Of a stretch of DNA of 64,000 nucleotides, positions 1-64,000 are shown one piece after another (the stretch's first letter is position 1; every line of letters starts with the position of its first letter). Origin of the DNA: an uncultured Clostridia bacterium (GTDB lineage Bacteria; Bacillota; Clostridia; Peptostreptococcales; Anaerovoracaceae); NCBI GenBank assembly GCA_944383465.1, contig CALWPQ010000028.1:1-64000 (forward strand), given 5' to 3'. The position numbers and the translations under genes were made by a program. Under the pieces are notes generated by a model, which made no database searches, was not told the DNA's origin, and saw only the letters and a program-made list of their open reading frames with translations.

Positions 1-36
1 AGAATATACAGGAATATCGAATAAAGTTATTTTCAT
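1..36 (-). CDS. 5' tip of an unidentified gene running off the left edge
   Basis: Only 12 codons are inside the window, reading MKITLFDIPVYS. The start is supported by an AGGAG ribosome binding site at 43-47, six bases upstream of the ATG at 34-36, and by a TATAAT -10 box at 66-71 on the same strand, although its -35 (TTTTCT) is poor. The peptide is too short to identify a family and I assign no function. Confidence 0.5.
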   Translation of the reverse strand, partial: MKITLFDIPVYS

Positions 37-169
37 ATTATTCTCCTAAAAATAATGATAAGATAATTATATCACATATATTTTACAAAGAAAAATAAGG
101 ATACATTAATTTTAGTTCTATAAAAAATCCGAAAAAATTCCTACATACTATATATAGCAGATTTCAGAA

Positions 170-204
170 CTGTACACGAACAGTACAAAATGCTCTTGTA
201 CTGT
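170..204. other. TGTAC/GTACA inverted repeats in an intergenic region
   Basis: The 240-base AT-rich gap between the partial left gene and the deoC terminator holds no ORF. It does hold a 9-bp inverted repeat, ACAGTACAA and TTGTACTGT at 180-204 around a 7-base spacer, and a further TGTAC half at 171-175. No T tract follows, so it is not a terminator. It lies about 100 bases upstream of the putative -10 box of the left gene and could be an operator. That role is inference. Confidence 0.35.
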
Positions 205-275
205 TGTAATTCAGCCGTTTATGTGATGCACTTTCTGTTCAATGTTTAGGAAGCAAATGCGATATGATAAAGTTA

Positions 276-311
276 AGAAAAGAGCTGCCGTTTTATAGGC
301 AGCTCTTTTCT
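276..311. terminator. Bidirectional intrinsic terminator of deoC
   Basis: A perfect 14-bp stem (276-289 with 298-311) encloses an 8-base loop. The A-rich foot on one side and T-rich foot on the other let it work in both directions. It sits 32 bases beyond the deoC stop codon on the minus strand. Confidence 0.85.
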
Positions 312-342
312 ATTTGTACCATATGACAATTTATATGAGCTT

Positions 343-1011
343 TTAAAGGTTTTCTTTGAGGTATTCTTCCATTATCTGTACAGAAGCGGAGGCACCGATA
401 CGGTCGGCACCCGCAGCTATCATTTCTTTGCAGGCGGCATAACTTCTGATGCCGCCGGAAGCTTTTATCTGCGCGAGGTTGCCGACTGTTCTGCGCATAA
501 GCTCTATATGACGGGCTTCGGCACCGCCCCCGGCAAAGCCCGTTGAAGTTTTTACAAATTCAGCGCCGGCTGATACGGATAGCTCGCAGGCTTTGATGAT
601 TTCATCGTCAGTGAGAAGGCAGGTTTCGATTATGACTTTTACAATAGCGTCGTAATCATCAGCGCAGCTGACAACACCAGCAATATCGTCTATGACATAA
701 TCGTAGCGGCCCTCCTTGAGCGCGCCCACATTTATCACCATATCTATTTCCGACGCGCCGTTTGCACAGCAATCATTTGTTTCTAAGACCTTAACCTCAG
801 GCGATACAGCACCGAGAGGAAATCCTATTACGGCGGCCACCTTTACATCGCTGTCCGAAAGCTCGCCTGCGGCAAGCTTTACATAGCAGCCGTTCACACA
901 CACCGAATAAAAATCGTGCTTGCGCGCTTCGGCGCAGAGCTTTTTTATATCGCTCGATGTGGCTTCGGGCTTGAGGCAGGTATGATCAAAATATTTGTTA
1001 AACGGTTTCAT
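343..1011 (-). CDS. deoC: Deoxyribose-phosphate aldolase
   Basis: Cytoplasmic class I aldolase that cleaves 2-deoxy-D-ribose 5-phosphate to acetaldehyde and glyceraldehyde 3-phosphate in deoxynucleoside catabolism. The 222 residues match the short bacterial DeoC form. The Schiff-base lysine is K154 in FVKTSTGF, with the catalytic partners D90 (EIDMVIN) and K183 (IKASGG) also present. The start is preceded by AGGAGAG. No other nucleoside-salvage gene (deoA, pdp, cdd) is adjacent. The gene follows a lipoprotein gene on the same strand but is separated from it by a terminator, so it probably has its own promoter; a TATAAT lies inside the loop of that terminator. Confidence 0.95.
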
Positions 1012-1047
1012 ATTTAGCTCTCCTTTTTTAATAGCGGCTTGTTATTT

Positions 1048-1087
1048 AAAAATGCCGAACACTGATTATAATAGACGCTCGGCATTG
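1048..1087 (-). terminator. Intrinsic terminator after the lipoprotein gene
   Basis: An 8-bp stem AATGCCGA/TCGGCATT (1051-1058 with 1079-1086) is followed on the minus strand by a TTTT run. It lies directly after the stop codon of the lipoprotein gene. The 20-base loop contains TATAAT on the minus strand, a possible -10 box for deoC. Confidence 0.65.
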
Positions 1088-1101
1088 ATTATTGATAGAT
1101 T

Positions 1102-1611
1102 TTAATATGCGAGCACAAGAAGTATCTGATCTTCGATAAGATAGAAATCGTAGAGCTTGCTCTCGCGGAAATCAGAGATATCGCTTTTGTGGAGTGCGTA
1201 GTCTCCGTTTACAGCTGCAATAAATTCACTCGGCGGAAGTATTTTTGGCTCCGTTTCGCCGTCAGCTTTATATGTCGTTCTCGCTTCATCTGGCATATGT
1301 GTTATATAGGCCTTGTTTTTGTCAGCGATGTAATAGCCGTTTTCATAATTCGCATCTTCGACATATTCTTTTGCGTGAATGACTATTTCGTCGACGGAAG
1401 AACCGTCATCGCTCATTTTGATATCAATTGTTCCGAATACATGCTCGGCACCGTCGCGCAGAAGCTGCTCGGAATACTCTCCCTTGAGATAGCTTATCGT
1501 GATTTCAGGCTCGTCTATAGTGCTGCCGCTTTGATTGGATGAACACGATAAAAGCAATGACGACGTCAAAATAAATATGAGAAAAGTGACTAAAACTGTT
1601 CTGATTTTCAT
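1102..1611 (-). CDS. Putative lipoprotein of unknown function
   Basis: A 169-residue secreted lipoprotein that I do not recognise. The N-terminus has two basic residues, a hydrophobic stretch of about 17 residues and a lipobox ending LLSC at about residue 23, so signal peptidase II cleavage and lipid anchoring to the outer membrane face are expected. A Ser/Asn-rich tether follows. The rest is an acidic mixed alpha/beta domain rich in Glu, Asp and Tyr, without cysteines or recognised catalytic motifs. A good AGGGGG ribosome binding site and an extended TGATATTAT -10 lie upstream. It is transcribed alone, ending at the hairpin at 1051-1086. Confidence 0.7.
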   Translation of the reverse strand: MKIRTVLVTFLIFILTSSLLLSCSSNQSGSTIDEPEITISYLKGEYSEQLLRDGAEHVFGTIDIKMSDDGSSVDEIVIHAKEYVEDANYENGYYIADKNKAYITHMPDEARTTYKADGETEPKILPPSEFIAAVNGDYALHKSDISDFRESKLYDFYLIEDQILLVLAY

Positions 1612-1691
1612 AGCATTTCCCCCTTTTTATAACACTCCAACCTAATAATATCATAGATTTGCCGAATACAAAGCTTAAAATCTGAAATGTA

Positions 1692-1719
1692 ACGAAAATG
1701 TAAGAATGAGCATATATTA
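1692..1719 (+). promoter_or_regulatory. Sigma-K/sigma-E-like mother-cell promoter
   Basis: CATATATTA at 1711-1719, preceded by G, matches the mother-cell sporulation -10 consensus gCATAnnnTA. An AC dinucleotide at 1692-1693 lies 17 bases upstream, as in sigma-K promoters. The motif is short and could occur by chance. It gains weight from lying upstream of a cysteine-rich gene of the kind often found in spore outer layers. Confidence 0.35.
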
Positions 1720-1754
1720 TGAATGTGAAGGAATATGACCTGTATCTTTGTACA

Positions 1755-1774
1755 TAGCGAAATAAAATTCGCTA
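1755..1774 (+). promoter_or_regulatory. Small hairpin in the 5' leader of the cysteine-rich gene
   Basis: A 7-bp inverted repeat TAGCGAA/TTCGCTA with a 6-base A/T loop lies about 17 bases before the ribosome binding site. It could be an mRNA-stabilising stem or an operator. No T tract follows. Confidence 0.4.
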
Positions 1775-1799
1775 TTATTCTTGAAAAAGAAAGGTTGAT

Positions 1800-3008
1800 A
1801 TGACTATGGCAAAAGTATCATGTGTACGCAGCGGAGGTCCTAAGCTCTGCAGCGTATGCGGACCGAATGTTAATACCGAAGATGTGCTGTTCAGCGCACG
1901 CGAGGCCAATTTGGTATATATGGATAAGGTTTATTCCTACAACAAGGCCACGGCCTGCCCGATACTGCACGCAATAGCGCCTGACACTGACTGGACTACA
2001 GAACTTGTGCTCGAAAGCGTCAAGGATGACTGCGACTGTGATTGCGGCTGCGGCAATGGCTGCAGCGGAAACAGCGGCTGTGGATGCGGCTGCGGCGGCA
2101 GGTCATCGAGAAGAGGCTGCTGCTGTTGCAACTGCGACAGCGGATGTACGCTGACATCGGAAGCGGTATTTAATATTACGAGAAGCTATGTGCTCGTACA
2201 GAGCCTTGCGCTCGAAGATGACACACTTACAGAAGACAATGTTACTGTGGATGGCGTAGCTGTCGATACGCTGACAAAAGTAGGCAACAAGTATACTGCG
2301 ACAACGGATAATCTCGTAAATGAGACTGGAAGAGAAAGATGCAGAGAGCTCGGACTTCCATCAAAGCATTTCTTCCTCATCACGGGAGCAGGTCCTTGGC
2401 AGCTTACGGCGGTAATCGTTCTCGAAGGAACGGTAAATACAGCCGGCAGAACTTGCTGCTTCCAGGCAAAGTTTAGAACGACAACGCCAATTACGGTGGA
2501 CGACACCTCGACACTTGCAATTCCGAAACTCGCGCTTCCTTGCAGTGTAAACGGTGTAAGTCCGACGATAAACTTCAGTTTCGGCGGTATAGTATATGTG
2601 CTCAATCCGACAATTACGGCAACTTGCACGGATGATAACTGCACACTTGCACTTTCAGGCTCGCTCGCAGTACAGCCTCAGGTGAATGCAGAGGTAGTTA
2701 GAAGAACGCTCTTCTGTGTGGATGCCTGCGAAGGTATGCTGCCTTGCGATGGAACAGAAGCTGCATACGAGCTCGATACAGACGACGACTGCACTTGGCC
2801 GCCAGCTCCGGCCTGCAGATGCGGTACGGCACCGACACCGTCGAACGATCCGGATATCTGCGATACTTCGATAGTGTGCGATTTTGATAATGACAACAGG
2901 CCTTGCAACTGTGTCGGCGGTGAGCAGGATGAGAGATCGCGGCCGCCAAGACCGGGCGGAAACGGCGGCGTTCAGTGGAACGGCTGCAATGGTTGCAGCG
3001 GTTGGTAA
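1800..3008 (+). CDS. Cysteine-rich protein, putative spore coat or exosporium component
   Basis: A 402-residue protein of no family I can name. It has 36 cysteines (about 9%), concentrated in residues 77-120 as DCDCDCGCG-type repeats and a CCCCNC run, and again in the last 100 residues. A Thr/Val-rich central part with few cysteines (about 120-300) looks like a beta-rich domain. The C-terminus ends in Gly/Asn/Cys-rich sequence. There is no signal peptide or membrane segment, so it is either cytoplasmic or assembled on the forespore from the mother cell. An AAAGG ribosome binding site favours the ATG at 1806 (third residue) or 1800. The promoter region has a sigma-K-like -10, and a strong terminator follows, so it is monocistronic. 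A disulfide-crosslinked structural role is inferred from composition and promoter only; metal binding is an alternative. Confidence 0.6.
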   Translation: MTMAKVSCVRSGGPKLCSVCGPNVNTEDVLFSAREANLVYMDKVYSYNKATACPILHAIAPDTDWTTELVLESVKDDCDCDCGCGNGCSGNSGCGCGCGGRSSRRGCCCCNCDSGCTLTSEAVFNITRSYVLVQSLALEDDTLTEDNVTVDGVAVDTLTKVGNKYTATTDNLVNETGRERCRELGLPSKHFFLITGAGPWQLTAVIVLEGTVNTAGRTCCFQAKFRTTTPITVDDTSTLAIPKLALPCSVNGVSPTINFSFGGIVYVLNPTITATCTDDNCTLALSGSLAVQPQVNAEVVRRTLFCVDACEGMLPCDGTEAAYELDTDDDCTWPPAPACRCGTAPTPSNDPDICDTSIVCDFDNDNRPCNCVGGEQDERSRPPRPGGNGGVQWNGCNGCSGW

Positions 3009-3092
3009 AACGCTGAGAAGTTCTAAGACCTATTTGCCGTATAAAGGCCGGCAAAACTTGGAAATAATTGGCTAATAGCACATTTTGAAGCG

Positions 3093-3135
3093 AACCTCTG
3101 TTCACGCACAATATGTTGTGGACAGAGGTTTTTAT
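3093..3135 (+). terminator. Intrinsic terminator after the cysteine-rich gene
   Basis: A 13-base arm pair (3093-3105 with 3118-3130, one mismatch) closes with AACCTCTGT/ACAGAGGTT and runs into TTTTT. Confidence 0.85.
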
Positions 3136-3208
3136 TCATAAAAATAAGCACAAAATATATATAAAAAATGGATTATAAACCCAAAAAAATAATCAAAATG
3201 GTTGAAAA

Positions 3209-3254
3209 GTGGAGAGAAGTGGTTTATAGTGGAATTACGATATTTTGGATGGGA
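3209..3254 (+). promoter_or_regulatory. MraZ-box-like repeats upstream of mraZ
   Basis: GTGG(A/T) occurs at 3209, 3219 and 3229, exactly 10 bp apart, and TGGGA at 3250 keeps the same phase two turns later. MraZ is known to bind TGGGN direct repeats separated by 5 bases upstream of its own gene, and this array has that geometry with GTGGN units. The last unit overlaps the mraZ ribosome binding site. Autorepression of the dcw operon is the natural reading. Confidence 0.65.
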
Positions 3255-3264
3255 GCAATCTTCT

Positions 3265-3696
3265 ATGTTTATGGGTAAATATCAAAACTCAATAGACGCA
3301 AAGAACAGGATGATCGTACCTTCTAAGTACAGGGAAGAGCTTGGATACAAGTGCGTACTTACGAAAGGTATCGACAAGTGTCTTTATATTTACCCAATGA
3401 GCGAATGGGAGCGTTTTATGACTAAGCTTTCTGCACTTCCATCATCGGATATGAACGCGCGCGCTTTTGTAAGACATTTTTATGCCAACGCGGTGGAATG
3501 CGAAGTGGATAGACAGGGAAGACTCACTATTCCGCAGGAGCTTCGTGACTACGCAGGCATAGACAAAGAACTTGTTACAATAGGAATTCTGGACAAGATA
3601 GAAATCTGGAGCAGAGCTGAGTGGGAAAATGCCGAAGACGGTCCGCAGCTCGCGCCGGAAGACATAGCTCAGAAGATGGCAGAGTACGGCATATAG
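3265..3696 (+). CDS. mraZ: Transcriptional regulator MraZ
   Basis: A 143-residue DNA-binding regulator at the head of the dcw cluster, the usual family length. It has two SpoVT-AbrB-like MraZ domains, recognisable from MFMGKYQNSIDAKNRMIVP at the start and VECEVDRQGRLTIPQELR in the middle. The frame is open upstream to 3202, but the family N-terminus and a GGGAG ribosome binding site put the start at the ATG at 3265. MraZ forms a ring and represses its own operon in other bacteria; repeats fitting its site lie at 3209-3254. The next gene, rsmH, follows after 12 bases. Confidence 0.93.
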   Translation: MFMGKYQNSIDAKNRMIVPSKYREELGYKCVLTKGIDKCLYIYPMSEWERFMTKLSALPSSDMNARAFVRHFYANAVECEVDRQGRLTIPQELRDYAGIDKELVTIGILDKIEIWSRAEWENAEDGPQLAPEDIAQKMAEYGI

Positions 3697-3708
3697 GCGG
3701 TGAGCATT

Positions 3709-4647
3709 ATGGAATTCAGGCATACATCGGTACTCCTCAGCGAATGCATTGACAGTCTTAATATAAAGCCGGACGGTATATATGTAGACGGAACACTCGG
3801 CGGCGGCGGACACGCTGCGGCGATATGCGAAAAGCTGTCGCAAAGCGGCCTTCTCATAGGTATAGATCGCGACAGGGATGCGCTTTACGCGGCGCAAAAG
3901 AGGCTTGAGCCGTATAAATGCAGAAAACTGTTTGTACAGAGCAATTATTCCGATATAAAAAACGTGCTGCATGAAAATGATATAGAAAAAATAGACGGAG
4001 CAACACTTGATCTTGGAGTTTCATCGTTTCAGCTTGACAACAAAGAGCGGGGCTTCTCATATATGCAGAAAGCTCCTCTCGATATGCGGATGAACAGAGA
4101 CGATAACCTCAGCGCTTACGATGTAGTCAACGGTTATGGAGAAAAAGAGCTTGCGGAAATAATAAGAAAATACGGTGAGGAAAAATGGGCTGCGCGCATC
4201 GCCTCTTTCATAATAAAGGAAAGAAAGGACAAGCCCATAGAGAATACGGAAGAGCTCGTAGAAATAATTAAGCGGGCGATACCGGCTTCCGCAAGGAGAG
4301 ACGGACCCCATCCTGCCAAGCGCACATTTCAGGCTATAAGAATAGAAGTAAACGATGAACTCGGACAGCTTGAAAGAGCAGCGGAAGAATTTTGTGATGT
4401 GCTTGCGCTTGGCGGCAGATTTGCCGTAATAACCTTTCATTCACTCGAAGACAGGATAATCAAGGAAACATTTGCAAGAAGAGCGAACCCGTGCATATGT
4501 CCAAAGGACTTTCCAGTATGCGTATGCGGCAGAATTGCTGATATAAGGAAAGTCACCGGCAAACCTATAGTGCCAACGTCCGAAGAAACGGAGAAAAATC
4601 CGCGGGCACGGAGTGCAAAACTCAGAGTGGCCGAAAAAATACGATAA
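3709..4647 (+). CDS. rsmH: 16S rRNA m4C1402 methyltransferase RsmH (MraW)
   Basis: S-adenosylmethionine-dependent N4-methyltransferase for C1402 of 16S rRNA, acting in the decoding centre. The 312 residues match the family. The SAM-binding [12 protein letters not shown] motif is near residue 30 and the family motifs [11 protein letters not shown] and [11 protein letters not shown] follow in order. A GTG at 3700 is in frame, but the GGTGAG site fits the ATG at 3709, giving the typical [10 protein letters not shown] start. It lies between mraZ and ftsL as in most Bacillota. Confidence 0.95.
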
Positions 4648-4668
4648 AGATAAAGAGGTAAGACAAAT

Positions 4669-5103
4669 ATGATACCGGCAGAACAATGGTATGAATATCA
4701 GGAATCTTATAAAAAATACGGATTTGATATGAAGCCGCGTGAAACAAAAGTAAATAAGCAAAAACCGAAAGCAGTTATTTCGGCGAAAGACAAGACAAGA
4801 CTTATTATGCTCATAGTATTTCTTGGAACCCTCTGCATCGGCATAATAGTATCGACAGCATATGCGGCCAAATTGCAGTACGACATAAACACGATACTAA
4901 ATGAAAACAATATATTGCAGGGTGAAATAGATAATTTAAATGTAGCTATTAAAAAGGAAAGCAATATAGCAATTATAGAAGAAAAAGCGACAAGCGAACT
5001 TGGAATGATATATCCGCAGGGGAGCCAGATAGTTCGCCTCGGAGAGAAGAAAGTAGAGGTAAGTGATTTTGCAATGACGCTCAAGGAGCAGGCATATAAT
5101 TAG
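4669..5103 (+). CDS. ftsL: Cell division protein FtsL
   Basis: A 144-residue bitopic membrane protein of the divisome. It has a charged cytoplasmic N-terminus of about 42 residues, one transmembrane segment (about 44-66, LIMLIVFLGTLCIGIIVSTAY) and an extracellular leucine-zipper-like coiled coil (about 70-110). The sequence is poorly conserved, as usual for FtsL; the call rests on topology, length and position between rsmH and the class B penicillin-binding protein. FtsL normally works in complex with DivIB and DivIC to activate FtsW and the transpeptidase. The terminator-like hairpin at 5156-5204 separates it from the next gene. Confidence 0.85.
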   Translation: MIPAEQWYEYQESYKKYGFDMKPRETKVNKQKPKAVISAKDKTRLIMLIVFLGTLCIGIIVSTAYAAKLQYDINTILNENNILQGEIDNLNVAIKKESNIAIIEEKATSELGMIYPQGSQIVRLGEKKVEVSDFAMTLKEQAYN

Positions 5104-5155
5104 AAACTGCAAAATATATTATTTTAAGCATTATAACTGCATATAGAAAGGGGCT

Positions 5156-5204
5156 GCCGGATAACTGAATTATGAAGTAATTAAGATTTCCGGCTTTTGT
5201 TTTT
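5156..5204 (+). terminator. Terminator-like hairpin between ftsL and spoVD
   Basis: GCCGGA (5156-5161) pairs with TCCGGC (5189-5194), with an inner stem AATTA/TAATT at 5168-5182, followed by TTTTGTTTTT. The U tract ends four bases before the spoVD ATG. It should end or attenuate readthrough from mraZ-rsmH-ftsL into spoVD and the mur genes. A purine-rich AGAAAGGGG lies just before the first arm. Confidence 0.55.
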
Positions 5205-5207
5205 AAT

Positions 5208-7205
5208 ATGACACCTAACAGGATTAAGAAAAGACTCATAATAGGCTTTACGTTAGTGTGCGTTTTGATGTCAGCGCTGTTCGTAAAGGTAGGCTATATA
5301 CAAGTAGTGCACGGTGCGGAATATTCCAAGCTTGCAGTTGAGCAGCAGACGAAGGATATGCCTATATCGGCAAAGCGCGGCAGCATACTTGACAGAAATG
5401 GAGAAGAGCTTGCGTCAAGCGCTGTATGTTATTCGGTGTGGGCGAGACCTGCACAGGTGAAAAGCGGAAATACAGACGAGCAAAAAGAGATAAGCGTGAA
5501 CAAATGCGTAGATACGCTTGCAGAAATACTCGGTATGGATAAAGAAGAAGTGAGAACGCTCGTTACAAAGGAACAGTCGCTTGTAAAGGTGGCAAAATAC
5601 CTCGACAAGGAGACGGCAGATAAGGTAAGAGACGCTGATATTTACGGCATAGAAATAGCCGAAGACGTGAAGAGACATTATCCTCTCGGCGATTTTGCCT
5701 CGCAGCTTTTAGGCAGCGTTACGGACGACAATAACGGACTTGCGGGTATAGAGCTGAGATATAATCAGTATCTTTCAGGAATTTCCGGAAGATGGATAAA
5801 GAACACTGACAGAAACGGCAATAGACTTTCATATGGAGTAGAAAAATATTATCAGGCTGAAGACGGGCTTAATGTAGTCCTGACAATAGATGAAATAATA
5901 CAGCATTATGCGGAAAAATCCATTGATACAGTGCAGCAGGCTACAGATGCTGATAAGGTAATGTGCCTTATAATGGATCCAAAAACGGGAGATATACTGG
6001 CAATGGCAATAACGCCAGGCTACGATCCAAACGACCCGCGTGTGCCGCTCGACGAAAATGAGGCCGCTTATTTGGATACTTTGACAGACGAAGAAAAGCT
6101 CGAGTACTGGAATCAGATGTGGAGAAATCCTATAGTCAGCGATGTATACGAACCGGGTTCGACATCGAAGCTGCTGACGACAGCGATGGCGCTCGAAGAA
6201 GGCGTCACATCATTAGACGATAGATTTACCTGCACACATTCATATAATGTAAGCGGCACGATACTTAACTGCTGGAAGAGTACGCCGCATGGCAATCAAA
6301 ATCTGGTGGAAGCGGTGGGAAATTCCTGCAATCCGGTATTCATACAGCTTGCGCAGAGAATAGGAATACAGAAATTCTACGATTATCTCGAACTTTTCGG
6401 AATGACGGAGAGAACGGGCATAGATTATCCCGGAGAAGCGTATCCTATTATTCAGAATATAAATACGGCAGGACCTGTAGGACTTGCAACTATGTCGTAC
6501 GGACAGGGAATCGCAGTAAATATGGTGCAGCAGCTGACAGCTATATGCTCGCTTGGAAATGGCGGCAAACTCATGCAGCCGCGGCTCGTAAAAGCGCTCA
6601 CTGACTCTGACGGCAATATAGTGCAGGAATTCGATACGGTTGAAGTGCGGCAGGTGGTTTCCGAAAAGACAGCTTCGGAAATGTGTCTCATAATGGAATC
6701 CGTAGTATCTGAAGGCGGAGGCGGCACGGCGAAGATACCGGGCTATCGTATAGGTGGTAAGACCGGTACTGCCAACAAGGCGGCGGCAGGCGGCTACAGC
6801 GAAGAAACGTATTCTTCGTTTGTCGGTATGGCGCCGATGGATGATCCGCAAATAGCGATACTCGTGGTAGTGGATAACCCGAAAGGTACTAAGTTCGGAA
6901 GCCAGACAGCAGCTCCGGGCGCTAAAATGATACTCGAAGATACACTGAGATATTTGCAGATAATGCCTGAATATACACAGGAAGAGCTCGACCAGATAAA
7001 CAGCAAGATGAGCGTAGTGCCGGATGTGACGAATACGGCGTTCAGTACTGCGATAGGAATTCTTGGCGGTGCATCTCTCAATTATGTAATATCACCAGCC
7101 GTTACGGAAGCTGATAATGAGAGCGATTTCACGATAGTCGATCAATATCCGAAAGCCGGTGAAAAGCTCGAAACGGGAGGTACAGTATACATATATAGGG
7201 AGTGA
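5208..7205 (+). CDS. spoVD: Class B penicillin-binding protein, SpoVD/FtsI type, with one PASTA domain
   Basis: Septal D,D-transpeptidase of 665 residues that crosslinks peptidoglycan outside the membrane. It has a membrane anchor at about 8-30, a dimerisation/pedestal domain (AKRGSILDRNGEELA near residue 55), a transpeptidase domain with the catalytic triad motifs STSK (S318-K321), SCN (373-375) and KTG (518-520), and one C-terminal PASTA domain (about 604-664). B. subtilis SpoVD has one PASTA domain, whereas the vegetative PBP2B has two, hence the name. It is the only class B enzyme in this cluster, so it may also serve vegetative division. The start has no recognisable ribosome binding site next to it, and a terminator-like hairpin precedes it. 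Confidence 0.9.
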   Translation: MTPNRIKKRLIIGFTLVCVLMSALFVKVGYIQVVHGAEYSKLAVEQQTKDMPISAKRGSILDRNGEELASSAVCYSVWARPAQVKSGNTDEQKEISVNKCVDTLAEILGMDKEEVRTLVTKEQSLVKVAKYLDKETADKVRDADIYGIEIAEDVKRHYPLGDFASQLLGSVTDDNNGLAGIELRYNQYLSGISGRWIKNTDRNGNRLSYGVEKYYQAEDGLNVVLTIDEIIQHYAEKSIDTVQQATDADKVMCLIMDPKTGDILAMAITPGYDPNDPRVPLDENEAAYLDTLTDEEKLEYWNQMWRNPIVSDVYEPGSTSKLLTTAMALEEGVTSLDDRFTCTHSYNVSGTILNCWKSTPHGNQNLVEAVGNSCNPVFIQLAQRIGIQKFYDYLELFGMTERTGIDYPGEAYPIIQNINTAGPVGLATMSYGQGIAVNMVQQLTAICSLGNGGKLMQPRLVKALTDSDGNIVQEFDTVEVRQVVSEKTASEMCLIMESVVSEGGGGTAKIPGYRIGGKTGTANKAAAGGYSEETYSSFVGMAPMDDPQIAILVVVDNPKGTKFGSQTAAPGAKMILEDTLRYLQIMPEYTQEELDQINSKMSVVPDVTNTAFSTAIGILGGASLNYVISPAVTEADNESDFTIVDQYPKAGEKLETGGTVYIYRE

Positions 7206-7210
7206 CGTAT

Positions 7211-8416
7211 GTGATTTGGATTTTTGGGATTACGGGAACAAACGGCAAGACAACGACAGCGTATATGACTGCGGATATATTAAAGAGATCCGGAAAGGAA
7301 TGTGCGCTCATAGGCACTGTAACACATAAGATAGGAAATAAGACGTACGAGGCGATAAATACGACGCCGGGAAAAGAAACGCTCAGAGAATATATAAAAG
7401 AAGCAGAGACACAGAATATAGATACTATGGTAATGGAAGTTTCTTCGCATGCGCTATCTCAGGGCAGGGCGGACGATGTACCGATAAAATACGCAGCTTT
7501 TATGAATTTGACGCGCGATCATCTCGATTACCATAAAAGCATGGAGGAATATTATTTAACAAAAAAGAAATTATTTGATTTTAAAACGCTCGATGCGGCA
7601 ATAATCAATATTGATGATGTTTACGGACGGCGTCTTTTTTCAGAGCTTAAGGAAGAAAGGAAAGATATTCGGTTTTTTACAATTTCAATAGGCGGTGATG
7701 CCGATTTTACGGCGTTTATCAAAAAAGAAGGCTTTTGGGGCAGCGAGTTTGATGTCAGGAAAAGAACAAAGGCCTCCGATGAAGACGAAATTACGGAAAA
7801 ATTTTCACTTATGAGACCGGGCAGGCATCATATATACGATGCGCTGGCAGCGCTGGCACTCACTTTCGCATACGGCGGAAGAGATGAGATAGGTATAGCG
7901 AGAGAGGCATTAGCAGAGTTTGCGGGCGCGCCGGGCAGATTTGAGATAATAACAAACGAAAATAGCAGTATTGCGGCAATATGCGATTATGCGCATACGC
8001 CTGACGCACTTGAAAACCTGCTTATGACGGTAAAAGAGGTGCGGGATACGGATGAAAATATGAGACACGGCAGGATAATAACGGTGTTTGGCTGCGGCGG
8101 AGACAGAGACAGAGGCAAACGTCCCGTAATGGGAAAGATTGCCGGTCAGCTTTCAGACTATACGATAATAACGAGCGATAATCCCAGGAGTGAGGATCCT
8201 CTCGATATAATAGCTGAAATTGAAGAGGGAATATATGGAACGCACGGTGAATACACCGTGATAACTGACAGACGAAGCGCGCTCGCAAAAGCGGCGGCTC
8301 TCGCTCGGCCTGGTGATATTATAGTCGCCGCCGGCAAAGGTCACGAAACATATCAGATAATAGCAGGTCAAAAAAAGCATTTTGACGATAGGGAAATATT
8401 GAGGGAGCTGTTATGA
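7211..8416 (+). CDS. murE: UDP-MurNAc-tripeptide synthetase MurE lacking the N-terminal domain
   Basis: ATP-dependent ligase that adds the third residue to UDP-MurNAc-L-Ala-D-Glu. The P-loop GTNGKTTT begins at residue 9, so the family's usual first domain of about 90 residues, which binds the uridine nucleotide, is absent; 401 residues compare with about 480-490 normally. The central ligase domain (MEVSSHALSQGR, NLTRDHLDYH) and the C-terminal domain are intact. The DNPRSEDP motif predicts meso-diaminopimelate as substrate. Upstream sequence is spoVD coding DNA, so there is no lost 5' part. AGGGAG at 7197-7202 favours the GTG at 7211; the GTG at 7202, overlapping the spoVD stop, is the alternative. 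The gene overlaps murF by four bases. Confidence 0.88.
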   Translation: MIWIFGITGTNGKTTTAYMTADILKRSGKECALIGTVTHKIGNKTYEAINTTPGKETLREYIKEAETQNIDTMVMEVSSHALSQGRADDVPIKYAAFMNLTRDHLDYHKSMEEYYLTKKKLFDFKTLDAAIINIDDVYGRRLFSELKEERKDIRFFTISIGGDADFTAFIKKEGFWGSEFDVRKRTKASDEDEITEKFSLMRPGRHHIYDALAALALTFAYGGRDEIGIAREALAEFAGAPGRFEIITNENSSIAAICDYAHTPDALENLLMTVKEVRDTDENMRHGRIITVFGCGGDRDRGKRPVMGKIAGQLSDYTIITSDNPRSEDPLDIIAEIEEGIYGTHGEYTVITDRRSALAKAAALARPGDIIVAAGKGHETYQIIAGQKKHFDDREILRELL

Positions 8417-9798
8417 AAAAGCTTACAGTAGAAGAGATAAGAAAAGCCGCAGCGGGCGAGCTTATAACGGGGAACGACGAAAGCATCATCTCGGGAATCG
8501 AGATGGACTCGCGCGTGATAAAAGCAGGAGACTGCTTTTTTGCGCTTACAGGTGAGAGGTCGGACGGCAACGATTACGCGCTGCCGGCTTTTGAAAACGG
8601 CGCGGTATGTGCCGTAATGACAGATAGAAAAAAGGCGGGAGAACTTGCAGAAAGATTTCCTGATAGGGCCGTAATACTTGTAGATAATGCCGAAGAAGCG
8701 CTGCTTGCGCTCGCCAAGTACTATATGCAGAAATTCGATATTATAAAAATAGCGGTGACGGGCAGCAATGGCAAGACGACAACTAAGGATATGATACATG
8801 CGATTATGTCCGTAAAATATAAAACGCATAAGACGCCGGTGAACAGAAACAACTTGATAGGCTTGCCGCTTACTGTACTCAGTCTCGATGAGGATGCGGA
8901 AGCTGCCGTGTTTGAGATGGGTATGGATATTGCCGGCGAAATACACAGGATGGCAGAAATAGTAAAACCCGATATTGCTGTCATTACAAATGTCGGCGTG
9001 TCGCATATTGAAAGACTTGGAAGCCGTGAGGATATACTGGCAGCCAAACTTGAAATCACGGATTTTCTTAAAGAGGATGATACGCTTATAATATGGGACG
9101 GCGGAGATGTGCTCACGAGAAAGAGCGCTGAGGGAAATTACAGACTGCTGAGCGCAGGAAATGACGGAAGAAGCGATTTTATAATATCGGATGTTGTAAA
9201 CAAGGGTGAGGATGGAATGGAATTTTCACTTGAATACAACGGTGAAATGGAGAAATTCAAGCTTGGAGTTCCAGGTGAACATAATGTTATAAACGCTTCG
9301 CTGGCGATAGCGGCAGCGAGCCTTGCGGGAGTAGCGAAAGAAGAGGCGAAAAAAGGTCTTTTAAATCTCAAAGCCGCAGAAAAAAGAATGAATATAAGGG
9401 GAGCGCACGGGATCAAAGTAATAGATGATACATACAACGCCAGTCCTCCGGCGGTACGCGCTGCCATAGATGTGCTCATAAGCACGAAGGGCGTAAGAAA
9501 GATCGCTGTACTCGGCGATATGCTCGACCTTGGTTCTAAAAGCTGCGATTATCACAGAGAAGTAGGCAAATATGCAGGAGAACGCGGAGTTGAAGTGCTG
9601 ATTGGCATAGGTCAGATGTCTCGCTTTACCTGCGAAGGCGCAGCAGAGTATCTGGAAAAAGAAAATGTAAGGCACTTTGATAAAAAGGAAGATTTTCTTA
9701 AGATTATGAGTGATATCGTAAAATCGGGCGATGTTATTCTCGTTAAAGGGTCAAGGGGAATGGCGATGGAAACAGTTGTGAAAAAAATCTTAGAGTAA
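8413..9798 (+). CDS. murF: UDP-MurNAc-tripeptide--D-Ala-D-Ala ligase MurF
   Basis: Adds D-alanyl-D-alanine to UDP-MurNAc-tripeptide, the last cytoplasmic step of the pentapeptide precursor. The 461 residues hold all three Mur ligase domains, including the N-terminal nucleotide-binding one (MDSRVIKAGDCFFAL, with ERSDGNDYALPAFENGA) that MurE lacks here. The P-loop VTGSNGKTTTKD is near residue 115 and the C-terminal domain carries DDTYNASPPAVRAAID. It overlaps murE by ATGA, indicating translational coupling. Confidence 0.95.
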   Translation: MKKLTVEEIRKAAAGELITGNDESIISGIEMDSRVIKAGDCFFALTGERSDGNDYALPAFENGAVCAVMTDRKKAGELAERFPDRAVILVDNAEEALLALAKYYMQKFDIIKIAVTGSNGKTTTKDMIHAIMSVKYKTHKTPVNRNNLIGLPLTVLSLDEDAEAAVFEMGMDIAGEIHRMAEIVKPDIAVITNVGVSHIERLGSREDILAAKLEITDFLKEDDTLIIWDGGDVLTRKSAEGNYRLLSAGNDGRSDFIISDVVNKGEDGMEFSLEYNGEMEKFKLGVPGEHNVINASLAIAAASLAGVAKEEAKKGLLNLKAAEKRMNIRGAHGIKVIDDTYNASPPAVRAAIDVLISTKGVRKIAVLGDMLDLGSKSCDYHREVGKYAGERGVEVLIGIGQMSRFTCEGAAEYLEKENVRHFDKKEDFLKIMSDIVKSGDVILVKGSRGMAMETVVKKILE

Positions 9799-9816
9799 GG
9801 AATAAAAGGTAATAGC

Positions 9817-10785
9817 ATGGGTTATGTTCAGATAGGATTCGTAATAATTATGGCATTTCTTGTAGGTGTCACCTTTACAAGCCTTCTGATACCGATACTG
9901 CAAAAGAAGCATGCGGGTCAGAACATAAGGGAGGACGGACCGCAGTCGCATATGAAAAAAGCAGGCACGCCAAGTATGGGAGGCCTTGCTATTATATCTG
10001 CGGCAATGTTCATATTTATATTCACGGTGTGGACGCGGCATAGCTTCGGCAGCGAGTTTGTCGTTATAAGCACAGCGTTTTTACTGTTCGGTGCACTCGG
10101 ATTTCTCGACGATTATGAGAAGGTTGCCAAACATCAGAATCTCGGGCTCAGAGCCTGGCAGAAACTCGTGCTGCAAATAATAATAAGTGTAGGCATAGCC
10201 TGGTATATGGCCAACTTCTCCATCACGGGAACGGTCGTATATATACCGTTTGTGGGCGAATATATAGATTTTGGTATATGGTATATACCTTTCATTGCCT
10301 TTGTAATAGTAGCGATGTCCAATAGCGTAAATCTTACGGACGGACTCGATGGGCTCGCATCAGGAGTTACCGCTATTGTTGCGCTTTTCTTTGCGGTAGC
10401 GGCGTCGGCGTTCATGTTTGAAATACCGATGCTATTCTGCGCTGCACTCTGCGGCGCCTGTCTCGGGTTCCTTGTTTTCAACAAAAATCCGGCGAAGATA
10501 TTTATGGGAGATACTGGTTCGATGGCTCTCGGAGGCGGACTTGCGACAGCTGCGATAGTTATGAATATGACCTTGCTTCTTCCTGTTGCGGGATTTGTAT
10601 ATGTAGCCGAGGCTTTGTCGGTTATCATTCAGGTAGTATCATTTAAAACGACAGGCAAGAGAGTTTTTAAAATGGCTCCTCTTCACCACCATTTTGAGCT
10701 TTGCGGACTTGGTGAAAAAACAGTTGTGGCTCTGTTCTGGGCAGCAGCGCTGGCGTGCTGTGTATGCGGACTCGCTGCACTTTAG
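9817..10785 (+). CDS. mraY: Phospho-N-acetylmuramoyl-pentapeptide transferase MraY
   Basis: Integral membrane enzyme (322 residues, about ten hydrophobic segments) that transfers phospho-MurNAc-pentapeptide to undecaprenyl phosphate, forming lipid I. Family signatures are the Mg-binding FLDDYEK near residue 92, NLTDGLDGLASG in the middle, GDTGSMALGG, and APLHHHFE near the C-terminus. It sits between murF and murD as in most dcw clusters. Confidence 0.95.
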   Translation: MGYVQIGFVIIMAFLVGVTFTSLLIPILQKKHAGQNIREDGPQSHMKKAGTPSMGGLAIISAAMFIFIFTVWTRHSFGSEFVVISTAFLLFGALGFLDDYEKVAKHQNLGLRAWQKLVLQIIISVGIAWYMANFSITGTVVYIPFVGEYIDFGIWYIPFIAFVIVAMSNSVNLTDGLDGLASGVTAIVALFFAVAASAFMFEIPMLFCAALCGACLGFLVFNKNPAKIFMGDTGSMALGGGLATAAIVMNMTLLLPVAGFVYVAEALSVIIQVVSFKTTGKRVFKMAPLHHHFELCGLGEKTVVALFWAAALACCVCGLAAL

Positions 10786-10816
10786 ATATATACGTGAGTA
10801 AAAAGAGGTAATGAAT

Positions 10817-12181
10817 ATGAATAATATGGAAAATAAACGCGTATTAGTAGTAGGAATGGGAAAATCGGGCATAGCTGCGACTCAGGCTATGACGGCGCTC
10901 GGCGCTGATGTTACAGTACAGGACAGCAAGAGTGAAAGCGAGATAGACGCGCATCTTGTAAGCTTTCTTAAAGGCAGAAACGTCAAGTGCTGTTTCGGTT
11001 TTGAGCCTGAAGATATGGGCGCTTTCGATATGATAATATTGAGCCCAGGTGTGCCGCCTGAGCTTCCTTTTATAGAAGAAGGCAAGAAAAAGGGCGCTGA
11101 GATCGTCGGGGAGCTTGAACTTGCATATAGGCTCGGACACGGAAAATATGCGGCTATTACAGGTACAAACGGAAAGACGACGACAACGACGCTTACAGGT
11201 GAAATATTTAAGGCAGCCAAGAGAAAGACATATGTTGTAGGAAATATCGGCATTGCTGTAATATCGGCGGCGATATCAGCGGAAGAGGATGCCTGGCTGG
11301 TGACGGAGACGAGCAGCTTCCAGCTTGAAACGACAAAGAAATTTAAACCCGAAATTTCGGCGATATTAAATCTGACTCCCGACCATTTAAACCGGCATAA
11401 GACTATGGAAAATTATGGCCTTGCCAAGGCAAAAATAATGGAAAATCAAGATGAAAGCCAGTATGCGGTTATAAACTATGACGATAAAACAGTGCGTGAG
11501 CTTGCAAAGCATACAAAAGCGAAGCTCGTACCGTTTTCAAGACTTGAAGAGCTCAATTTTGGAGCGTTTGTACGAGATGGCCGTATCGTGATAAAGGACG
11601 AGGAAGGAGAGATTTATGACATCTGCGGTGTGTCTGAACTCAGAATACCGGGCACGCACAATTTGGAAAATGTATTGGCGGCGGCGGCAATATCGTTCTT
11701 TGCCGGAATTGACGCAGATACTATAGGAAACGCAGTGCGCGCATTTACAGGCGTGGAACACAGGATCGAGTATGTGGGTACAGTTGACGGAGTTCGCTTT
11801 GTCAACGACTCCAAGGGTACAAATCCGGATTCTTCGATAAAGGCTGTGCAGGCGATAGACGGAAACATAATACTCATAGCCGGCGGATACGATAAGGGCT
11901 CTGATTACAAGGAGTTTATAGAGTCCTTCGACGGCAGAGTAAAGTATATGATGCTTCTCGGAAAGACAGCACCGAAAATAAAGAAGCAGGCAGAAGAGCT
12001 TGGCTTTGCAAACTGTATTATGTGCAAGGATATGGAAGAATGTGTAAATGAAGCCTATAAGCTTGCGGAAAAGGGAGATACGGTGCTTCTTTCTCCGGCA
12101 TGCGCAAGCTGGGATATGTATACCTGCTTTGAGCAGAGAGGCGAGCACTTTAAAAATTGCGTATACAGACTCGGAGCATAA
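10817..12181 (+). CDS. murD: UDP-MurNAc-L-alanine--D-glutamate ligase MurD
   Basis: Adds D-glutamate to UDP-MurNAc-L-alanine in the cytoplasm. It has the Rossmann-like N-terminal domain (RVLVVGMGKSGIA), the ATPase P-loop GTNGKTTT from residue 116, NLTPDHLNRH, and a C-terminal domain with FVNDSKGTNPDSS and LLSPACASWDMY. AGAGG at 10804-10808 is eight bases from the ATG at 10817 and only two from the ATG at 10811, so the second is preferred (454 residues). Confidence 0.95.
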   Translation: MNNMENKRVLVVGMGKSGIAATQAMTALGADVTVQDSKSESEIDAHLVSFLKGRNVKCCFGFEPEDMGAFDMIILSPGVPPELPFIEEGKKKGAEIVGELELAYRLGHGKYAAITGTNGKTTTTTLTGEIFKAAKRKTYVVGNIGIAVISAAISAEEDAWLVTETSSFQLETTKKFKPEISAILNLTPDHLNRHKTMENYGLAKAKIMENQDESQYAVINYDDKTVRELAKHTKAKLVPFSRLEELNFGAFVRDGRIVIKDEEGEIYDICGVSELRIPGTHNLENVLAAAAISFFAGIDADTIGNAVRAFTGVEHRIEYVGTVDGVRFVNDSKGTNPDSSIKAVQAIDGNIILIAGGYDKGSDYKEFIESFDGRVKYMMLLGKTAPKIKKQAEELGFANCIMCKDMEECVNEAYKLAEKGDTVLLSPACASWDMYTCFEQRGEHFKNCVYRLGA

Positions 12182-12214
12182 GCAGGCAAATAAATTATCG
12201 GCAAGAGGGGAATA

Positions 12215-13345
12215 ATGGCAGAACGCAAAAAGAGAAGTTTAAAAAATGTGAATATGAAGCCGGGTGACTTTATGCTCGTAATCCTGACGCTTGCGCTCGT
12301 GATCTTTGGGGTCATAATGGTGTTCAGCGCCAGTTATTACCATTCAATAAACGAATACGGCGATCAGTATCACTATCTAAAGAGAGATGTGATATGGGCA
12401 GGTTCGGGACTTGTTATAATGCTCTTCCTTGCAACTGTGGATTATAGAATATACGAGAAGCTTGCAAAACCGATAATGATTGTGAGCATCATTATGCTCG
12501 TGCTCATTTTCACGCCGCTTGGAGTTACGCGTAACAATGCGACGCGCTGGATAGGCGTATGGAAAATAACCTTTATGCCGGGAGAATTTGCTAAAATAGC
12601 AGCCATCATATTCGTGGCCTGGTATCTTTCGCGCGACAAGGACAGAATACGCTCTTTTAAAGAAGGGGTACTGCCGCTGGTGACGTTATGTCTTGTGTAT
12701 GCGGGGCTCATAATAAAACAGCCTAACCTTTCGACGGCGCTTACAGTGTGCGGTATTATCGTAGGTATGATGTTTGTAGCCGGGCTGCAGTGGAGGTATA
12801 TTGCGGGAATTATAGGTGCCGGTGTGGCCGGAGTGCTCACGCTTGTATTTATGGCGCCGGAGAGCGAGTGGATGAAGCGTATCACGAGCTTTCTCGATCC
12901 GTTTGCCGATAAGCTCGGCGACGGCTATCAGGTAGTACAGGGGCTTCTGGCGCTCGGTACGGGGGGACTTTTCGGTACGGGACTCGGCCGCGGCATACAG
13001 AAAAATCTTTACCTTCCAGAGCCGCAGAATGACTTTATACTTTCGATCATAGGCGAAGAACTCGGGTATATAGGGATAATGGCGCTGATGATTGTATATC
13101 TGCTCCTCATATGGCGCGGAATACATATTTCCGTGAATGCGAGCGATACCTTCGGCAGCCTGCTGGCAGCCGGTATTACGATAATGATAGCGCTGCAAGT
13201 GCTGATGAATATTGCGGTAGTAACATCGAGTATGCCGCCGACGGGAGTCACGCTTCCCTTCATTTCTTACGGCGGCAACGCGCTGTGGCTTTTTATGGGG
13301 TCTATAGGGATACTTCTTAATATTTCGCGGCATGCGCCGCGGTAG
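12215..13345 (+). CDS. ftsW: Lipid II polymerase FtsW/SpoVE (SEDS family)
   Basis: Polytopic SEDS glycosyltransferase (376 residues, about ten transmembrane segments) that polymerises lipid II at the septum together with a class B penicillin-binding protein, probably the SpoVD-type enzyme of this cluster. Recognisable stretches are NNATRWIGVW, MPGEFAKIA, KQPNLSTAL, PEPQNDFILSIIGEELGYIG and the C-terminal PPTGVTLPFISYGG. It is the only SEDS gene in the cluster. It ends ten bases before murG. Confidence 0.93.
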   Translation: MAERKKRSLKNVNMKPGDFMLVILTLALVIFGVIMVFSASYYHSINEYGDQYHYLKRDVIWAGSGLVIMLFLATVDYRIYEKLAKPIMIVSIIMLVLIFTPLGVTRNNATRWIGVWKITFMPGEFAKIAAIIFVAWYLSRDKDRIRSFKEGVLPLVTLCLVYAGLIIKQPNLSTALTVCGIIVGMMFVAGLQWRYIAGIIGAGVAGVLTLVFMAPESEWMKRITSFLDPFADKLGDGYQVVQGLLALGTGGLFGTGLGRGIQKNLYLPEPQNDFILSIIGEELGYIGIMALMIVYLLLIWRGIHISVNASDTFGSLLAAGITIMIALQVLMNIAVVTSSMPPTGVTLPFISYGGNALWLFMGSIGILLNISRHAPR

Positions 13346-13354
13346 GAGGCTGCT

Positions 13355-14449
13355 ATGAAAGTGATAATGACAGGCGGCGGAACGGGGGGCCATATATATC
13401 CCGCTATCGCCATAGCTGATAAAATAAAAAGTAAAAATCCCGATGCGGAGATACTGTTCGTCGGGACAAAGCGCGGACTCGAATGCGAACTTGTACCAAA
13501 AAATGGTTATGATATAGAGTTTATAACGGTAAGCGGATTTAACAGGAAGAATCTCATTAAAAACGTGAAGACGCTGCGCGATCTTGCAGAGGGCAGCCGC
13601 GAGTCAAAACGCATACTTAAGAAATTTAAACCTGATGTTGTAATCGGTACGGGAGGCTATGTATGCGGCCCTATTATGCGCACTGCGGCTAAGATGAATA
13701 TACCGACATATATACATGAGCAGAACGCCTTTCCGGGCGTTACAAATAAGCTGCTTGAAAAATCGGCGAAGAAAGTATTCATCGCCTTCCCTGCGGCAGC
13801 GGAGCATTTCCATCACAAGGACAAGCTCGTTGTAACGGGTAATCCAGTGAGAAGAAATTTCTTTAAGGCCGAAAAGACGCAAGCGCGGAAGGAACTTGAT
13901 ATACCTGAAGATGTCTTTGTACTGATGTCATTCGGCGGCAGCCGCGGCGCAGAGAAGATAAATGAGGTGATGCTGGATGCGCTCCCTGACTTTGCGGAAA
14001 AAAGAAATCTCTTTACGGTGTTTGTCACGGGCAGGTATTACATTGAGTCAGTAAAAAAAGAGATATGTGAACGAGACATAACGCTCGGGAAAAATGTCAG
14101 ACTGCTTGAATATATAGATAATATGGATAAATACATCGCCGCCTGCGACCTTGTTGTCAGCAGAGCAGGAGCATTAACGGTGTCGGAAATAACGGTCTGC
14201 GGCAGAGCCTCCGTGCTCGTGCCGTCGCCGAATGTGACGGGCAACCATCAGTATTACAATGCCAAGGCTGTAGCAGATGCGGGAGGTGCGATACTTGTAG
14301 AAGATAAGGACTTTACGGCCGAAGTGCTTAAAGAAAATGTATATAAACTTATGAATGACAGAAAAATGCTTGCAGAACTTGAACATGAAAGCAAGAATGC
14401 GGCGCCGGGAGATGCAGCTGAGATAATATATAATGAAGTTTTTAAGTAG
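13355..14449 (+). CDS. murG: UDP-GlcNAc--lipid I transferase MurG
   Basis: Peripheral membrane glycosyltransferase that adds GlcNAc to lipid I, making lipid II. The 364 residues form the GT-B two-domain fold. The N-terminal glycine-rich loop is GGGTGGHIYPA, followed by GTGGYV and HEQNAFPGVTNK, and the C-terminal domain carries SFGGSRGA and SRAGALTVSE for UDP-GlcNAc binding. The start is preceded by GGAGG. Confidence 0.95.
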   Translation: MKVIMTGGGTGGHIYPAIAIADKIKSKNPDAEILFVGTKRGLECELVPKNGYDIEFITVSGFNRKNLIKNVKTLRDLAEGSRESKRILKKFKPDVVIGTGGYVCGPIMRTAAKMNIPTYIHEQNAFPGVTNKLLEKSAKKVFIAFPAAAEHFHHKDKLVVTGNPVRRNFFKAEKTQARKELDIPEDVFVLMSFGGSRGAEKINEVMLDALPDFAEKRNLFTVFVTGRYYIESVKKEICERDITLGKNVRLLEYIDNMDKYIAACDLVVSRAGALTVSEITVCGRASVLVPSPNVTGNHQYYNAKAVADAGGAILVEDKDFTAEVLKENVYKLMNDRKMLAELEHESKNAAPGDAAEIIYNEVFK

Positions 14450-14511
14450 CAGCAAAGTATCTTCGCACATATTATGAATATGAAACATAATATATCTGCG
14501 GAGGTGTAACC

Positions 14512-15768
14512 TTGGAGCAATATAAAATAAAGGGCGGCAGGAGGATAGAAGGCAGCATTGATGCGTGCGGATCAAAAAACGCAGCGCTGCCGATACTTGC
14601 CGCTTCAATTCTCACAGGGGAAGAGTGTCTTATAGAAAGATGTCCGGCGATATCTGATGTAAATAAGATGAAATACATAATCGAAAGCATAGGAGGGCGG
14701 ATAAAAGAAGAAGACGGCGGGCTCTTGGTAGACAGCTCTTTTCTCGGAAGTACAGAGGTGCCGCGTGATCTCATGCAGAGTATGAGATCATCCGTATTTA
14801 TGGCAGGACCGCTTATTTCGCGCCTTGGGAGAGCTGAGATATACAGACCCGGAGGCTGCCGCATAGGTATGCGTCCTATAGATATGCACATTTCGGTGTT
14901 TGAAGCGTTTGGAGCGAAAATAAGAAGCGAGGATGAAAAGATAGTGTGCGAAGCACCGCCGGGAGGACTTAAAGGAGCTGAAATAAAGCTTCCGTTTCCA
15001 AGCGTAGGGGCTACGGAAAATGCTGTCTGTACGGCGGTGCTGGCGGAGGGCAGTACCGTGATACGCGGAGCGGCATGCGAGCCTGAAATAGAAGATCTGG
15101 CGACCTTTCTTAAAAGCTGCGGCGCTGAAATAGAAGGCGCAGGCAGCAGTGTGATAAAAATAAAGGGTGTAAAGAGGCTTTCCGGTACGCGTCATAAGGT
15201 GATAAGCGACAGAATAGAGGGCGGTACGCTGATGCTTGCCGCGGCGGTGACACGAGGCAGCCTGTTTCTCCGAGGCGGTGTTTTCGCGCATATGGAATCG
15301 TTTCTTATGGCTCTCAGCCTCTGCGGATGCAGTGTGACGGTTTATAATGACGGTATCGAAGTGAAAGCACAAAATAGACTTTCCAGTCTGGAAAAGCTTG
15401 CGACTGCACCGCATCCCGGATTTCCGACTGATATGCAGCCGCAGATGATGGCAGCACTTGCAACAGCTGACGGAGAATCGCGCATAGAAGAGAACATTTT
15501 CGAAAATAGATTCGGCGCAGCAAAAGAGCTAAATAAAATGGGCGCGCACATTGAAATTTACGGTAAAAATGCTATAATAAAAGGAGTACGCTGTTTAGAA
15601 GGAAAAGACACAGAAGCTTCTGATCTGAGAGGCGGCGCGGCGCTTGTGATTGCGGCACTTGCGGCAGAAGGAGAAAGCAATGTAGGCGGCATAAAGCATA
15701 TAGAAAGAGGGTACAGCGGGCTCGATGAGCGGTTAAGGAGCCTGGGGGCAGATATAGAAAGAACCTGA
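14512..15768 (+). CDS. murA: UDP-N-acetylglucosamine 1-carboxyvinyltransferase MurA
   Basis: First committed enzyme of peptidoglycan synthesis, moving enolpyruvate from PEP to UDP-GlcNAc. The 418 residues have the repeated beta/alpha fold of the EPSP synthase family. The catalytic loop reads GGCRIG with C116 as the fosfomycin-target cysteine, and the N-terminal GSKNAALPILAASIL is typical. The start codon is TTG, behind a strong GGAGGTG site. B. subtilis has murB at this place in its dcw cluster, so the gene content differs here. Confidence 0.94.
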   Translation: MEQYKIKGGRRIEGSIDACGSKNAALPILAASILTGEECLIERCPAISDVNKMKYIIESIGGRIKEEDGGLLVDSSFLGSTEVPRDLMQSMRSSVFMAGPLISRLGRAEIYRPGGCRIGMRPIDMHISVFEAFGAKIRSEDEKIVCEAPPGGLKGAEIKLPFPSVGATENAVCTAVLAEGSTVIRGAACEPEIEDLATFLKSCGAEIEGAGSSVIKIKGVKRLSGTRHKVISDRIEGGTLMLAAAVTRGSLFLRGGVFAHMESFLMALSLCGCSVTVYNDGIEVKAQNRLSSLEKLATAPHPGFPTDMQPQMMAALATADGESRIEENIFENRFGAAKELNKMGAHIEIYGKNAIIKGVRCLEGKDTEASDLRGGAALVIAALAAEGESNVGGIKHIERGYSGLDERLRSLGADIERT

Positions 15769-15804
15769 TAAAATACATATATACGTTAAGAGGACTTGGT
15801 GAGA

Positions 15805-16560
15805 ATGGCAGAAGATAAAAAGGTGAAAAAGAAGAAAAAGAGAAAAAAGAAAAATTACCTGCTGCGCATATTTATGTTTGCAGTTATTTGCGCCGCGCTT
15901 TATTTTCTGCTTAATTTATCGTTTTTTGATGTTGCAAAGATAACAGTTAAAAATAATAATTACTATACGGCAGAACAGATCATAGAAAAAGGCGGCGTGA
16001 AGACAGGCGAAAATATATTTTTTGAAAGCAGGACGGGAAGGATCAAGAGTGCGCTTCTCGAGGATGCATATATAAAAAATGTCAAGGTTTCGCGCAGACT
16101 GCCTTCGACTATCGTAATAGATGTTGAGGAAAGGACTGAAGCGGCGGCGGTAAAATACGGAGATATATATATCATACTTGATGAGTCGGGGCTGGTGCTG
16201 CGTCACAGCGAGGTGGAGCCTAAGCTCACTTTGCTTGAGGGGCTGACCTTGAAGAGCATTGAGCCGGGCAAGGCGCTGGAAGCGGAAGAGAATTATATGC
16301 TGTCAGATACGCTCGAAATCTTAAGAATGATGAAAGAAAGTGAAGTATACTTCAAAAGCATAGATTTATCAGGTGTGATGATAAAAGCATATATATACGA
16401 TAATCTCATATGCAGCGGCACACCTGAAGCTGTAGCACAGAATCTCGAAAACGGCGGTTTGCAGCAGGTGCTCTACGATCTTTACAGTCAGGGAGTGGAA
16501 CGCGGCACAATAACGGTGAATTCAGACGGTACATGTGCGTTTAATGCGGCGATAGATTAG
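15805..16560 (+). CDS. divIB: Cell division protein DivIB/FtsQ
   Basis: Bitopic divisome protein of about 251 residues. It has a very lysine-rich cytoplasmic N-terminus (KKVKKKKKRKKK), one transmembrane segment at about residues 21-38, and an extracellular POTRA domain (FFDVAKITVKNNNYYTAEQI). In-frame TTG (15796) and GTG (15799) starts are also possible; AGAGG at 15789-15793 is compatible with the GTG or the ATG. It lies between murA and the DUF881 pair. Confidence 0.85.
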   Translation: MAEDKKVKKKKKRKKKNYLLRIFMFAVICAALYFLLNLSFFDVAKITVKNNNYYTAEQIIEKGGVKTGENIFFESRTGRIKSALLEDAYIKNVKVSRRLPSTIVIDVEERTEAAAVKYGDIYIILDESGLVLRHSEVEPKLTLLEGLTLKSIEPGKALEAEENYMLSDTLEILRMMKESEVYFKSIDLSGVMIKAYIYDNLICSGTPEAVAQNLENGGLQQVLYDLYSQGVERGTITVNSDGTCAFNAAID

Positions 16561-16584
16561 GGAGAAAGGGGAAAGATACGCAGG

Positions 16585-17322
16585 ATGAAGAAGTACATTG
16601 GGATAGCAGTATCGGGACTGCTTGCGATAGCAGTGGGAATGGTGCTGGCAGTACAGATGAGCAGCACGGCGGGGAGCGATCAGGGAGGGCTTGTGCCGTA
16701 CAGCAAGCTCAAGGACTACGAAGTGGCGCTGTCGGAGGCGAGAAACGAAAAAGAAGATGCCCTCGAAGAGCTGACGCTCCTGCAGGAGAGACTGCAGACG
16801 ATAGAAAGAGAGATGTCTGCGGAAGATGCCGTGTTAGACGGGCTTCTTTCCGAGACGGAAAAATACAGACTTATAACCGGGGCTGTCGACGTACACGGTC
16901 CGGGAATCATTATAACCATAAAGGATCCTGTCGTTACAGACGAATACCAGGATGATATAAGCATCATCACGTATCATTACGAGGAACTCTTAAGCCTGGT
17001 GAATAAACTCAAAGAAGCGGGTGCGGAAGCAATTTCCATAAACGACCACAGGATAGTACAGACGACTGAGATATCGCTCGCGGGACAGAACATAAACATC
17101 AACGGAAGCGCTACAGCGCCTCCGTATTACATCAAAGCGATAGGAAATCCGACAACGATGGAAAATGCTATTTCAATAAGAGGCGGCATTGTGGAGACGC
17201 TCAAAAAGAACTATAATCTTACAGTTGATATTTCAACAGATGAGGACTTGGTTATACCAAGATATAATGGTGTAATTACATTCAGATATGCAAAGCCGGT
17301 GACGGAAAGCGAAGAGGAGTAG
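16585..17322 (+). CDS. DUF881 family protein, YlxW-like
   Basis: A 245-residue protein of the DUF881 family, found downstream of divIB in many Bacillota and of unknown biochemical function. It has an N-terminal signal anchor (about 4-24), a coiled-coil stretch (about 45-90, rich in Glu and Leu) and the conserved extracellular domain with GAVDVHGPGIIITI, LVNKLKEAGAEAISINDHRI and YYIKAIGNP. A second paralogue follows immediately. The setting suggests a role in cell envelope assembly or division, which is inference. Confidence 0.85.
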   Translation: MKKYIGIAVSGLLAIAVGMVLAVQMSSTAGSDQGGLVPYSKLKDYEVALSEARNEKEDALEELTLLQERLQTIEREMSAEDAVLDGLLSETEKYRLITGAVDVHGPGIIITIKDPVVTDEYQDDISIITYHYEELLSLVNKLKEAGAEAISINDHRIVQTTEISLAGQNININGSATAPPYYIKAIGNPTTMENAISIRGGIVETLKKNYNLTVDISTDEDLVIPRYNGVITFRYAKPVTESEEE

Positions 17323-17328
17323 GCCGGT

Positions 17329-18054
17329 ATGAATAAAAGAAATGTATCGGCTTTCGCTGTTGCGCTTGTCATAGGAATAATGTTTGTTGTTCAGGCGAGA
17401 GCAAGCGGCGGCGAAAAAATATACACATCGAGAAAAGCAGTGACCGATTGTGAAACTATGATTGCGAGTGAGCAAGCTACAACAGAAAATATAAAGGAGC
17501 AGATTAAGGAAGCAGAATTGCTGCTTGCCGAGTACGAAAACGATAAATTTAACGAAGAGGAAAATGTAGTTGAAAGCAATATAAGAGATGAGTGGACGAA
17601 ATACAGCATCCTTGCCGGTGCATGCGATGTCAAAGGACCGGGAGTAGAGATTACAGTAGACGACGGCAAGCGCGACCTTTATGCGGGTGAAGATATAAAT
17701 AATCTGCTCGTGCATGATATAGACATACTTATGATAATAAACGAACTTAAGCATTCAGGGGCGGAAGCGATATCGGTAAACGGGCAGCGCATAGTAGACA
17801 GCACGTCTATTAACTGTTCCGGCTGGACTGTGAGGATAAACGGGCAGACATATGCAAGGCCGTTTGTTATAAAAGCAATAGGAAATGGCAGAAGAATGGT
17901 GGCAAATCTGCTTTCGGAAAACGGATATGGAACCTCGCTTCGCGAGTGGGGCGTTATCTTTACAGTGGAGATTGCGGACGAGATTGAAATAGCAGCTTAT
18001 AGTGGAAGTGAAAACTTTGTATATGCTAAGGAAAAAGGAGAAGAGAAGGAATGA
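17329..18054 (+). CDS. DUF881 family protein, second paralogue
   Basis: A 241-residue paralogue of the preceding gene with the same layout: N-terminal hydrophobic anchor, coiled coil at about 40-85, and the conserved domain with GACDVKGPGVEITV, LKHSGAEAISVNGQRI and FVIKAIGN. B. subtilis likewise has two DUF881 genes, ylxW and ylxX, in this position. It begins six bases after its neighbour and overlaps the next gene by four bases (ATGA), so translation is coupled. Confidence 0.85.
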   Translation: MNKRNVSAFAVALVIGIMFVVQARASGGEKIYTSRKAVTDCETMIASEQATTENIKEQIKEAELLLAEYENDKFNEEENVVESNIRDEWTKYSILAGACDVKGPGVEITVDDGKRDLYAGEDINNLLVHDIDILMIINELKHSGAEAISVNGQRIVDSTSINCSGWTVRINGQTYARPFVIKAIGNGRRMVANLLSENGYGTSLREWGVIFTVEIADEIEIAAYSGSENFVYAKEKGEEKE

Positions 18055-18407
18055 TAATAGCGATATTTTTTGGGCTTATTGCGGGACTCATAGCGGGGTT
18101 TGCACTGAATATAACATATCCTACCGAATATTCGTTTTATGTGACAATGGCTCTTCTTGCGGCGCTCGATTCGCTCATAGGCGCGGCGCGCGCGCATCTT
18201 GAGGATAAGTATAACGGTATAATATTTATCACAGGATTTTTATGCAACGCGGTGCTGGCGGGGCTGCTTACACTGGCGGGAGATAAGCTGGGAATACCGC
18301 TTTATTATGCAGCGATTTTTGTTTTTGGCGGCAGACTGTTTAATAATCTGGCGGTTATAAGGAGGCTCTGCATAGATAAAATTTTGGAGAAAAAAGACAA
18401 AATATAG
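18051..18407 (+). CDS. sbp: Small basic protein Sbp
   Basis: A 118-residue membrane protein of the small basic protein family (DUF1290) found next to ftsA/ftsZ in Bacillota. It has three to four hydrophobic segments, a conserved PTEYSFYVTMALLAALDSLIG core and the C-terminal GGRLFNNLAVIRR. Its function is unknown. In B. subtilis sbp is followed by ftsA; here ftsZ follows directly after 87 bases. Confidence 0.88.
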   Translation: MIIAIFFGLIAGLIAGFALNITYPTEYSFYVTMALLAALDSLIGAARAHLEDKYNGIIFITGFLCNAVLAGLLTLAGDKLGIPLYYAAIFVFGGRLFNNLAVIRRLCIDKILEKKDKI

Positions 18408-18434
18408 TGTTTTTTTGTATGAATTGCTATGGCC

Positions 18435-18458
18435 ATACCACTACAAATATGGTATAAT
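18435..18458 (+). promoter_or_regulatory. Candidate ftsZ promoter with overlapping dyad
   Basis: TATAAT at 18453-18458 lies 37 bases before the ftsZ start. The -35 at the proper distance (TGGCCA or ATGGCC) is weak. A 6-bp dyad ATACCA/TGGTAT (18435-18440 with 18450-18455) overlaps the -10, so a repressor or activator could act here. Confidence 0.45.
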
Positions 18459-18494
18459 AAATTGAATGCTTTATTTATATGAAGGGAGTTATCG

Positions 18495-19634
18495 ATGTTA
18501 CAATTTGAGATAAATGATACAAGTTCCGCTCAGATAAAGGTAATCGGTGTAGGCGGAGGCGGCTGCAACGCAGTAAACCGCATGATAGAGGCCGGAATGA
18601 AGGGCGTTACTTTTATGGCAATAAATACGGACAAGCAGGCTCTTGCGGGAGCTAAGGCTGAGACAAAACTGCAGATAGGAGAGAAGCTGACTAAAGGTCT
18701 CGGAGCGGGAGGCAATCCGGAAGTAGGACAGAAATCGGCGGAAGAAAATCTCGATGATCTGGCGAAGTTTATGAACGGAGCGGATATGGTCTTTATTACA
18801 GCCGGTATGGGAGGCGGTACAGGTACAGGAGCAGCACCGATCATTGCGAAGGCAGCCAAAGATCAGGGAATACTTACTGTAGGCGTTGTGACAAAGCCTT
18901 TCGGATTTGAAGGCTCCAAGAGAAGAAACCATGCAGATCTCGGAATAAAGTTCTTAAAAAAATATGTCGATTCTCTTGTAGTAGTACCTAACGACAAGCT
19001 GCTTCAGGTAGCCGATAAGAATATGACTATGATACAGGCGTTTAATATGGCCGATGAGGTGCTCAAGCAGGGTGTGCAGGGCATATCGGATCTGATCGCG
19101 GAAGCAGGAATGATAAATCTCGACTTTGCCGATGTAAAGACGGTAATGAGCGACAGAGGCATCGCGCATATGGGTGTAGGGCGCGGAAAGGGCGAAGACA
19201 GAGTCACTGAAGCAGTGAAGTCTGCTATCGAAAGTCCGCTTCTCGAAACATCTATTGCAGGTGCGAAGGCTGTGCTTCTCAATATTACAGGCGGATACGA
19301 CCTCGGAATGCTCGAAGTCAACGAAGCCGCAGACCAGATCGAAAAGGCCGCGGACAAGGATGCTATTGTAATATTTGGTACTTCTGTAAAAGAAGATATG
19401 CAGGATGAAATCGTAATTACGGTAATTGCAACAGGTTTTGAAGACAGGCCGAAGAGCGCGGGCGATATATTTATAAACGAAAGACCGGAAGCGTCGTCGG
19501 AAAACGGTCAGCAGGAAGAAAAGGATTCCAAGGAAAATGAAGCAGAAGCGCCGGCCGAGGCTGGAGTCGATGCCTTCGGCAAGAGCTATACTACCGATTT
19601 TGAAATACCGGATTTTCTTAAAGGAACTAAATAA
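18495..19634 (+). CDS. ftsZ: Cell division GTPase FtsZ
   Basis: Tubulin-like GTPase of 379 residues that forms the Z ring. The nucleotide-binding signatures are [11 protein letters not shown] near residue 20, the tubulin motif GGGTGTG near residue 106 and NIDFA-like [11 protein letters not shown]. After the conserved core (to about 315) comes an acidic variable linker rich in Glu, Ala and Asn, ending in the conserved C-terminal peptide [11 protein letters not shown] that docks membrane tethers. No ftsA is adjacent, so the tether (FtsA or SepF) must be encoded elsewhere. A GGGAG site precedes the ATG, and a promoter candidate lies at 18453. Confidence 0.96.
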
Positions 19635-19657
19635 ATAAGTTTGTTTGCTAATAAAAA

Positions 19658-19690
19658 CAGCCGGTTGATAAGACCGGCTGCTTTGTGTAT
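19658..19690 (+). terminator. Terminator after ftsZ
   Basis: CAGCCGGT/ACCGGCTG forms an 8-bp stem with a 7-base loop (19658-19680), followed by a short T-rich stretch. The U tract is weak, so some readthrough into the methylase gene is likely. Confidence 0.6.
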
Positions 19691-19696
19691 ATGGAA

Positions 19697-20473
19697 ATGA
19701 AGACAATTTATTCAACGGACAACAAAATATACAAATTATGTAAAGAGCTAACAGTAAAGAAATACAGGGACAGGCTGGCGAAATACATAATTGAGGGTGA
19801 AAATCTCGTGGAAGAAGCCGTGAAGTCGGGAGTCTCTCCGGAATATATTATTATCAGGGAAGACTATGAAGGAAATGCACTGCGCTTTGCCAGCGCTGCG
19901 AAAGAGAACGTTTATTTTTCGCGGCAGCTGTTTGCGGAAGCGGCGCAGACGGAGACGAGCCAGGGCATTATGGCGGTTGTTGGAAAAACGGAACTGGCGG
20001 CCGATGAGTTTTATGCGCGTTTGGGCAGCAAAAATATACTTGTGCTCGACAGACTGCAGGATCCGGGAAACATAGGCACGATGCTGAGAACGGCGGAGGC
20101 CGCGGGTTACGGAGGCGTCATTGCGATTAAAGGTACGGGGGATATATATTCCCCAAAGGCTGTACGCGCAGCGGCGGGATCAGTCTTTAGGATGCCTGTG
20201 CTGCAGGGGGAGGAGACTTCCGAATCAGCCAGGCGTATCAAAGAAACAGGAAGGCGAATAGCAGCGACTGCGATGGATGGTGCGGTTATCTATTATGAGG
20301 CCAATCTCAAAGAAAATATTGCACTCGTTATCGGCAATGAAGGAAACGGTATCAGCGATGAATTTCTTGCGCTTTCCGATGTCAGGGTAAGTATACCGAT
20401 GAACGGATATGTGGAATCGCTTAACGCGGCAGTTGCGGCGGCGATACTGATGTATGAAAATATGAGAAAATAA
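19697..20473 (+). CDS. RNA 2'-O-ribose methyltransferase, TrmH/SpoU family (YsgA-like)
   Basis: SAM-dependent rRNA or tRNA ribose methylase of the SPOUT superfamily. It has an N-terminal substrate-binding domain (IIEGENLVEEA) and the catalytic knot domain with the three SpoU motifs: LDRLQDPGNIGTMLRTAEA, VIGNEGNGIS and IPMNGYVESLNAAVAAAI. The exact target nucleotide cannot be told from sequence. In B. subtilis the homologue ysgA also sits upstream of pheST. GTG at 19685 and ATG at 19691 are in frame, but the family N-terminus and best spacing favour the ATG at 19697. No strong ribosome binding site is present. Confidence 0.85.
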   Translation: MKTIYSTDNKIYKLCKELTVKKYRDRLAKYIIEGENLVEEAVKSGVSPEYIIIREDYEGNALRFASAAKENVYFSRQLFAEAAQTETSQGIMAVVGKTELAADEFYARLGSKNILVLDRLQDPGNIGTMLRTAEAAGYGGVIAIKGTGDIYSPKAVRAAAGSVFRMPVLQGEETSESARRIKETGRRIAATAMDGAVIYYEANLKENIALVIGNEGNGISDEFLALSDVRVSIPMNGYVESLNAAVAAAILMYENMRK

Positions 20474-20511
20474 TATATAAAAAATATACATAAATAAAGG
20501 TGGTAGAAAAT

Positions 20512-21534
20512 ATGCGGACAGAATTACAAAGAATTTTAGCAGAAGCAAGAGAGCAGCTTGCGAATGCGGATACTGTGGAAGCCTGCGAAGAAATAAGAAT
20601 AAGGCTTCTTGGCAAGAAGGGAGCTCTTACGGAAATTTTGAGAGGTATGGGCAAGCTTTCGCCGGAAGAAAAGAAGACTATGGGTCAGGCTGCAAACAGC
20701 GTCAAAGCGGAGATAGAAGCGCTGCTTGAAGAAAAGCTATCGGCGGCCAAGGCGGCTATGCAAAGTGCGAAACTTAAGGCGGAAAAAATAGATGTTACGG
20801 AGCCGGGAAAGAAATTTGAACTTGGCGCCAAGCATCCGATAACACTGACGATACAGGAAATAACGAACGTATTCAAGGCTATGGGTTACAGCATCGTTGA
20901 GGGTCCTGAGGTTGAAACCGTATGGTTCAATTTTGATGCGCTCAATTCTCCGAAAAACCATCCGTCGAGAGATATGACCGATACATTCTATTTCTCGCAG
21001 GATAAACTTCTGAGAACGCATACCTCGCCTGTTGAAGTGAGAACGATGCTCGCGCAGGATCTCCCTATAAAGGTAGTAGTGCCTGGACGCTGTTTCCGTT
21101 CCGATACTCCCGACGCTACGCATTCGCCGATGTTCCATCAGGTAGAGGGTCTCGTAGTTGACGAGGGCATCACGATGGCAGACTTAAAGGGCACGCTTGA
21201 CACCTTCGCCAAGCTGATGTTCGGCTCGGATGTAAAGACTAAGCTGAGACCGAGCCACTTCCCGTTTACAGAGCCTTCGGCAGAGCTCGATGTATCGTGC
21301 TTTAAGTGCGGCGGTAAGGGCTGCAACGTATGCAAGGGCAGCGGCTGGATAGAGATACTCGGCTGCGGACTCACTCACCCGCATGTGCTTCAGGCAGGCG
21401 GTATCGACAGCGAAAAGTACAGCGGCTTTGCTTTCGGTATGGGAGTGGAGCGAGTAGCGATGCTCAAGTACGGTGTTGAAGATATCAGGCTTTTCTATGA
21501 AAACGATATGCGTTTCATAGAGGAATTCAAATAG
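20512..21534 (+). CDS. pheS: Phenylalanyl-tRNA synthetase alpha subunit
   Basis: Catalytic subunit of the alpha2-beta2 class II synthetase that charges tRNA-Phe. The 340 residues have an N-terminal coiled-coil arm (about 1-85) and the class II core: motif 1 near HPSRDMTDTF, motif 2 PGRCFRSDTPDATHSPMFHQVEG and motif 3 GFAFGMGVERVAMLKYG. A CxxC-type loop (CFKCGGKGCNVC) is as in B. subtilis PheS. The AAAGGTGG site fixes the ATG at 20512; the GTG at 20500 is inside that site. I see no T-box leader in the short gap upstream. Confidence 0.96.
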   Translation: MRTELQRILAEAREQLANADTVEACEEIRIRLLGKKGALTEILRGMGKLSPEEKKTMGQAANSVKAEIEALLEEKLSAAKAAMQSAKLKAEKIDVTEPGKKFELGAKHPITLTIQEITNVFKAMGYSIVEGPEVETVWFNFDALNSPKNHPSRDMTDTFYFSQDKLLRTHTSPVEVRTMLAQDLPIKVVVPGRCFRSDTPDATHSPMFHQVEGLVVDEGITMADLKGTLDTFAKLMFGSDVKTKLRPSHFPFTEPSAELDVSCFKCGGKGCNVCKGSGWIEILGCGLTHPHVLQAGGIDSEKYSGFAFGMGVERVAMLKYGVEDIRLFYENDMRFIEEFK

Positions 21535-21549
21535 GAGGAGGCGCGGATA

Positions 21550-24048
21550 ATGTTAGTACCTGTAAAATGGATAAAAGATTATGTTGATATAGATGCAAAC
21601 GCCGAAGAATACGGCGATACTATGACTATGGCGGGCATTACGCTTGAGACTGTACGTTATTTCGGGAAAGAGACGGAAAAGGTGGTAGTCGGAAAAATTG
21701 AAAAGATAGAAAAGCACCCTGACGCCGATAAGCTCGTAGTATGTAAGGTAGATGTGGGTGCAGGCGCTCCTATTCAGATAGTGACGGGCGCGGACAACAT
21801 CTTTGAAGGCGCATATGTGCCTGTCGTGCTCGACGGCGGACGCGTGCCGGGACCTCTTCACGGGCACGAAAAGGAAGAAGGAGGCAGCGTTATAAAAGCA
21901 GGAAAGCTGCGCGGTGTGGAATCTGACGGAATGCTCTGCGGACCGCAGGAACTCGGCTGGGATGATAAGGTGGCTCCTTATATATCGAAGGACGGTATCT
22001 GGATTCTGCCGGAAGCATTTACGCCGGGAACGGATCTCGTTACGGCGCTTGAGCTCGATACGGCCGTTGTGGATCTCGATGTTACACCTAACAGACCGGA
22101 CTGGCTTTCTATGCTCGCGATAGCGAAGGAAACGAAAGCCGCATACGGAAAGCCGATAGAGCTGCCTGACACGAGAGTACAGGAAAAAGCCGGAAGTGCA
22201 GGCGGACCGCCGAACTCGATAAGATTTGCGCAGCAGAAAAAGCCGAGTATGTCGGACTATGTGACGATAGATATACGCGACACAAGATGCAGACGCTATG
22301 TGGCGCGCGCGATCACAGATATAAAGATCGAGCAGTCGCCGTGGTGGCTGCAGGAAAGGCTCATGCTGGCAGGCATGCGCCCAATCAACAACATCGTCGA
22401 CATCGCCAACTTTGTAATGCTCGAATACGGCCAGCCGATGCACACTTTCGACGCGGAGGATATAGCGGGCAAGAAGATAATAGTTGACGCCAGCAAGCCG
22501 GGCGACAAGTTCACGACGCTCGACGGCAAGGAAAGGGAGCTGCCTGCAGGCACGCTGATGATAAACGACGGCGAAAAGGCAGTCGGCATCGCGGGCATAA
22601 TGGGAGGACTCAATTCGGAGGTTAAAGATACGACCAAGACGATAGTCCTCGAGTCGGCCAACTTCGACGCGGACACCATCAGGCTTTCGTCAAAGGAAAT
22701 GACTCTGCGCACGGAGGCTTCCAACAGATATTCGAGAGGGATAGACCCTAACATCTGTCTTGAAGCGGCAAACCGCTTCTGCCATCTCGTTGAGCAGATC
22801 GGTGCGGGTAAGGTGGTGCCGGGAGCTATCGACATCTATCCGGAAGAGGCCAAGCCTATCGTGTGCGATGTGAGAGTATCGCGCATAAACAAGCTCAACG
22901 GCATCAATATTTCCAGAGAAGAAATGGTAAAATATCTCGAAGCGCTCGATATGAAGGTTGAAGATACAGGCGATCCTGATGTTATGCGCGTAACGCCGCC
23001 GACAGTGAGACTCGATATGAAAGAGGAGATAGATTACGCGGAGGAGATAGCGCGTATGTACGGCTACGATAATATTCCGCTGACGCTGCCGAAGATGAAC
23101 ACGCAGTCAACCGTGTCAAGAAGCTGGCAGATAAGAGAGCTTGCGCGCGGCATAATGACATCGCTCGGCGCAAACGAGATACAGACATATTCATTCGTAA
23201 GCCCAAGGAGCGTTGATATGCTCGGACTTGACGATGATACATGGGAAAAGAATTTCCTGACGCTCTTAAATCCTCTCGGCGAGGAAACTTCGGTGATGAG
23301 AACGGTGCTGATGCCGGAGATGCTCGAAGTTATGGGCAGGAACTATTCGCGCAATATCGATAAGGTATGTGCGTTCGAGATAGGAAATACATTCCTGCCG
23401 AGCCTCATCGATGAAAATGAGCTGCCGTCGGAGGAGCTTTCGATGAGCATAGGCACTTACGGCGCTGGAGAAGACTTTTTCTCAATGAAGGGAAGAGTAC
23501 AGACGCTGCTTGAAATGCTCGGCATAACAGGACTCGTATTTACGGCCGAATCGGAGTACGGCGCTTTCCATCCGGGACGCTGCGCGCGCATTCAGGTGCC
23601 TGACAGAGGCGGCGAGATGATGGAGCTCGGAATTATGGGCGAAGTTCACCCTGAAGTTGCAGAAAGATTCGGTATCCAGACGAGAGCCTATGTCTGCGAG
23701 CTCAATTTTGAATATATTATCGCCAGGGCTGATATAGAGAAGGCATACAGCCCGCTTCCTAAATTCCCGAGCGTAGAAAGAGACATTGCGTTGCTCGTCG
23801 ATGAAGATGTAGAAGTGGGAAGCCTCGAGGCGATCATTAAGAGCGCAGGAGACGCGCTTATAGAAAAGGTAGAGCTGTTCGATGTATACAGAGGAAAGCA
23901 GGTTGAAGAGGGTAAGAAGTCGCTTGCGTTCAGCATCGTATACAGAGACAGAAATAAGACACTGACGGACGATGATGTTCAGAAAGTTCACGGAAATATT
24001 CTTGCTGAACTGAAAAGTAAGGTTAATGCCGTACTCAGAGAAATTTAG
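21550..24048 (+). CDS. pheT: Phenylalanyl-tRNA synthetase beta subunit
   Basis: Large subunit of PheRS, 832 residues. Domains in order are the N-terminal tRNA-binding OB domain (about 40-155, VGKIEKIEKHPDADKLVVCKVDVG), the B3/B4 editing domain (about 210-390, MRPINNIVDIANFVMLEYGQPMHTFD), the B5 domain (about 430-500), the class II-like core (about 500-730) and the C-terminal ferredoxin-fold anticodon-binding domain (about 737-832, PKFPSVERDIALLVDE). It starts 15 bases after pheS behind AGGAGG. The editing domain hydrolyses Tyr-tRNA-Phe. Confidence 0.96.
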   Translation: MLVPVKWIKDYVDIDANAEEYGDTMTMAGITLETVRYFGKETEKVVVGKIEKIEKHPDADKLVVCKVDVGAGAPIQIVTGADNIFEGAYVPVVLDGGRVPGPLHGHEKEEGGSVIKAGKLRGVESDGMLCGPQELGWDDKVAPYISKDGIWILPEAFTPGTDLVTALELDTAVVDLDVTPNRPDWLSMLAIAKETKAAYGKPIELPDTRVQEKAGSAGGPPNSIRFAQQKKPSMSDYVTIDIRDTRCRRYVARAITDIKIEQSPWWLQERLMLAGMRPINNIVDIANFVMLEYGQPMHTFDAEDIAGKKIIVDASKPGDKFTTLDGKERELPAGTLMINDGEKAVGIAGIMGGLNSEVKDTTKTIVLESANFDADTIRLSSKEMTLRTEASNRYSRGIDPNICLEAANRFCHLVEQIGAGKVVPGAIDIYPEEAKPIVCDVRVSRINKLNGINISREEMVKYLEALDMKVEDTGDPDVMRVTPPTVRLDMKEEIDYAEEIARMYGYDNIPLTLPKMNTQSTVSRSWQIRELARGIMTSLGANEIQTYSFVSPRSVDMLGLDDDTWEKNFLTLLNPLGEETSVMRTVLMPEMLEVMGRNYSRNIDKVCAFEIGNTFLPSLIDENELPSEELSMSIGTYGAGEDFFSMKGRVQTLLEMLGITGLVFTAESEYGAFHPGRCARIQVPDRGGEMMELGIMGEVHPEVAERFGIQTRAYVCELNFEYIIARADIEKAYSPLPKFPSVERDIALLVDEDVEVGSLEAIIKSAGDALIEKVELFDVYRGKQVEEGKKSLAFSIVYRDRNKTLTDDDVQKVHGNILAELKSKVNAVLREI

Positions 24049-24060
24049 AGGAGGTATCAG

Positions 24061-24624
24061 ATGGATAAAAGTGTGGTAAGCGTAAAAATTTACGGACAGG
24101 AATATACGGTATCGGGAGATAAATCAAGAGAGTATATAATAAAGGTAGCGGACTATGTGGATCAGAATATGAGAGAAATAGCTGCTGTTGCCGCAGGGAT
24201 TCCTGCTCCGTCGCTTGCGGTGCTTGCGTCCGTCAATATTGCGGATCAGTATTTTGAGACGGCTGCAAGGCTCTCTGTTCAGGAAGAAAAATGCGCCGAG
24301 CAGGAAAAGGATATAGAGCATTATATAAAGCTGTGGGAAGAAGCGAAGAAAAACTTTGTGCAGTTCAAGGAAGAAGCGGGAAAGCTGCTCCAGCAGAAAG
24401 AAGAGCTGAGGCAGACATCAGACGCTAAGGACAAGGAAAATACGGAGCTTAAAGCGCAGCTTGAGGGGTTAGAAGAAAAAATTCGCAGTGAATTTGAAGA
24501 AAAGATTGCTTTAGCTGATCAGAGAGTGAAAGAAGCGGAAAGCAATTTCTTCGATCTGCAAATGGAAAATATCCGACTTAAAAGTGAACTTGAAAGATTC
24601 AAGCGGACGCAGAATAATTTTTAA
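24061..24624 (+). CDS. zapA: Cell division protein ZapA with a long C-terminal coiled coil
   Basis: ZapA promotes FtsZ bundling at midcell. Residues 1-90 form the ZapA domain (VSVKIYGQEYTVSGDKSREYIIKVADYVDQNM, ASVNIADQYF). The typical Bacillota ZapA ends near residue 85-100, whereas this protein continues to 187 residues with a Glu/Lys-rich heptad region (about 75-180), predicting a long coiled coil. It lies between pheT and mutS2; a zapA-mutS2 linkage is common in Bacillota. Confidence 0.85.
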   Translation: MDKSVVSVKIYGQEYTVSGDKSREYIIKVADYVDQNMREIAAVAAGIPAPSLAVLASVNIADQYFETAARLSVQEEKCAEQEKDIEHYIKLWEEAKKNFVQFKEEAGKLLQQKEELRQTSDAKDKENTELKAQLEGLEEKIRSEFEEKIALADQRVKEAESNFFDLQMENIRLKSELERFKRTQNNF

Positions 24625-24632
24625 GGAAAGAT

Positions 24633-27140
24633 ATGAACAAGAAAGCACAAAGAGTACTCGAGTACGATAAAATAATTGAAATGCTTACAGCGCAGGCCTC
24701 CTCCGAAATGACAAAACGCTTCATTTCGGGGGTAAAGCCTCTGCGCGGTATAAGTGAAATCCGTGAGAATCTCGCGGAGACTACGGAAGCCGCCCGGATT
24801 ATCGCCCGCAAAGGACCTGCTCCTCTGGGCGCTTTTTATGATATAGAGGGAAGCGTGCGCTTTGCCGAAAAAGGCGGCATTCTGACGATGCGGCCGCTTC
24901 TTCAGATTTTGTACAATTTAAAATCGGCACGAGCCTGCTCTGTATTTTTGAAGAATGATGCGGAAGATTGCCCGGCAGTGCTCGGTATTGCGGAGGTTAT
25001 TGCCGTTGTCCGTGCGCTCGAAGATGATATAGAGCGCTGCATTATTTCCGAAGATGAAATGAGCGACAGCGCGAGCACGGAGCTTAAAAATATAAGGCGC
25101 AGCATCGTGCGGCAGAACGAGAACATACGCGCGCGCATAAATCAGATACTGAATTCGCAGGAGAACAGGACGCTTCTTCAGGATGCGATAGTGACGATGC
25201 GCGGCGGCAGATATGTAATACCCGTAAAGCAGGAGCACAGAGCGCGTTTTCCGGGTATTGTGCACGATCAGTCGCAGTCGGGGGCGACGCTCTTCATAGA
25301 GCCGCAGGTGATAGTTAATCTCAATAATGAACTGCGCGAGCTTGAGATGGCGGAAAAGGCGGAGATCGAGAGGATACTCGCGGAGCTTTCGGGCGGTGTG
25401 GCTGCTCATGCTGCTGAGATCATCAACAATCAAAAGCTGCTCGTGAAGCTCGACTTTATATTTGCCAAAGGCAAGCTGTCGAAGCTGATGAACGGCGAGC
25501 CGCCGGAGATGAACGAAGATGGCGTGCTGGAGCTTAAAGGCGCGCGCCATCCTCTGATTGATGCCGCCAAAGTGGTACCTGTGTCACTGGAAATAGGAAA
25601 GTCATACAGCACTCTTGTAATAACGGGACCGAATACGGGCGGCAAGACGGTGACTTTAAAGACCGTGGGACTGACGGCGATGATGGCGCAGTCGGGTCTC
25701 CATATCGCGGCAAATCCGGGGTCGAAGCTGCCCGTTTTTAAGAATATTTTTGCCGATATAGGCGACGAACAGAGTATAGAGCAGAGTTTGTCCACATTCT
25801 CGTCGCATATGAACAATATAGTGTATATAACGAAAAAAGCGGGGAAGGACACGCTGGTGCTCGTCGATGAACTCGGCAGCGGCACCGATCCGACAGAGGG
25901 TGCGGCGCTTGCTGTTTCCGTGCTCGATTTTTTGAAGTCGGCGGGTGCGCTGACATTTGCGACCACGCATTACAACGAGCTTAAGAAGTACGCAATATCG
26001 ACGGACGGAGTTATGAATGCTTCCATGCAGTTTGATGTGGAGACGCTTTCTCCGACATATAAGCTGCTTGTGGGAGCACCCGGACGTTCGAATGCGTTTG
26101 AAATATCGGAAAAGCTGGGACTTCCGGCAGCGATAATCGCGCGCGCGCGCGGACTCATAGAGAGCGGTGATCTCGAATTTGAAGATGTGGTGTCCGCTAT
26201 TGAGCGCGACAGGCGGGAGGCTGAAGCCGAACGCGACGAGGCACTAATGCTTAAGATAGAGATGCAGAAGCAGAAGGCAGAGATTGATAAGTTGCAGGCG
26301 CGCCTCGCGGAGCAGAAAGAGAAGATACTCAGTTCGGCGCGCGAAGAGGCAAGACAGCTTGTGCGCGAAGCGCGCGAGGTGTCGCGCGAGGTGACGGCGG
26401 AGCTAAAAGAGCTGTCGAAGGTGGAGTCTCTCGGTGAGAGGACGCGCCGGCTCGACGAAAGCCGCAGCAGGCTGCGTGCGGCAAGCGCCAAATACCGCGA
26501 AAAGGTATCTGCTGCCGATACGGATTTTGAACCTGTGGATCCGGCAAAGCTTTTCATCGGTCACAGGGTAAAGGTGATGACGATAGGGCAGAACGGCGAA
26601 GTGCTCACGCTGCCCGACAGCAAAGGCGACTTGCTAGTGCAGGTTGGCATCATGAAGATAAATGCAAATGTAAAGGACCTGATGTCGATAGAGCAGGGCA
26701 AAGGCAGGAGTGCAGGCAGCGCAGGCAAGGGGCTTAAGCGGCGCGGTCCTGCGGGCGCGGGCTTTGGTCCCGCAGGCGGAAGCAGCAGCGGCTCTGCGGG
26801 CGGCTCAGGCAAGGGCTCGCAATTCGGAGCTTCGGGTGCAGGTTCCGGCAGCGGAACGGGGTACGGAGCGCTCTACCGCTCTAAGGTAATGAGCGTGCCG
26901 CTCACCATAAATGTGCAGGGCGAAAATCTCGACAGCGCCGTCGCCGATGTCGATAAGTACCTCGACGATGCCTTTATGGCAGGACTCGAGGAAGTGACCG
27001 TAATACACGGCCGCGGCGAGGGCATCCTCAAAAACGGCATCGCGCAGCTTTTAAGACGCCATAAGCACGTGGATTCGTTCCGCCGCGGCGCCTACAACGA
27101 AGGCGGCGACGGCGTTACTGTAGTCCGCCTTAAGAAATAG
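24633..27140 (+). CDS. mutS2: Endonuclease MutS2
   Basis: MutS-family ATPase without the mismatch-recognition domain; MutS2 acts against recombination and in rescue of collided ribosomes in B. subtilis. The 835 residues comprise clamp and lever helices (about 1-300), the ATPase domain (Walker A GPNTGGKTVTLKT near 333, Walker B LVLVDELGSGTDPTEG near 412), a coiled coil (about 515-620), a KOW-like part (about 630-690) and the C-terminal Smr nuclease domain (about 760-835, VIHGRGEGILKNGI). A Gly/Ser/Ala-rich insert of about 55 residues at 690-745 separates the last two and looks unstructured. Confidence 0.94.
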   Translation: MNKKAQRVLEYDKIIEMLTAQASSEMTKRFISGVKPLRGISEIRENLAETTEAARIIARKGPAPLGAFYDIEGSVRFAEKGGILTMRPLLQILYNLKSARACSVFLKNDAEDCPAVLGIAEVIAVVRALEDDIERCIISEDEMSDSASTELKNIRRSIVRQNENIRARINQILNSQENRTLLQDAIVTMRGGRYVIPVKQEHRARFPGIVHDQSQSGATLFIEPQVIVNLNNELRELEMAEKAEIERILAELSGGVAAHAAEIINNQKLLVKLDFIFAKGKLSKLMNGEPPEMNEDGVLELKGARHPLIDAAKVVPVSLEIGKSYSTLVITGPNTGGKTVTLKTVGLTAMMAQSGLHIAANPGSKLPVFKNIFADIGDEQSIEQSLSTFSSHMNNIVYITKKAGKDTLVLVDELGSGTDPTEGAALAVSVLDFLKSAGALTFATTHYNELKKYAISTDGVMNASMQFDVETLSPTYKLLVGAPGRSNAFEISEKLGLPAAIIARARGLIESGDLEFEDVVSAIERDRREAEAERDEALMLKIEMQKQKAEIDKLQARLAEQKEKILSSAREEARQLVREAREVSREVTAELKELSKVESLGERTRRLDESRSRLRAASAKYREKVSAADTDFEPVDPAKLFIGHRVKVMTIGQNGEVLTLPDSKGDLLVQVGIMKINANVKDLMSIEQGKGRSAGSAGKGLKRRGPAGAGFGPAGGSSSGSAGGSGKGSQFGASGAGSGSGTGYGALYRSKVMSVPLTINVQGENLDSAVADVDKYLDDAFMAGLEEVTVIHGRGEGILKNGIAQLLRRHKHVDSFRRGAYNEGGDGVTVVRLKK

Positions 27141-27165
27141 CAAAGGCAGAAAAGGAGATATTGCA

Positions 27166-27654
27166 ATGGAAATCAGATATGTCGCTCAAAGTGATGATCC
27201 ACTTGAAATAAGCAATATATATGAAAGCAGTTGGAAATACGCGTATAAGAATATTATTCCGCAGGACTATCTTGACAGTATTCCAAAAGGGCATTGGGCA
27301 GACAATATCAATCAGGAGAGCAGGAATAATCTGGTCGTAATAGAAGATGGAGTTATTATAGGTACTGCGAGTTTTTGTAAGTCGAGGTGGGAAGAGTACA
27401 GCGATTACGGAGAAATTGTTTCCATATATTTCTTACCCGAGTATATTGGCAAAGGCTACGGCAGTTTATTGTTAAAAAGATGTGTTGAGGAATTGCAGCA
27501 GCGCGGTTTTGATAAGATGCTTTTATGGGTTTTGGAGGATAACTGCAGAGCCAGAAGCTTTTATGAAAAAAATGGTTTTTTGTGTGCAGAAGTGTTTTTA
27601 GAAGATAATATCGGGGGAAAAGATTTAAGAGAGGCTCTTTATCTTGCTGTTTAG
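27166..27654 (+). CDS. GNAT family N-acetyltransferase
   Basis: A 162-residue single-domain acetyl-CoA-dependent acyltransferase. The acetyl-CoA pyrophosphate-binding loop is LPEYIGKGYGSLLLKRC (about 91-107), and the C-terminal part (LWVLEDNCRARSFYEKNGF) is typical. The substrate cannot be predicted. AAAGGAG precedes the start. The 120 bases after it contain no convincing gene, only a short open frame in another phase. Confidence 0.88.
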   Translation: MEIRYVAQSDDPLEISNIYESSWKYAYKNIIPQDYLDSIPKGHWADNINQESRNNLVVIEDGVIIGTASFCKSRWEEYSDYGEIVSIYFLPEYIGKGYGSLLLKRCVEELQQRGFDKMLLWVLEDNCRARSFYEKNGFLCAEVFLEDNIGGKDLREALYLAV

Positions 27655-27774
27655 AAAAAATCCAGCGTACAGAACAGATAGAATTAAGACTTGTGAATGC
27701 AATCATACTTGTTCTTTAACGGATAAATCAAAATCGGATGATGTAATAAAGAAACTGATTAGGAGATAAAGCAG

Positions 27775-28137
27775 ATGAGACTGAAAAATGTATTGATTGT
27801 TGTTAAGGATATTGAAAAATCAAAGAAATTTTATCACGATTTGTTCGGGCTGGAAACAGTGATTGACAATGACGGCAATATGGTTTTGACGGAGGGGCTT
27901 GCGCTTCAGGACGAAAAAATTTGGAGAGACTTTCTCGGAAGAGATATTATTCCGGAGAGCAATTCCTGCGAGCTGTATTTTGAAGAACGCGATATAGAAG
28001 CATTTATTCTGAAACTTGAAAAGCTGTATCCTTCTGTTAAATATGTCAACCGACTGATGACGCACAGCTGGGGACAGAAAGTGATTCGTTTTTACGATCC
28101 GGACGGCAATTTGATCGAAGTCGGAACGCCGATGTAA
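27775..28137 (+). CDS. VOC family (glyoxalase/bleomycin resistance-like) protein
   Basis: A 120-residue protein with the vicinal oxygen chelate fold: two beta-alpha-beta-beta-beta modules, seen as LKNVLIVVKDIEKSKKFYHDLFGL at the N-terminus and WGQKVIRFYDPDGNLIEVG at the C-terminus. Candidate metal ligands include E115 in LIEVG. Members include glyoxalase I, dioxygenases and antibiotic-binding proteins; I cannot choose. AGGAGA precedes the ATG. It lies in a loose row of single-gene enzymes. Confidence 0.85.
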   Translation: MRLKNVLIVVKDIEKSKKFYHDLFGLETVIDNDGNMVLTEGLALQDEKIWRDFLGRDIIPESNSCELYFEERDIEAFILKLEKLYPSVKYVNRLMTHSWGQKVIRFYDPDGNLIEVGTPM

Positions 28138-28193
28138 TATTCGGCGCGCATGAATTAACATAAATGTTTTGTGAGCCGGAAAGGGGAGCGGGA

Positions 28194-29093
28194 ATGGATT
28201 TGCTGAAAATTGCTTTGCTGCAGATTGCGCCGTGCGGCATGCTCAATGAAAATCTCGAAAAGGGAATCGAATACTGCCGAAAAGCAAAAGAGAAAGGTGC
28301 GGATATTGCGCTGTTCCCGGAAATGTGGAGCTGTGGATATGATATTTACGAAAAGTCCGCCGATGCATTGACGGCAGAGGCGATTGCCAAGGACAGCGAT
28401 TTTTTGCGTACGTTCAGCAGGCTCGCCAAAGAACTCAATATGGCAATCGGAGTAACGCTGCTCGAAAAGTGCGAAAGCGCACCGCAAAGTCAAAGCGCTC
28501 CGCGCAATTCGCTCGTGTTGTTTGACAGATACGGTGAGCGCAGGCTTGTCTACGCAAAGGTGCATACATGCGATTTCGGAGCAGAGCGGAATTTGACGCC
28601 GGGAGACGATTTTTATGTCACAGATCTCGATACGGCCTGCGGCATTGTAAAAGTCGGAGCGATGATTTGTTACGACAGGGAATTTCCCGAAAGCGCGAGA
28701 ATTCTGATGCTTAAAGGCGCAGAGCTGATTCTCGTGCCCAACGCCTGCCCGATGGAAATAAACCGCCTGGCGCAGCTTCGCGGCAGAGCCTACGAGAATA
28801 TGACGGCAATCGCAACTTGCAATTATCCCGAAACTGTGCCCGACTGCAACGGAAGATCGAGTGTTTTTGACGGAGTGGCATATCTTCCTGAAACTGCGGT
28901 CTCGCGCGATACTTGTATTCTTATGGCGGACGGAAAAGAAGGTATTTATACTGCCGAGCTTAATTTGCGGAGTCTTCGCAGTTACCGCGCAAGCGAAGTG
29001 CACGGCAACGCGTACAGACATCCTAAGAAATACGAAATTTTGACGGACACGGCGGTTGACGAGCCGTTTGTAAGAGCGGATCGCCGTGATTAG
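28194..29093 (+). CDS. Nitrilase-superfamily carbon-nitrogen hydrolase
   Basis: Cytoplasmic amidase-type enzyme of 299 residues with the alpha-beta-beta-alpha nitrilase fold. The Glu-Lys-Cys triad is visible as FPEMWS (Glu), YAKVHTCDF (Lys) and MICYDREFPES (Cys). Substrates in the family include omega-amides, ureidopropionate and carbamoyl-putrescine; none can be chosen here. The frame is open to 28164, but AGGGGAG next to the ATG at 28194 and the family N-terminus LKIALLQIAP fix the start. A strong terminator follows at 29171. Confidence 0.9.
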   Translation: MDLLKIALLQIAPCGMLNENLEKGIEYCRKAKEKGADIALFPEMWSCGYDIYEKSADALTAEAIAKDSDFLRTFSRLAKELNMAIGVTLLEKCESAPQSQSAPRNSLVLFDRYGERRLVYAKVHTCDFGAERNLTPGDDFYVTDLDTACGIVKVGAMICYDREFPESARILMLKGAELILVPNACPMEINRLAQLRGRAYENMTAIATCNYPETVPDCNGRSSVFDGVAYLPETAVSRDTCILMADGKEGIYTAELNLRSLRSYRASEVHGNAYRHPKKYEILTDTAVDEPFVRADRRD

Positions 29094-29170
29094 CAGACAG
29101 CAAACCGAACGCTTTTATTTTTTCTGCGGGGCAAAGAGATGGCTGCTTATAAAATATCGGATTTTGAAAA

Positions 29171-29203
29171 GATACATTTCAATTGAGGAAATGTATCTTT
29201 TTT
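29171..29203 (+). terminator. Terminator after the nitrilase-family gene
   Basis: A perfect 10-bp stem GATACATTTC/GAAATGTATC with a 7-base loop is followed by six T residues. Confidence 0.88.
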
Positions 29204-29353
29204 ATGTGCATGCCTGAAAAGATAATTGCGGCAAAGGATGGATATGTAAAATTTCAAAATATGCATTCGGACTCAAATTGCGAAAAATGATATATATCAT
29301 AACTGAGTGTTTTTCGATGTAGTAAAAAACATATGGTAAAAGTATGCGGAGTA

Positions 29354-29362
29354 TGGTATAAT
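29354..29362 (+). promoter_or_regulatory. Extended -10 promoter upstream of the DUF523 gene
   Basis: TGGTATAAT at 29354-29362 is an extended -10 box; the -35 at 17 bases (TGGTAA) is weak. A second extended -10 (TGATATAGT, 29474-29482) lies close to the start codon and could give a short-leader transcript. Confidence 0.5.
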
Positions 29363-29365
29363 ATT

Positions 29366-29426
29366 TGCAATTACTTGCTTCTGCAAGGGTGCAGACAAAT
29401 TTGCGCAAGGCTGCAAGCGAATTGCA
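29366..29426 (+). other. Structured 5' leader of the DUF523 gene
   Basis: The leader of about 137 bases is rich in TGCA-containing repeats. TGCAATT (29366-29372) can pair with AATTGCA (29420-29426), and CTTGC (29374-29378) with GCAAG either next to it (29383-29387) or distally (29413-29417). The alternative pairings resemble an RNA switch but match no class I know. Confidence 0.35.
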
Positions 29427-29505
29427 GGTACAGACAGCGCAGACAGGCAACGAAAAAAGCATATTTGAAATTATGATATAGTATGATACGGGAAGGAAAA
29501 GGAAA

Positions 29506-29973
29506 ATGTATCTTATAAGCGGCTGCCTTTTGGGTCACAATTGTAAATACAGCGGCGGAAACAATCTGTGCGGCGATGTAAAAAGCTTCGCCGAAGAGCA
29601 CAGCTTTTTTGCCGTGTGTCCCGAGACCGCAGGGGAGCTTCCCGTGCCGCGGCCGCCTGCAGAAAGGCTGGGCGGCAGAGTCTTTGACAAAGACGGTCAG
29701 GATGTCACATATGCTTTTGTCCGAGGCAGCGAGAAGTGTATGGAAGCGGCGGAAGCAGAGGCCCGAAGGCGAGGCGAGAAGATAGAAGGCGCGGTGCTCA
29801 AAGCGCGGAGTCCTTCGTGCGGGCGAGGCGTCATATACGACGGCACATTCACGGGCAGAACGATACCGGGCGACGGTGTTTTTACCGAGATGCTGCTTGA
29901 GCGCGGGATTCCCGTTTATACGGAAGATACGCTCAAAGAACTCGAAGAATTAGTAAAGCGAAGAGGGGCGTAG
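29506..29973 (+). CDS. DUF523 family protein
   Basis: A 155-residue protein of the DUF523 family (YbbK-like), which has no established function. The family signature is the N-terminal SGCLLGHNCKYSGGNN, then FFAVCPETAGELPVPRPPAE and the cysteine motif LKARSPSCGRGVIYDG. The conserved cysteines suggest a metal or Fe-S site, which is inference. It is preceded by an unusually long structured leader. Confidence 0.88.
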   Translation: MYLISGCLLGHNCKYSGGNNLCGDVKSFAEEHSFFAVCPETAGELPVPRPPAERLGGRVFDKDGQDVTYAFVRGSEKCMEAAEAEARRRGEKIEGAVLKARSPSCGRGVIYDGTFTGRTIPGDGVFTEMLLERGIPVYTEDTLKELEELVKRRGA

Positions 29974-30037
29974 CTGCTCCGGATTTTACATAAAGATAAC
30001 GAGAAACGATAATCATATATAGAGAAAGGATTGAAAG

Positions 30038-31756
30038 ATGATAAATTATAAAGAAGAGATTGCGAAGATTTTAGCGGATGCCGATATAGGCCTTTCGTTT
30101 GACGAGATTAAAGAAATCGTAGAGGTGCCTTCGGACAGCAAGATGGGTGATTATGCGTTCCCTTGCTTTAAGCTCGCAAAGGTGCTGAGAAAAGCGCCGC
30201 CGATGATTGCTAAAGATATTGCTGAAAAGATTACGGGAAAAGATTTGTTTGAAAAGGTTGAAAGTGTGAATGCGTATGTAAATATGTACATTTCCAAGCA
30301 GAATTTTATAGAACATGTAGTTCCGGAAATTGTAAATGCGGGTGATTCTTTTGGCAGAAGCAATATCGGTGAAGGAAGACCGCTCATCGTCGAGTACTCG
30401 TCACCGAACATCTGCAAGCCGTTTCACATCGGCCATATCCGTTCGACGGTAATCGGAAATGCGCTCTATAAGATATATGACGCCATCGGCTACGATGTTA
30501 TCAGAATAAATCACCTCGGCGACTACGGCACTCAGTTCGGTAAGATGATAGTCGCGTACAGACTTTGGGGAAATAAGGAAGATGTTGAAAGAGAGCCGAT
30601 TAAAACGCTTCTTTCATATTATACGAAATTCCATGTTGAAGTTGAAACGCATCCGGAGCTTGACGATGAAGCGAGAAAAGTGTTCGTAAAGCTCGAAGCC
30701 GGGGAAAAGGAAGAGGTTGAGCTCTGGCAGTGGTTCAGAGAAATGTCGCTCAAGGAATTCAACCGCGTATACGATATGCTCGATATAAAATTCGATTCAT
30801 ACAACGGTGAGAGCTTCTATTCGGATAAGATGCCGAGAATTGTAAACGAGCTCAAGGAAAAGGGACTTCTTCAGGAGTCTCAGGGCGCGCAGGTTGTGGA
30901 TCTTTCTGAATACGGTATGCCGCCGGCACTCGTAACAAAGTCGGACGGCTCGTCGCTCTACCTCACAAGGGATATCGCGGCTGCCGTTTACAGAAAGGAA
31001 ACTTACAATTTTGTAAAGAATATATATGTCGTTGCCTCGCAGCAGAATCTGCACTTCCAGCAGTGGTTTAAGGTAGTTGAGCTTCTCGGCTACGAGTGGG
31101 CCAAGGACTGCGTGCACGTTCCGTTTGGTATGGTTTCGCTCGAAGACGGCACGATGTCGACAAGACACGGAAGAGTTGTATTCCTTGAGGATGTGCTCAA
31201 TAAAGCCGTAGATCAGACGAGAGAGATAGTAAAAGAAAAGGGCGTAAATACGGAAAACCTCGAAGAGACGGCCAAGGCTGTCGGCATCGGCGCCGTAATA
31301 TTCCAGGAGCTTTCCAACAACAGAATCAAGGACTATGTTTTCTCTTGGGACAGAGTTCTCAACTTTGAAGGCGAAACGGGTCCGTATGTGCAGTATACTC
31401 ATGCGAGAGCGTGCTCGGTACTCCGAAATGCGGGAGAGGAGCTTGTCGCAAAAGCATGTGAGTTTAAAGATATAGACTTTTCGTACCTCACAGGCGATGC
31501 CGCTTATACGCTGGTAAAGCTCATGTATGAGCTGCCTGATGTTATCGTGGATGCTGCCGAGAAATATGAGCCGTCTGTTGTGACAAGACACCTGATAGAC
31601 ATTGCGCAGGGCTTCAACCGTTTCTATCATGAAGAGCATATACTCGTTGACAACGAAGCGGAAAAGCTGGCTAAGGTTGCGCTTGTAAAGGCGGCGAAGA
31701 ATGTCATCGCCAACGGTCTTGCTCTTCTGGGCATGAAGGCGCCTGAAAAGATGTAA
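30038..31756 (+). CDS. argS: Arginyl-tRNA synthetase
   Basis: Class I synthetase of 572 residues that charges tRNA-Arg. It has the N-terminal additional domain (about 1-90), the Rossmann fold with the HIGH motif (PNICKPFHIGHIRST near residue 130), a KMSKS-like loop reading TMSTRHG near residue 374, and the C-terminal all-helical anticodon-binding DALR domain (from about 455, GPYVQYTHARACSVLRNAG). An AAAGGA site precedes the ATG. A radical SAM gene follows after 25 bases, probably in the same transcript. Confidence 0.96.
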   Translation: MINYKEEIAKILADADIGLSFDEIKEIVEVPSDSKMGDYAFPCFKLAKVLRKAPPMIAKDIAEKITGKDLFEKVESVNAYVNMYISKQNFIEHVVPEIVNAGDSFGRSNIGEGRPLIVEYSSPNICKPFHIGHIRSTVIGNALYKIYDAIGYDVIRINHLGDYGTQFGKMIVAYRLWGNKEDVEREPIKTLLSYYTKFHVEVETHPELDDEARKVFVKLEAGEKEEVELWQWFREMSLKEFNRVYDMLDIKFDSYNGESFYSDKMPRIVNELKEKGLLQESQGAQVVDLSEYGMPPALVTKSDGSSLYLTRDIAAAVYRKETYNFVKNIYVVASQQNLHFQQWFKVVELLGYEWAKDCVHVPFGMVSLEDGTMSTRHGRVVFLEDVLNKAVDQTREIVKEKGVNTENLEETAKAVGIGAVIFQELSNNRIKDYVFSWDRVLNFEGETGPYVQYTHARACSVLRNAGEELVAKACEFKDIDFSYLTGDAAYTLVKLMYELPDVIVDAAEKYEPSVVTRHLIDIAQGFNRFYHEEHILVDNEAEKLAKVALVKAAKNVIANGLALLGMKAPEKM

Positions 31757-31781
31757 TATAGGGGAGTTTTTAGGGATTATT

Positions 31782-32660
31782 ATGAGATATGAAGGAATGA
31801 TATATAGGCCTCCGAGTGAGGCCTATAGCTTACTTTTGCAGGTTACGATAGGCTGCTCGCACAACAAGTGCAGATTTTGCAGTATGTTCAAGGATAAGAA
31901 TTTTCGCGTGCGTGGCATAGAAGAAATTTTCCGCGATATAGACGAGTGCCGCATGGCGTACAGGTATGTAGACAGAGTATTTCTCTGCGATGGCGATGCG
32001 CTGTGCCTGGCGACAGATAAGCTGCTTGCGATACTCGAATATATAGGAAAGAAATTTCCGGAATGCGAGAGGGTGAATGTGTACGGCTCGCCTAAAGATG
32101 TACTGAGAAAGACGCCGGAAGAGCTCGTGCTGCTCAGAAACGCCGGTATGGAAATGATATATATAGGAGCGGAATCAGGATCCGATAAGGTGCTTGCTGA
32201 TGTCTGCAAAGGTGCGACGCGGGATGAAATAATAGAAGCGGTGCGCCGCATAGAGGATGCGGGTATCAAGGCTTCTGTAACATTTATATCGGGTCTGGCG
32301 GGAAGAGACGGCTGGCGCGAGCACGCGGTTGAAACAGGCACGATGATAAGCGAGATGAGACCGTCGTACGCCGCGCTTCTGACGCTGATGACGGAAGAAG
32401 GCGCGCCGCTCACGGAAGATGTAAAAAGCGGCAAATTCAAGCTTTTGTCGCCGGAAGAAGTGATTGCTGAAACGGCGCTGCTGCTGGAAAATGTAAATCT
32501 GCCTGAGGATGCGGAGTGCGTGTTCCGCAGCAATCATGCTTCAAATTACCTTTCGCTTGCCGGCAATCTGCCTGCAGACAAAGAGAAAATGCTCGCGCAG
32601 CTGCGGCGGGCGATGCAGGATCGCGGAATGCTCAAAGACGAGCGCTTTCGAGCGCTGTAA
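31782..32660 (+). CDS. Radical SAM protein with a CX4CX2C cluster motif
   Basis: A 292-residue radical SAM enzyme. The Fe-S cluster motif is GCSHNKCRFC, that is CX4CX2C rather than the usual CX3CX2C. Downstream motifs are the GGE-equivalent region near FLCDGDAL, and IGAESGSDKVL, which is typical of the Elp3/HemN-like superfamily. There is no B12 domain or SPASM extension. The reaction is unknown. It follows argS closely and has no own terminator before it. Confidence 0.83.
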   Translation: MRYEGMIYRPPSEAYSLLLQVTIGCSHNKCRFCSMFKDKNFRVRGIEEIFRDIDECRMAYRYVDRVFLCDGDALCLATDKLLAILEYIGKKFPECERVNVYGSPKDVLRKTPEELVLLRNAGMEMIYIGAESGSDKVLADVCKGATRDEIIEAVRRIEDAGIKASVTFISGLAGRDGWREHAVETGTMISEMRPSYAALLTLMTEEGAPLTEDVKSGKFKLLSPEEVIAETALLLENVNLPEDAECVFRSNHASNYLSLAGNLPADKEKMLAQLRRAMQDRGMLKDERFRAL

Positions 32661-32798
32661 AGCGGAGCTTTAGGCGACGAATTTTAGCAAAATTGAAAGA
32701 AATGTTATATAAATAAGCCGCTTTGAGCTTCACTGGCGGCATTATCGGGCTTTTCACGACGAGAAGACTTTTGCCGGAATGGAAAAAAGGAAAGAAAA

Positions 32799-33887
32799 AT
32801 GCTGAAAGAAAGACTGAAACCATATTTTGAAGAACTCGTAAAATCATATGTGTTTAACGAGCTTTCTGTTGATTTTTTAAATAAAATAGGCGCATCCGAC
32901 ATTCTGCTGGGCGTACCTATGCCAATAAAAGAAAGCATGCTTACAAACAGTAAAGGTGTATCGCTTACTGTGCTCGATATAGCGCGTGCTGCGGCTGTCG
33001 TGCTTGGCTGCGATCCTGATTTTCCGTATGCCGAAACTTATAAGCTGTTTTTACAGCGAATATTTAAGGAAAAGACGGAAGAAGTTCTCGTAAGCGAAGG
33101 CTATGAGAGGTTCAGCAGTGCGAGTGCTGGTGTGAGTGCTGAAACTGCTGAAAGCGCCGGATGTACGGTTGATGGTAAAGGCTCTGAGCAGAGGAAAAAT
33201 GAGCTGCTTGAAGCAGCGTGTTTTTTTAGAGCGGCGATAATTATAAATGCAGTGTCGTTAAACGGGCTTTACGGCTATGCGCTCTGCTGCCGGGAGCTTT
33301 ATCTTGATGCGGATGAAGAAACATATATCGGAAAATTTAAGGCGGAGTCTATAGAAACTCTGGAAACGCTTACGATCAAACATCCTGATTTTGCTTTTGC
33401 ATATTATTATTTGGGGTATGCGTATCTCAATATGGGACTGTATACGAAAGCGTATCTTGTGTGGAAAGATTTTCTTCAAAAAATAGATGGCAGCTCTTCC
33501 AAAGATGAGTTGAATGACGAGATAAACGAAATTAAAGGGAGGATGGCGTCGCTGGCGGCACCTATGGAAATAGAAGCGGGTGTTGCGGCCGTGACATCAG
33601 GCAGGTATCACGAGGGCATAGAGATACTTTCAGAGTACACGCAAAGTGAGTTTTCTGCGTGGTGGCCGATGCATTATTATATAGGTGTGGCATACGAAAG
33701 TATAGGAAAGGCAGAGGAAGCGATCGCAGCTTTTAAAAAAGCGCTCGAATTCAGCCCGTCGAATATAGAGGTAATGGACGAGCTCGTTGCTGTATACTGT
33801 GCGCTCGGTGATAAGGAAAATGAATTAAAGTATGCGAGAAAGATAGAAGTTGTGCGCAAAAATTACGAGCAAGAAGTAAGCTTATAG
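32799..33887 (+). CDS. Tetratricopeptide-repeat protein
   Basis: A 362-residue soluble protein without signal peptide or membrane segment. The N-terminal 120 residues are of unknown fold; an Ala/Ser/Glu-rich stretch at about 105-130 looks like a linker. From about 140 onward there are TPR-like helical pairs, the clearest being HPDFAFAYYYLGYAYLNMGLYTKAYLVW and MHYYIGVAYESIGKAEEAIAAFKKALEFSPSN. It should mediate protein-protein contacts; its partner is unknown. It ends at a strong bidirectional terminator. Confidence 0.8.
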   Translation: MLKERLKPYFEELVKSYVFNELSVDFLNKIGASDILLGVPMPIKESMLTNSKGVSLTVLDIARAAAVVLGCDPDFPYAETYKLFLQRIFKEKTEEVLVSEGYERFSSASAGVSAETAESAGCTVDGKGSEQRKNELLEAACFFRAAIIINAVSLNGLYGYALCCRELYLDADEETYIGKFKAESIETLETLTIKHPDFAFAYYYLGYAYLNMGLYTKAYLVWKDFLQKIDGSSSKDELNDEINEIKGRMASLAAPMEIEAGVAAVTSGRYHEGIEILSEYTQSEFSAWWPMHYYIGVAYESIGKAEEAIAAFKKALEFSPSNIEVMDELVAVYCALGDKENELKYARKIEVVRKNYEQEVSL

Positions 33888-33906
33888 CAGATTTTAAATG
33901 ATAATT

Positions 33907-33955
33907 AAAAAAGGGGCTGTCTCTATCTATTTTGTTTTGAGACAGCCCCTTTTTC
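33907..33955. terminator. Bidirectional terminator between convergent genes
   Basis: A 16-bp stem with A-rich and T-rich feet (33907-33922 with 33939-33954) around a 16-base loop serves the TPR gene on the plus strand and the ornithine cyclodeaminase-family gene on the minus strand. Confidence 0.9.
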
Positions 33956-33989
33956 TATATTTGTAATTAGATAATCTATAATTTTGCGC

Positions 33990-34988
33990 CTAAAGCTCTA
34001 TGAACTGACCTACGCCTTGCTCAACAGCCTTTTCGTAGATGCGCTGCGCGGTTACGATATCGAGTACCGCACTTCCTGTTGTTTCAAAGAATGTAATTTC
34101 ATCATCAGACTCGCGACCCTTGATTTTGCCGTTTATTACTTCACCGAGCTCGCCGGTGATGCGGTCTGCACTGAAAATTCCTTTATTTATCGGTTTTATA
34201 AAATCTCCGGATTCTTCAAGAGCGTCAGGCGTATCCATATAGATTTTGTCAGCGTGGGTGATGATATATTCGTCGATTTCAGAAAGCTGAGGAGTATATG
34301 AGCCGACGCCGTTTATGTGAGCGCCCTTTTTTACGAGTTTGCCGTCGAATACGGGGTCTTTGGCGACAGTTATAGTCGTGATGATATCTGCGTCTTTTAC
34401 AGCATCTGCGGAAGTTGTAACAGCCTCAAATTTAGCAGCAAATCTGCCCTTGAAGAGCTCTGTCATCTGTGCTGCCATATCTTTGGCGCGTTCGGTGTTT
34501 AAATCGTAAACCTTTACAAGCTCGATTCCCGGGCGCACTGTAAGTACCGCTTCTATTTGACCGGGAGCCTGACCTCCTGTGCCTATGACAGCGAATATTT
34601 TACTGTCTTTGCGCGCGAGGTAATCTGTTGCAAGGCCTGCCACAGCACCGGTTCTTACGCGTGTAAGATATGTACCGTCCATAAACGAAGAAGTCTCGCC
34701 GGTTTCGCTGTTCAAAAGCACCATTGTTGCGGGCACGCTTGGAATACCTTTATCTATGTTATCGGGATATGTAGACACGATTTTGACGCCGAGGGCGTTT
34801 GCTTTGGCTGCGTATCCGTACATATAGAGGCTTTGGCCGTTGTGCTCGGGCACGTCGAGGTTTGCCCTGAGCGGGATGTTGCTTTCGCCGGCAGAGTAGA
34901 TCGAAAGTGCGTCTTTGTCCGCATTGATCGCTTCTTCCATCGTGAGTACGGCGCGCATATCTTTTTCATTGAGAACGAGTATTTTCAT
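33990..34988 (-). CDS. Ornithine cyclodeaminase / mu-crystallin family NAD(P)-dependent enzyme
   Basis: A 332-residue cytoplasmic enzyme with the family's substrate domain (LTMEEAINADKDALSIYSAG, GYAAKANALGVKIVSTYPDN) and a Rossmann domain (FAVIGTGGQAPGQIEAV). R117 in TYLTRVRTGAVAGLATDYLAR marks the conserved TRxRTgA motif. Members include ornithine cyclodeaminase, alanine dehydrogenase and ketimine reductase; the GTGGQAPGQ variant of GAGxQA does not settle which. The frame is open to 35015, but GGAGG before the ATG at 34988 fixes the start. It has its own promoter at 35042-35070, just beyond the MFS gene. Confidence 0.85.
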   Translation of the reverse strand: MKILVLNEKDMRAVLTMEEAINADKDALSIYSAGESNIPLRANLDVPEHNGQSLYMYGYAAKANALGVKIVSTYPDNIDKGIPSVPATMVLLNSETGETSSFMDGTYLTRVRTGAVAGLATDYLARKDSKIFAVIGTGGQAPGQIEAVLTVRPGIELVKVYDLNTERAKDMAAQMTELFKGRFAAKFEAVTTSADAVKDADIITTITVAKDPVFDGKLVKKGAHINGVGSYTPQLSEIDEYIITHADKIYMDTPDALEESGDFIKPINKGIFSADRITGELGEVINGKIKGRESDDEITFFETTGSAVLDIVTAQRIYEKAVEQGVGQFIEL

Positions 34989-35041
34989 ATTATTACCTCC
35001 GAAAATTTCAATCAAATTCTGACTTTTACCAGCTAATTATT

Positions 35042-35070
35042 ATATTATTATTGAAATAAGGCCTTGTCAA
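35042..35070 (-). promoter_or_regulatory. Promoter of the ornithine cyclodeaminase-family gene
   Basis: On the minus strand TTGACA (35065-35070) lies 17 bases from TAATAT (35042-35047), which runs into a further TATAAT. The consensus -35 supports a strong sigma-A promoter. Confidence 0.7.
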
Positions 35071-35089
35071 TACTTTTGAGAAAGTACGC

Positions 35090-36271
35090 TTATTTTATAG
35101 CGGAAGAAGCGAGCGCAAAAAGAACGGAGGAAAAAACGGCGATATAATAAGGCAGCAGAAGCGGGCCGCCTGAAAATGCTGCGGACACAAGAGAGGTGAT
35201 AAACGGAGTGAAAAACTGTCCGCCGTAAAGTGCTGCGGATAGGAGCGGCATAATGCTGGAAGCGGCATTTTTTCCGACCTTTTGGGAAGTATGCGATATA
35301 ATGCATGGAATACCTACTCCGTTGGCGAAGCCTATGAGCACGGAGCCTACAATGACATATACGGCACTGTTTCCAAGCGAAAGAAGAAGATAGCCTGTAA
35401 GGAAAAGGCACGGGGCAAGAAACCTTATTTTTTTCGCAAGCAGCTTCTTCAATGAGACAAAAGACAGTCCGCCGATAAATGCTATTATATCCATACCTGA
35501 CATAATTATGGCAATCATGTTATGCGGTATGATACCGCTTTGTGAAGCTATCATTGCAAAATTTGCCGGATATATGAAAAATGTTACCATTAAAAGAAAT
35601 ATTGCAGCTATACTGAAAATATTTTCGCGGATAATTGAGGCTGTACCTGTTGATGTCTTCATATGCTCGCTGCTTTCTTCGCAGGAGTTTTCATGCGTGC
35701 TGCCTGCAATTTTATCATTGGGGAGAAAGAAAATGCAGAGCACGATGCTTATGAGTCCGAGAGCATATACGAAGAAGCTGAAACGCCAGCTTATAGAAGC
35801 GAGCAGACCCGAAAAAAGTGTCGCAACGGCGCCGCCGAGCTGATTCATAGCCGAAGAGTATCCCATAAGTTTATCCTGCGCTTCCGGTGCGAAATAGAAA
35901 GAAAGGAGACCTGTGGAAAGCGGCATTATGATGCCGACGCCGACGCCGACGAGAGCTCTTGTGAGAAGGAGCAGAAAAATATTATTAAAAAGACCTGCAA
36001 TGCAGCCGCCTGCCGTGTACAGCATAAGGCCTGTAAGCACGAGCGTTTTTGAGCCAAAACGCGCGCATAACTTAGGAAAAATAAGGTTTGTAAGTATAAT
36101 AAAAAGCGATGGCATACTGATTATCATTTGTACAAACAGCGGATTTTCATTTATAAAATACTGTTTTATGCTTCCGAGAGCGGGGGCAACCGCGGCGCCG
36201 GCCATTACTGTAAGAAGCGAGAGCGAAAGTATGCTCACCGTTAATTTTTTTAAATTATTTTGTTGTTCCAT
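35090..36271 (-). CDS. MFS family transporter
   Basis: A 393-residue major facilitator with about twelve transmembrane segments. The loop 2-3 signature is LCARFGSKTLVLTGLMLYTAGG and the segment-4 region RALVGVGVGIIMPLSTGLLSFYF is typical of drug-exporter-like families (DHA1). The substrate is unknown; the neighbouring amino-acid dehydrogenase-like gene could hint at a metabolite. The frame is open to 36349, but GGAGG before the ATG at 36271 fixes the start. A terminator-like hairpin lies only about 30 bases upstream, inside any leader from the nearby promoter. Confidence 0.88.
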   Translation of the reverse strand: MEQQNNLKKLTVSILSLSLLTVMAGAAVAPALGSIKQYFINENPLFVQMIISMPSLFIILTNLIFPKLCARFGSKTLVLTGLMLYTAGGCIAGLFNNIFLLLLTRALVGVGVGIIMPLSTGLLSFYFAPEAQDKLMGYSSAMNQLGGAVATLFSGLLASISWRFSFFVYALGLISIVLCIFFLPNDKIAGSTHENSCEESSEHMKTSTGTASIIRENIFSIAAIFLLMVTFFIYPANFAMIASQSGIIPHNMIAIIMSGMDIIAFIGGLSFVSLKKLLAKKIRFLAPCLFLTGYLLLSLGNSAVYVIVGSVLIGFANGVGIPCIISHTSQKVGKNAASSIMPLLSAALYGGQFFTPFITSLVSAAFSGGPLLLPYYIAVFSSVLFALASSAIK

Positions 36272-36299
36272 ATTGCAAATACCTCCGATTGTAATTTTA

Positions 36300-36341
36300 G
36301 AAAAAAACAAAAGCGCAAGCCCGTTTGGACTTACGCTTTTG
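36300..36341 (-). terminator. Terminator after the ROK gene, also in the MFS leader
   Basis: On the minus strand CAAAAGCG-AAG-CC pairs with GG-CTT-CGCTTTTG (two mismatches, 4-base loop), followed by TTTTTTT. It ends ROK transcription. A weak promoter, TTGCAT (36381-36386) with an extended -10 TGGTAAAAA, lies just upstream, so the hairpin would also be at the start of the MFS mRNA. Confidence 0.75.
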
Positions 36342-36409
36342 CTGCTCAACGAATTTATTTTACCAAAATAAATCTTAGAAATGCAAGTAAAAAATAAAAA
36401 TATTTATGA

Positions 36410-37309
36410 TTAGACAATATCCTTGTATTTATCGAGAAAAGTCTGCAAGGCGCCGACGAGATTAGCGTCGTTTTGGAATTTGCTTGTGACAACCTCTGCG
36501 CGCGGTATGCGGTAAGGGCAAGCGTCATATAAGATGTCAAGCTGTTTGCGCACCGCATCTATAAGCTCGGCTCTTGCGCTGATACCGCCGCCTATGGCGA
36601 AGCGCTCAGGATCGAGAATAGTTTGCAGATTGAAAATCTGCATTGCAAGTTCTCTGGCAAATTTGGTAAGGCATTCCGCGGCAGCTGGGTCGCCCGATGA
36701 GAGTGCATCGAAGAAAACATAACCGTCGACGGAGTTTACGGGGAGCCCTTTTTTTATTGCGTAGCGGGCGCAGAGACCTGCTGTGCCGCAGCGGTTACCC
36801 CATATGCTTTCCTCAGTTGGCACCTCGTCGCGCAGTGTGTTTATGTAGCTGATTTCGCCGGCGGCAAAATGGTGTCCGCGCTGTACTTTGCGATCTTTGA
36901 TATAGGCGCCGCCTATCATAGTGCCGAGAACGATGACATAGCCTTCTTTTATATCCTTAAGGCTTCCGAGCGTCGCTTCCGCAAGGCCGGCGCAGTTGGC
37001 GTCGTTTTCAATAATCATTGGTACGCGGCAATGCGCGTAAAGTTCGTGGCGAAGGTAAAAGTCGTCATTGTAGCGGAGCGCGCCTCCCATTACTATGTAG
37101 CCGTTTTCAGCATCTATGATGCCGGGGAGGGAAATTGCGATACCGACGACGTCATTTTTTAAGCGGAAAAGTGCGGAGAGCGCGTCGAGCAGGTCTTTGC
37201 GTCCGCTCATAGGGGTTGGCATAGTACCGCGTTCAAGAATTGTATTGTCGGGCTCCATAAAGGCATATTTGATGAGGCTGCCGCCTATATCAATTGTAAG
37301 TATACTCAT
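36410..37309 (-). CDS. ROK family sugar kinase
   Basis: A 299-residue protein of the ROK (repressor, ORF, kinase) family without an N-terminal helix-turn-helix, so a kinase rather than a repressor. It has the phosphate-binding IDIGGSLIKYA at residues 6-16, the sugar-binding ENDANCAGLAEA near 100, and VIVLGTMIGGAYI. The usual zinc motif CxCGxxGCxE is not present; the region reads GNRCGTAGLC. The sugar is unknown (glucose, beta-glucoside or N-acetylmannosamine kinases all belong here). AGAGGT precedes the start. Confidence 0.88.
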   Translation of the reverse strand: MSILTIDIGGSLIKYAFMEPDNTILERGTMPTPMSGRKDLLDALSALFRLKNDVVGIAISLPGIIDAENGYIVMGGALRYNDDFYLRHELYAHCRVPMIIENDANCAGLAEATLGSLKDIKEGYVIVLGTMIGGAYIKDRKVQRGHHFAAGEISYINTLRDEVPTEESIWGNRCGTAGLCARYAIKKGLPVNSVDGYVFFDALSSGDPAAAECLTKFARELAMQIFNLQTILDPERFAIGGGISARAELIDAVRKQLDILYDACPYRIPRAEVVTSKFQNDANLVGALQTFLDKYKDIV

Positions 37310-37499
37310 ATTTCTTACCTCTATTTAATAGTTGCCGGATTGTGATTTTGCAGACTTCAAAATTCAATGTCAGTTTATCATAAAGAAAGAGGACGGGCAA
37401 GCGCATATTATGATATGCTGTCAAAACCTTTTGGTATATACTGCAAAACGAATTGGAACTTCCGCAGAAAAAGCGTTTTATTTATAATACAGATAGTGA

Positions 37500-37613
37500 A
37501 ATGTTGGTGAAAACCAGAAGGAAAGCAGCGAGAAAGATGGAGTTTTGAAAAATGGCACGGATGCCGTTTACTTCTCCGCCGTATTCGGCGGTTTCGGAAT
37601 CGCGGGCAATTAA
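37500..37613 (+). pseudogene. Possible 3' remnant of a truncated gene
   Basis: A frame without a start codon runs from a TGA at 37497 to the TAA at 37611-37613. It translates to 37 residues ending AVYFSAVFGGFGIAGN, which has the composition of a real protein C-terminus. It lies where the base composition and codon habits change, at the left edge of the accessory block. I cannot name its family, and the remaining 37310-37499 shows no gene. Confidence 0.3.
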
Positions 37614-37629
37614 TAAAGGAGGTTTTAAG

Positions 37630-38172
37630 ATGAGAAAAGATTTTGGAAAGAAGACCTGGTTTTATCCTCTGCCGGTACTGATTGTGGGCAGTTACGATGA
37701 AAACGGCAAAGCGGACGCTATGAATGCTGCCTGGGGCGGTATCTACGACCAAGATCATGTGATACTATGCCTCAGCGCCAATCACAAGACCACGCAGAAT
37801 ATCAAGGCCAGCGGCGCTTTCACTGTGAGCTTTGCAGACCTCGCTCATTTAGTTGAGGCGGACTATGGGGGGCTGGTTTCTGCCAATGATGTTGGCGATA
37901 AGCTGGAAAAGGCAGGCTTTCATGCTACACGCAGCCTGCTTGTGGACGCTCCCGTTATCGAGGAGCTGCCTATGACTCTGGAGTGCAGGCTGGTAAAAGT
38001 GAATGAGGATGGTAAGCTGATCGGCGAGATTATCAATGTCAGCGCCGATGAAAGTATCTTGAATTGAGACGGTATGATTGACACTGACAAGCTTAAGGCT
38101 ATTTCCTTTGATCCTGTCAATAACGCCTACCTTAAGCTGGGCGAAAAAGTGGGTAATGCGTTTCAGGATTGA
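37630..38172 (+). pseudogene. Flavin reductase family gene interrupted by an in-frame TGA
   Basis: An FMN-binding flavin reductase-like (flavoredoxin-type) protein. The frame from the ATG at 37630, behind AAAGGAGG, reads TWFYPLPVLIVGSYDENGKADAMNAAWGG and continues to a TGA at codon 146 (38065-38067). The same frame then continues for 34 more codons (DGMIDTDKLKAISFDP, YLKLGEKVGNAF), matching the C-terminus expected for the family, to a TGA at 38170-38172. So either the gene is newly inactivated, or a protein 34 residues short is made, or the stop is read through, or the base is a sequencing error. It heads a group with two secreted hydrolases and a surface flavodoxin. Confidence 0.8.
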
Positions 38173-38222
38173 ACTAAGCTGAAGTAATTTACAGGCAAGT
38201 CGCAGTGCAAGGAGGAAAAATA

Positions 38223-39338
38223 ATGAATAAGAAGCATAAATTTGCCGTTTTGGCGGCAGCAGCTGTCCTGAGCATCTCTATGCTGGCAGGATGCGGCAAC
38301 AATGACGATACATCTCAGAATATAGGCGATAATAACGCCGTCGATAGTTCCGGGACGCTGGTTATCGCCGAGCAGGGAATGTTCTCTGCTGGCGGTACGG
38401 TGCTGACTTCTGAAGGCACATTTGATGTTTCCAATTACTATACGTCAAGAGAGGGATCCACTTCTCATGTGGATCACGCCAATGTACTCTATCAGATCCC
38501 AGAGGATGATACAGGACTGCCTATGGTATTCCTCCACGGCTATGGTCAGTCACGTATGGGCTGGATGACTACTCCGGACGGCCGTGAGGGCTGGTCTGAT
38601 ATGTTTCTGCGTATGGGACACAGCGTGTTTCTTATCGATCAGCCGCGCCGAGGTGAGGCTGGCCAGACTTCGGTGGCTGGTACCATCACTACCGAGCCTT
38701 CCGATCAGACCTGGTACACCCAGTTTCGCATCGGTACCTATCTGAACGATGAATTTACTTATAATGAGGGCTCAAAGTTTCCTGCGGGCGAGGAGGTTTT
38801 AGATCAGTTTTTCCGTCAGATGACACCGGATACCGCTATGGACTCCGCAAACGGCGACCAGAACATTGACACAACTGTAGTGGCGCGCGCTGTAGCGGCG
38901 ACTATTGACGAGGCATATGAGCGTACAGGTAAGGATTCTATTCTGGTGACCCATTCTCAGGGCGGTATACCGGGATGGGAAACTGCCCGCTACACAGATC
39001 ATATTGCCGCTATCGTGGCTATTGAACCGGGTATGGCGCCTCAAGCGGACAGTGACGATTACAACTCTCTGCTGGAAAAGGAAATCCCTGTAATTTTCTA
39101 TTACGGTGACTATATAGGAGAGGAATTCACCGACGTTCCAGCGGCGGGTATGTGGGATATGATGGCTGCAACTGCTGATTCCTTTGCCGAGGCGTACAAT
39201 AAAGCTGGTGGAAACAGTACCGTCATTCATCTTCCGGACGAGGGTATTACCGGCAACTCTCACTTTATGTTCCAGGAGTTAAACAATGATGTGATTGCCG
39301 AGCATATTGAAAACTGGATTAAGGCTAATGTCAAGTAA
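38223..39338 (+). CDS. Secreted lipoprotein alpha/beta hydrolase
   Basis: A 371-residue lipoprotein with a signal peptide and lipobox SMLAGC (cysteine near residue 23) followed by an Asn/Asp-rich tether. The alpha/beta hydrolase domain (about 75-371) shows the oxyanion region VFLHGYGQS, the nucleophile elbow THSQGG (Gly-x-Ser-x-Gly with one deviation, His for the first Gly) and a probable catalytic histidine in GNSHFMF. It would act on the outer membrane face as an esterase or lipase-like enzyme; the substrate is unknown. AAGGAGG precedes the ATG at 38223. It is followed by a second, different lipoprotein hydrolase. Confidence 0.85.
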   Translation: MNKKHKFAVLAAAAVLSISMLAGCGNNDDTSQNIGDNNAVDSSGTLVIAEQGMFSAGGTVLTSEGTFDVSNYYTSREGSTSHVDHANVLYQIPEDDTGLPMVFLHGYGQSRMGWMTTPDGREGWSDMFLRMGHSVFLIDQPRRGEAGQTSVAGTITTEPSDQTWYTQFRIGTYLNDEFTYNEGSKFPAGEEVLDQFFRQMTPDTAMDSANGDQNIDTTVVARAVAATIDEAYERTGKDSILVTHSQGGIPGWETARYTDHIAAIVAIEPGMAPQADSDDYNSLLEKEIPVIFYYGDYIGEEFTDVPAAGMWDMMAATADSFAEAYNKAGGNSTVIHLPDEGITGNSHFMFQELNNDVIAEHIENWIKANVK

Positions 39339-39368
39339 GATATTTTTTACGATTGGAGACAACTGCAA

Positions 39369-39533
39369 ATGGAAAGCAAATTTTTAAGGGAAATTAGACG
39401 CTGCCTATCCATAGCAGCATTCTGCGAGCGGCAGGGTCTTAAGTCAACGGAAACATCTTTGAAAAGCTTTGAGAAACAGGCGGCGAAAGGCAGCAGAAAT
39501 ATATACTCAGAGCCGGCCGGAGCATGTTGCTGA
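39369..39533 (+). CDS. Small ORF translationally linked to the next hydrolase gene
   Basis: A 54-codon frame starting with ATG behind GGAG, encoding a basic peptide with several cysteines (MESKFLREIRRCLSIAAFC). Its TGA overlaps the ATG at 39533 of the next gene as TGATG. It may be a real small protein, a coupling leader, or the decayed end of a former gene. I recognise no family. Confidence 0.35.
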   Translation: MESKFLREIRRCLSIAAFCERQGLKSTETSLKSFEKQAAKGSRNIYSEPAGACC

Positions 39534-40381
39534 TGAAAGGCAGGAAATATATGAATCTGATCTCATGTGTTTTGACGTTGAGTATTCTGCTTTCATCTTG
39601 TTTGGGAGGCATTCAGACTCAGAATTCATATGAGGATGAGAAAATGAAAACCGAGACTTCTTTGGAAACCGGATTTATTACAGAGCAGGCTCTTGATGGT
39701 GCGGACGGCACAATTCATTACAGCTACTATCTGCCGCAAAGCTATGATGGCAGTAAAGCTTATCCTCTGATGATGACTATGCCGGGGTACGACATGATGT
39801 GGTTCGGGGAAGAATCTTCCGGCAGTAATCTGTCATTTACGGGTTTTCTGTCCTGGACGGAACTGGATGAAGATATGATCGTTGTTTCAGCACAGCTCAC
39901 AGACTGGGGCGAGACATCTGCACGCCAGGCTATTGAGCTTACAGAGTATTTCATTCGGAATTTTGAGGTGGATGAAAGCCGCATCTTTGCTGCCGGATAT
40001 TCGGCGGGTGGAGAAACGATGTCGCGAGCGGTTTCAATGCGCCCTGATCTTTACGCTGCCTATTTGCACGGAGCTTCACAGTGGGACGGAACATTTGCAT
40101 CGGTGGCTGAAAACCGGGTGGCTGTCTACATTTTTATGGCAGAAAATGACGAATATTATGGCTCGCAGAAGGCTCGTGATGCCTATGATGGCCTTTATAA
40201 TGCTTATCAGGAAATTGGTCTGTCAGCAGAAGAGATCGACAAGCTCCTGCAGCTGGAGATTCCGGATAACAGCTATTTTAACGCTTTGGGTATTTACAAT
40301 TACCACGGCGGTGCAAATGTGCTCTTTGATGACGAAACTATTTTAAACTGGATTATCCAGAAAAATAAAGTACAAAAGTAA
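39533..40381 (+). CDS. Secreted lipoprotein esterase (PHB depolymerase-like alpha/beta hydrolase)
   Basis: About 282 residues. The N-terminus is a signal peptide with lipobox ILLSSC. The hydrolase domain begins near residue 50 with YSYYLPQSYDGSKAYPLMMTMPGY and has the nucleophile elbow FAAGYSAGGETMSRA (GxSxG) and a C-terminal region NYHGGANVLFDD that could hold the catalytic histidine. This layout is that of extracellular esterases and polyhydroxyalkanoate/feruloyl esterase-like enzymes. ATGs at 39524, 39533 and 39551 are in frame; the second overlaps the stop of the upstream small ORF, and the third has the best AGGA spacing. Confidence 0.82.
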   Translation: MKGRKYMNLISCVLTLSILLSSCLGGIQTQNSYEDEKMKTETSLETGFITEQALDGADGTIHYSYYLPQSYDGSKAYPLMMTMPGYDMMWFGEESSGSNLSFTGFLSWTELDEDMIVVSAQLTDWGETSARQAIELTEYFIRNFEVDESRIFAAGYSAGGETMSRAVSMRPDLYAAYLHGASQWDGTFASVAENRVAVYIFMAENDEYYGSQKARDAYDGLYNAYQEIGLSAEEIDKLLQLEIPDNSYFNALGIYNYHGGANVLFDDETILNWIIQKNKVQK

Positions 40382-40402
40382 AAATAGAAAGGAACTAAAA
40401 AA

Positions 40403-41554
40403 ATGAAGAATTTAAAAAAGCTTTTATGCTTGTTGCTGGCAGTTATAATGCTGCTTGCAATGAGCATAAAAGCGTTTGCTGCGGCCGGCGATACAGGATT
40501 TTCCGATGTGGCTCAAGGTGCGTGGTATGCAGCTGCCGTGACCTATGTTCGAGACAATAATCTCATGAGCGGTACCGGCGATACCGCATTTTCCCCTAAT
40601 GCAAACACCAGCCGCGCTATGCTGGCGGTAATTCTCTATCGGGCATCAGGCAGCCCGGAAGTTTCTTCGTCTGCCGGATTTACTGACGCGGCAGACGGCG
40701 CTTGGTATACTGATGCGGTAAACTGGGCTGCGGAGGGCGGTATTATTTCGGGTTATGGCAATGGCCTGTTTGGTATAAACGACCCGCTTACCCGTGAGCA
40801 GATAGCTACAATTCTGTGGCGCTATGCCGGAAGCAATTCCGCTTCTGAGGCTCAGTCTTTTGCGGATGAAAGCACTATTGCCTCTTATGCTTCCGACGCT
40901 GTAGATTGGGTACAGGCCAACGGCATAATGAGCGGAAAGCCGGGAAATTTCTTTGATCCTAAGGGCAATGCTACTCGCGCCGAGGTTGCTACGATCCTGA
41001 GCAACTACATGCAGATGAGTAGTGCGGAGCCTGAGCCGACGCCTGATCCTGAGGGCAGCAATTCACGCGTACTTGTGGCATATTTTTCTGGCAGCGGTAA
41101 TACCGAAGCTGCAGCAGAGATGATTGCGGAGACTTTGGATGCCGATATCTTTGAGCTTGTTCCGGCTGATGCTTATACGGAGGCAGACCTGAACTGGACC
41201 GTTTCCGGCAGCAGAGTCAACCGCGAACATGATAATGAAGCCCTGCGCAATGTAGAGCTTGTGACAGCTACTGTTTCTAACTGGGAGGATTATGACACCG
41301 TGCTGATCGGTTATCCTATCTGGTGGGGCATTGCTGCATGGCCTGTGAATGAATTTGTTTTGTCAAATGATTTTACCGGAAAGACAGTGATTCCTTTCTG
41401 CACATCGGCAAGCTCCGGACTTGGCCAGAGCGGTGAGCTGCTGGCAGAGATGGCTGGCGACGGCAACTGGCTTGAGGGACACCGCTTCTCTGAGCGTCCG
41501 TCTCAGTCTGATATCCAGAGTTGGTTAAATAGCTTGGAGATTTTTGGCGAATAA
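40403..41554 (+). CDS. SLH-anchored surface flavodoxin
   Basis: A 383-residue exported protein that joins three S-layer homology domains to a flavodoxin. The signal peptide ends near AFA (residues 24-26). SLH repeats occupy about 30-205 (GFSDVAQGAWYAAAVTYV, GFTDAADGAWYTDAVNWA, SFADESTIASYASDAVDWV). A Pro/Glu linker follows, then the flavodoxin domain (about 222-383) with the FMN phosphate loop SGSGNT and IGYPIWWGIAAWPVNEFV. SLH domains bind pyruvylated wall polymers, so an FMN redox domain would sit on the cell surface. It ends an apparent operon of a flavin reductase and two lipoprotein hydrolases and is followed by a strong terminator. Confidence 0.88.
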   Translation: MKNLKKLLCLLLAVIMLLAMSIKAFAAAGDTGFSDVAQGAWYAAAVTYVRDNNLMSGTGDTAFSPNANTSRAMLAVILYRASGSPEVSSSAGFTDAADGAWYTDAVNWAAEGGIISGYGNGLFGINDPLTREQIATILWRYAGSNSASEAQSFADESTIASYASDAVDWVQANGIMSGKPGNFFDPKGNATRAEVATILSNYMQMSSAEPEPTPDPEGSNSRVLVAYFSGSGNTEAAAEMIAETLDADIFELVPADAYTEADLNWTVSGSRVNREHDNEALRNVELVTATVSNWEDYDTVLIGYPIWWGIAAWPVNEFVLSNDFTGKTVIPFCTSASSGLGQSGELLAEMAGDGNWLEGHRFSERPSQSDIQSWLNSLEIFGE

Positions 41555-41582
41555 ACTATCGGACCTTATAAAAAAACAAAAG

Positions 41583-41618
41583 AAAGCTACCGCTTTTATT
41601 AAAAGACGGTAGCTTTTT
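41583..41618 (+). terminator. Terminator after the SLH-flavodoxin gene
   Basis: A 10-bp stem AAGCTACCG/CGGTAGCTT with a 14-base loop is followed by TTTTT. Confidence 0.88.
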
Positions 41619-42062
41619 GCAATAGCGAAACATTTATATATGTTTAAGAGAAATTTATGACAGATGTATTTAGCAAACGGCGAGCAACTATCGGTTATCG
41701 GTATATTTAATGACAAAGCGAAGCTTCCGTTAAAGGAGCTTTGCTTTGTCATATAGGAAAAGGAATTGAAAAAATGAAGTGATGCGAGGCGAAAAAACAT
41801 AAAAAATATAGACGGTTAGCAGCGGCTTAACGGTGATGCAAATTCTGCAGGATGCATACAAATGCAAAGGGAAAAGGCGCCGATAAGAAATCGGAAAACT
41901 CTGCCGATTTTAAAAATGTATTGTACAAATGGAATTGCAGATGGAAAATATTGATGCTGAAGAGATCCGGGCGTCGAGAGAACACCGCAATTTTACTGGA
42001 TTTTCTATGGGTGCTGCGGCAATATAGAGGACATTTCAATATTGCCTGAATGTCTTTCTGCA
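41619..42062. other. Intergenic region with inverted repeats, no convincing gene
   Basis: This 440-base gap holds a long inverted repeat at 41710-41752 (arms ATGACAAAGC/GCTTTGTCAT plus inner AGCT and CC/GG), an 8-bp repeat GGCAATAT/ATATTGCC at 42018-42046, and a CCGAT/ATCGG hairpin near 41880-41895. No ORF has a ribosome binding site. It may be decayed sequence at the right edge of the accessory block. Confidence 0.5.
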
Positions 42063-42092
42063 AAGAAAATGGAGCAAAGTGAACTTTGCTCC
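42063..42092 (-). terminator. Terminator of the minus-strand tRNA operon
   Basis: A perfect 9-bp stem GGAGCAAAG/CTTTGCTCC with a TGAA loop (42071-42092) runs on the minus strand into ATTTTCTTT, just after the initiator tRNA. Confidence 0.85.
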
Positions 42093-42098
42093 GATGTG

Positions 42099-42174
<76 letters not shown>

Positions 42175-42203
42175 ATATCAATATTAGGCTGTCTTTCTTA
42201 TGG

Positions 42204-42292
42204 TGGTGCCGGAGACCGGGGTCGAACCGGTACGATCGGTAAAGATCGCAGGATTTTAAGTCCTGTGCGTCTGCCAATTCCGCCACTCCGGC
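42204..42292 (-). tRNA. tRNA-Leu (TAA)
   Basis: An 89-base class II tRNA with long variable arm, anticodon TAA, acceptor stem GCCGGAG/CTCCGGC and encoded CCA. Confidence 0.93.
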
Positions 42293-42296
42293 ATCT

Positions 42297-42371
42297 TGGC
42301 TCCAAGGGTGGGGCTCGAACCCACAACCTATCGGTTAACAGCCGAGTACTCCACCATTGAGCTACCTTGGA
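42297..42371 (-). tRNA. tRNA-Asn (GTT)
   Basis: A 75-base cloverleaf with anticodon GTT, acceptor stem TCCAAGG/CCTTGGA, discriminator G and encoded CCA. It is the first gene of the three-tRNA minus-strand operon. Confidence 0.94.
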
Positions 42372-42531
42372 ATACCAGTCGCCATTAGTCTGACAACGTT
42401 ATTTATTATACATCATAATCTATGGCGATGTCAATATAATTATTACCAAATCTGAGCATTTTATTCTTTTTGCGGAAAAAATATTTTGGGAACGATAAAA
42501 ATAGTGCTGCTTTAAGGAGAGGATTCAAAGC

Positions 42532-42560
42532 TTGAAAAATGTTATATTTTAGTATATAAT
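42532..42560 (+). promoter_or_regulatory. Sigma-A promoter of the stalk-domain protein gene
   Basis: TTGAAA (42532-42537) and TATAAT (42555-42560) are separated by exactly 17 bases, about 45 bases before the start codon of the following gene. Confidence 0.8.
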
Positions 42561-42605
42561 AAATAAAATAATATATAGCTGACTTAAGGATAAAAGGAGG
42601 TAGTT

Positions 42606-44273
42606 GTGAGGAAAATGTTTGGAAAAAGAGCTGCAATTTTGGCGCTGGCAGTTATGATGGTAATGCCGCAGTGCAGCTTTGCCTTTGCGCAAAACAGTAC
42701 GGATGCGGAGGTGGCAAATGATAATTCTTCTGAAATAATAATTGCGCTCAAGGATGCAAGAGAGCTTGAGATGCCGCAGGCACCTGATGAAAAGCCGGCT
42801 GTTATGTTTAACGGTGAGTACGTCGAATTTACGGACGCTAAGCCTGTAAATATAAACGGAAGGGTTATGGTACCGTTCCGCGCTATTTTTGAGACAATCG
42901 GCGCAGATGTGGATTACGATAATGAAACTAAAGAAATTACAGCAGTGCTTGGCGAGAAGTCAGTTTCATTTCGCGCAGGAAGCAGCGAACTTACGGTAAT
43001 AGATAATGATAAAACCGAAAAAACAGTTATGGATGTTGTGCCGTTTACGGATGCGTATACAAAGCGTACATATGTGTCGTCGAGATTCGTAGCCGAGGCG
43101 CTCGGATATTCTGTAAGCTGGGATAATACTTATAAGACTGTGGTTATCATAGATTTTGAACCTATTATTAAAGAAGCCTCGGAGAAAATGTCGGTAATAG
43201 GGCTGCTTTTCAAGAATAACAAAGTCGATGTAACAAAGCCGTACAGAACGAGCGGAAATTTTGATATGAATATAATGCTGGGTGAGGATGCCGTTAAAAT
43301 TTTGAAAGGGCAGTATGCTGAGGCAGAGCCTGTAAATATAAAGATAAGCGGAGAAATCGACGGTACTGTTCAGGGTAAGAGCGGCATTACAAATGAAATG
43401 ACGGCTGATATAAAAATGGCGCTTGATCTTAACGAAAAAGACCTTGTAAAAGTACTTGAGCTCAGCGATACAGCTCAGGGCAATCTTTTGGAGCTCGTAT
43501 TGTCGGATCTTTCGATGGATATAAAAATGGACGGCGAAAATATGTATATAAAAGCGCCGGTGCTCAATTATCTGCTGCTCGGAATGAATGGAGATGATAG
43601 TTCAGAATTGACAGCAGCACTGCCAGCTGCGGGAGAAGATATTTGGTACAAGATGCCTATGTCTTGGATATTTGATACATATGAGGATATGGGTATTGAT
43701 TTTGAGCAGCTTTTACTTATGGCGCAAAATGTAAACAGCTTTGAGGGATATCTCAATATGCTGGCGGCTATGTTCACGGAAGTGGGTGAATCCGATATCA
43801 ACACATACTACACGCTTAGAATGGGAGCGATAGTTTTAAATGAGCTTGTTGGCGACGAGGCGTTTAAAACATCAAGAGTGGGAAGCGCGTATACGCACAC
43901 GCTTAATTTTGATATGAACTCGTTTATAGAACTTGCAAAGGCGATCGGTGAAGAGGACGCGGCGCAGGAAATCACAGACGAGCTTTCCGATATGGGAGTT
44001 GATTTCAGCATCAATATCACTTTGAGGGAGAAAAACGAGGCTCTTGAAAATTACACGTTTAGAATGGATATAAGCGCTGAGGATATGTTTGAGCTTGCGG
44101 TCGATGAGAGCGGTAATTTTAATAATGAAACGTCAAACATTTCGATGAAGATAGGAAATTATCTTGATTTTTCGATGAAGTCAAACGCAAATACGGAAAA
44201 TACAAGTAAACTGCCTGACACTTCACTGCCTGGCAGCGCGCATATTATAGATTTTGCGGAATTGATGAAGTAG
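42606..44273 (+). CDS. Secreted copper-amine-oxidase-like (stalk) domain protein
   Basis: A 555-residue exported protein with a signal peptide (about 1-28, ending FAFA). Residues about 60-200 form the 'copper amine oxidase N-terminal' domain (VMVPFRAIFETIGADVDYDNETKEITA, TYVSSRFVAEALGYSVSWDN), a beta-rich module common in wall-associated proteins of Clostridia and not an oxidase. The remaining 350 residues are acidic, rich in Met, Asp and Glu, and resemble lipoprotein-like ligand-binding folds, but I cannot name the domain. GTG start behind AAAGGAGG; a consensus promoter lies upstream. It ends at a strong hairpin shared with feoB. Confidence 0.8.
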   Translation: MRKMFGKRAAILALAVMMVMPQCSFAFAQNSTDAEVANDNSSEIIIALKDARELEMPQAPDEKPAVMFNGEYVEFTDAKPVNINGRVMVPFRAIFETIGADVDYDNETKEITAVLGEKSVSFRAGSSELTVIDNDKTEKTVMDVVPFTDAYTKRTYVSSRFVAEALGYSVSWDNTYKTVVIIDFEPIIKEASEKMSVIGLLFKNNKVDVTKPYRTSGNFDMNIMLGEDAVKILKGQYAEAEPVNIKISGEIDGTVQGKSGITNEMTADIKMALDLNEKDLVKVLELSDTAQGNLLELVLSDLSMDIKMDGENMYIKAPVLNYLLLGMNGDDSSELTAALPAAGEDIWYKMPMSWIFDTYEDMGIDFEQLLLMAQNVNSFEGYLNMLAAMFTEVGESDINTYYTLRMGAIVLNELVGDEAFKTSRVGSAYTHTLNFDMNSFIELAKAIGEEDAAQEITDELSDMGVDFSINITLREKNEALENYTFRMDISAEDMFELAVDESGNFNNETSNISMKIGNYLDFSMKSNANTENTSKLPDTSLPGSAHIIDFAELMK

Positions 44274-44350
44274 GCCAGAAATTCGCAAACAACAGACTGC
44301 AAATAACAGACTGTATTGCTGATTAGATAATAAATAATTTGCTGAAAATA

Positions 44351-44388
44351 AAATTACCCGTCCTGTTTGAAAATAGGACGGGTAATTT
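44351..44388. terminator. Bidirectional terminator between convergent genes
   Basis: A 14-bp stem AAATTACCCGTCCT/AGGACGGGTAATTT with a 10-base loop. On the minus strand it continues into TTATTTTC and ends feoB transcription; on the plus strand the T tract is short. Confidence 0.85.
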
Positions 44389-44418
44389 AGCAGTGCGCGG
44401 CTTGTGGCTTAAGGAGTA

Positions 44419-46275
44419 TCAGGTAAACAGCAGATACACGCTGTTTACGGCAAAGCACAGTATTATGCCGCAAGCTGTCGGGAGTATAAAAGCGAGTGCG
44501 GTCCATTTGACACTGCCGGTTTCCTTTTTTATGGTGAGACAGGTAGTGCCGCATGGGAAGTGGAGTAAGCAAAGCAGCATCGTGCAGAGCGCGGTTATAT
44601 TGGTCCAGCCGTTTTCCGCAAGCAGTGCATGAAGTTCTGCAAGGTTGCTGTAATCCGTGAGAGTACCCTGAGCCATATATGTCATAAGCATAATGGGAAT
44701 GACGATTTCGTTGGCCGGAAAACCGAGAATGAAGGCCATTATAATCACTCCGTCAACACCGATAAGATGGCCGAAAGGGTCGAGAAACTCCGTGCAGTAA
44801 GAGAGTACCGATTGCCCGCCGATATAGCAGTTTGCTACGAGCCAGATGATTAGTCCCGCAGGGGCTGCGACAGCGACTGCCCTTGCGAGCACGAAAACTG
44901 TCCTGTCGAGTACGGAGCGCACTATGACATCGCCGATGCGCGGACAGCGGTATGGAGGAAGTTCGAGGACAAACGATGACGGCATACCTTTTAGGACTGT
45001 TCTCGACAAGAGGCGCGACATCAGAAGCGTCATAACTATTCCAAGTACGATAACGGCTGTGAGCATGAGCGCGGAAATGACAGATGAACTGCCGCCGAAG
45101 GAGAAAAACATCGTTATAATTGCTATCAGCGTTGGAAAGCGGCCATTACAGGGAACAAAGCAGTTTGTCAATATGGCAATGAGGCGTTCACGCGGCGAGT
45201 CGATGATGCGGCAGCCTGTGACGCCGCAGGCGTTGCAGCCGAAGCCCATCATCATTGTCAGGCACTGCTTGCCGCATGCGTGTGCACGGCGGAATGCTCT
45301 GTCCATATTAAATGCTATGCGCGGCAGATAGCCGAAATCTTCGAGCAATGTGAAGAGCGGGAAGAAAATGGCCATCGGCGGCAGCATTACGGCGATTACA
45401 TTTGAGAGCGTGCGGTATATTCCGTCGATGAGGGCAGAATGCAGGCTTTCCGGCATACTTATATATGTACAGAAAGCATCGAGCTTAGTGCCCAGCGCTG
45501 AAAACATATAAGAGAGCAGCTGCGAAGGGTAATTGGCGCCTGCAATCGTGAGAAAAAATACTATACCCAAAAGTCCAAGCATAATAGGAAATCCGAATAC
45601 TTTGGAAGTGACGATTTTGTCTATGCGGCGGTCGCGCATATGAGTGTTCGCGGATTTTTCGGTAACGCATTCTCTGTAAATTTCCTTAGCTTTTTCGATA
45701 AAATCCTCGGGACTTGCTTCGAGTATGATTTTGTTGCGTGCGTCAGGCGAAGATACAATTTCATTTTGTGCTTTAAACGAATAAAGACATTCGCGCAGTT
45801 CATTGAGACCGTACTTTGAGCGTGCAGCCGTGCCGACGACTGGTATGCCGATTGTATCGGAGAGCTTTTTCAGGTCGACTGTGATTTTCTTTTTTCTTGC
45901 TTCGTCGAGAAGATTTACGCAGAGTATCATATTTGGCGTTATGCTTCGTATTTGCAGCACAAGCGCGAGATTGCGCTCCAGACAGCGGGCGTCAGCGACG
46001 GCCACTGTAACATCGCGCTCGTCCGAGCAGATGAAGTCGCGGGCTATTTCTTCGTCAGTCGATGTAGAAATCAGAGAATATGTTCCGGGAAGATCGGTGA
46101 TGACAAAGTCGGTGTCCTTGTAAGAAAAACGGCCGACGGCACTGCCGACAGTTTTGCCGGGCCAGTTGCCTGTGTGCTGGTTCATTCCCGTAAGTGTATT
46201 GAAAAGAGTGCTTTTGCCGACATTCGGATTGCCGGCGAGGGCGACTCTGACGATTTTTTTATTTTCCTGTTCCAT
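44419..46275 (-). CDS. feoB: Ferrous iron transport protein B
   Basis: Membrane Fe(II) transporter of 618 residues. The N-terminal G domain has G1 GNPNVGKST, G3 DLPGTYSL and G4-like NLLDEA, followed by a linker and two Gate domains with about eight or nine transmembrane segments. The cysteine-rich Gate loop reads GFGCNACGVTGCRIIDSPRER. At about 620 residues it is shorter than E. coli FeoB (773) and like other clostridial forms. A TTG at 46281 is in frame; AGGAAG favours the ATG at 46275. It lies 118 bases downstream of feoA, probably in one operon. Confidence 0.92.
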   Translation of the reverse strand: MEQENKKIVRVALAGNPNVGKSTLFNTLTGMNQHTGNWPGKTVGSAVGRFSYKDTDFVITDLPGTYSLISTSTDEEIARDFICSDERDVTVAVADARCLERNLALVLQIRSITPNMILCVNLLDEARKKKITVDLKKLSDTIGIPVVGTAARSKYGLNELRECLYSFKAQNEIVSSPDARNKIILEASPEDFIEKAKEIYRECVTEKSANTHMRDRRIDKIVTSKVFGFPIMLGLLGIVFFLTIAGANYPSQLLSYMFSALGTKLDAFCTYISMPESLHSALIDGIYRTLSNVIAVMLPPMAIFFPLFTLLEDFGYLPRIAFNMDRAFRRAHACGKQCLTMMMGFGCNACGVTGCRIIDSPRERLIAILTNCFVPCNGRFPTLIAIITMFFSFGGSSSVISALMLTAVIVLGIVMTLLMSRLLSRTVLKGMPSSFVLELPPYRCPRIGDVIVRSVLDRTVFVLARAVAVAAPAGLIIWLVANCYIGGQSVLSYCTEFLDPFGHLIGVDGVIIMAFILGFPANEIVIPIMLMTYMAQGTLTDYSNLAELHALLAENGWTNITALCTMLLCLLHFPCGTTCLTIKKETGSVKWTALAFILPTACGIILCFAVNSVYLLFT

Positions 46276-46393
46276 ATGCAAGTCTTCCTTTTTATATATT
46301 TTGTAGGTATGCGATGCGTAAGTAAGCTTATTTATGAAGCGATATGCAGTTTTTACAGCAGTCAGACTGTAATTTTTATTAAGCCGCCCGCGG

Positions 46394-46639
46394 TTATTTT
46401 GGCAGTGCGGTCGTGAGAATTTTATCCGCGTCGCATGCTCTTATCGCAATTACAGCACCGAGTACAGAATACGCTACTGGATCGCCGCATGGACTTCTGT
46501 GGAGTGCACTGATTTTTGTGCCTGGCACAATACCGAGGTCCATCATACGTCTTTTTATTTCACCTGTGCAGGTTAATTGAGATATCAGAGCGGAATCTCC
46601 GATACCGAGACTGCTTAATTTTGATATTTTTTGTTTCAT
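46394..46639 (-). CDS. feoA: Ferrous iron transport protein A
   Basis: An 81-residue SH3-like FeoA, a cytoplasmic accessory protein of FeoB. The signature is LTCTGEIKRRMMDLGIVPGTKISALHRSPCGDPVAYSVLG-type sequence with the conserved RRMMDLGI core. It is the first gene of feoAB on the minus strand, behind GGAGG. I find no clear Fur or DtxR box in the 180 bases before it. Confidence 0.92.
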   Translation of the reverse strand: MKQKISKLSSLGIGDSALISQLTCTGEIKRRMMDLGIVPGTKISALHRSPCGDPVAYSVLGAVIAIRACDADKILTTALPK

Positions 46640-46757
46640 AAAATACCTCCGCTTATGAAAGAATATGTAATAGGGCTCGTTTTTTAGCTTTGCGGCATCT
46701 ATCCTGTTTTTAATATATGGCAGGCAAAAATGAAATGTGAAATATTATCAAAAAAGG

Positions 46758-46789
46758 TTGACATATTACCTTCAAGATGTTAATATAAT
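46758..46789 (+). promoter_or_regulatory. Promoter of the six-tRNA operon
   Basis: A consensus TTGACA at 46758-46763 is followed at 17 bases by TAATAT and at 20 by TATAAT, the same arrangement as the promoter at 35042-35070. It lies 35 bases before the first tRNA. Confidence 0.75.
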
Positions 46790-46823
46790 ATTCGCGGCAA
46801 CTTGTAAAAGTTGTCATCGATGT

Positions 46824-46900
46824 GGCGGTGTAGCTTAGTTGGCTAGAGCGTCCGGTTCATACCCGGAAGGTCGGTGGTTCGACTCCACTCGCCGCTACCA
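46824..46900 (+). tRNA. tRNA-Met (CAT), elongator
   Basis: A 77-base cloverleaf with anticodon CAT, fully paired acceptor stem GGCGGTG and encoded CCA. It lacks the initiator C1-A72 mismatch and closely resembles B. subtilis elongator tRNA-Met. Confidence 0.9.
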
Positions 46901-46905
46901 CATTT

Positions 46906-46981
46906 GGGCGCTTAGCTCAGCTGGGAGAGCACCTGCCTTACAAGCAGGGGGTCATAGGTTCGAGCCCTATAGCGCCCACCA
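46906..46981 (+). tRNA. tRNA-Val (TAC)
   Basis: A 76-base cloverleaf with anticodon TAC, acceptor stem GGGCGCT/AGCGCCC and encoded CCA. Confidence 0.94.
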
Positions 46982-46987
46982 AAATGC

Positions 46988-47064
46988 GGTCCGGTAGTTC
47001 AGTTGGTTAGAATGCCAGCCTGTCACGCTGGAGGTCGACGGTTCGAGCCCGTTCCGGATCGCCA
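46988..47064 (+). tRNA. tRNA-Asp (GTC)
   Basis: A 77-base cloverleaf with anticodon GTC, discriminator G and encoded CCA. A T6 run directly follows. Confidence 0.94.
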
Positions 47065-47121
47065 TTTTTTATTAAAAGTTCAGTGCTATGCATAATTTTT
47101 AAATATGCGTGCATATAATAT

Positions 47122-47198
47122 GGTGGGTATCGTCAAGTGGTTAAGACCCAGGGTTGTGGCTCCTGTATACGTGGGTTCGAATCCCACTACCCACCCCA
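47122..47198 (+). tRNA. tRNA-His (GTG)
   Basis: A 77-base tRNA with anticodon GTG and the histidine-specific extra 5' G (G-1) opposite C73; CCA is encoded. A TATAAT at 47114-47119 just upstream may be a secondary promoter. Confidence 0.93.
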
Positions 47199-47223
47199 TA
47201 AAAAATTAAAACAGCAGTAATGT

Positions 47224-47298
47224 TGGGGTATCGCCAAGCGGTAAGGCAACGGATTCTGATTCCGTCATGCGCAGGTTCGAATCCTGCTACCCTAGCCA
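47224..47298 (+). tRNA. tRNA-Gln (CTG)
   Basis: A 75-base cloverleaf with the anticodon loop TTCTGAT, giving anticodon CTG for CAG codons; CCA is encoded. Confidence 0.9.
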
Positions 47299-47304
47299 AT
47301 GAAA

Positions 47305-47327
47305 AATGCCGAGCTTGTCTCGGCATT
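47305..47327. terminator. Hairpin between tRNA-Gln and tRNA-Cys
   Basis: AATGCCGAG/CTCGGCATT forms a 9-bp stem with a 5-base loop. On the minus strand it is followed by TTTTTC, so it would stop antisense transcription; on the plus strand it may guide tRNA processing. Confidence 0.55.
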
Positions 47328-47331
47328 ATAC

Positions 47332-47406
<75 letters not shown>

Positions 47407-47452
47407 AAAAAACTAAACGATTTGGATGACATCCGAATCGTTTAGTTTTTTG
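47407..47452 (+). terminator. Terminator of the six-tRNA operon
   Basis: A long stem AAACTAAACGATT-GGAT/ATCC-AATCGTTTAGTTT with a 3-base loop is followed by TTTTTT directly after tRNA-Cys. Confidence 0.9.
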
Positions 47453-47572
47453 CAGGTTTTTTGGAAAAACAAGCAAGACAAAATAAATTTGCTGGCCGGA
47501 AGCGAATATATATGCGAGCTTTTATATTCATATCTATTAGTGATTTAACTGATGAGAGGAAGAAAATCGAGA

Positions 47573-48301
47573 ATGAATATCATGATATGTGATGATCAAA
47601 AAGATGAACTTGAAAATATGAAGCAAATCGTCTTAGAATATGCTGCCGTACATTCAGAACTTTTTCTGGAAGTAAAATGTTTTTCCAATCCATTTGATAT
47701 GCTGGAAGAGATAGGGAAAAGCGGTGCGCCTGATATTGCTCTTCTTGATATTTGTATGCCCGGTGTTTTGGGAACGGAGATTGCTCGGGAAATTAAGAGC
47801 AAAAGCGAGGACAGCACCGATATTATTTTTTTAACTACGAGCTCTGATTTTGCAGTGGAAGCGTTTGCTCTTCATGCGAACGACTATTTGAAAAAGCCTT
47901 ATACTAAAGAGCGGCTGCTGGATACGCTCGATAGGGTAGTTGAAAAAAGAAAAAATCGTCTGTATGTCCCAATTTCTTGCGGAAGAGAAGTTCACCTCAT
48001 CGATTTATATCAGGTTTTTTATATGGAAGCGAGAAATCATACTGTGGAGATACACTTAAAATCGGGTAATTGTCTCAAAACACACAGTACGCTCACGGAG
48101 CTTAAGAAGCTGTTTTTAAATGTCAGCGGGTTTGTGACGGTTGGTGCTTCATACATTGTTAACTTACGCTGTGTAAAGAGTTTCCTGCAAACGACAATGA
48201 TAATGGAAAACGGCGATGCCGTACCTGTTCCCAGAAGACTGCGGGGTGAACTTAAGAAGCAGTATTTTGATTTTTACACCAAGGAGGCAACGGGAAAATG
48301 A
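47573..48301 (+). CDS. LytTR family response regulator (AgrA-like)
   Basis: A 242-residue two-component regulator. The receiver domain (about 1-120) has the acidic pair CDDQ near residue 6, the phosphoacceptor D59 in LLDICMPG, and the switch residues TTSS and KKPY. The C-terminal LytTR DNA-binding domain (about 130-240) has VFYMEARNHTVEIHL and FVTVGASYIVNLRCV. An ATG at 47552 is in frame, but the family N-terminus and AGAGGA favour the ATG at 47573. It overlaps the kinase gene by ATGA. Its likely targets include the giant surface protein downstream, which is inference from position. Confidence 0.9.
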   Translation: MNIMICDDQKDELENMKQIVLEYAAVHSELFLEVKCFSNPFDMLEEIGKSGAPDIALLDICMPGVLGTEIAREIKSKSEDSTDIIFLTTSSDFAVEAFALHANDYLKKPYTKERLLDTLDRVVEKRKNRLYVPISCGREVHLIDLYQVFYMEARNHTVEIHLKSGNCLKTHSTLTELKKLFLNVSGFVTVGASYIVNLRCVKSFLQTTMIMENGDAVPVPRRLRGELKKQYFDFYTKEATGK

Positions 48302-49572
48302 TACATATGATTGCGGCTATGGCATTGATTAGCATAACTCATACTGTTTGTTTTGCCACAATGATTGAGCGAAAATATTCTATAAAGAAAACGGCAATCA
48401 TTTATGCATTGTTTTGCCTGAGCTTTGTATTTTTGACAATTGTAATATTTCTAATATTTGGTTATAGTTCGGCATATGTGGTTGCCGCTGCATTTCTAAT
48501 GACAATTATTGCGGCATTCTTTGTTTTCGTTTTTACCTCGGCAGACCTGATGTGTAAGAAGCTGTTCCTGTTTGTCAGTCAAGCAAATATATTCAGTATT
48601 TTTCAATGCATAGCCATTATCCTGTGCGGCACATTTTTTCCCAATCTGCCTGAGAACAGCGCTACATACGTCAAAAACATTATGAGAACGCTTCTCTATA
48701 TTCCGATGATATGGATATATATTCGCTGTTTAAAGCCGACAATAAGGAAAATACCGGGGACAAATAAAAAGTCCTGGTATTCTATCTCTTTGGTTTCCGC
48801 ACTGTTTACAGTTGGTTTTTTAATGTTTATGAGCGTTTGTCATGCTGGCTATGACCATGTAGAACAATACATTTCTCTCTTTGTAATTTTTGTCGTCATC
48901 TATTGTTCGACGTTATGGGGCAGTTTTGAAACCATCCGCTCTATGATCAATGAAAATAAAATGGAATTGCTCAGTCTGAATATGAAGTATCTGCAAGGGC
49001 AGCTTAAAACGGCAAGAGAGAATGAATTGTTTGCAAAAACTATACGGCACGATTTTCGTCATCACAATTTGAATATCGCGTCAATGCTGAAAAAAGGGGA
49101 AATCCGTGAAGCTTTGCTTTATATAGATCAGTACAATGAGAGCCTGGATGCTGTAAAGCCAAAAGAATTTTGTCCGAATGTTACCGTAAACGCTGTTTTA
49201 AATAGTTTTTATACCGAAGCACGGAATGCCGGAATTTCAGTTCTAATTGATGCGGATACGCAGGAGGAGACGGCTATAGCTGATATGGATTTTGTCGCGA
49301 TTCTGTCTAATCTCTTGGAAAATGCATTAAACGGCTGCAAGGAATGCAATTCTGGAGGTGAGATAAAGGTCAATATTAGATCTGTCGCGGATAAAACCGT
49401 TATTGTGTGCAGCAATCCTTGCAAGCCGGATCTGGCCGTAGAGAATAATATGCTCAAGGATAGAGGAATTGGCATTGACAGTATGGTCTTGGCCGCAAGA
49501 AAATATGACGGCGACATCCGTTACAGTTTAGAAAATGCAGTCTTGACTGTTTGTATCATATTAAAATCATAA
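48298..49572 (+). CDS. Sensor histidine kinase, AgrC-like (GHKL)
   Basis: A 424-residue membrane kinase. About six transmembrane segments fill residues 1-215, without a large extracellular loop, as in peptide-sensing AgrC-type receptors. The dimerisation/phosphotransfer helix has TIRHDFRHHNLNI with the candidate phospho-histidine, and the ATPase domain shows the N box LSNLLENALNGC and a G box DRGIGIDSM. No propeptide gene (agrD or agrB) is adjacent, so the signal is unknown. A terminator follows at 49621. Confidence 0.9.
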   Translation: MIHMIAAMALISITHTVCFATMIERKYSIKKTAIIYALFCLSFVFLTIVIFLIFGYSSAYVVAAAFLMTIIAAFFVFVFTSADLMCKKLFLFVSQANIFSIFQCIAIILCGTFFPNLPENSATYVKNIMRTLLYIPMIWIYIRCLKPTIRKIPGTNKKSWYSISLVSALFTVGFLMFMSVCHAGYDHVEQYISLFVIFVVIYCSTLWGSFETIRSMINENKMELLSLNMKYLQGQLKTARENELFAKTIRHDFRHHNLNIASMLKKGEIREALLYIDQYNESLDAVKPKEFCPNVTVNAVLNSFYTEARNAGISVLIDADTQEETAIADMDFVAILSNLLENALNGCKECNSGGEIKVNIRSVADKTVIVCSNPCKPDLAVENNMLKDRGIGIDSMVLAARKYDGDIRYSLENAVLTVCIILKS

Positions 49573-49620
49573 AATTAAAAGTAGTGTCCAATTACGTCTG
49601 CAAATCGACCAATTACAATT

Positions 49621-49646
49621 AAAACCATCCGCAAGGATGGTTTTTT
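49621..49646 (+). terminator. Terminator after the two-component pair
   Basis: A perfect 10-bp stem AAAACCATCC/GGATGGTTTT with a GCAA tetraloop and a T6 tract. It separates the regulators from the giant surface protein gene. The 200 bases that follow hold no clear promoter. Confidence 0.88.
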
Positions 49647-49849
49647 GCTATACTTTTGTTTAACTATTCGTAGGTAAAAGCAGTGTTTTTTAGAAAAAAG
49701 ATATCATTTGTAAAAAAATGGAAAAGATCTGCTGCAGGCTGAATATGCTGCTCTTTGGAATGATGTAATTGAAATATAAGATATAAGTTGGAGTGAACAT
49801 TGCGAATAGTATTTTAATAAGAACAAATAAAGAGAAGGAGAAACGCATA

Positions 49850-52800
49850 ATGAAAAGAAGGCTGCTTTCAATTTTTATGACAGTATGCATGGCCGTATCG
49901 CTCATACCTGCTGCGGTACTGCCGGCGTGGGCGCAAACTACCCAAAGGTCAGACTGGACCGGCAGTCAAACTACAGGTAACCTGATACCTATTATGAATG
50001 AGGGAGACACCCTTACCGCTGTCGGCTGGAGAAATATCGGAGATCAAATTAACCTCAGAGCATACCGTATAGATGATAACAACTATACAAATAAGGTGGG
50101 TATACAGGCAAGAAATAGCTCTCATGACATTGGAAATCAGAACTATACGGGTGGTATCTACTGGCAAATTGACTTCTCTTCCGGTGACAGAATGAAGATT
50201 GATAAGGGCGATCTGCTGCTTAATGCGGGAGCAAGGTATTGGTACCAGGCGTCAGCAGATCACTACACTTCTCTTCGTTTTGAATTCTTTGACGAAAATA
50301 ATTCTTTGCTAAATGACTCTAATAAGGCAACAAATCACAATTATTGGGTGGCGCAGCACGATACCTGGTTAGAGCTCAATGAAATTCAAATTCCTGCAAA
50401 CACTGCGTATGTAAGGATATGGTTTTCAAACTGGGGCTCACTGGCAGGAAGACCGTTTATCGGTGATTTTACCGCGACACTGACCGATAAAACAGCTCCG
50501 GCATATGTAGAGACCACCGCTGTATCTGAAGCGGGTACATATCATATCGGCGAGACAATCCGCTTGCGGGTGGCAATGAACGAGCCTGTCACCGTCACAA
50601 ACGGAGGAACGCTTGAAACAAACATCGGTAATGCGGTTTATGCGGGACAGAATTTGGGTGATTCGTCGGATGTAGGACAGTATATTTATTATGATTTAAC
50701 AATTACGGATTCACTTGCTGCAGTAAGCAATAAGTATGAGATAAAGCCAGTGAGCCTTTCGGGTCTTAGTGTTGCTGATGACGCCGGAAACACGGCTTTG
50801 GTAAATACAAATCAGAATTTCAGCGTATCAGACATTTATATGGACAATCAATATCCGTCTGTTACAGCAGTTTCACTGTATAGAGTAAACGGAAACACGA
50901 ACATTCCGGAGCAGGTGATTCCGGAGGATATGGTTACTTATGCGGTTACCTTTGACGAAAAGGTGTCATTTTCAAGCAACCCTACCTTTTCTTTTGCGGT
51001 GGGAGATGCAAACTTTTCCTGTACAGCAGCGGACGGAACTGTTTCTGCTGATGGGAAAACACTTTATTTCGCCGCAACTCTTAAAAACTGCGGCAAAAAC
51101 GGAGTGTTGAGGCTGAATGGTATATCAGGGCTTACGCTCATTGATGAAAATGGAAATGCAACCGTTTATGAGAACAGCGCTTTAGCGGATACGGGAATTG
51201 CATATAAGTCTGTCTACGGCGTTTCTGAGGAGCTGACCAATCTGAATTTGGCAAGCGGAGCTGAAACCGCCAGCTATGGCAGTGCTTGGAACGGCCGCTT
51301 GACTGCTGCCGAAGGCTACAAGCTGCCGGCCTCAATTGTTGTCAAGGTGGGGGGGAATGCGCTCACTGGCGGTTATACTTATAGCGCTGCTACCGGCGAG
51401 ATTGAGATTGCCGCAGCTTCTGTGAAAAATGATATCGTGATTTCTGCTTCAGGAATGCCGCAAACCTATAATGTGGTGCTGAATGCTCAGGGCGGATCGG
51501 GCGGCGCAACCGTTGTCGCAGTTTACGATAGCGAGATGCCGGTGATTGCAGCGCCTGATAAACCGGGTTATTTGTTCGGCGGTTATTTTGACGAAAGGAA
51601 TGGGGGCGGAACAAAATATTACAATGCCGACTGTTCCTCTGCAAGCATATATCGTAAGACGGAAGGGATCACACTATATGCTTTATGGACGCCGATTACG
51701 TATGACATTCAGCTGTACAGCAGGGGAGAAAACGTTGGCACATTAAACGATGTTATCTACGGCGAGCTGCGCTTACCTTCTGCCGAGAGCCTTGGAATAT
51801 CTTATACCAATCACAATTTTGTCGGTTGGAATATTTATGACGAGCAAAATTGGGCAATGTATACAGCGGACAGAGACTATTCTGCTGGCCTTGTGACAGA
51901 GCAGGGAAAGATAGCATATATTTATGCAGCCTGGCTGGAAAAAGATAAATATACCGTAACCTATGACGCTAACGGCGGTACGGGAGCGCCTTCTGCCGTG
52001 GAAGTCCATGTAGATGAAACCATTGTGCTGAGCGGCATCGTGCCAAGCAGGGAAAATTATACCTTTGCCGGCTGGTCGGAAAATTCCGGCGCAGCTACAG
52101 CGCAGTATCAGCCAAATGACAGCTTTACTATGGGAAATTCCCTGATAACGCTTTTTGCAGTATGGAATAGAAATCCGGAGCTTATCTACAATGCCAACGG
52201 CGGTATTTTTAATACTTATGCCGGGACTTCATATCCTGCGGCCGGATCTGAGGTTACGCTTACGAGCGCCATACCGCAAAAGGAAGGATATATATTTGTT
52301 GGCTGGGCAGAGAGTGAAACGGCTGCGGCATCGGACATCATATCCGCGCCGTATATAATGCCTGATAGCGATACTGTGCTCTATGCGGTCTATGAGCCGA
52401 TTAAGTATGAGGTCAATGTATATACAGCGGACGGATATTCAGTTTCCGGAATAAACGAGGATGGTTATATAATCGGCGAATATGCCGAATTTACCGTGAG
52501 CGGTACAGCTCCGAAGGTATATATCAACGGTATCCTCGCAACTCCTACAGACGGAATATACAAATTTGAGATACAGAATAACGCTTCTGTTGTCGTTGCC
52601 GATGCTTCTTTGGTAAATGTGATATACAGCGCTAACGGCGGTGTGAATGCGCCTGTTGACGTGCGCGTTTACGCAAGCGGAGACACGGCAGTTGTGGCAT
52701 CAGGCGTCCCTGAGAAAACAGGATATACATTCAGCGGCTGGGCAGGCACAGCGGATTTGGAGTATGCGGAATATACCGCCGGCAGCAGCATACCGGTTGC

Positions 52801-55800
52801 TGCTGAAGATATTGTTCTTTATGCCGTATGGACGCCGATAACCTATACGGTGAAATATGACGCGGCAGGCGGCAGCGGCGATATGACGGCAACTGCGGCC
52901 GTTTATGACGAGGAATTTACGCTTGCAGAAAATACATTTACCAAGGCAGGCTGTCAGTTTGCCGGATGGTCATACGCATCAGGCGGAGAGCTTGCCTATG
53001 TAGACGAAGCAAGGGTTAGCAATCTTACCGATGTGAATAACGGTGAAATTACGCTTTACGCCGTCTGGAAAGGCGCGCAAACAACTGTGCGCTTCCATTT
53101 TGAAGGCGGTTCGTCAGGTACTTCCTCCTGTGAAACTGCATACGGCGAAATTTTGCCGACAGATAGGTTGACGGCGCCGGGCAGATACGGATATGTATTT
53201 GCAGGTTATTACACTTTAGAAGACAAAGGCGGAGATTTGGTCTATAATGCGGATATGTCTTTGTCAGAATACTATCAAGCTAATCCATGGGACAGCGTTG
53301 CAGCTGAACTTAATTTATATGCCGCCTGGGAGCCTGTGAACTATACCGTGGCATTTGTAAACGGTACTGAAAATCTACAAGGTACCATAGATGCTGTCTA
53401 TGGACAGAGCTTCTTCTTGCCGCAGGCGGAGGAACTTGGCATTTCCCTTCCTGCTGGTTATTCCTTCAGAGGCTGGTCTATTGCATCGGGAAGCGATATA
53501 GTCTATTACAGCGCCGGGCAGGAAATTACGACAGGGCTTACGGGCGAGAATGGAATAACGGTATATCTTTATGCAGTTATTCAGGAAAATGAGAGCTATA
53601 CGGTAACCCTTCCGGCCTCTGGAGAAGGATATAAGGTATACTACAATGAGAGTGAGTTAACTTCGCAGACGGATATAAGGGTTAATGAGAATGAAAAGGT
53701 ATCCTTCAATATAAGCGTGGAGGAGGGCTACAGTGCTGACAGAATGATTGTTCTGGCAAATGGCGTGCTGCTTACCGGAAACAAAATCGGAAGCACTTAC
53801 ACTTATACCGTTTTTAACATTGAAGCAAATCAGCTCATTACTGTAACAGGGGTTGAATTTGACAAGTACGTCGTAACCTATATGGTTGATGAACAGATAT
53901 ATTTAACGGTACAGACAGGTTATAACGCATTGCTTACAGAACCTGTATTCCCGGCAAAGGCGGGAAGCACATTTAAAGGCTGGTCTGACGGCAGTCATCT
54001 GTGGAGCTTTTCAGCAGATAAAGTTATAGAAGATACGACGCTCTATGCGGTTTGGGATAACGATACATTTAAAGTGACACCGGCGGCAAGCGGAAGCGGT
54101 TACACAGTAACTTCTGATGACGATCAGACGGTAGCATTTGGAGGCAGCTATACCTTTATAGTGACTGTTTCTGATCACTATAATGCCGACGCGATGAAAG
54201 TTTATGCCAACGGAGTATTGCTTGTCCCTGATGTACACGGAAATGTTTATACATTTACAGTTGAGAATATAACCGCGGATGTTGCGATTACTGTAAGAGA
54301 TGTAGCAGAGGGTGTTTACACCGTTAAATATATTGTGGACGGCGAAATCTATTACAGTGAGAATGTGGTTTACGCCGGACAAGCGCAAAGACCGAGAACG
54401 CCTGTAAAGGCCGGGTATATCTTTGACGGATGGTTTGCCGGAGATGAGAAGTGGGATTTTGACACTGGAATAGAGGACGATTTAGAGCTTGAAGCAAAAT
54501 TCACCCGGCTTGTATATCGGGTAACGGTGCCCGATGCTCAAAGCGAATTTACCGTAAATGCTGTATCTGCTAATCCGGTAGAATACGGCGGCAGCTTTGC
54601 CTTTGATATTATCGTGGCAGATGGTTATAATACAGCGGATATGATGGTTTACGCAAACGGCATTCTTCTTGAAAAACTTTCCGAAAATGAAAATACGGTA
54701 TCATTTGAGCTGACAAATATAACAGAGCCGCAGGCTATAACCGTAAGGGGAATCGGACAGAATACTTATGCCGTTACTTACAGAGCAAATACAACAGAGT
54801 ATGTAGGCAATATGCCTGACAATGCGATAAAAGCTTACGGCAGTGATATAGCCATATCTGATTTGCTGCCCGAAAGATATGGATATCGCTTCCTCGGCTG
54901 GTCAACTACAGCAAATGCTGGAGTCGAATACACGGCTTTAGATATCTATTCTGAAAATAGTGATCTTACACTTTATGCTGTTTGGGAGGCGATGACCTTT
55001 GCTGTTTCTTTTGAAACCGGCGGAGGAAGCATAGAAAGCGGTGAGGTAACTGAATACACATACGGAACGGGAGCCGTACTGCCGACTGAGGTGATAAAGG
55101 AAGGCTATGATTTTGCAGGCTGGTATGAAGATGAGCTTTTGCAGGGCGTAAGAGTATATGAGATTAAAGAGACTGATTACGGCGACAAGAAGTATTATGC
55201 CGCATATTCAATGGCTGATGTGGTGATAAATGGTTATACAGGTGAGTACGACGGCAAAGAGCATAATATTACTTATACGCTCGCTGATAATGTTTCCGTT
55301 GCAGATTATCAGTGGTATTTTGTTCCGGATGGCGCGAGCGAGGCGATCGCGGTTTCGTCAGACTACTATCATACTTATGCGGTAAAGGATGCAGATGAAA
55401 GCGGCGAATATTACTGCTGTATTGAGACTGTTTCCGGTAGTTATGTAATACGCATGTTTACAGAGAAAGCAAAAGTTGCAATCACTAAGAAGCCTATTTC
55501 CGTAAAAGCTGCCGACAGCGGCAAGGTTTATGACGCGCAGCCTCTTGCGGTAAATGAAATTGAGCTGACAGATGGAAGCAGTTTGGCTGATAATCATATA
55601 ATATCGGCTGTTATGACGGAAGAAAGTACATTGACCAATGTTGGCACCAAGGCTAACGAGATAGAACGAATTACAATTTTAGATAGTGAAAATAGAGATG
55701 TGACGGCGAACTACGAAATCACAAAGCAAAGCGGTACGCTCAGCGTTACGCCGCGTGCTCTTATCGTTGCTGCTGAAAATGTGAGAATTGCGGCAGGCTC

Positions 55801-57013
55801 GGCGCTGAATGAAAATCACTTGTATAAAATAAGCGGTGTGTTGGGAAATGAAAATCTTTCTCTGGCAAATACTTCGGTTTCAGCGAAAAATGCAGACGGT
55901 GAAGATGTTTCTATTGCGGACATTGCAGATAATACCGGTAAATACACCGTTACAATTGTCTATAGTGGATTTGACGGCGCAGGCAGCGAGAATTACCAAG
56001 GCAGCGGTACAATCACATCTACAGTTACTGTTTATAAAAGCACTGGAGGAAGTACTGGCGGCGGAGGTGGCAGCAGCGGCGGTAGCGGCGGTGTATCAAC
56101 AACCTACACGGTTGAGTTTGATACAAATGGCGGCAGCAGCGTTGCAAGCCAAAGCGTAAATGCGAATGCAGCGACTACGGAACCAAAGGCTCCGGAAAAA
56201 GAAGGGTATGCCTTTGACGGCTGGTACATTGACAATCGCCTAACCGAAAGATTTGATTTTGCCACGAGGATTACAAAGAGCATTACTCTTTATGCTAAGT
56301 GGACAGCGTCTAAAACGGGAGAAGAACAGAATTCTGAAAATCTGCCTGCTGCAGACCCGACGGAAACAGGCGTTGCTGATCTGCTGGAAACAGAAAGGCA
56401 TATTCAGTATCTGAATGGATATGACAACGGCACCTTTAGGCCGAAAAACAGCATGACAAGAGCAGAGGTGGCGCAGATGTTCTATAACCTGCTGCTTAAC
56501 AAGGAGGCAGCGGGCGTGAGCGCATTTGATGATGTAAGCCGGAATGCTTGGTATTACGATGCTGTTATCACTCTTGCCAATATGGGTATTATAAAGGGCA
56601 AGGGAAACGATATATTCGATCCTAAGGGAAAGATCACAAGAGCAGAATTTACTGCCATTGCAATGCGGTTTAGCAATATTGATGCAAATGGGTCTAAAAC
56701 CTTTACCGATGTTTCTGAAAAGCACTGGGCGGCAAAGAATATTGCGGATGCCGCAGCTCTCGGATGGATTTCAGGAAACGGAGACGGTACTTTCAGCCCT
56801 AACGCTTTCATTACCCGTGCTTCCGCAGCAAAGATTGTAAACAATATGCTGGGGAGAAAAGCAGATATGGAATATGTAAACGCCCATGCAGACAGCATTA
56901 AGCTTTTCAAGGATGTTTCGTCTTCAGCTTGGTACTACGCAGATATTGTCGAAGCAACAAACGCTCACGAATACGAAAAAGCAGGAAGCATCGAAAGCTG
57001 GAAACAAAATTGA
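49850..57013 (+). CDS. Giant SLH-anchored surface protein with InlB-type repeats
   Basis: A 2,387-residue exported protein. The signal peptide ends at about AWA (26-28). An N-terminal region (about 30-205) rich in Trp, Tyr and Asn looks like a carbohydrate- or ligand-binding beta-sandwich. Then come an Ig-like segment (about 206-480), a long array of InlB B-repeat/Flg_new modules of about 70 residues (about 530-1790; hallmark YTVTYDANGGTGAP, GYTFSGWAG, LYAVW), MBG-like domains (about 1880-2060), a Gly/Ser linker, one more B-repeat (about 2085-2154) and three C-terminal SLH domains (about 2180-2360). The SLH domains should tether it to the wall; the repeats form a stalk for adhesion. AGAAGGAG fixes the ATG at 49850. 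An AgrA/AgrC-like pair lies upstream. Confidence 0.9.
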   Translation: MKRRLLSIFMTVCMAVSLIPAAVLPAWAQTTQRSDWTGSQTTGNLIPIMNEGDTLTAVGWRNIGDQINLRAYRIDDNNYTNKVGIQARNSSHDIGNQNYTGGIYWQIDFSSGDRMKIDKGDLLLNAGARYWYQASADHYTSLRFEFFDENNSLLNDSNKATNHNYWVAQHDTWLELNEIQIPANTAYVRIWFSNWGSLAGRPFIGDFTATLTDKTAPAYVETTAVSEAGTYHIGETIRLRVAMNEPVTVTNGGTLETNIGNAVYAGQNLGDSSDVGQYIYYDLTITDSLAAVSNKYEIKPVSLSGLSVADDAGNTALVNTNQNFSVSDIYMDNQYPSVTAVSLYRVNGNTNIPEQVIPEDMVTYAVTFDEKVSFSSNPTFSFAVGDANFSCTAADGTVSADGKTLYFAATLKNCGKNGVLRLNGISGLTLIDENGNATVYENSALADTGIAYKSVYGVSEELTNLNLASGAETASYGSAWNGRLTAAEGYKLPASIVVKVGGNALTGGYTYSAATGEIEIAAASVKNDIVISASGMPQTYNVVLNAQGGSGGATVVAVYDSEMPVIAAPDKPGYLFGGYFDERNGGGTKYYNADCSSASIYRKTEGITLYALWTPITYDIQLYSRGENVGTLNDVIYGELRLPSAESLGISYTNHNFVGWNIYDEQNWAMYTADRDYSAGLVTEQGKIAYIYAAWLEKDKYTVTYDANGGTGAPSAVEVHVDETIVLSGIVPSRENYTFAGWSENSGAATAQYQPNDSFTMGNSLITLFAVWNRNPELIYNANGGIFNTYAGTSYPAAGSEVTLTSAIPQKEGYIFVGWAESETAAASDIISAPYIMPDSDTVLYAVYEPIKYEVNVYTADGYSVSGINEDGYIIGEYAEFTVSGTAPKVYINGILATPTDGIYKFEIQNNASVVVADASLVNVIYSANGGVNAPVDVRVYASGDTAVVASGVPEKTGYTFSGWAGTADLEYAEYTAGSSIPVAAEDIVLYAVWTPITYTVKYDAAGGSGDMTATAAVYDEEFTLAENTFTKAGCQFAGWSYASGGELAYVDEARVSNLTDVNNGEITLYAVWKGAQTTVRFHFEGGSSGTSSCETAYGEILPTDRLTAPGRYGYVFAGYYTLEDKGGDLVYNADMSLSEYYQANPWDSVAAELNLYAAWEPVNYTVAFVNGTENLQGTIDAVYGQSFFLPQAEELGISLPAGYSFRGWSIASGSDIVYYSAGQEITTGLTGENGITVYLYAVIQENESYTVTLPASGEGYKVYYNESELTSQTDIRVNENEKVSFNISVEEGYSADRMIVLANGVLLTGNKIGSTYTYTVFNIEANQLITVTGVEFDKYVVTYMVDEQIYLTVQTGYNALLTEPVFPAKAGSTFKGWSDGSHLWSFSADKVIEDTTLYAVWDNDTFKVTPAASGSGYTVTSDDDQTVAFGGSYTFIVTVSDHYNADAMKVYANGVLLVPDVHGNVYTFTVENITADVAITVRDVAEGVYTVKYIVDGEIYYSENVVYAGQAQRPRTPVKAGYIFDGWFAGDEKWDFDTGIEDDLELEAKFTRLVYRVTVPDAQSEFTVNAVSANPVEYGGSFAFDIIVADGYNTADMMVYANGILLEKLSENENTVSFELTNITEPQAITVRGIGQNTYAVTYRANTTEYVGNMPDNAIKAYGSDIAISDLLPERYGYRFLGWSTTANAGVEYTALDIYSENSDLTLYAVWEAMTFAVSFETGGGSIESGEVTEYTYGTGAVLPTEVIKEGYDFAGWYEDELLQGVRVYEIKETDYGDKKYYAAYSMADVVINGYTGEYDGKEHNITYTLADNVSVADYQWYFVPDGASEAIAVSSDYYHTYAVKDADESGEYYCCIETVSGSYVIRMFTEKAKVAITKKPISVKAADSGKVYDAQPLAVNEIELTDGSSLADNHIISAVMTEESTLTNVGTKANEIERITILDSENRDVTANYEITKQSGTLSVTPRALIVAAENVRIAAGSALNENHLYKISGVLGNENLSLANTSVSAKNADGEDVSIADIADNTGKYTVTIVYSGFDGAGSENYQGSGTITSTVTVYKSTGGSTGGGGGSSGGSGGVSTTYTVEFDTNGGSSVASQSVNANAATTEPKAPEKEGYAFDGWYIDNRLTERFDFATRITKSITLYAKWTASKTGEEQNSENLPAADPTETGVADLLETERHIQYLNGYDNGTFRPKNSMTRAEVAQMFYNLLLNKEAAGVSAFDDVSRNAWYYDAVITLANMGIIKGKGNDIFDPKGKITRAEFTAIAMRFSNIDANGSKTFTDVSEKHWAAKNIADAAALGWISGNGDGTFSPNAFITRASAAKIVNNMLGRKADMEYVNAHADSIKLFKDVSSSAWYYADIVEATNAHEYEKAGSIESWKQN

Positions 57014-57052
57014 AACAGAAATGCTTGGCCAAGTAAAAAAAGCATAATTCAG

Positions 57053-57084
57053 GCCCCATCTGAGAAATTGGACGGGGCTTGTTT
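57053..57084 (+). terminator. Terminator after the giant surface protein gene
   Basis: GCCCC-TC/GA-GGGGC (57053-57060 with 57071-57078, one mismatch) around a 10-base loop is followed by TTGTTT. Confidence 0.7.
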
Positions 57085-57235
57085 AATTGCGGTGTTTTTA
57101 TTTTTGCATTACTCCAAATAATCGGCAATTTTACATATTGAGCATAGAAGCTTCACGGAAAAATTTATTTTAGAAACGGCTAAATTACAATTTAGTTTAA
57201 TTTGATTAGAAATTACAGAATTTAATTCAATTTGC

Positions 57236-57264
57236 TTGAAATATATTCACAAACATGATATAGT
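57236..57264 (+). promoter_or_regulatory. Promoter of the type I toxin mRNA
   Basis: TTGAAA (57236-57241) lies 17 bases from TATAGT (57259-57264), which is an extended -10 (TGATATAGT). Transcription should begin near 57271. Confidence 0.8.
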
Positions 57265-57271
57265 ATATACG

Positions 57272-57320
57272 AAAAGAGTTGCCAGATAAGCGGCGGACGG
57301 TTTACTCCCGCAAGGGAGGT
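57272..57320 (+). promoter_or_regulatory. Translation-control leader of the toxin mRNA
   Basis: The 5' end AAAAGAGTTGCC (57272-57283) is complementary to GGCAACTCTTTT at 57476-57487, so the ends of the mRNA can pair. Next to the start, CTCCC-GCAA-GGGAG (57305-57318) forms a tetraloop hairpin that hides the AGGGAGG ribosome binding site. Both features are known from type I toxin mRNAs. Confidence 0.7.
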
Positions 57321-57327
57321 GATGCGT

Positions 57328-57411
57328 ATGAGTGCAAGTGAAATAATGGCTTTTACAGCTTTAATTGTTGACATTGTATTGGCTACATACATCATCACAA
57401 AAAAGAAATAA
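57328..57411 (+). CDS. Holin-like small hydrophobic peptide, type I toxin
   Basis: A 27-residue peptide: a short polar N-terminus (MSASEIMAF), one transmembrane segment (about 8-23, rich in Ile, Val, Ala and Leu) and a Lys-Lys-Lys end. This is the shape of the 'putative holin-like toxin' peptides of Bacillota, which depolarise the membrane when not repressed by an antisense RNA. The AGGGAGGTG site is strong but hidden in a hairpin. An in-frame ATG at 57322 lies too close to the site. The antisense transcript from 57487 overlaps the 3' end of this gene. Confidence 0.75.
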   Translation: MSASEIMAFTALIVDIVLATYIITKKK

Positions 57412-57487
57412 ACCGCCCAAGCGACCAAACTTAGCGGTTTATCAGAAGTAATTTATTTAGGAGCATCCGTTGGCCGGCAACTCTTTT
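57399..57487 (-). ncRNA. Antisense antitoxin RNA of the type I module
   Basis: A predicted RNA of about 89 bases starts seven bases after a sigma-A -10 box and ends in a terminator formed by TAAACCGC/GCGGTTTA (57409-57416 with 57434-57441) followed on the minus strand by TTTCTTTTTT, inside the last toxin codons. It is fully complementary to the toxin mRNA 3' region. Its 5' end repeats the AAAAGAGTTGCC found at the 5' end of the toxin mRNA. Confidence 0.7.
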
Positions 57488-57493
57488 ACTTGT

Positions 57494-57522
57494 ATTATAT
57501 ATGCATTTTTGCGAATTAGCAA
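57494..57522 (-). promoter_or_regulatory. Promoter of the antisense RNA
   Basis: On the minus strand TTGCTA (57517-57522) is separated by 17 bases from a consensus TATAAT (57494-57499). Confidence 0.75.
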
Positions 57523-57812
57523 GTGCTTTATATATTGGAATAAGTAAACCGGATACCGATATATTGTGATTGATTACAGCAGTATTTTGCACAGTTTTGT
57601 GTATGCTTTTGCCGTTTTTGAAGCGGATTTATTTTTGTTTTAAAAAACGATAATTTGTGACGGTTTTTTGTTTTTGAGAACAAAAAACTTTACGCAGTAA
57701 AAAAATTATGATATCATAAATATTAAATTGATAAAAGCTGCAAACAAAATTTTTGCGGAAGCACAAAATAAAAATATAAAGCAGTTAGAAAGGTTAAAAA
57801 GGGTGCTGAAAA
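57523..57812. other. AT-rich intergenic region before the aminotransferase
   Basis: No supported gene. There is a hairpin GTTTTTTGTT/AACAAAAAAC near 57662-57690 with no clear role, and a TGATATCAT element near 57707-57715 that could be the aminotransferase -10. Confidence 0.4.
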
Positions 57813-58958
57813 ATGGATATGGTAAAATACATGAATGCGAATGTTACGGGTATCAAGGCGAGCGAAATCCTCGAATTTTCCGGGCTTGCAGCGAATACAC
57901 CGGGCTGTATAGGGCTGACAATCGGAGAGCCGGACTTTACGACACCGGAGAGCATAAAGGAAAAGGCGGCGGAGGCGCTCGCTGAAAATAAAACGCACTA
58001 TGCCGACGGCAATGGTCTGCCGGAGCTTAGAGCTGCAATTGCCGAGTTTGAAAAAAAGCAGAACGGTCTCAGCTACAGTCCGGATGAAATTATTGTAACG
58101 GCTGGTGCAACAGAAGCTATTTATGCGGCTATGACGGCTATTCTTGAACCAGGCGACGAAGTTATTCTACCGCTTCCGGATTTTAGCTTTTATGATCAGG
58201 TAGTCGAAATTATGGGCGCAAAGTGTGTATATATTGATACTTCCAAGACAAATTTTCAGATTTCAAAGGAAGACCTGGCGGCGGCGGTGACGGAGAAGAC
58301 AAAGGCGATCGTTATAAACACGCCGAACAATCCGACAGGTGTTGTATATACGAGAGAAACCGTGCAGGGAATACATGATGTGCTGGCGGGCAAACCGATT
58401 TTCATAATTTGTGACGAGGTTTACAATCAGCTCGTCTACGCGGATGAGTGCGTATCGCTGGCATCGTACGAAGATTTGAGGCAGCAGCTCATTGTAGTTC
58501 AGAGCTATTCCAAACCTTACGCGATGACGGGTTGGCGCGTGGGATATATCATGACGGATGAGCCGATAACAAATGTAATTGCCGTAGTGCATCAAAATGT
58601 GCTCGTGTCGCTGCCTGAATTTATTCAGCCTGCGTGCATCGAGGCTCTTAAATTCGACCCTGCGGAAATGCGCGAAACTTATAGAAAACGCCGCGATTAC
58701 ATATACAGCCGGCTCACAGGAATGGGGCTTGACGTTACTATGCCTGAGGGTGCGTTTTATGTATTTCCATACATAGGGAATTTTGGTATGAATTCGCTCG
58801 AATTTTGTACGAAAATGGTGAATGAGGCCGCGCTTGCGGTGCTTCCGGGCCGCTTTTTCGGAAATGACGATTATATCAGAATTTCGTACTGCTACAGCGA
58901 TGAACAGCTTCGCGAGGGAATGGACAGGCTGGAAAAATTCGTGAAATCTCTTGTGTAG
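57813..58958 (+). CDS. Class I/II pyridoxal-phosphate aminotransferase
   Basis: A 381-residue fold-type I aminotransferase, aspartate/aromatic type. Recognisable motifs are GLTIGEPDFTTPESI, HYADGNGLPELRAAIAEF, INTPNNPTGVVY, the PLP-binding aspartate in IICDEVYNQLVY and the Schiff-base lysine in SYSKPYAMTGWRVGY, with the substrate-carboxylate arginine in YIRISYCYS. The substrate could be aspartate, alanine or an aromatic acid. GGGTG precedes the start. It stands alone, with a strong terminator 140 bases downstream. Confidence 0.92.
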   Translation: MDMVKYMNANVTGIKASEILEFSGLAANTPGCIGLTIGEPDFTTPESIKEKAAEALAENKTHYADGNGLPELRAAIAEFEKKQNGLSYSPDEIIVTAGATEAIYAAMTAILEPGDEVILPLPDFSFYDQVVEIMGAKCVYIDTSKTNFQISKEDLAAAVTEKTKAIVINTPNNPTGVVYTRETVQGIHDVLAGKPIFIICDEVYNQLVYADECVSLASYEDLRQQLIVVQSYSKPYAMTGWRVGYIMTDEPITNVIAVVHQNVLVSLPEFIQPACIEALKFDPAEMRETYRKRRDYIYSRLTGMGLDVTMPEGAFYVFPYIGNFGMNSLEFCTKMVNEAALAVLPGRFFGNDDYIRISYCYSDEQLREGMDRLEKFVKSLV

Positions 58959-59098
58959 CAAAATCGGAAAATCACTTAATATAAGTCGCATATTTGGCTT
59001 AGCGGCGCGGGCAGCAGTTTGCTCTAAAATATAATAGTATATAAAAAATAGACAGCATTTTTGCGCAGATCTCAAGCACCCGGTACTGGATTTGAATA

Positions 59099-59134
59099 AA
59101 ATTCGCCTTTATTAAAAATAAAGGCGAATTTGTT
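59099..59134. terminator. Terminator after the aminotransferase gene
   Basis: A 15-bp perfect stem AAATTCGCCTTTATT/AATAAAGGCGAATTT with a tight A-rich loop is followed by TGTTTC. Confidence 0.88.
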
Positions 59135-59277
59135 TCTTATGGGTTGAAAAAGTCAGCTTAGTTTGAGGCAGCTTTGAAAACGCTGTTTTTTTATGCAGTG
59201 AATTATGCGGGAATTCAGTATTTGGTGTTTCAAGGGAGTTTGATTTATTTATACATCACCGCGAAACGGAGCGCGTC

Positions 59278-59337
59278 TTGACGCACGGGCGGATAAATGC
59301 TATTATAATAGATGACAACGGGTTAGCTATGACTAAC
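59278..59337 (+). promoter_or_regulatory. Promoter and operator-like dyad upstream of the HMA gene
   Basis: TTGACG (59278-59283) and TATTAT (59301-59306) are 17 bases apart. The dyad GTTAG-N6-CTAAC at 59322-59337 lies just after the expected start site. It resembles the core of DtxR/IdeR-family iron-repressor operators (TTAGGTTAG..CTAACCTAA), suggesting metal control. The repressor is not in this window. Confidence 0.5.
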
Positions 59338-59426
59338 TTGCGGCGTGGCTGAAACCGGATATCAAAAGTATGAACTTAAAAGTACAAGCTGCAAAATGCA
59401 GAATAAAACAGAGGAGGAAGATAGAT

Positions 59427-59690
59427 ATGGTGAAGATTACGATGAATGTTGAAGGAATGATGTGCGGTCACTGTGAAGCGCATGTGAACGATGCGATCAG
59501 GAGTGCATTTGATATTAAAAGTGTTTCTTCATCGCACCGAAAGAATGAAACGGTCATAATAGCGGCGGAGGATATAGACAAGGAAAAACTGAAAGCGGCG
59601 GTGGATGCAACAGGTTACACGGTAAACAGCATAAAATCAGAGCCGTATGCGGAGAAAAGCGGACTTTTTGCGCGCCTTAAAAAATCATAG
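59427..59690 (+). CDS. Heavy-metal-associated (HMA) domain protein
   Basis: An 87-residue cytoplasmic metal-binding protein of the copper-chaperone fold. The MxCxxC site reads GMMCGHCEAHV at about residues 10-20 and the beta-alpha-beta-beta-alpha-beta fold continues to about 70; a short basic tail GLFARLKKS follows. It resembles CopZ but stands without a copper ATPase or CopY gene. AGAGGAGGAAG before the ATG at 59427 fixes the start, although the frame is open to 59370. Confidence 0.85.
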   Translation: MVKITMNVEGMMCGHCEAHVNDAIRSAFDIKSVSSSHRKNETVIIAAEDIDKEKLKAAVDATGYTVNSIKSEPYAEKSGLFARLKKS

Positions 59691-59815
59691 TTTTGGAGTA
59701 AAAAGCTTTAACCCATATTTTGGAATAAAACGTAACAATAATTTAATGTTATTTTTGTCGAATTTATGATAATATTGTCAGAGAAAAGACATTTGGCAAT
59801 AGGAGAATTACAAAT

Positions 59816-61288
59816 ATGACAGCAGCGATTATTAAGAGGTGCAGCAAAGAAGAGATAGAAAGCAAGTCTGAAATGAAAAATGGGGATAAAGGCAGATCCA
59901 AGAGCTTAAAAGCGGCGTCTTTGGCAGCAGCATTAGCAGTAACTGCGATTATTTTTTCGGTATCATCCGGAGCAGCTTTCGCAGATACAGTAAGTAGTGC
60001 GGACGGTGAGAATACATATACGGATACGCAAGTGCAGCAGTCAAATACGCCGCAGATAACGGAAGCAAATATAAGCGAAGGCCTTGCATTTTGTCAGGAA
60101 TATCCTGTAAAGCTGTCGCTCGACGGCACGGAAATCCAAACATCGGAAAAAGATGTGCCGCCGGTTATCATAACGCCGAGCGGTGAGACTGCGGGACGTA
60201 CGCTCATTCCTGCAAGAGCGCTTTTCGAGGCAATGGGAGCGGAGGTTAAATGGATTGATGAAACGCAGTCTGTGGAAATAACAAGAAATGATTTTAAAGT
60301 TACGCTTATAATTGGTTCGCAGACAGCAATTGTCAATACTGAGGTTAAAATGCTTGATGTTCCGGCGCTTATCATAGATCACGACAATGACTATTACGGC
60401 AGCACGATGATTCCTGTGCGTTTTGTGGCAGAAGCGCTCGGCTGTGATGTCAAGTGGGAAAATGACACGCGCACTGTTGTTGTGTTGTCACCCGAAAATC
60501 CAAACAATCCGAACAATCAAAGCAGCGAGGGGACGTCTGAACAAAACCCAAGCAGAGGCGATACGGGAAATAGAGAAGATAATTCTGCAAACGGCACAAT
60601 TACAGAAAATGATACGATTATAATAGAAGGTTATGAATTTCCGGTATATGATATGAACTCGCTGCCGCAGCCGACTGAGAATGCTAAGACAAAGCTTGTA
60701 GCCATAGATATTGGACACGGAGGGCAAGATGCAGGGGCGACTGGTCACAAGGGACAAGCTGATGCAATTGACGAAAAAGACCTGACGCTTGCCGCGGGGC
60801 TCGCTGCCCGCGACTTTCTCAAATCAGCGGGAATACAGGTATATATGGTAAGAGAAACCGATTACTACATAGAAGTGAAGGAACATGCTTATATGGCAAA
60901 TGATGCCGGGGCTGATCTTTTCGTTTCATTGCATATAAATTCATCGGATTACGAAACGCCAAACGGTACTGAAACTCATTATAATACGAAAACAGATGCA
61001 GGCGGCAGAAGTGAAAAAGAGCTCTACGGTATAGCAAGTGCAGATGTAGCGCAGGAAATTCAGAAAGAAATGATAAAGGCGCTTGGTACATATGACAGGG
61101 GCACGAAAAACAGCCCTGAATACGCCGTTCTCAATAAAACAGTGATGCCGGCAGTTTTAATCGAGGCGGCATTCCTTTCAAACGAGAGCAACTTTTCGAT
61201 GATGAAAACTGAAGAATTTACGGAGCGATATGGATTTGCCTGTGCCAAAGCCATAATAAATGCGCTGAACGAAGCATTTCCTGATTAG
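59816..61288 (+). CDS. N-acetylmuramoyl-L-alanine amidase with a stalk domain
   Basis: A secreted 490-residue wall hydrolase that cuts the MurNAc-L-Ala bond. The N-terminal cytoplasmic tail is long (about 28 residues), then a signal segment (about 29-55) ends near AFA. Residues about 95-225 are a copper-amine-oxidase-like domain (RTLIPARALFEAMGAEVKW, STMIPVRFVAEALGCDVKW), then an Asn/Ser-rich linker, then the Amidase_3 zinc domain (about 290-488). Its ligands are H in IDIGHGGQDAG, E in DEKDLTL and H in SLHINS, and the catalytic Glu is in IEAAFLSN. AGGAG precedes the ATG. It is transcribed alone. Confidence 0.92.
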   Translation: MTAAIIKRCSKEEIESKSEMKNGDKGRSKSLKAASLAAALAVTAIIFSVSSGAAFADTVSSADGENTYTDTQVQQSNTPQITEANISEGLAFCQEYPVKLSLDGTEIQTSEKDVPPVIITPSGETAGRTLIPARALFEAMGAEVKWIDETQSVEITRNDFKVTLIIGSQTAIVNTEVKMLDVPALIIDHDNDYYGSTMIPVRFVAEALGCDVKWENDTRTVVVLSPENPNNPNNQSSEGTSEQNPSRGDTGNREDNSANGTITENDTIIIEGYEFPVYDMNSLPQPTENAKTKLVAIDIGHGGQDAGATGHKGQADAIDEKDLTLAAGLAARDFLKSAGIQVYMVRETDYYIEVKEHAYMANDAGADLFVSLHINSSDYETPNGTETHYNTKTDAGGRSEKELYGIASADVAQEIQKEMIKALGTYDRGTKNSPEYAVLNKTVMPAVLIEAAFLSNESNFSMMKTEEFTERYGFACAKAIINALNEAFPD

Positions 61289-61353
61289 TCAGCATACCTT
61301 CTGAGCGAGTTATCTGACGCTTCTGCGAACAAAAAAGAACAGAAATAATTTGT

Positions 61354-61396
61354 GAACAAATGTTTACTTTTCCTCTCGAATGTGATAGTATGTTCG
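61354..61396 (+). promoter_or_regulatory. lexA promoter with SOS boxes
   Basis: GAACAAATGTTT (61354-61365) fits the Gram-positive LexA box CGAACN4GTTCG with one mismatch in the core and overlaps the -35 TTTACT (61363-61368). The extended -10 TGATAGTAT ends at 61391, 17 bases on. A GTTCG half-site at 61392-61396 follows. This is the expected layout for lexA autorepression. Confidence 0.7.
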
Positions 61397-61436
61397 TATA
61401 GGTTAGTTACATTATATGACATGAAAGGATAAGCGC

Positions 61437-62165
61437 ATGGATAATTTGAAAGAAAGAGAACGCAGGATTCTCGCCTATATGAAAGAGGAAATCAGAAAAA
61501 AAGGATATCCGCCGACAGTGCGTGAAATATGCGCGGCTCTCAACATAAAATCCACATCTACGGCTCACAAGGACATAGAAAGTCTCGTAAAGCAGGGATA
61601 TATAATAAAAGACCCTTCAAAGCCGAGAGCGCTTATGATTACGGATCCAGACGATGCAGGGGATATATATGGCGAAGGAGCAGGCAGCGCTTATGATGCG
61701 GGCGCTGACACGCGCGGAACTGTAAATACTGCGCACAGGTCTGCAAGCGCAGATTCTTCATACGCAAATATTGAAAGGACTGATATCGTCGATATACCGG
61801 TAGTCGGCAGAATAGCAGCCGGAACACCTATACTTGCAGAGCAGAATATAGAAGAAACATTTCCGCTGCCCGCAAGATTTATGGGCAAGGGTACAAATTT
61901 TATGCTCACCGTCAGAGGTGAAAGTATGATAGAAGCAGGTATTTTTGATGGCGATTACATACTCGTACAGCAGCAGAGTACGGCTAATAACGGCGATATA
62001 GTTGTAGCTATGGTAGACGGCTTTGAGTCAGAGGCAACGGTAAAGACGTTTTATAAAGAGGCTGATCATATAAGACTTCAGCCCGAAAATTCCTCGATGT
62101 CGCCGATCATAGTAAAGGATGTTAAAATTCTCGGAAAAGTGCGCGGCGTTTTCAGATATTTTTAA
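61437..62165 (+). CDS. lexA: SOS repressor LexA
   Basis: A 242-residue repressor that cleaves itself when RecA filaments form. The N-terminal winged helix (about 1-65, YPPTVREICAALNIKSTSTAHKDIESL) precedes an unusually long Ala/Gly/Asp-rich linker (about 70-115). The S24 peptidase-like domain has the cleavage site A128-G129, the nucleophile S163 (GESM) and the general base K203. Family members are about 200-215 residues, so the linker insertion accounts for the extra length. SOS boxes lie in its promoter. Confidence 0.94.
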   Translation: MDNLKERERRILAYMKEEIRKKGYPPTVREICAALNIKSTSTAHKDIESLVKQGYIIKDPSKPRALMITDPDDAGDIYGEGAGSAYDAGADTRGTVNTAHRSASADSSYANIERTDIVDIPVVGRIAAGTPILAEQNIEETFPLPARFMGKGTNFMLTVRGESMIEAGIFDGDYILVQQQSTANNGDIVVAMVDGFESEATVKTFYKEADHIRLQPENSSMSPIIVKDVKILGKVRGVFRYF

Positions 62166-62239
62166 AGAGTATGGCTGCGGTCTGTCAGCTTGCAAAGTGG
62201 CGAGACAAACATTTTTGGCGTAATTTTGTGCGTTTTGCC

Positions 62240-62268
62240 TTGACGAGATGCGGGATATGTGTTATATT
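62240..62268 (+). promoter_or_regulatory. Promoter of the infC-rpmI-rplT operon
   Basis: TTGACG (62240-62245) and TATATT (62263-62268) with a 17-base spacer; transcription should start near 62275. Confidence 0.75.
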
Positions 62269-62274
62269 GTTTAG

Positions 62275-62397
62275 GTAATAAAGAAGAAGTTATCCGCTTC
62301 TCACCTTTGCGGCGCAAGCTGCACTGGTTAATATTAAGGGCACAGATCAGAATTGTGTTATTTTGGCGGATATCTTTTGATGTCCGTTTTTATTATG
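62275..62397 (+). ncRNA. L20/infC leader with attenuator terminator
   Basis: The 120-base leader contains the GAAG-TTATCCGC-CTTC hairpin typical of Bacillota infC leaders and ends in a terminator, CGGATATC-TTTT-GATGTCCG (62367-62386) followed by TTTTTATT. In B. subtilis ribosomal protein L20 binds such a leader and promotes premature termination. Here the same feedback is likely because rplT is the last gene of the operon. Confidence 0.75.
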
Positions 62398-62410
62398 TAG
62401 GAGGTACGGA

Positions 62411-62929
62411 ATCATTAGCAAGGAAAATTTAATCAACGAAGAAATTCGTGATAAGGAACTTCGTGTTATCGACGCAGACGGAACGATGGTAGGTATAATG
62501 AGCCGCGATGAGGCGCTTGAGCTGGCGAACGAGAGAAAGCTTGATCTTGTCAATATTTCTCCGAATGCAAACCCGCCGGTCTGCAAGATTCTCGATTATG
62601 GCAAGTACAGATACGAGCTTCAGAAAAGGGAAAAAGAAGCCAAGAAAAAACAGAAGACGATGCAGATCAAGGAAATTCGCCTAAGTACGTTTATCGAGGA
62701 ACACGATATAAATGTCAAGGCAAATACGGCTGCGAAGTTTCTCAAAGAAGGCGACAAAGTCAAGGTGTCACTGCGTTTTCGCGGAAGAGAAAGGGATTAT
62801 GTCAGCAAGGGAATGGATGTAATGAATAAATTTGCTGAAGTAGTTTCAGAAGTCGGTAATGTAGAAAAGAAGCCTGAATTTGAAGGCCGAAGCTTGATAA
62901 TGGTAGTAGCACCGAAAACAGATAAATAG
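62411..62929 (+). CDS. infC: Translation initiation factor IF-3
   Basis: IF-3 binds the 30S subunit and checks the start codon. No ATG gives a full-length protein: the first in-frame ATG is at 62486, 25 codons inside the conserved N-terminal domain (ISKENLINEEIRDKELRVIDADG). The AGGAGGT site at 62399-62405 points to ATC at 62411 or ATT at 62414 as start codon, giving about 172 residues. A non-AUG start in infC is known from other bacteria and allows IF-3 to limit its own synthesis. Both domains, the linker helix (KYRYELQKREKEAKKKQK) and the C-terminal VKVSLRFRGRE are present. Confidence 0.92.
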   Translation: MISKENLINEEIRDKELRVIDADGTMVGIMSRDEALELANERKLDLVNISPNANPPVCKILDYGKYRYELQKREKEAKKKQKTMQIKEIRLSTFIEEHDINVKANTAAKFLKEGDKVKVSLRFRGRERDYVSKGMDVMNKFAEVVSEVGNVEKKPEFEGRSLIMVVAPKTDK

Positions 62930-62975
62930 TTAATAATTTAAGTCAGAAATTCAATCATAGGAGGATTTATTCGAA

Positions 62976-63176
62976 ATGGCAAAGAATAAGATGAAGTCTC
63001 ACAGAGGCGCTTGCAAGAGATTAAAATTAACCGGATCCGGTAAAGTTAAAAGAAACAAGGCATATAAGAGCCATATTCTTACTAAGAAGTCACCTAAGAG
63101 AAAAAGAGGCCTCAGAAAGGCTACAACCCTTAAGAGTGCTGATTTAAAGAGAATGCTCAGATCAATGGCGAAATAA
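62976..63176 (+). CDS. rpmI: 50S ribosomal protein L35
   Basis: A 66-residue highly basic protein with the L35 signature [24 protein letters not shown] and [22 protein letters not shown] precedes the ATG. It is the middle gene of the infC-rpmI-rplT operon. Confidence 0.97.
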
Positions 63177-63194
63177 TATAGGAGGTAAAGTGAT

Positions 63195-63551
63195 ATGGCA
63201 AGAGTTAAAAAAGGCGTAAACGCGCATAAGAGACATAAAAAAGTATTAAAGCAGGCTAAAGGTTTTTACGGATTAAAGAGCAAGGTGTACAGAGCTGCAA
63301 AGCCGGCTGTGATGAGATCGCTCCGCTCTGCATATGTAGGAAGAAAGCTTAAAAAAAGAGAGTATAGAAGACTTTGGATTGCAAGAATCAATGCTGCTGC
63401 AAGAATGAATGATATTTCGTATTCGAGACTTATGGACGGTCTCAAGAAAGCGAATATAGATATTAACAGAAAGATGCTTTCGGAGATGGCTATTTACGAT
63501 GCACCTGCATTCACAGTTCTCTGCGATAAAGCCAAAGCAGCGCTTAAATAA
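63195..63551 (+). CDS. rplT: 50S ribosomal protein L20
   Basis: A 118-residue basic protein that initiates 50S assembly and, in Bacillota, represses its operon by binding the leader. The signature is [21 protein letters not shown] and [26 protein letters not shown] precedes the start. It is the last gene of the operon and the likely effector of the leader at 62275-62397. Confidence 0.97.
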
Positions 63552-63590
63552 ATGCGGAAAAGCAAAGAAGAGATGTTCAAATAAATAGAA

Positions 63591-63638
63591 TTCGACAATT
63601 GTATTTTGCAAAATTCGACCCCCCTGTTCGGATATAAT
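63591..63638 (+). promoter_or_regulatory. Spo0A-type spoIIG promoter
   Basis: Two 0A-box-like elements, TTCGACA (63591-63597) and TTCGACC (63614-63620), flank a TTGCAA -35 (63606-63611), and a consensus TATAAT (63633-63638) lies 21 bases further. B. subtilis spoIIG has 0A boxes at a sigma-A promoter with an abnormally long (22-base) spacer. The match in both features supports Spo0A control of the following gene. Confidence 0.6.
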
Positions 63639-63666
63639 GAATTATATCGGACAGGGGGTTTTTAAT
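63620..63666 (+). terminator. Terminator after rplT, overlapping the spoIIGA promoter
   Basis: A long stem CCCCCTGT-C-GATATAAT/ATTATATC-G-ACAGGGGG (63620-63638 with 63641-63658, one bulge) is followed by TTTTTAATTT. It should stop readthrough from the infC operon. Its 5' arm contains the -10 box of the next promoter. Confidence 0.8.
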
Positions 63667-64000
63667 TTGGTCGTCTATGCGGAATATTTATTTTTGGAAA
63701 ACTTTATAACAGGACTCATTATTTTATACTTTTCCGGACGCATATGCGGCAGAAAAACGAAAAAAATAAGACTGTGTGCGGGCGGCGCGCTGTGCGGGCT
63801 TTTTTCATTTACACTGTTTGTAAATATAAGACCGGCGCCCGTCTCATTGTTTGTAAAACTTGTGTTTTCCGTGCTGGCGGTAAGCACTGCGTTTTCGCCT
63901 CTGCCATTCAGAGCAAAACGGAAAAAAAGTGGAAACGAAAACTGCCGGCTATCTGCACATAACATTAGCTGCTGGCGCGGGCAGCTGAGGCTGCTTCTCG
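63667..64000 (+). CDS. spoIIGA: Sporulation sigma-E factor-processing peptidase SpoIIGA, 5' part
   Basis: A partial gene of 111 codons, open at the right edge. SpoIIGA is the membrane aspartic protease that activates pro-sigma-E in the mother cell. The N-terminus VVYAEYLFLENFITGLIILYFSGRICG fits the first transmembrane helix of the family, and a second helix (LCAGGALCGLFSFTLFV) follows; the protease domain lies beyond the window. The TTG at 63667 behind AGGGGG is the likely start; an ATG at 63637 is in frame but would lie upstream of the expected transcription start. The Spo0A-like promoter supports the call. Confidence 0.75.
   Translation, partial: MVVYAEYLFLENFITGLIILYFSGRICGRKTKKIRLCAGGALCGLFSFTLFVNIRPAPVSLFVKLVFSVLAVSTAFSPLPFRAKRKKSGNENCRLSAHNISCWRGQLRLLL

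Follow-up and report, generated by a model that had tools for sequence, protein, structure and literature searches.

A cysteine-rich protein family linked to sporulation genes in Clostridia, with a sigma-K-type promoter and a probable role in the outer spore envelope

The window analysed here (the whole stretch of 64,000 nucleotides) carries a gene for a cysteine-rich protein which, judged from sequence comparison, is a member of a new protein family. Its members occur in a single family of Clostridia, and three others contain distant relatives. The comparative sequence evidence links this gene strongly to sporulation, and within the window's family it was confined to genomes with sporulation genes. 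The product is considered likely to be a structural protein that the mother cell makes late, under sigma-K, for the outer envelope of the spore (exosporium or outer coat); its surface location and cross-linking are what we infer. The features of the gene and its product, in window coordinates, were as follows.

1690-1694, forward strand: -35 element, TAACG (consensus KCACM), emerging from 24 upstream regions aligned on the -10 alone
1710-1719, forward strand: -10 element, GCATATATTA (consensus GCATANNNTA), with an equivalent CATAtAnT(A/G) in 24/24 aligned upstream regions
1738-1749, forward strand: possible anti-Shine-Dalgarno strand, ACCTGTATCTTT, which could pair with AAAGGT (RNAfold and complementarity tests; suggestive)
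1752-1775, forward strand: conserved leader hairpin, ACATAGCGAA...TTCGCTAT (stem against shuffles, covariation)
1790-1794, forward strand: Shine-Dalgarno sequence, AAAGG (from the sequence)
1800-3008, forward strand: gene for the cysteine-rich, spore-associated protein, 402 codons, or 400 aa from ATG 1806 (homologues found)
1908-2720, forward strand: predicted beta-rich folded core, residues 37-307, split by a cysteine-rich insertion (AlphaFold2, most strands pLDDT >90)
2031-2147, forward strand: cysteine-rich, predicted disordered insertion, residues 78-116, 14 cysteines (cysteine count; pLDDT <50 at residues 76-114)
2715-3005, forward strand: cysteine-rich, predicted disordered C-terminal arm, ending QWNGCNGCSGW (AlphaFold2 pLDDT <50; orthologue alignment)

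The protein and its predicted structure

The 402-aa protein contains 36 cysteines (9.0%), as counted in an earlier sequence-only reading of this DNA, and its cysteine content was the highest in the window, where the 52 open reading frames of at least 100 aa had a mean of 1.73% and the second-ranked one reached 4.5%. The earlier description of two cysteine clusters was found to be roughly right: 14 cysteines lie in residues 78-116, while the second set (12 in residues 306-399) is looser, and ten are scattered outside both, across the N-terminus and core. The poly-cysteine run (CCCC at residues 107-110) and the Thr/Val-rich core described there were both present, and the claimed absence of a signal peptide was borne out by the N-terminus MTMAKVSCVRSGGPKLCSVCGPN, which has no hydrophobic segment and is not signal-like. 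The true start may be ATG 1806, since the closest orthologues begin with MAKV.

The full AlphaFold2 model was built from nine sequences and has a beta core of long strands, mostly with pLDDT >90, whereas the insertion and the C-terminal arm were below 50. A core-only model was concordant with the full one (pTM 0.72). At E<=0.001, Foldseek matched neither model to any PDB structure, nor the full model to any viral model, and the predicted fold may be new among the solved structures compared. One orthologous copy (L004 5935-7302) has an ambiguous base near the C-terminus past which the reading runs on, probably an assembly flaw, and was omitted from the structure alignments.

Relatives and the link to sporulation genes

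A tblastn-confirmed scan of GTDB contigs gave nine relatives with 33-84% identity. In whole-genome searches of the window's family, 18 of 99 genomes had the gene; a profile search of the same genomes returned the same 18 carriers with a single copy each. When the profile search was extended to the order (198 genomes), the matches were confined to the window's own family. Class-wide profile searches, which covered 391 genomes, added distant members in three further families (G121; G122, G150 and G580; G125). Their E-values were 2.7e-68 to 7.6e-26 with a larger profile that already included the G121 sequence, and this sequence was itself found at E=5.5e-10 by a profile built without it. Weaker class-wide matches (E 0.0015 to 0.1) were taken as chance. 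The earlier suggestion of a lineage-specific protein gains support as a lineage-restricted one: within the order (198 genomes) its relatives were confined to the window's family, and in the class (391 genomes) strong distant matches occurred only in three other families.

The distant members are also cysteine-rich and have the common core pattern. Cysteines 20, 84, 181, 316, 339, 341 and 369 were conserved wherever aligned, together with GLPTKxFFL, EGTV, LPC and LNP; within the window's family, many orthologues also have an NGCNGCSW-like (NGCxW-type) C-terminal ending. The length of the arms and the number of cysteines vary, the latter from 22 to 53 among orthologues. The window protein had no match in Pfam or NCBIfam at E<=1 and the divergent homologues likewise had none; sequence searches of the PDB with the same proteins returned no relative, and neither did a search of a plasmid collection for the cysteine-rich protein.

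The distribution of the gene followed that of sporulation genes. SpoIVA (PF09547) was detected in 26 and SpoIIIAB (PF09548) in 27 of the 99 family genomes. At least one of them was present in all 18 carriers (SpoIVA in 17, SpoIIIAB in 18), and the gene was found in none of the 71 genomes with neither (Fisher p=5e-13, a value that ignores kinship, with 91 genera among the 99 genomes). A contrast in the same direction was seen inside one genus (g72), in which the gene and SpoIVA occur together in G469 and G515 and are both missing from G072, a 99% complete genome. Outside the family, SpoIVA was present in the distant carriers G121, G122, G125 and G150 and was not detected in G580, whose genome is 85% complete. 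The sequence-only reading had expected homologues in spore formers only, and the profile search agrees with it (18/18 carriers against 0/71 genomes without either marker); a distribution mainly among non-sporulating species, which would speak against that reading, was looked for and did not appear, and the g72 contrast points the same way. About 10 of the 28 family genomes with sporulation genes, some of them poorly complete, had no detectable copy, and the protein is therefore not a universal coat component.

Promoter, leader and neighbouring genes

The sequence-only reading had reported a CATAnnnTA -10 element with AC 17 bases upstream. This site is present as described (CATATATTA at 1711-1719, AC 17 bases upstream) but is not significant taken alone, because both strands of the window together contain 35 copies of CATANNNTA, eight of them with AC 15-18 bases upstream. 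It becomes convincing because it is conserved in 24 orthologous upstream regions. These regions were aligned on the -10 element, located by regular expression in most of them and by eye in L013 and L016, and the -35 element played no part in the alignment. Nevertheless a -35 pattern emerged at the right spacing: K (T/G) at position -21 in 22/24 regions, A at -19 in 14/24, C at -18 in 12/24 and M (C/A) at -17 in 21/24, with G at -1 in 15/24. The window's own element (TAACG) agrees with KCACM at three of five positions. In Bacillus subtilis the sigma-K consensus is KCACM...GCATANNNTA, and the sigma-E -35 is TYATATTT (PMC3416734). Against these B. subtilis lists, the recovered pattern, KCACM-N15-GCATANNNTA-like, corresponds to the sigma-K consensus and not to the sigma-E -35. 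Judged by sequence conservation, the promoter of the cysteine-rich gene has -35 and -10 elements of the sigma-K type, and the earlier claim of a sigma-K-like promoter is strengthened by the emergent -35. A tract, AAATGTAAC-GAAAATGTAAGAAT, lies upstream of the -10 element at 1686-1706 and has similar counterparts in L001-L005. Two of these, L001 and L002, have extra DNA between this tract and the -10, with a -35 kept at the usual spacing.

An unexpected addition was a conserved mRNA leader. Downstream of the inferred start and ahead of the ribosome-binding site, 17 of 25 leaders have the motif ACATA, and in most of them a covarying hairpin follows it. The stem at ACATA beat dinucleotide shuffles in most of the 17 leaders, with a combined p=3e-14 that is approximate because the leaders are related. 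Across 11 leaders, 68 of 68 alignment cells were paired and four of seven pairs had changed on both sides; the pairing is inflated because these leaders were picked as stem-formers, and in a slid control, with the partner moved by one to three columns, it went down to 19-53%. The hairpin is not universal, because eight leaders (L003, L004, L006, L009, L017, L033, L036 and L037) have no ACATA. No Rfam family matched it, and the composite promoter-plus-hairpin pattern occurred a single time in the window's genome, at the locus of the cysteine-rich gene.

In many leaders (e.g., L007, L014, L021, L024, L032 and L035) RNAfold predicts that a CU-rich strand 5' of the hairpin pairs with the ribosome-binding site. 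For the possible anti-Shine-Dalgarno strand at 1738-1749, Shine-Dalgarno pairing was 0.95 against 0.66 in shuffles. A complementarity test over 17 leaders gave a combined p=3e-4, which is suggestive, as the per-leader tests were mostly weak; universal anti-Shine-Dalgarno pairing was accordingly downgraded to one predicted in many, not all, leaders. Such structure in the leader may make the mRNA more stable or restrain its translation. It is a tentative and rather doubtful proposal that the leader acts as a regulatory RNA, in which the ribosome-binding site would be paired with the upstream CU-rich strand around the ACATA hairpin after sigma-K transcription, delaying translation. A factor, temperature or a change of conditions in the mother cell would then release it, allowing a self-cross-linking protein to be translated only late. 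If true, spore-envelope assembly would gain a translational step, in a protein family of possibly new fold. A search of the literature on translational control of coat proteins found nothing relevant.

In most orthologous loci the gene adjoins mraZ/rsmH or lies near a penicillin-binding protein gene of the dcw cluster; in the window it is followed by mraZ, rsmH and genes for a penicillin-binding protein of SpoVD type and a protein of SpoVE/FtsW type. Of these, the class B penicillin-binding protein (5208-7205) and the FtsW-like protein (12215-13345), both on the forward strand, had their best scores with the sporulation models spoVD and spoVE, under the curated cut-offs. This neighbourhood is what would favour a vegetative cell-surface or cell-division-associated protein. 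However, the orientation of the gene relative to dcw is the same in the window and L001-L005 and reversed in many others (e.g., L008, L009, L016, L017, L021 and L022), so the gene is an independent transcription unit outside the dcw operon. Relatives without sporulation genes also lack the cysteine-rich gene, and the sigma-K-type promoter and missing signal peptide do not fit such a protein either. Given the sporulation linkage and the variable orientation, we rejected a vegetative or division function, which we regard as highly improbable.

Other genes of the window were noted beside this locus. A small lipoprotein-like gene (1102-1611, reverse strand, 169 aa), with no match in Pfam or NCBIfam, adjoins the cysteine-rich gene or lies close to it, both in the window and in L002-L007; whether as a conserved partner or by mere proximity, either reading may apply. 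The product of 40403-41554 (forward strand) has a flavodoxin domain (PF12682) together with three S-layer homology domains (PF00395), an unusual combination, and is possibly a cell-wall-anchored flavodoxin. The 2406-aa product of 49793-57013 (forward strand) is probably a giant surface protein; it has three S-layer homology domains and nine Listeria-Bacteroides repeat domains.

The linkage to sporulation leaves the location of the protein unfixed, and a cysteine-rich protein could act inside the spore. It could be a sporulation protein outside any surface lattice, perhaps one that binds metal or buffers redox state in the mother cell or inner coat, its cysteine clusters coordinating metal and not forming disulfides between molecules, and its Cys-Gly and CC runs do resemble metal-binding peptides in outline. 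We consider this unlikely: disordered arms that vary in length and in cysteine number (22-53) suit cross-linking better than a fixed metal site, and a cysteine-rich protein with no signal peptide and a sigma-K-type promoter has the known architecture of exosporium proteins. As a structural protein of the outer envelope, it would be made in the mother-cell cytosol at the last stage of sporulation. Its beta cores would assemble around the forespore as a regular shell, in which the cysteine-rich insertion and C-terminal arm would lock neighbours through disulfide bonds, as proposed for CsxA, ExsY and CdeC.

Significance and comparison with known spore-surface systems

The outer layers of spores evolve fast, and most uncultured spore formers are without known envelope proteins. 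The cysteine-rich family offers a sequence handle on the spore surface of an uncultured lineage, and the gene is a marker that tracks sporulation genes in a family in which most members are without them.

CsxA and CdeC come closest to the window protein in size, composition and proposed role. CsxA, which makes the exosporium lattice in Clostridium sporogenes and C. botulinum group I, forms a self-assembling, thiol-sensitive layer (PMC4942563, PMC7333573) and has 299 aa with 25 cysteines (PMC4942563). Compared by description, it is near the window protein in being cysteine-rich, in occurring in Clostridia, and in size and proposed role. The loci differ: csxA lies between zapA and a U32 peptidase gene, often with collagen-like genes (the arrangement in the two groups just named; csxA genes that are more distant lie elsewhere), whereas in the window zapA (24061-24624) is followed directly by mutS2 (24633-27140).

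The sequence-only reading had compared the protein with CdeC, the exosporium morphogenetic protein of Clostridioides difficile, which has 405 aa and 9% cysteine and forms lamellae in E. coli (PMC7677010). The likeness in length (405 against 402 aa) and in cysteine content (9% against 9.0%) is close. However, the NPC repeats, CCRQGKGK repeats and KKNKRR of CdeC (PMC7677010) are absent from the 402-aa window protein, and the order-wide profile search (198 genomes) returned nothing from any family but the window's own. The comparison therefore holds in the sense of a protein that would work like CdeC, and homology finds no support in these searches.

It could still be that the protein is a true homologue of CsxA (or CdeC) diverged beyond the reach of sequence searches, which would refine the outer-envelope assignment and is compatible with it. 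The similar size, cysteine content and proposed role are in its favour, and CsxA-like domains have been reported in appendage anchors of Clostridia (PMC11952670). We give this only a small probability, given the missing CdeC motifs, the presence of mutS2 in the csxA position after zapA, and the class-wide profile searches, whose strong matches were restricted to the three further families among 391 genomes.

The subunits of ENA appendages (S-, L- and F-type) are assembled on spores and some are cross-linked by cysteines; F-ENA surface fibres have been seen on spores of a member of Anaerovoracaceae (PMC11952670). The window protein differs from them in that it matched neither a Pfam family nor, at E<=0.001, a fold in the PDB. 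In the Bacillus cereus group, ExsY/CotY, which self-assemble into a hexagonal exosporium or coat lattice (PMC7333573), are cysteine-rich like the window protein, which differs in matching no Pfam or NCBIfam family. It has been proposed that unrelated cysteine-rich proteins are to be expected to build similar lattices (PMC7333573), and the family described here would add a case for the repeated recruitment of such proteins to spore-surface lattices of this kind.
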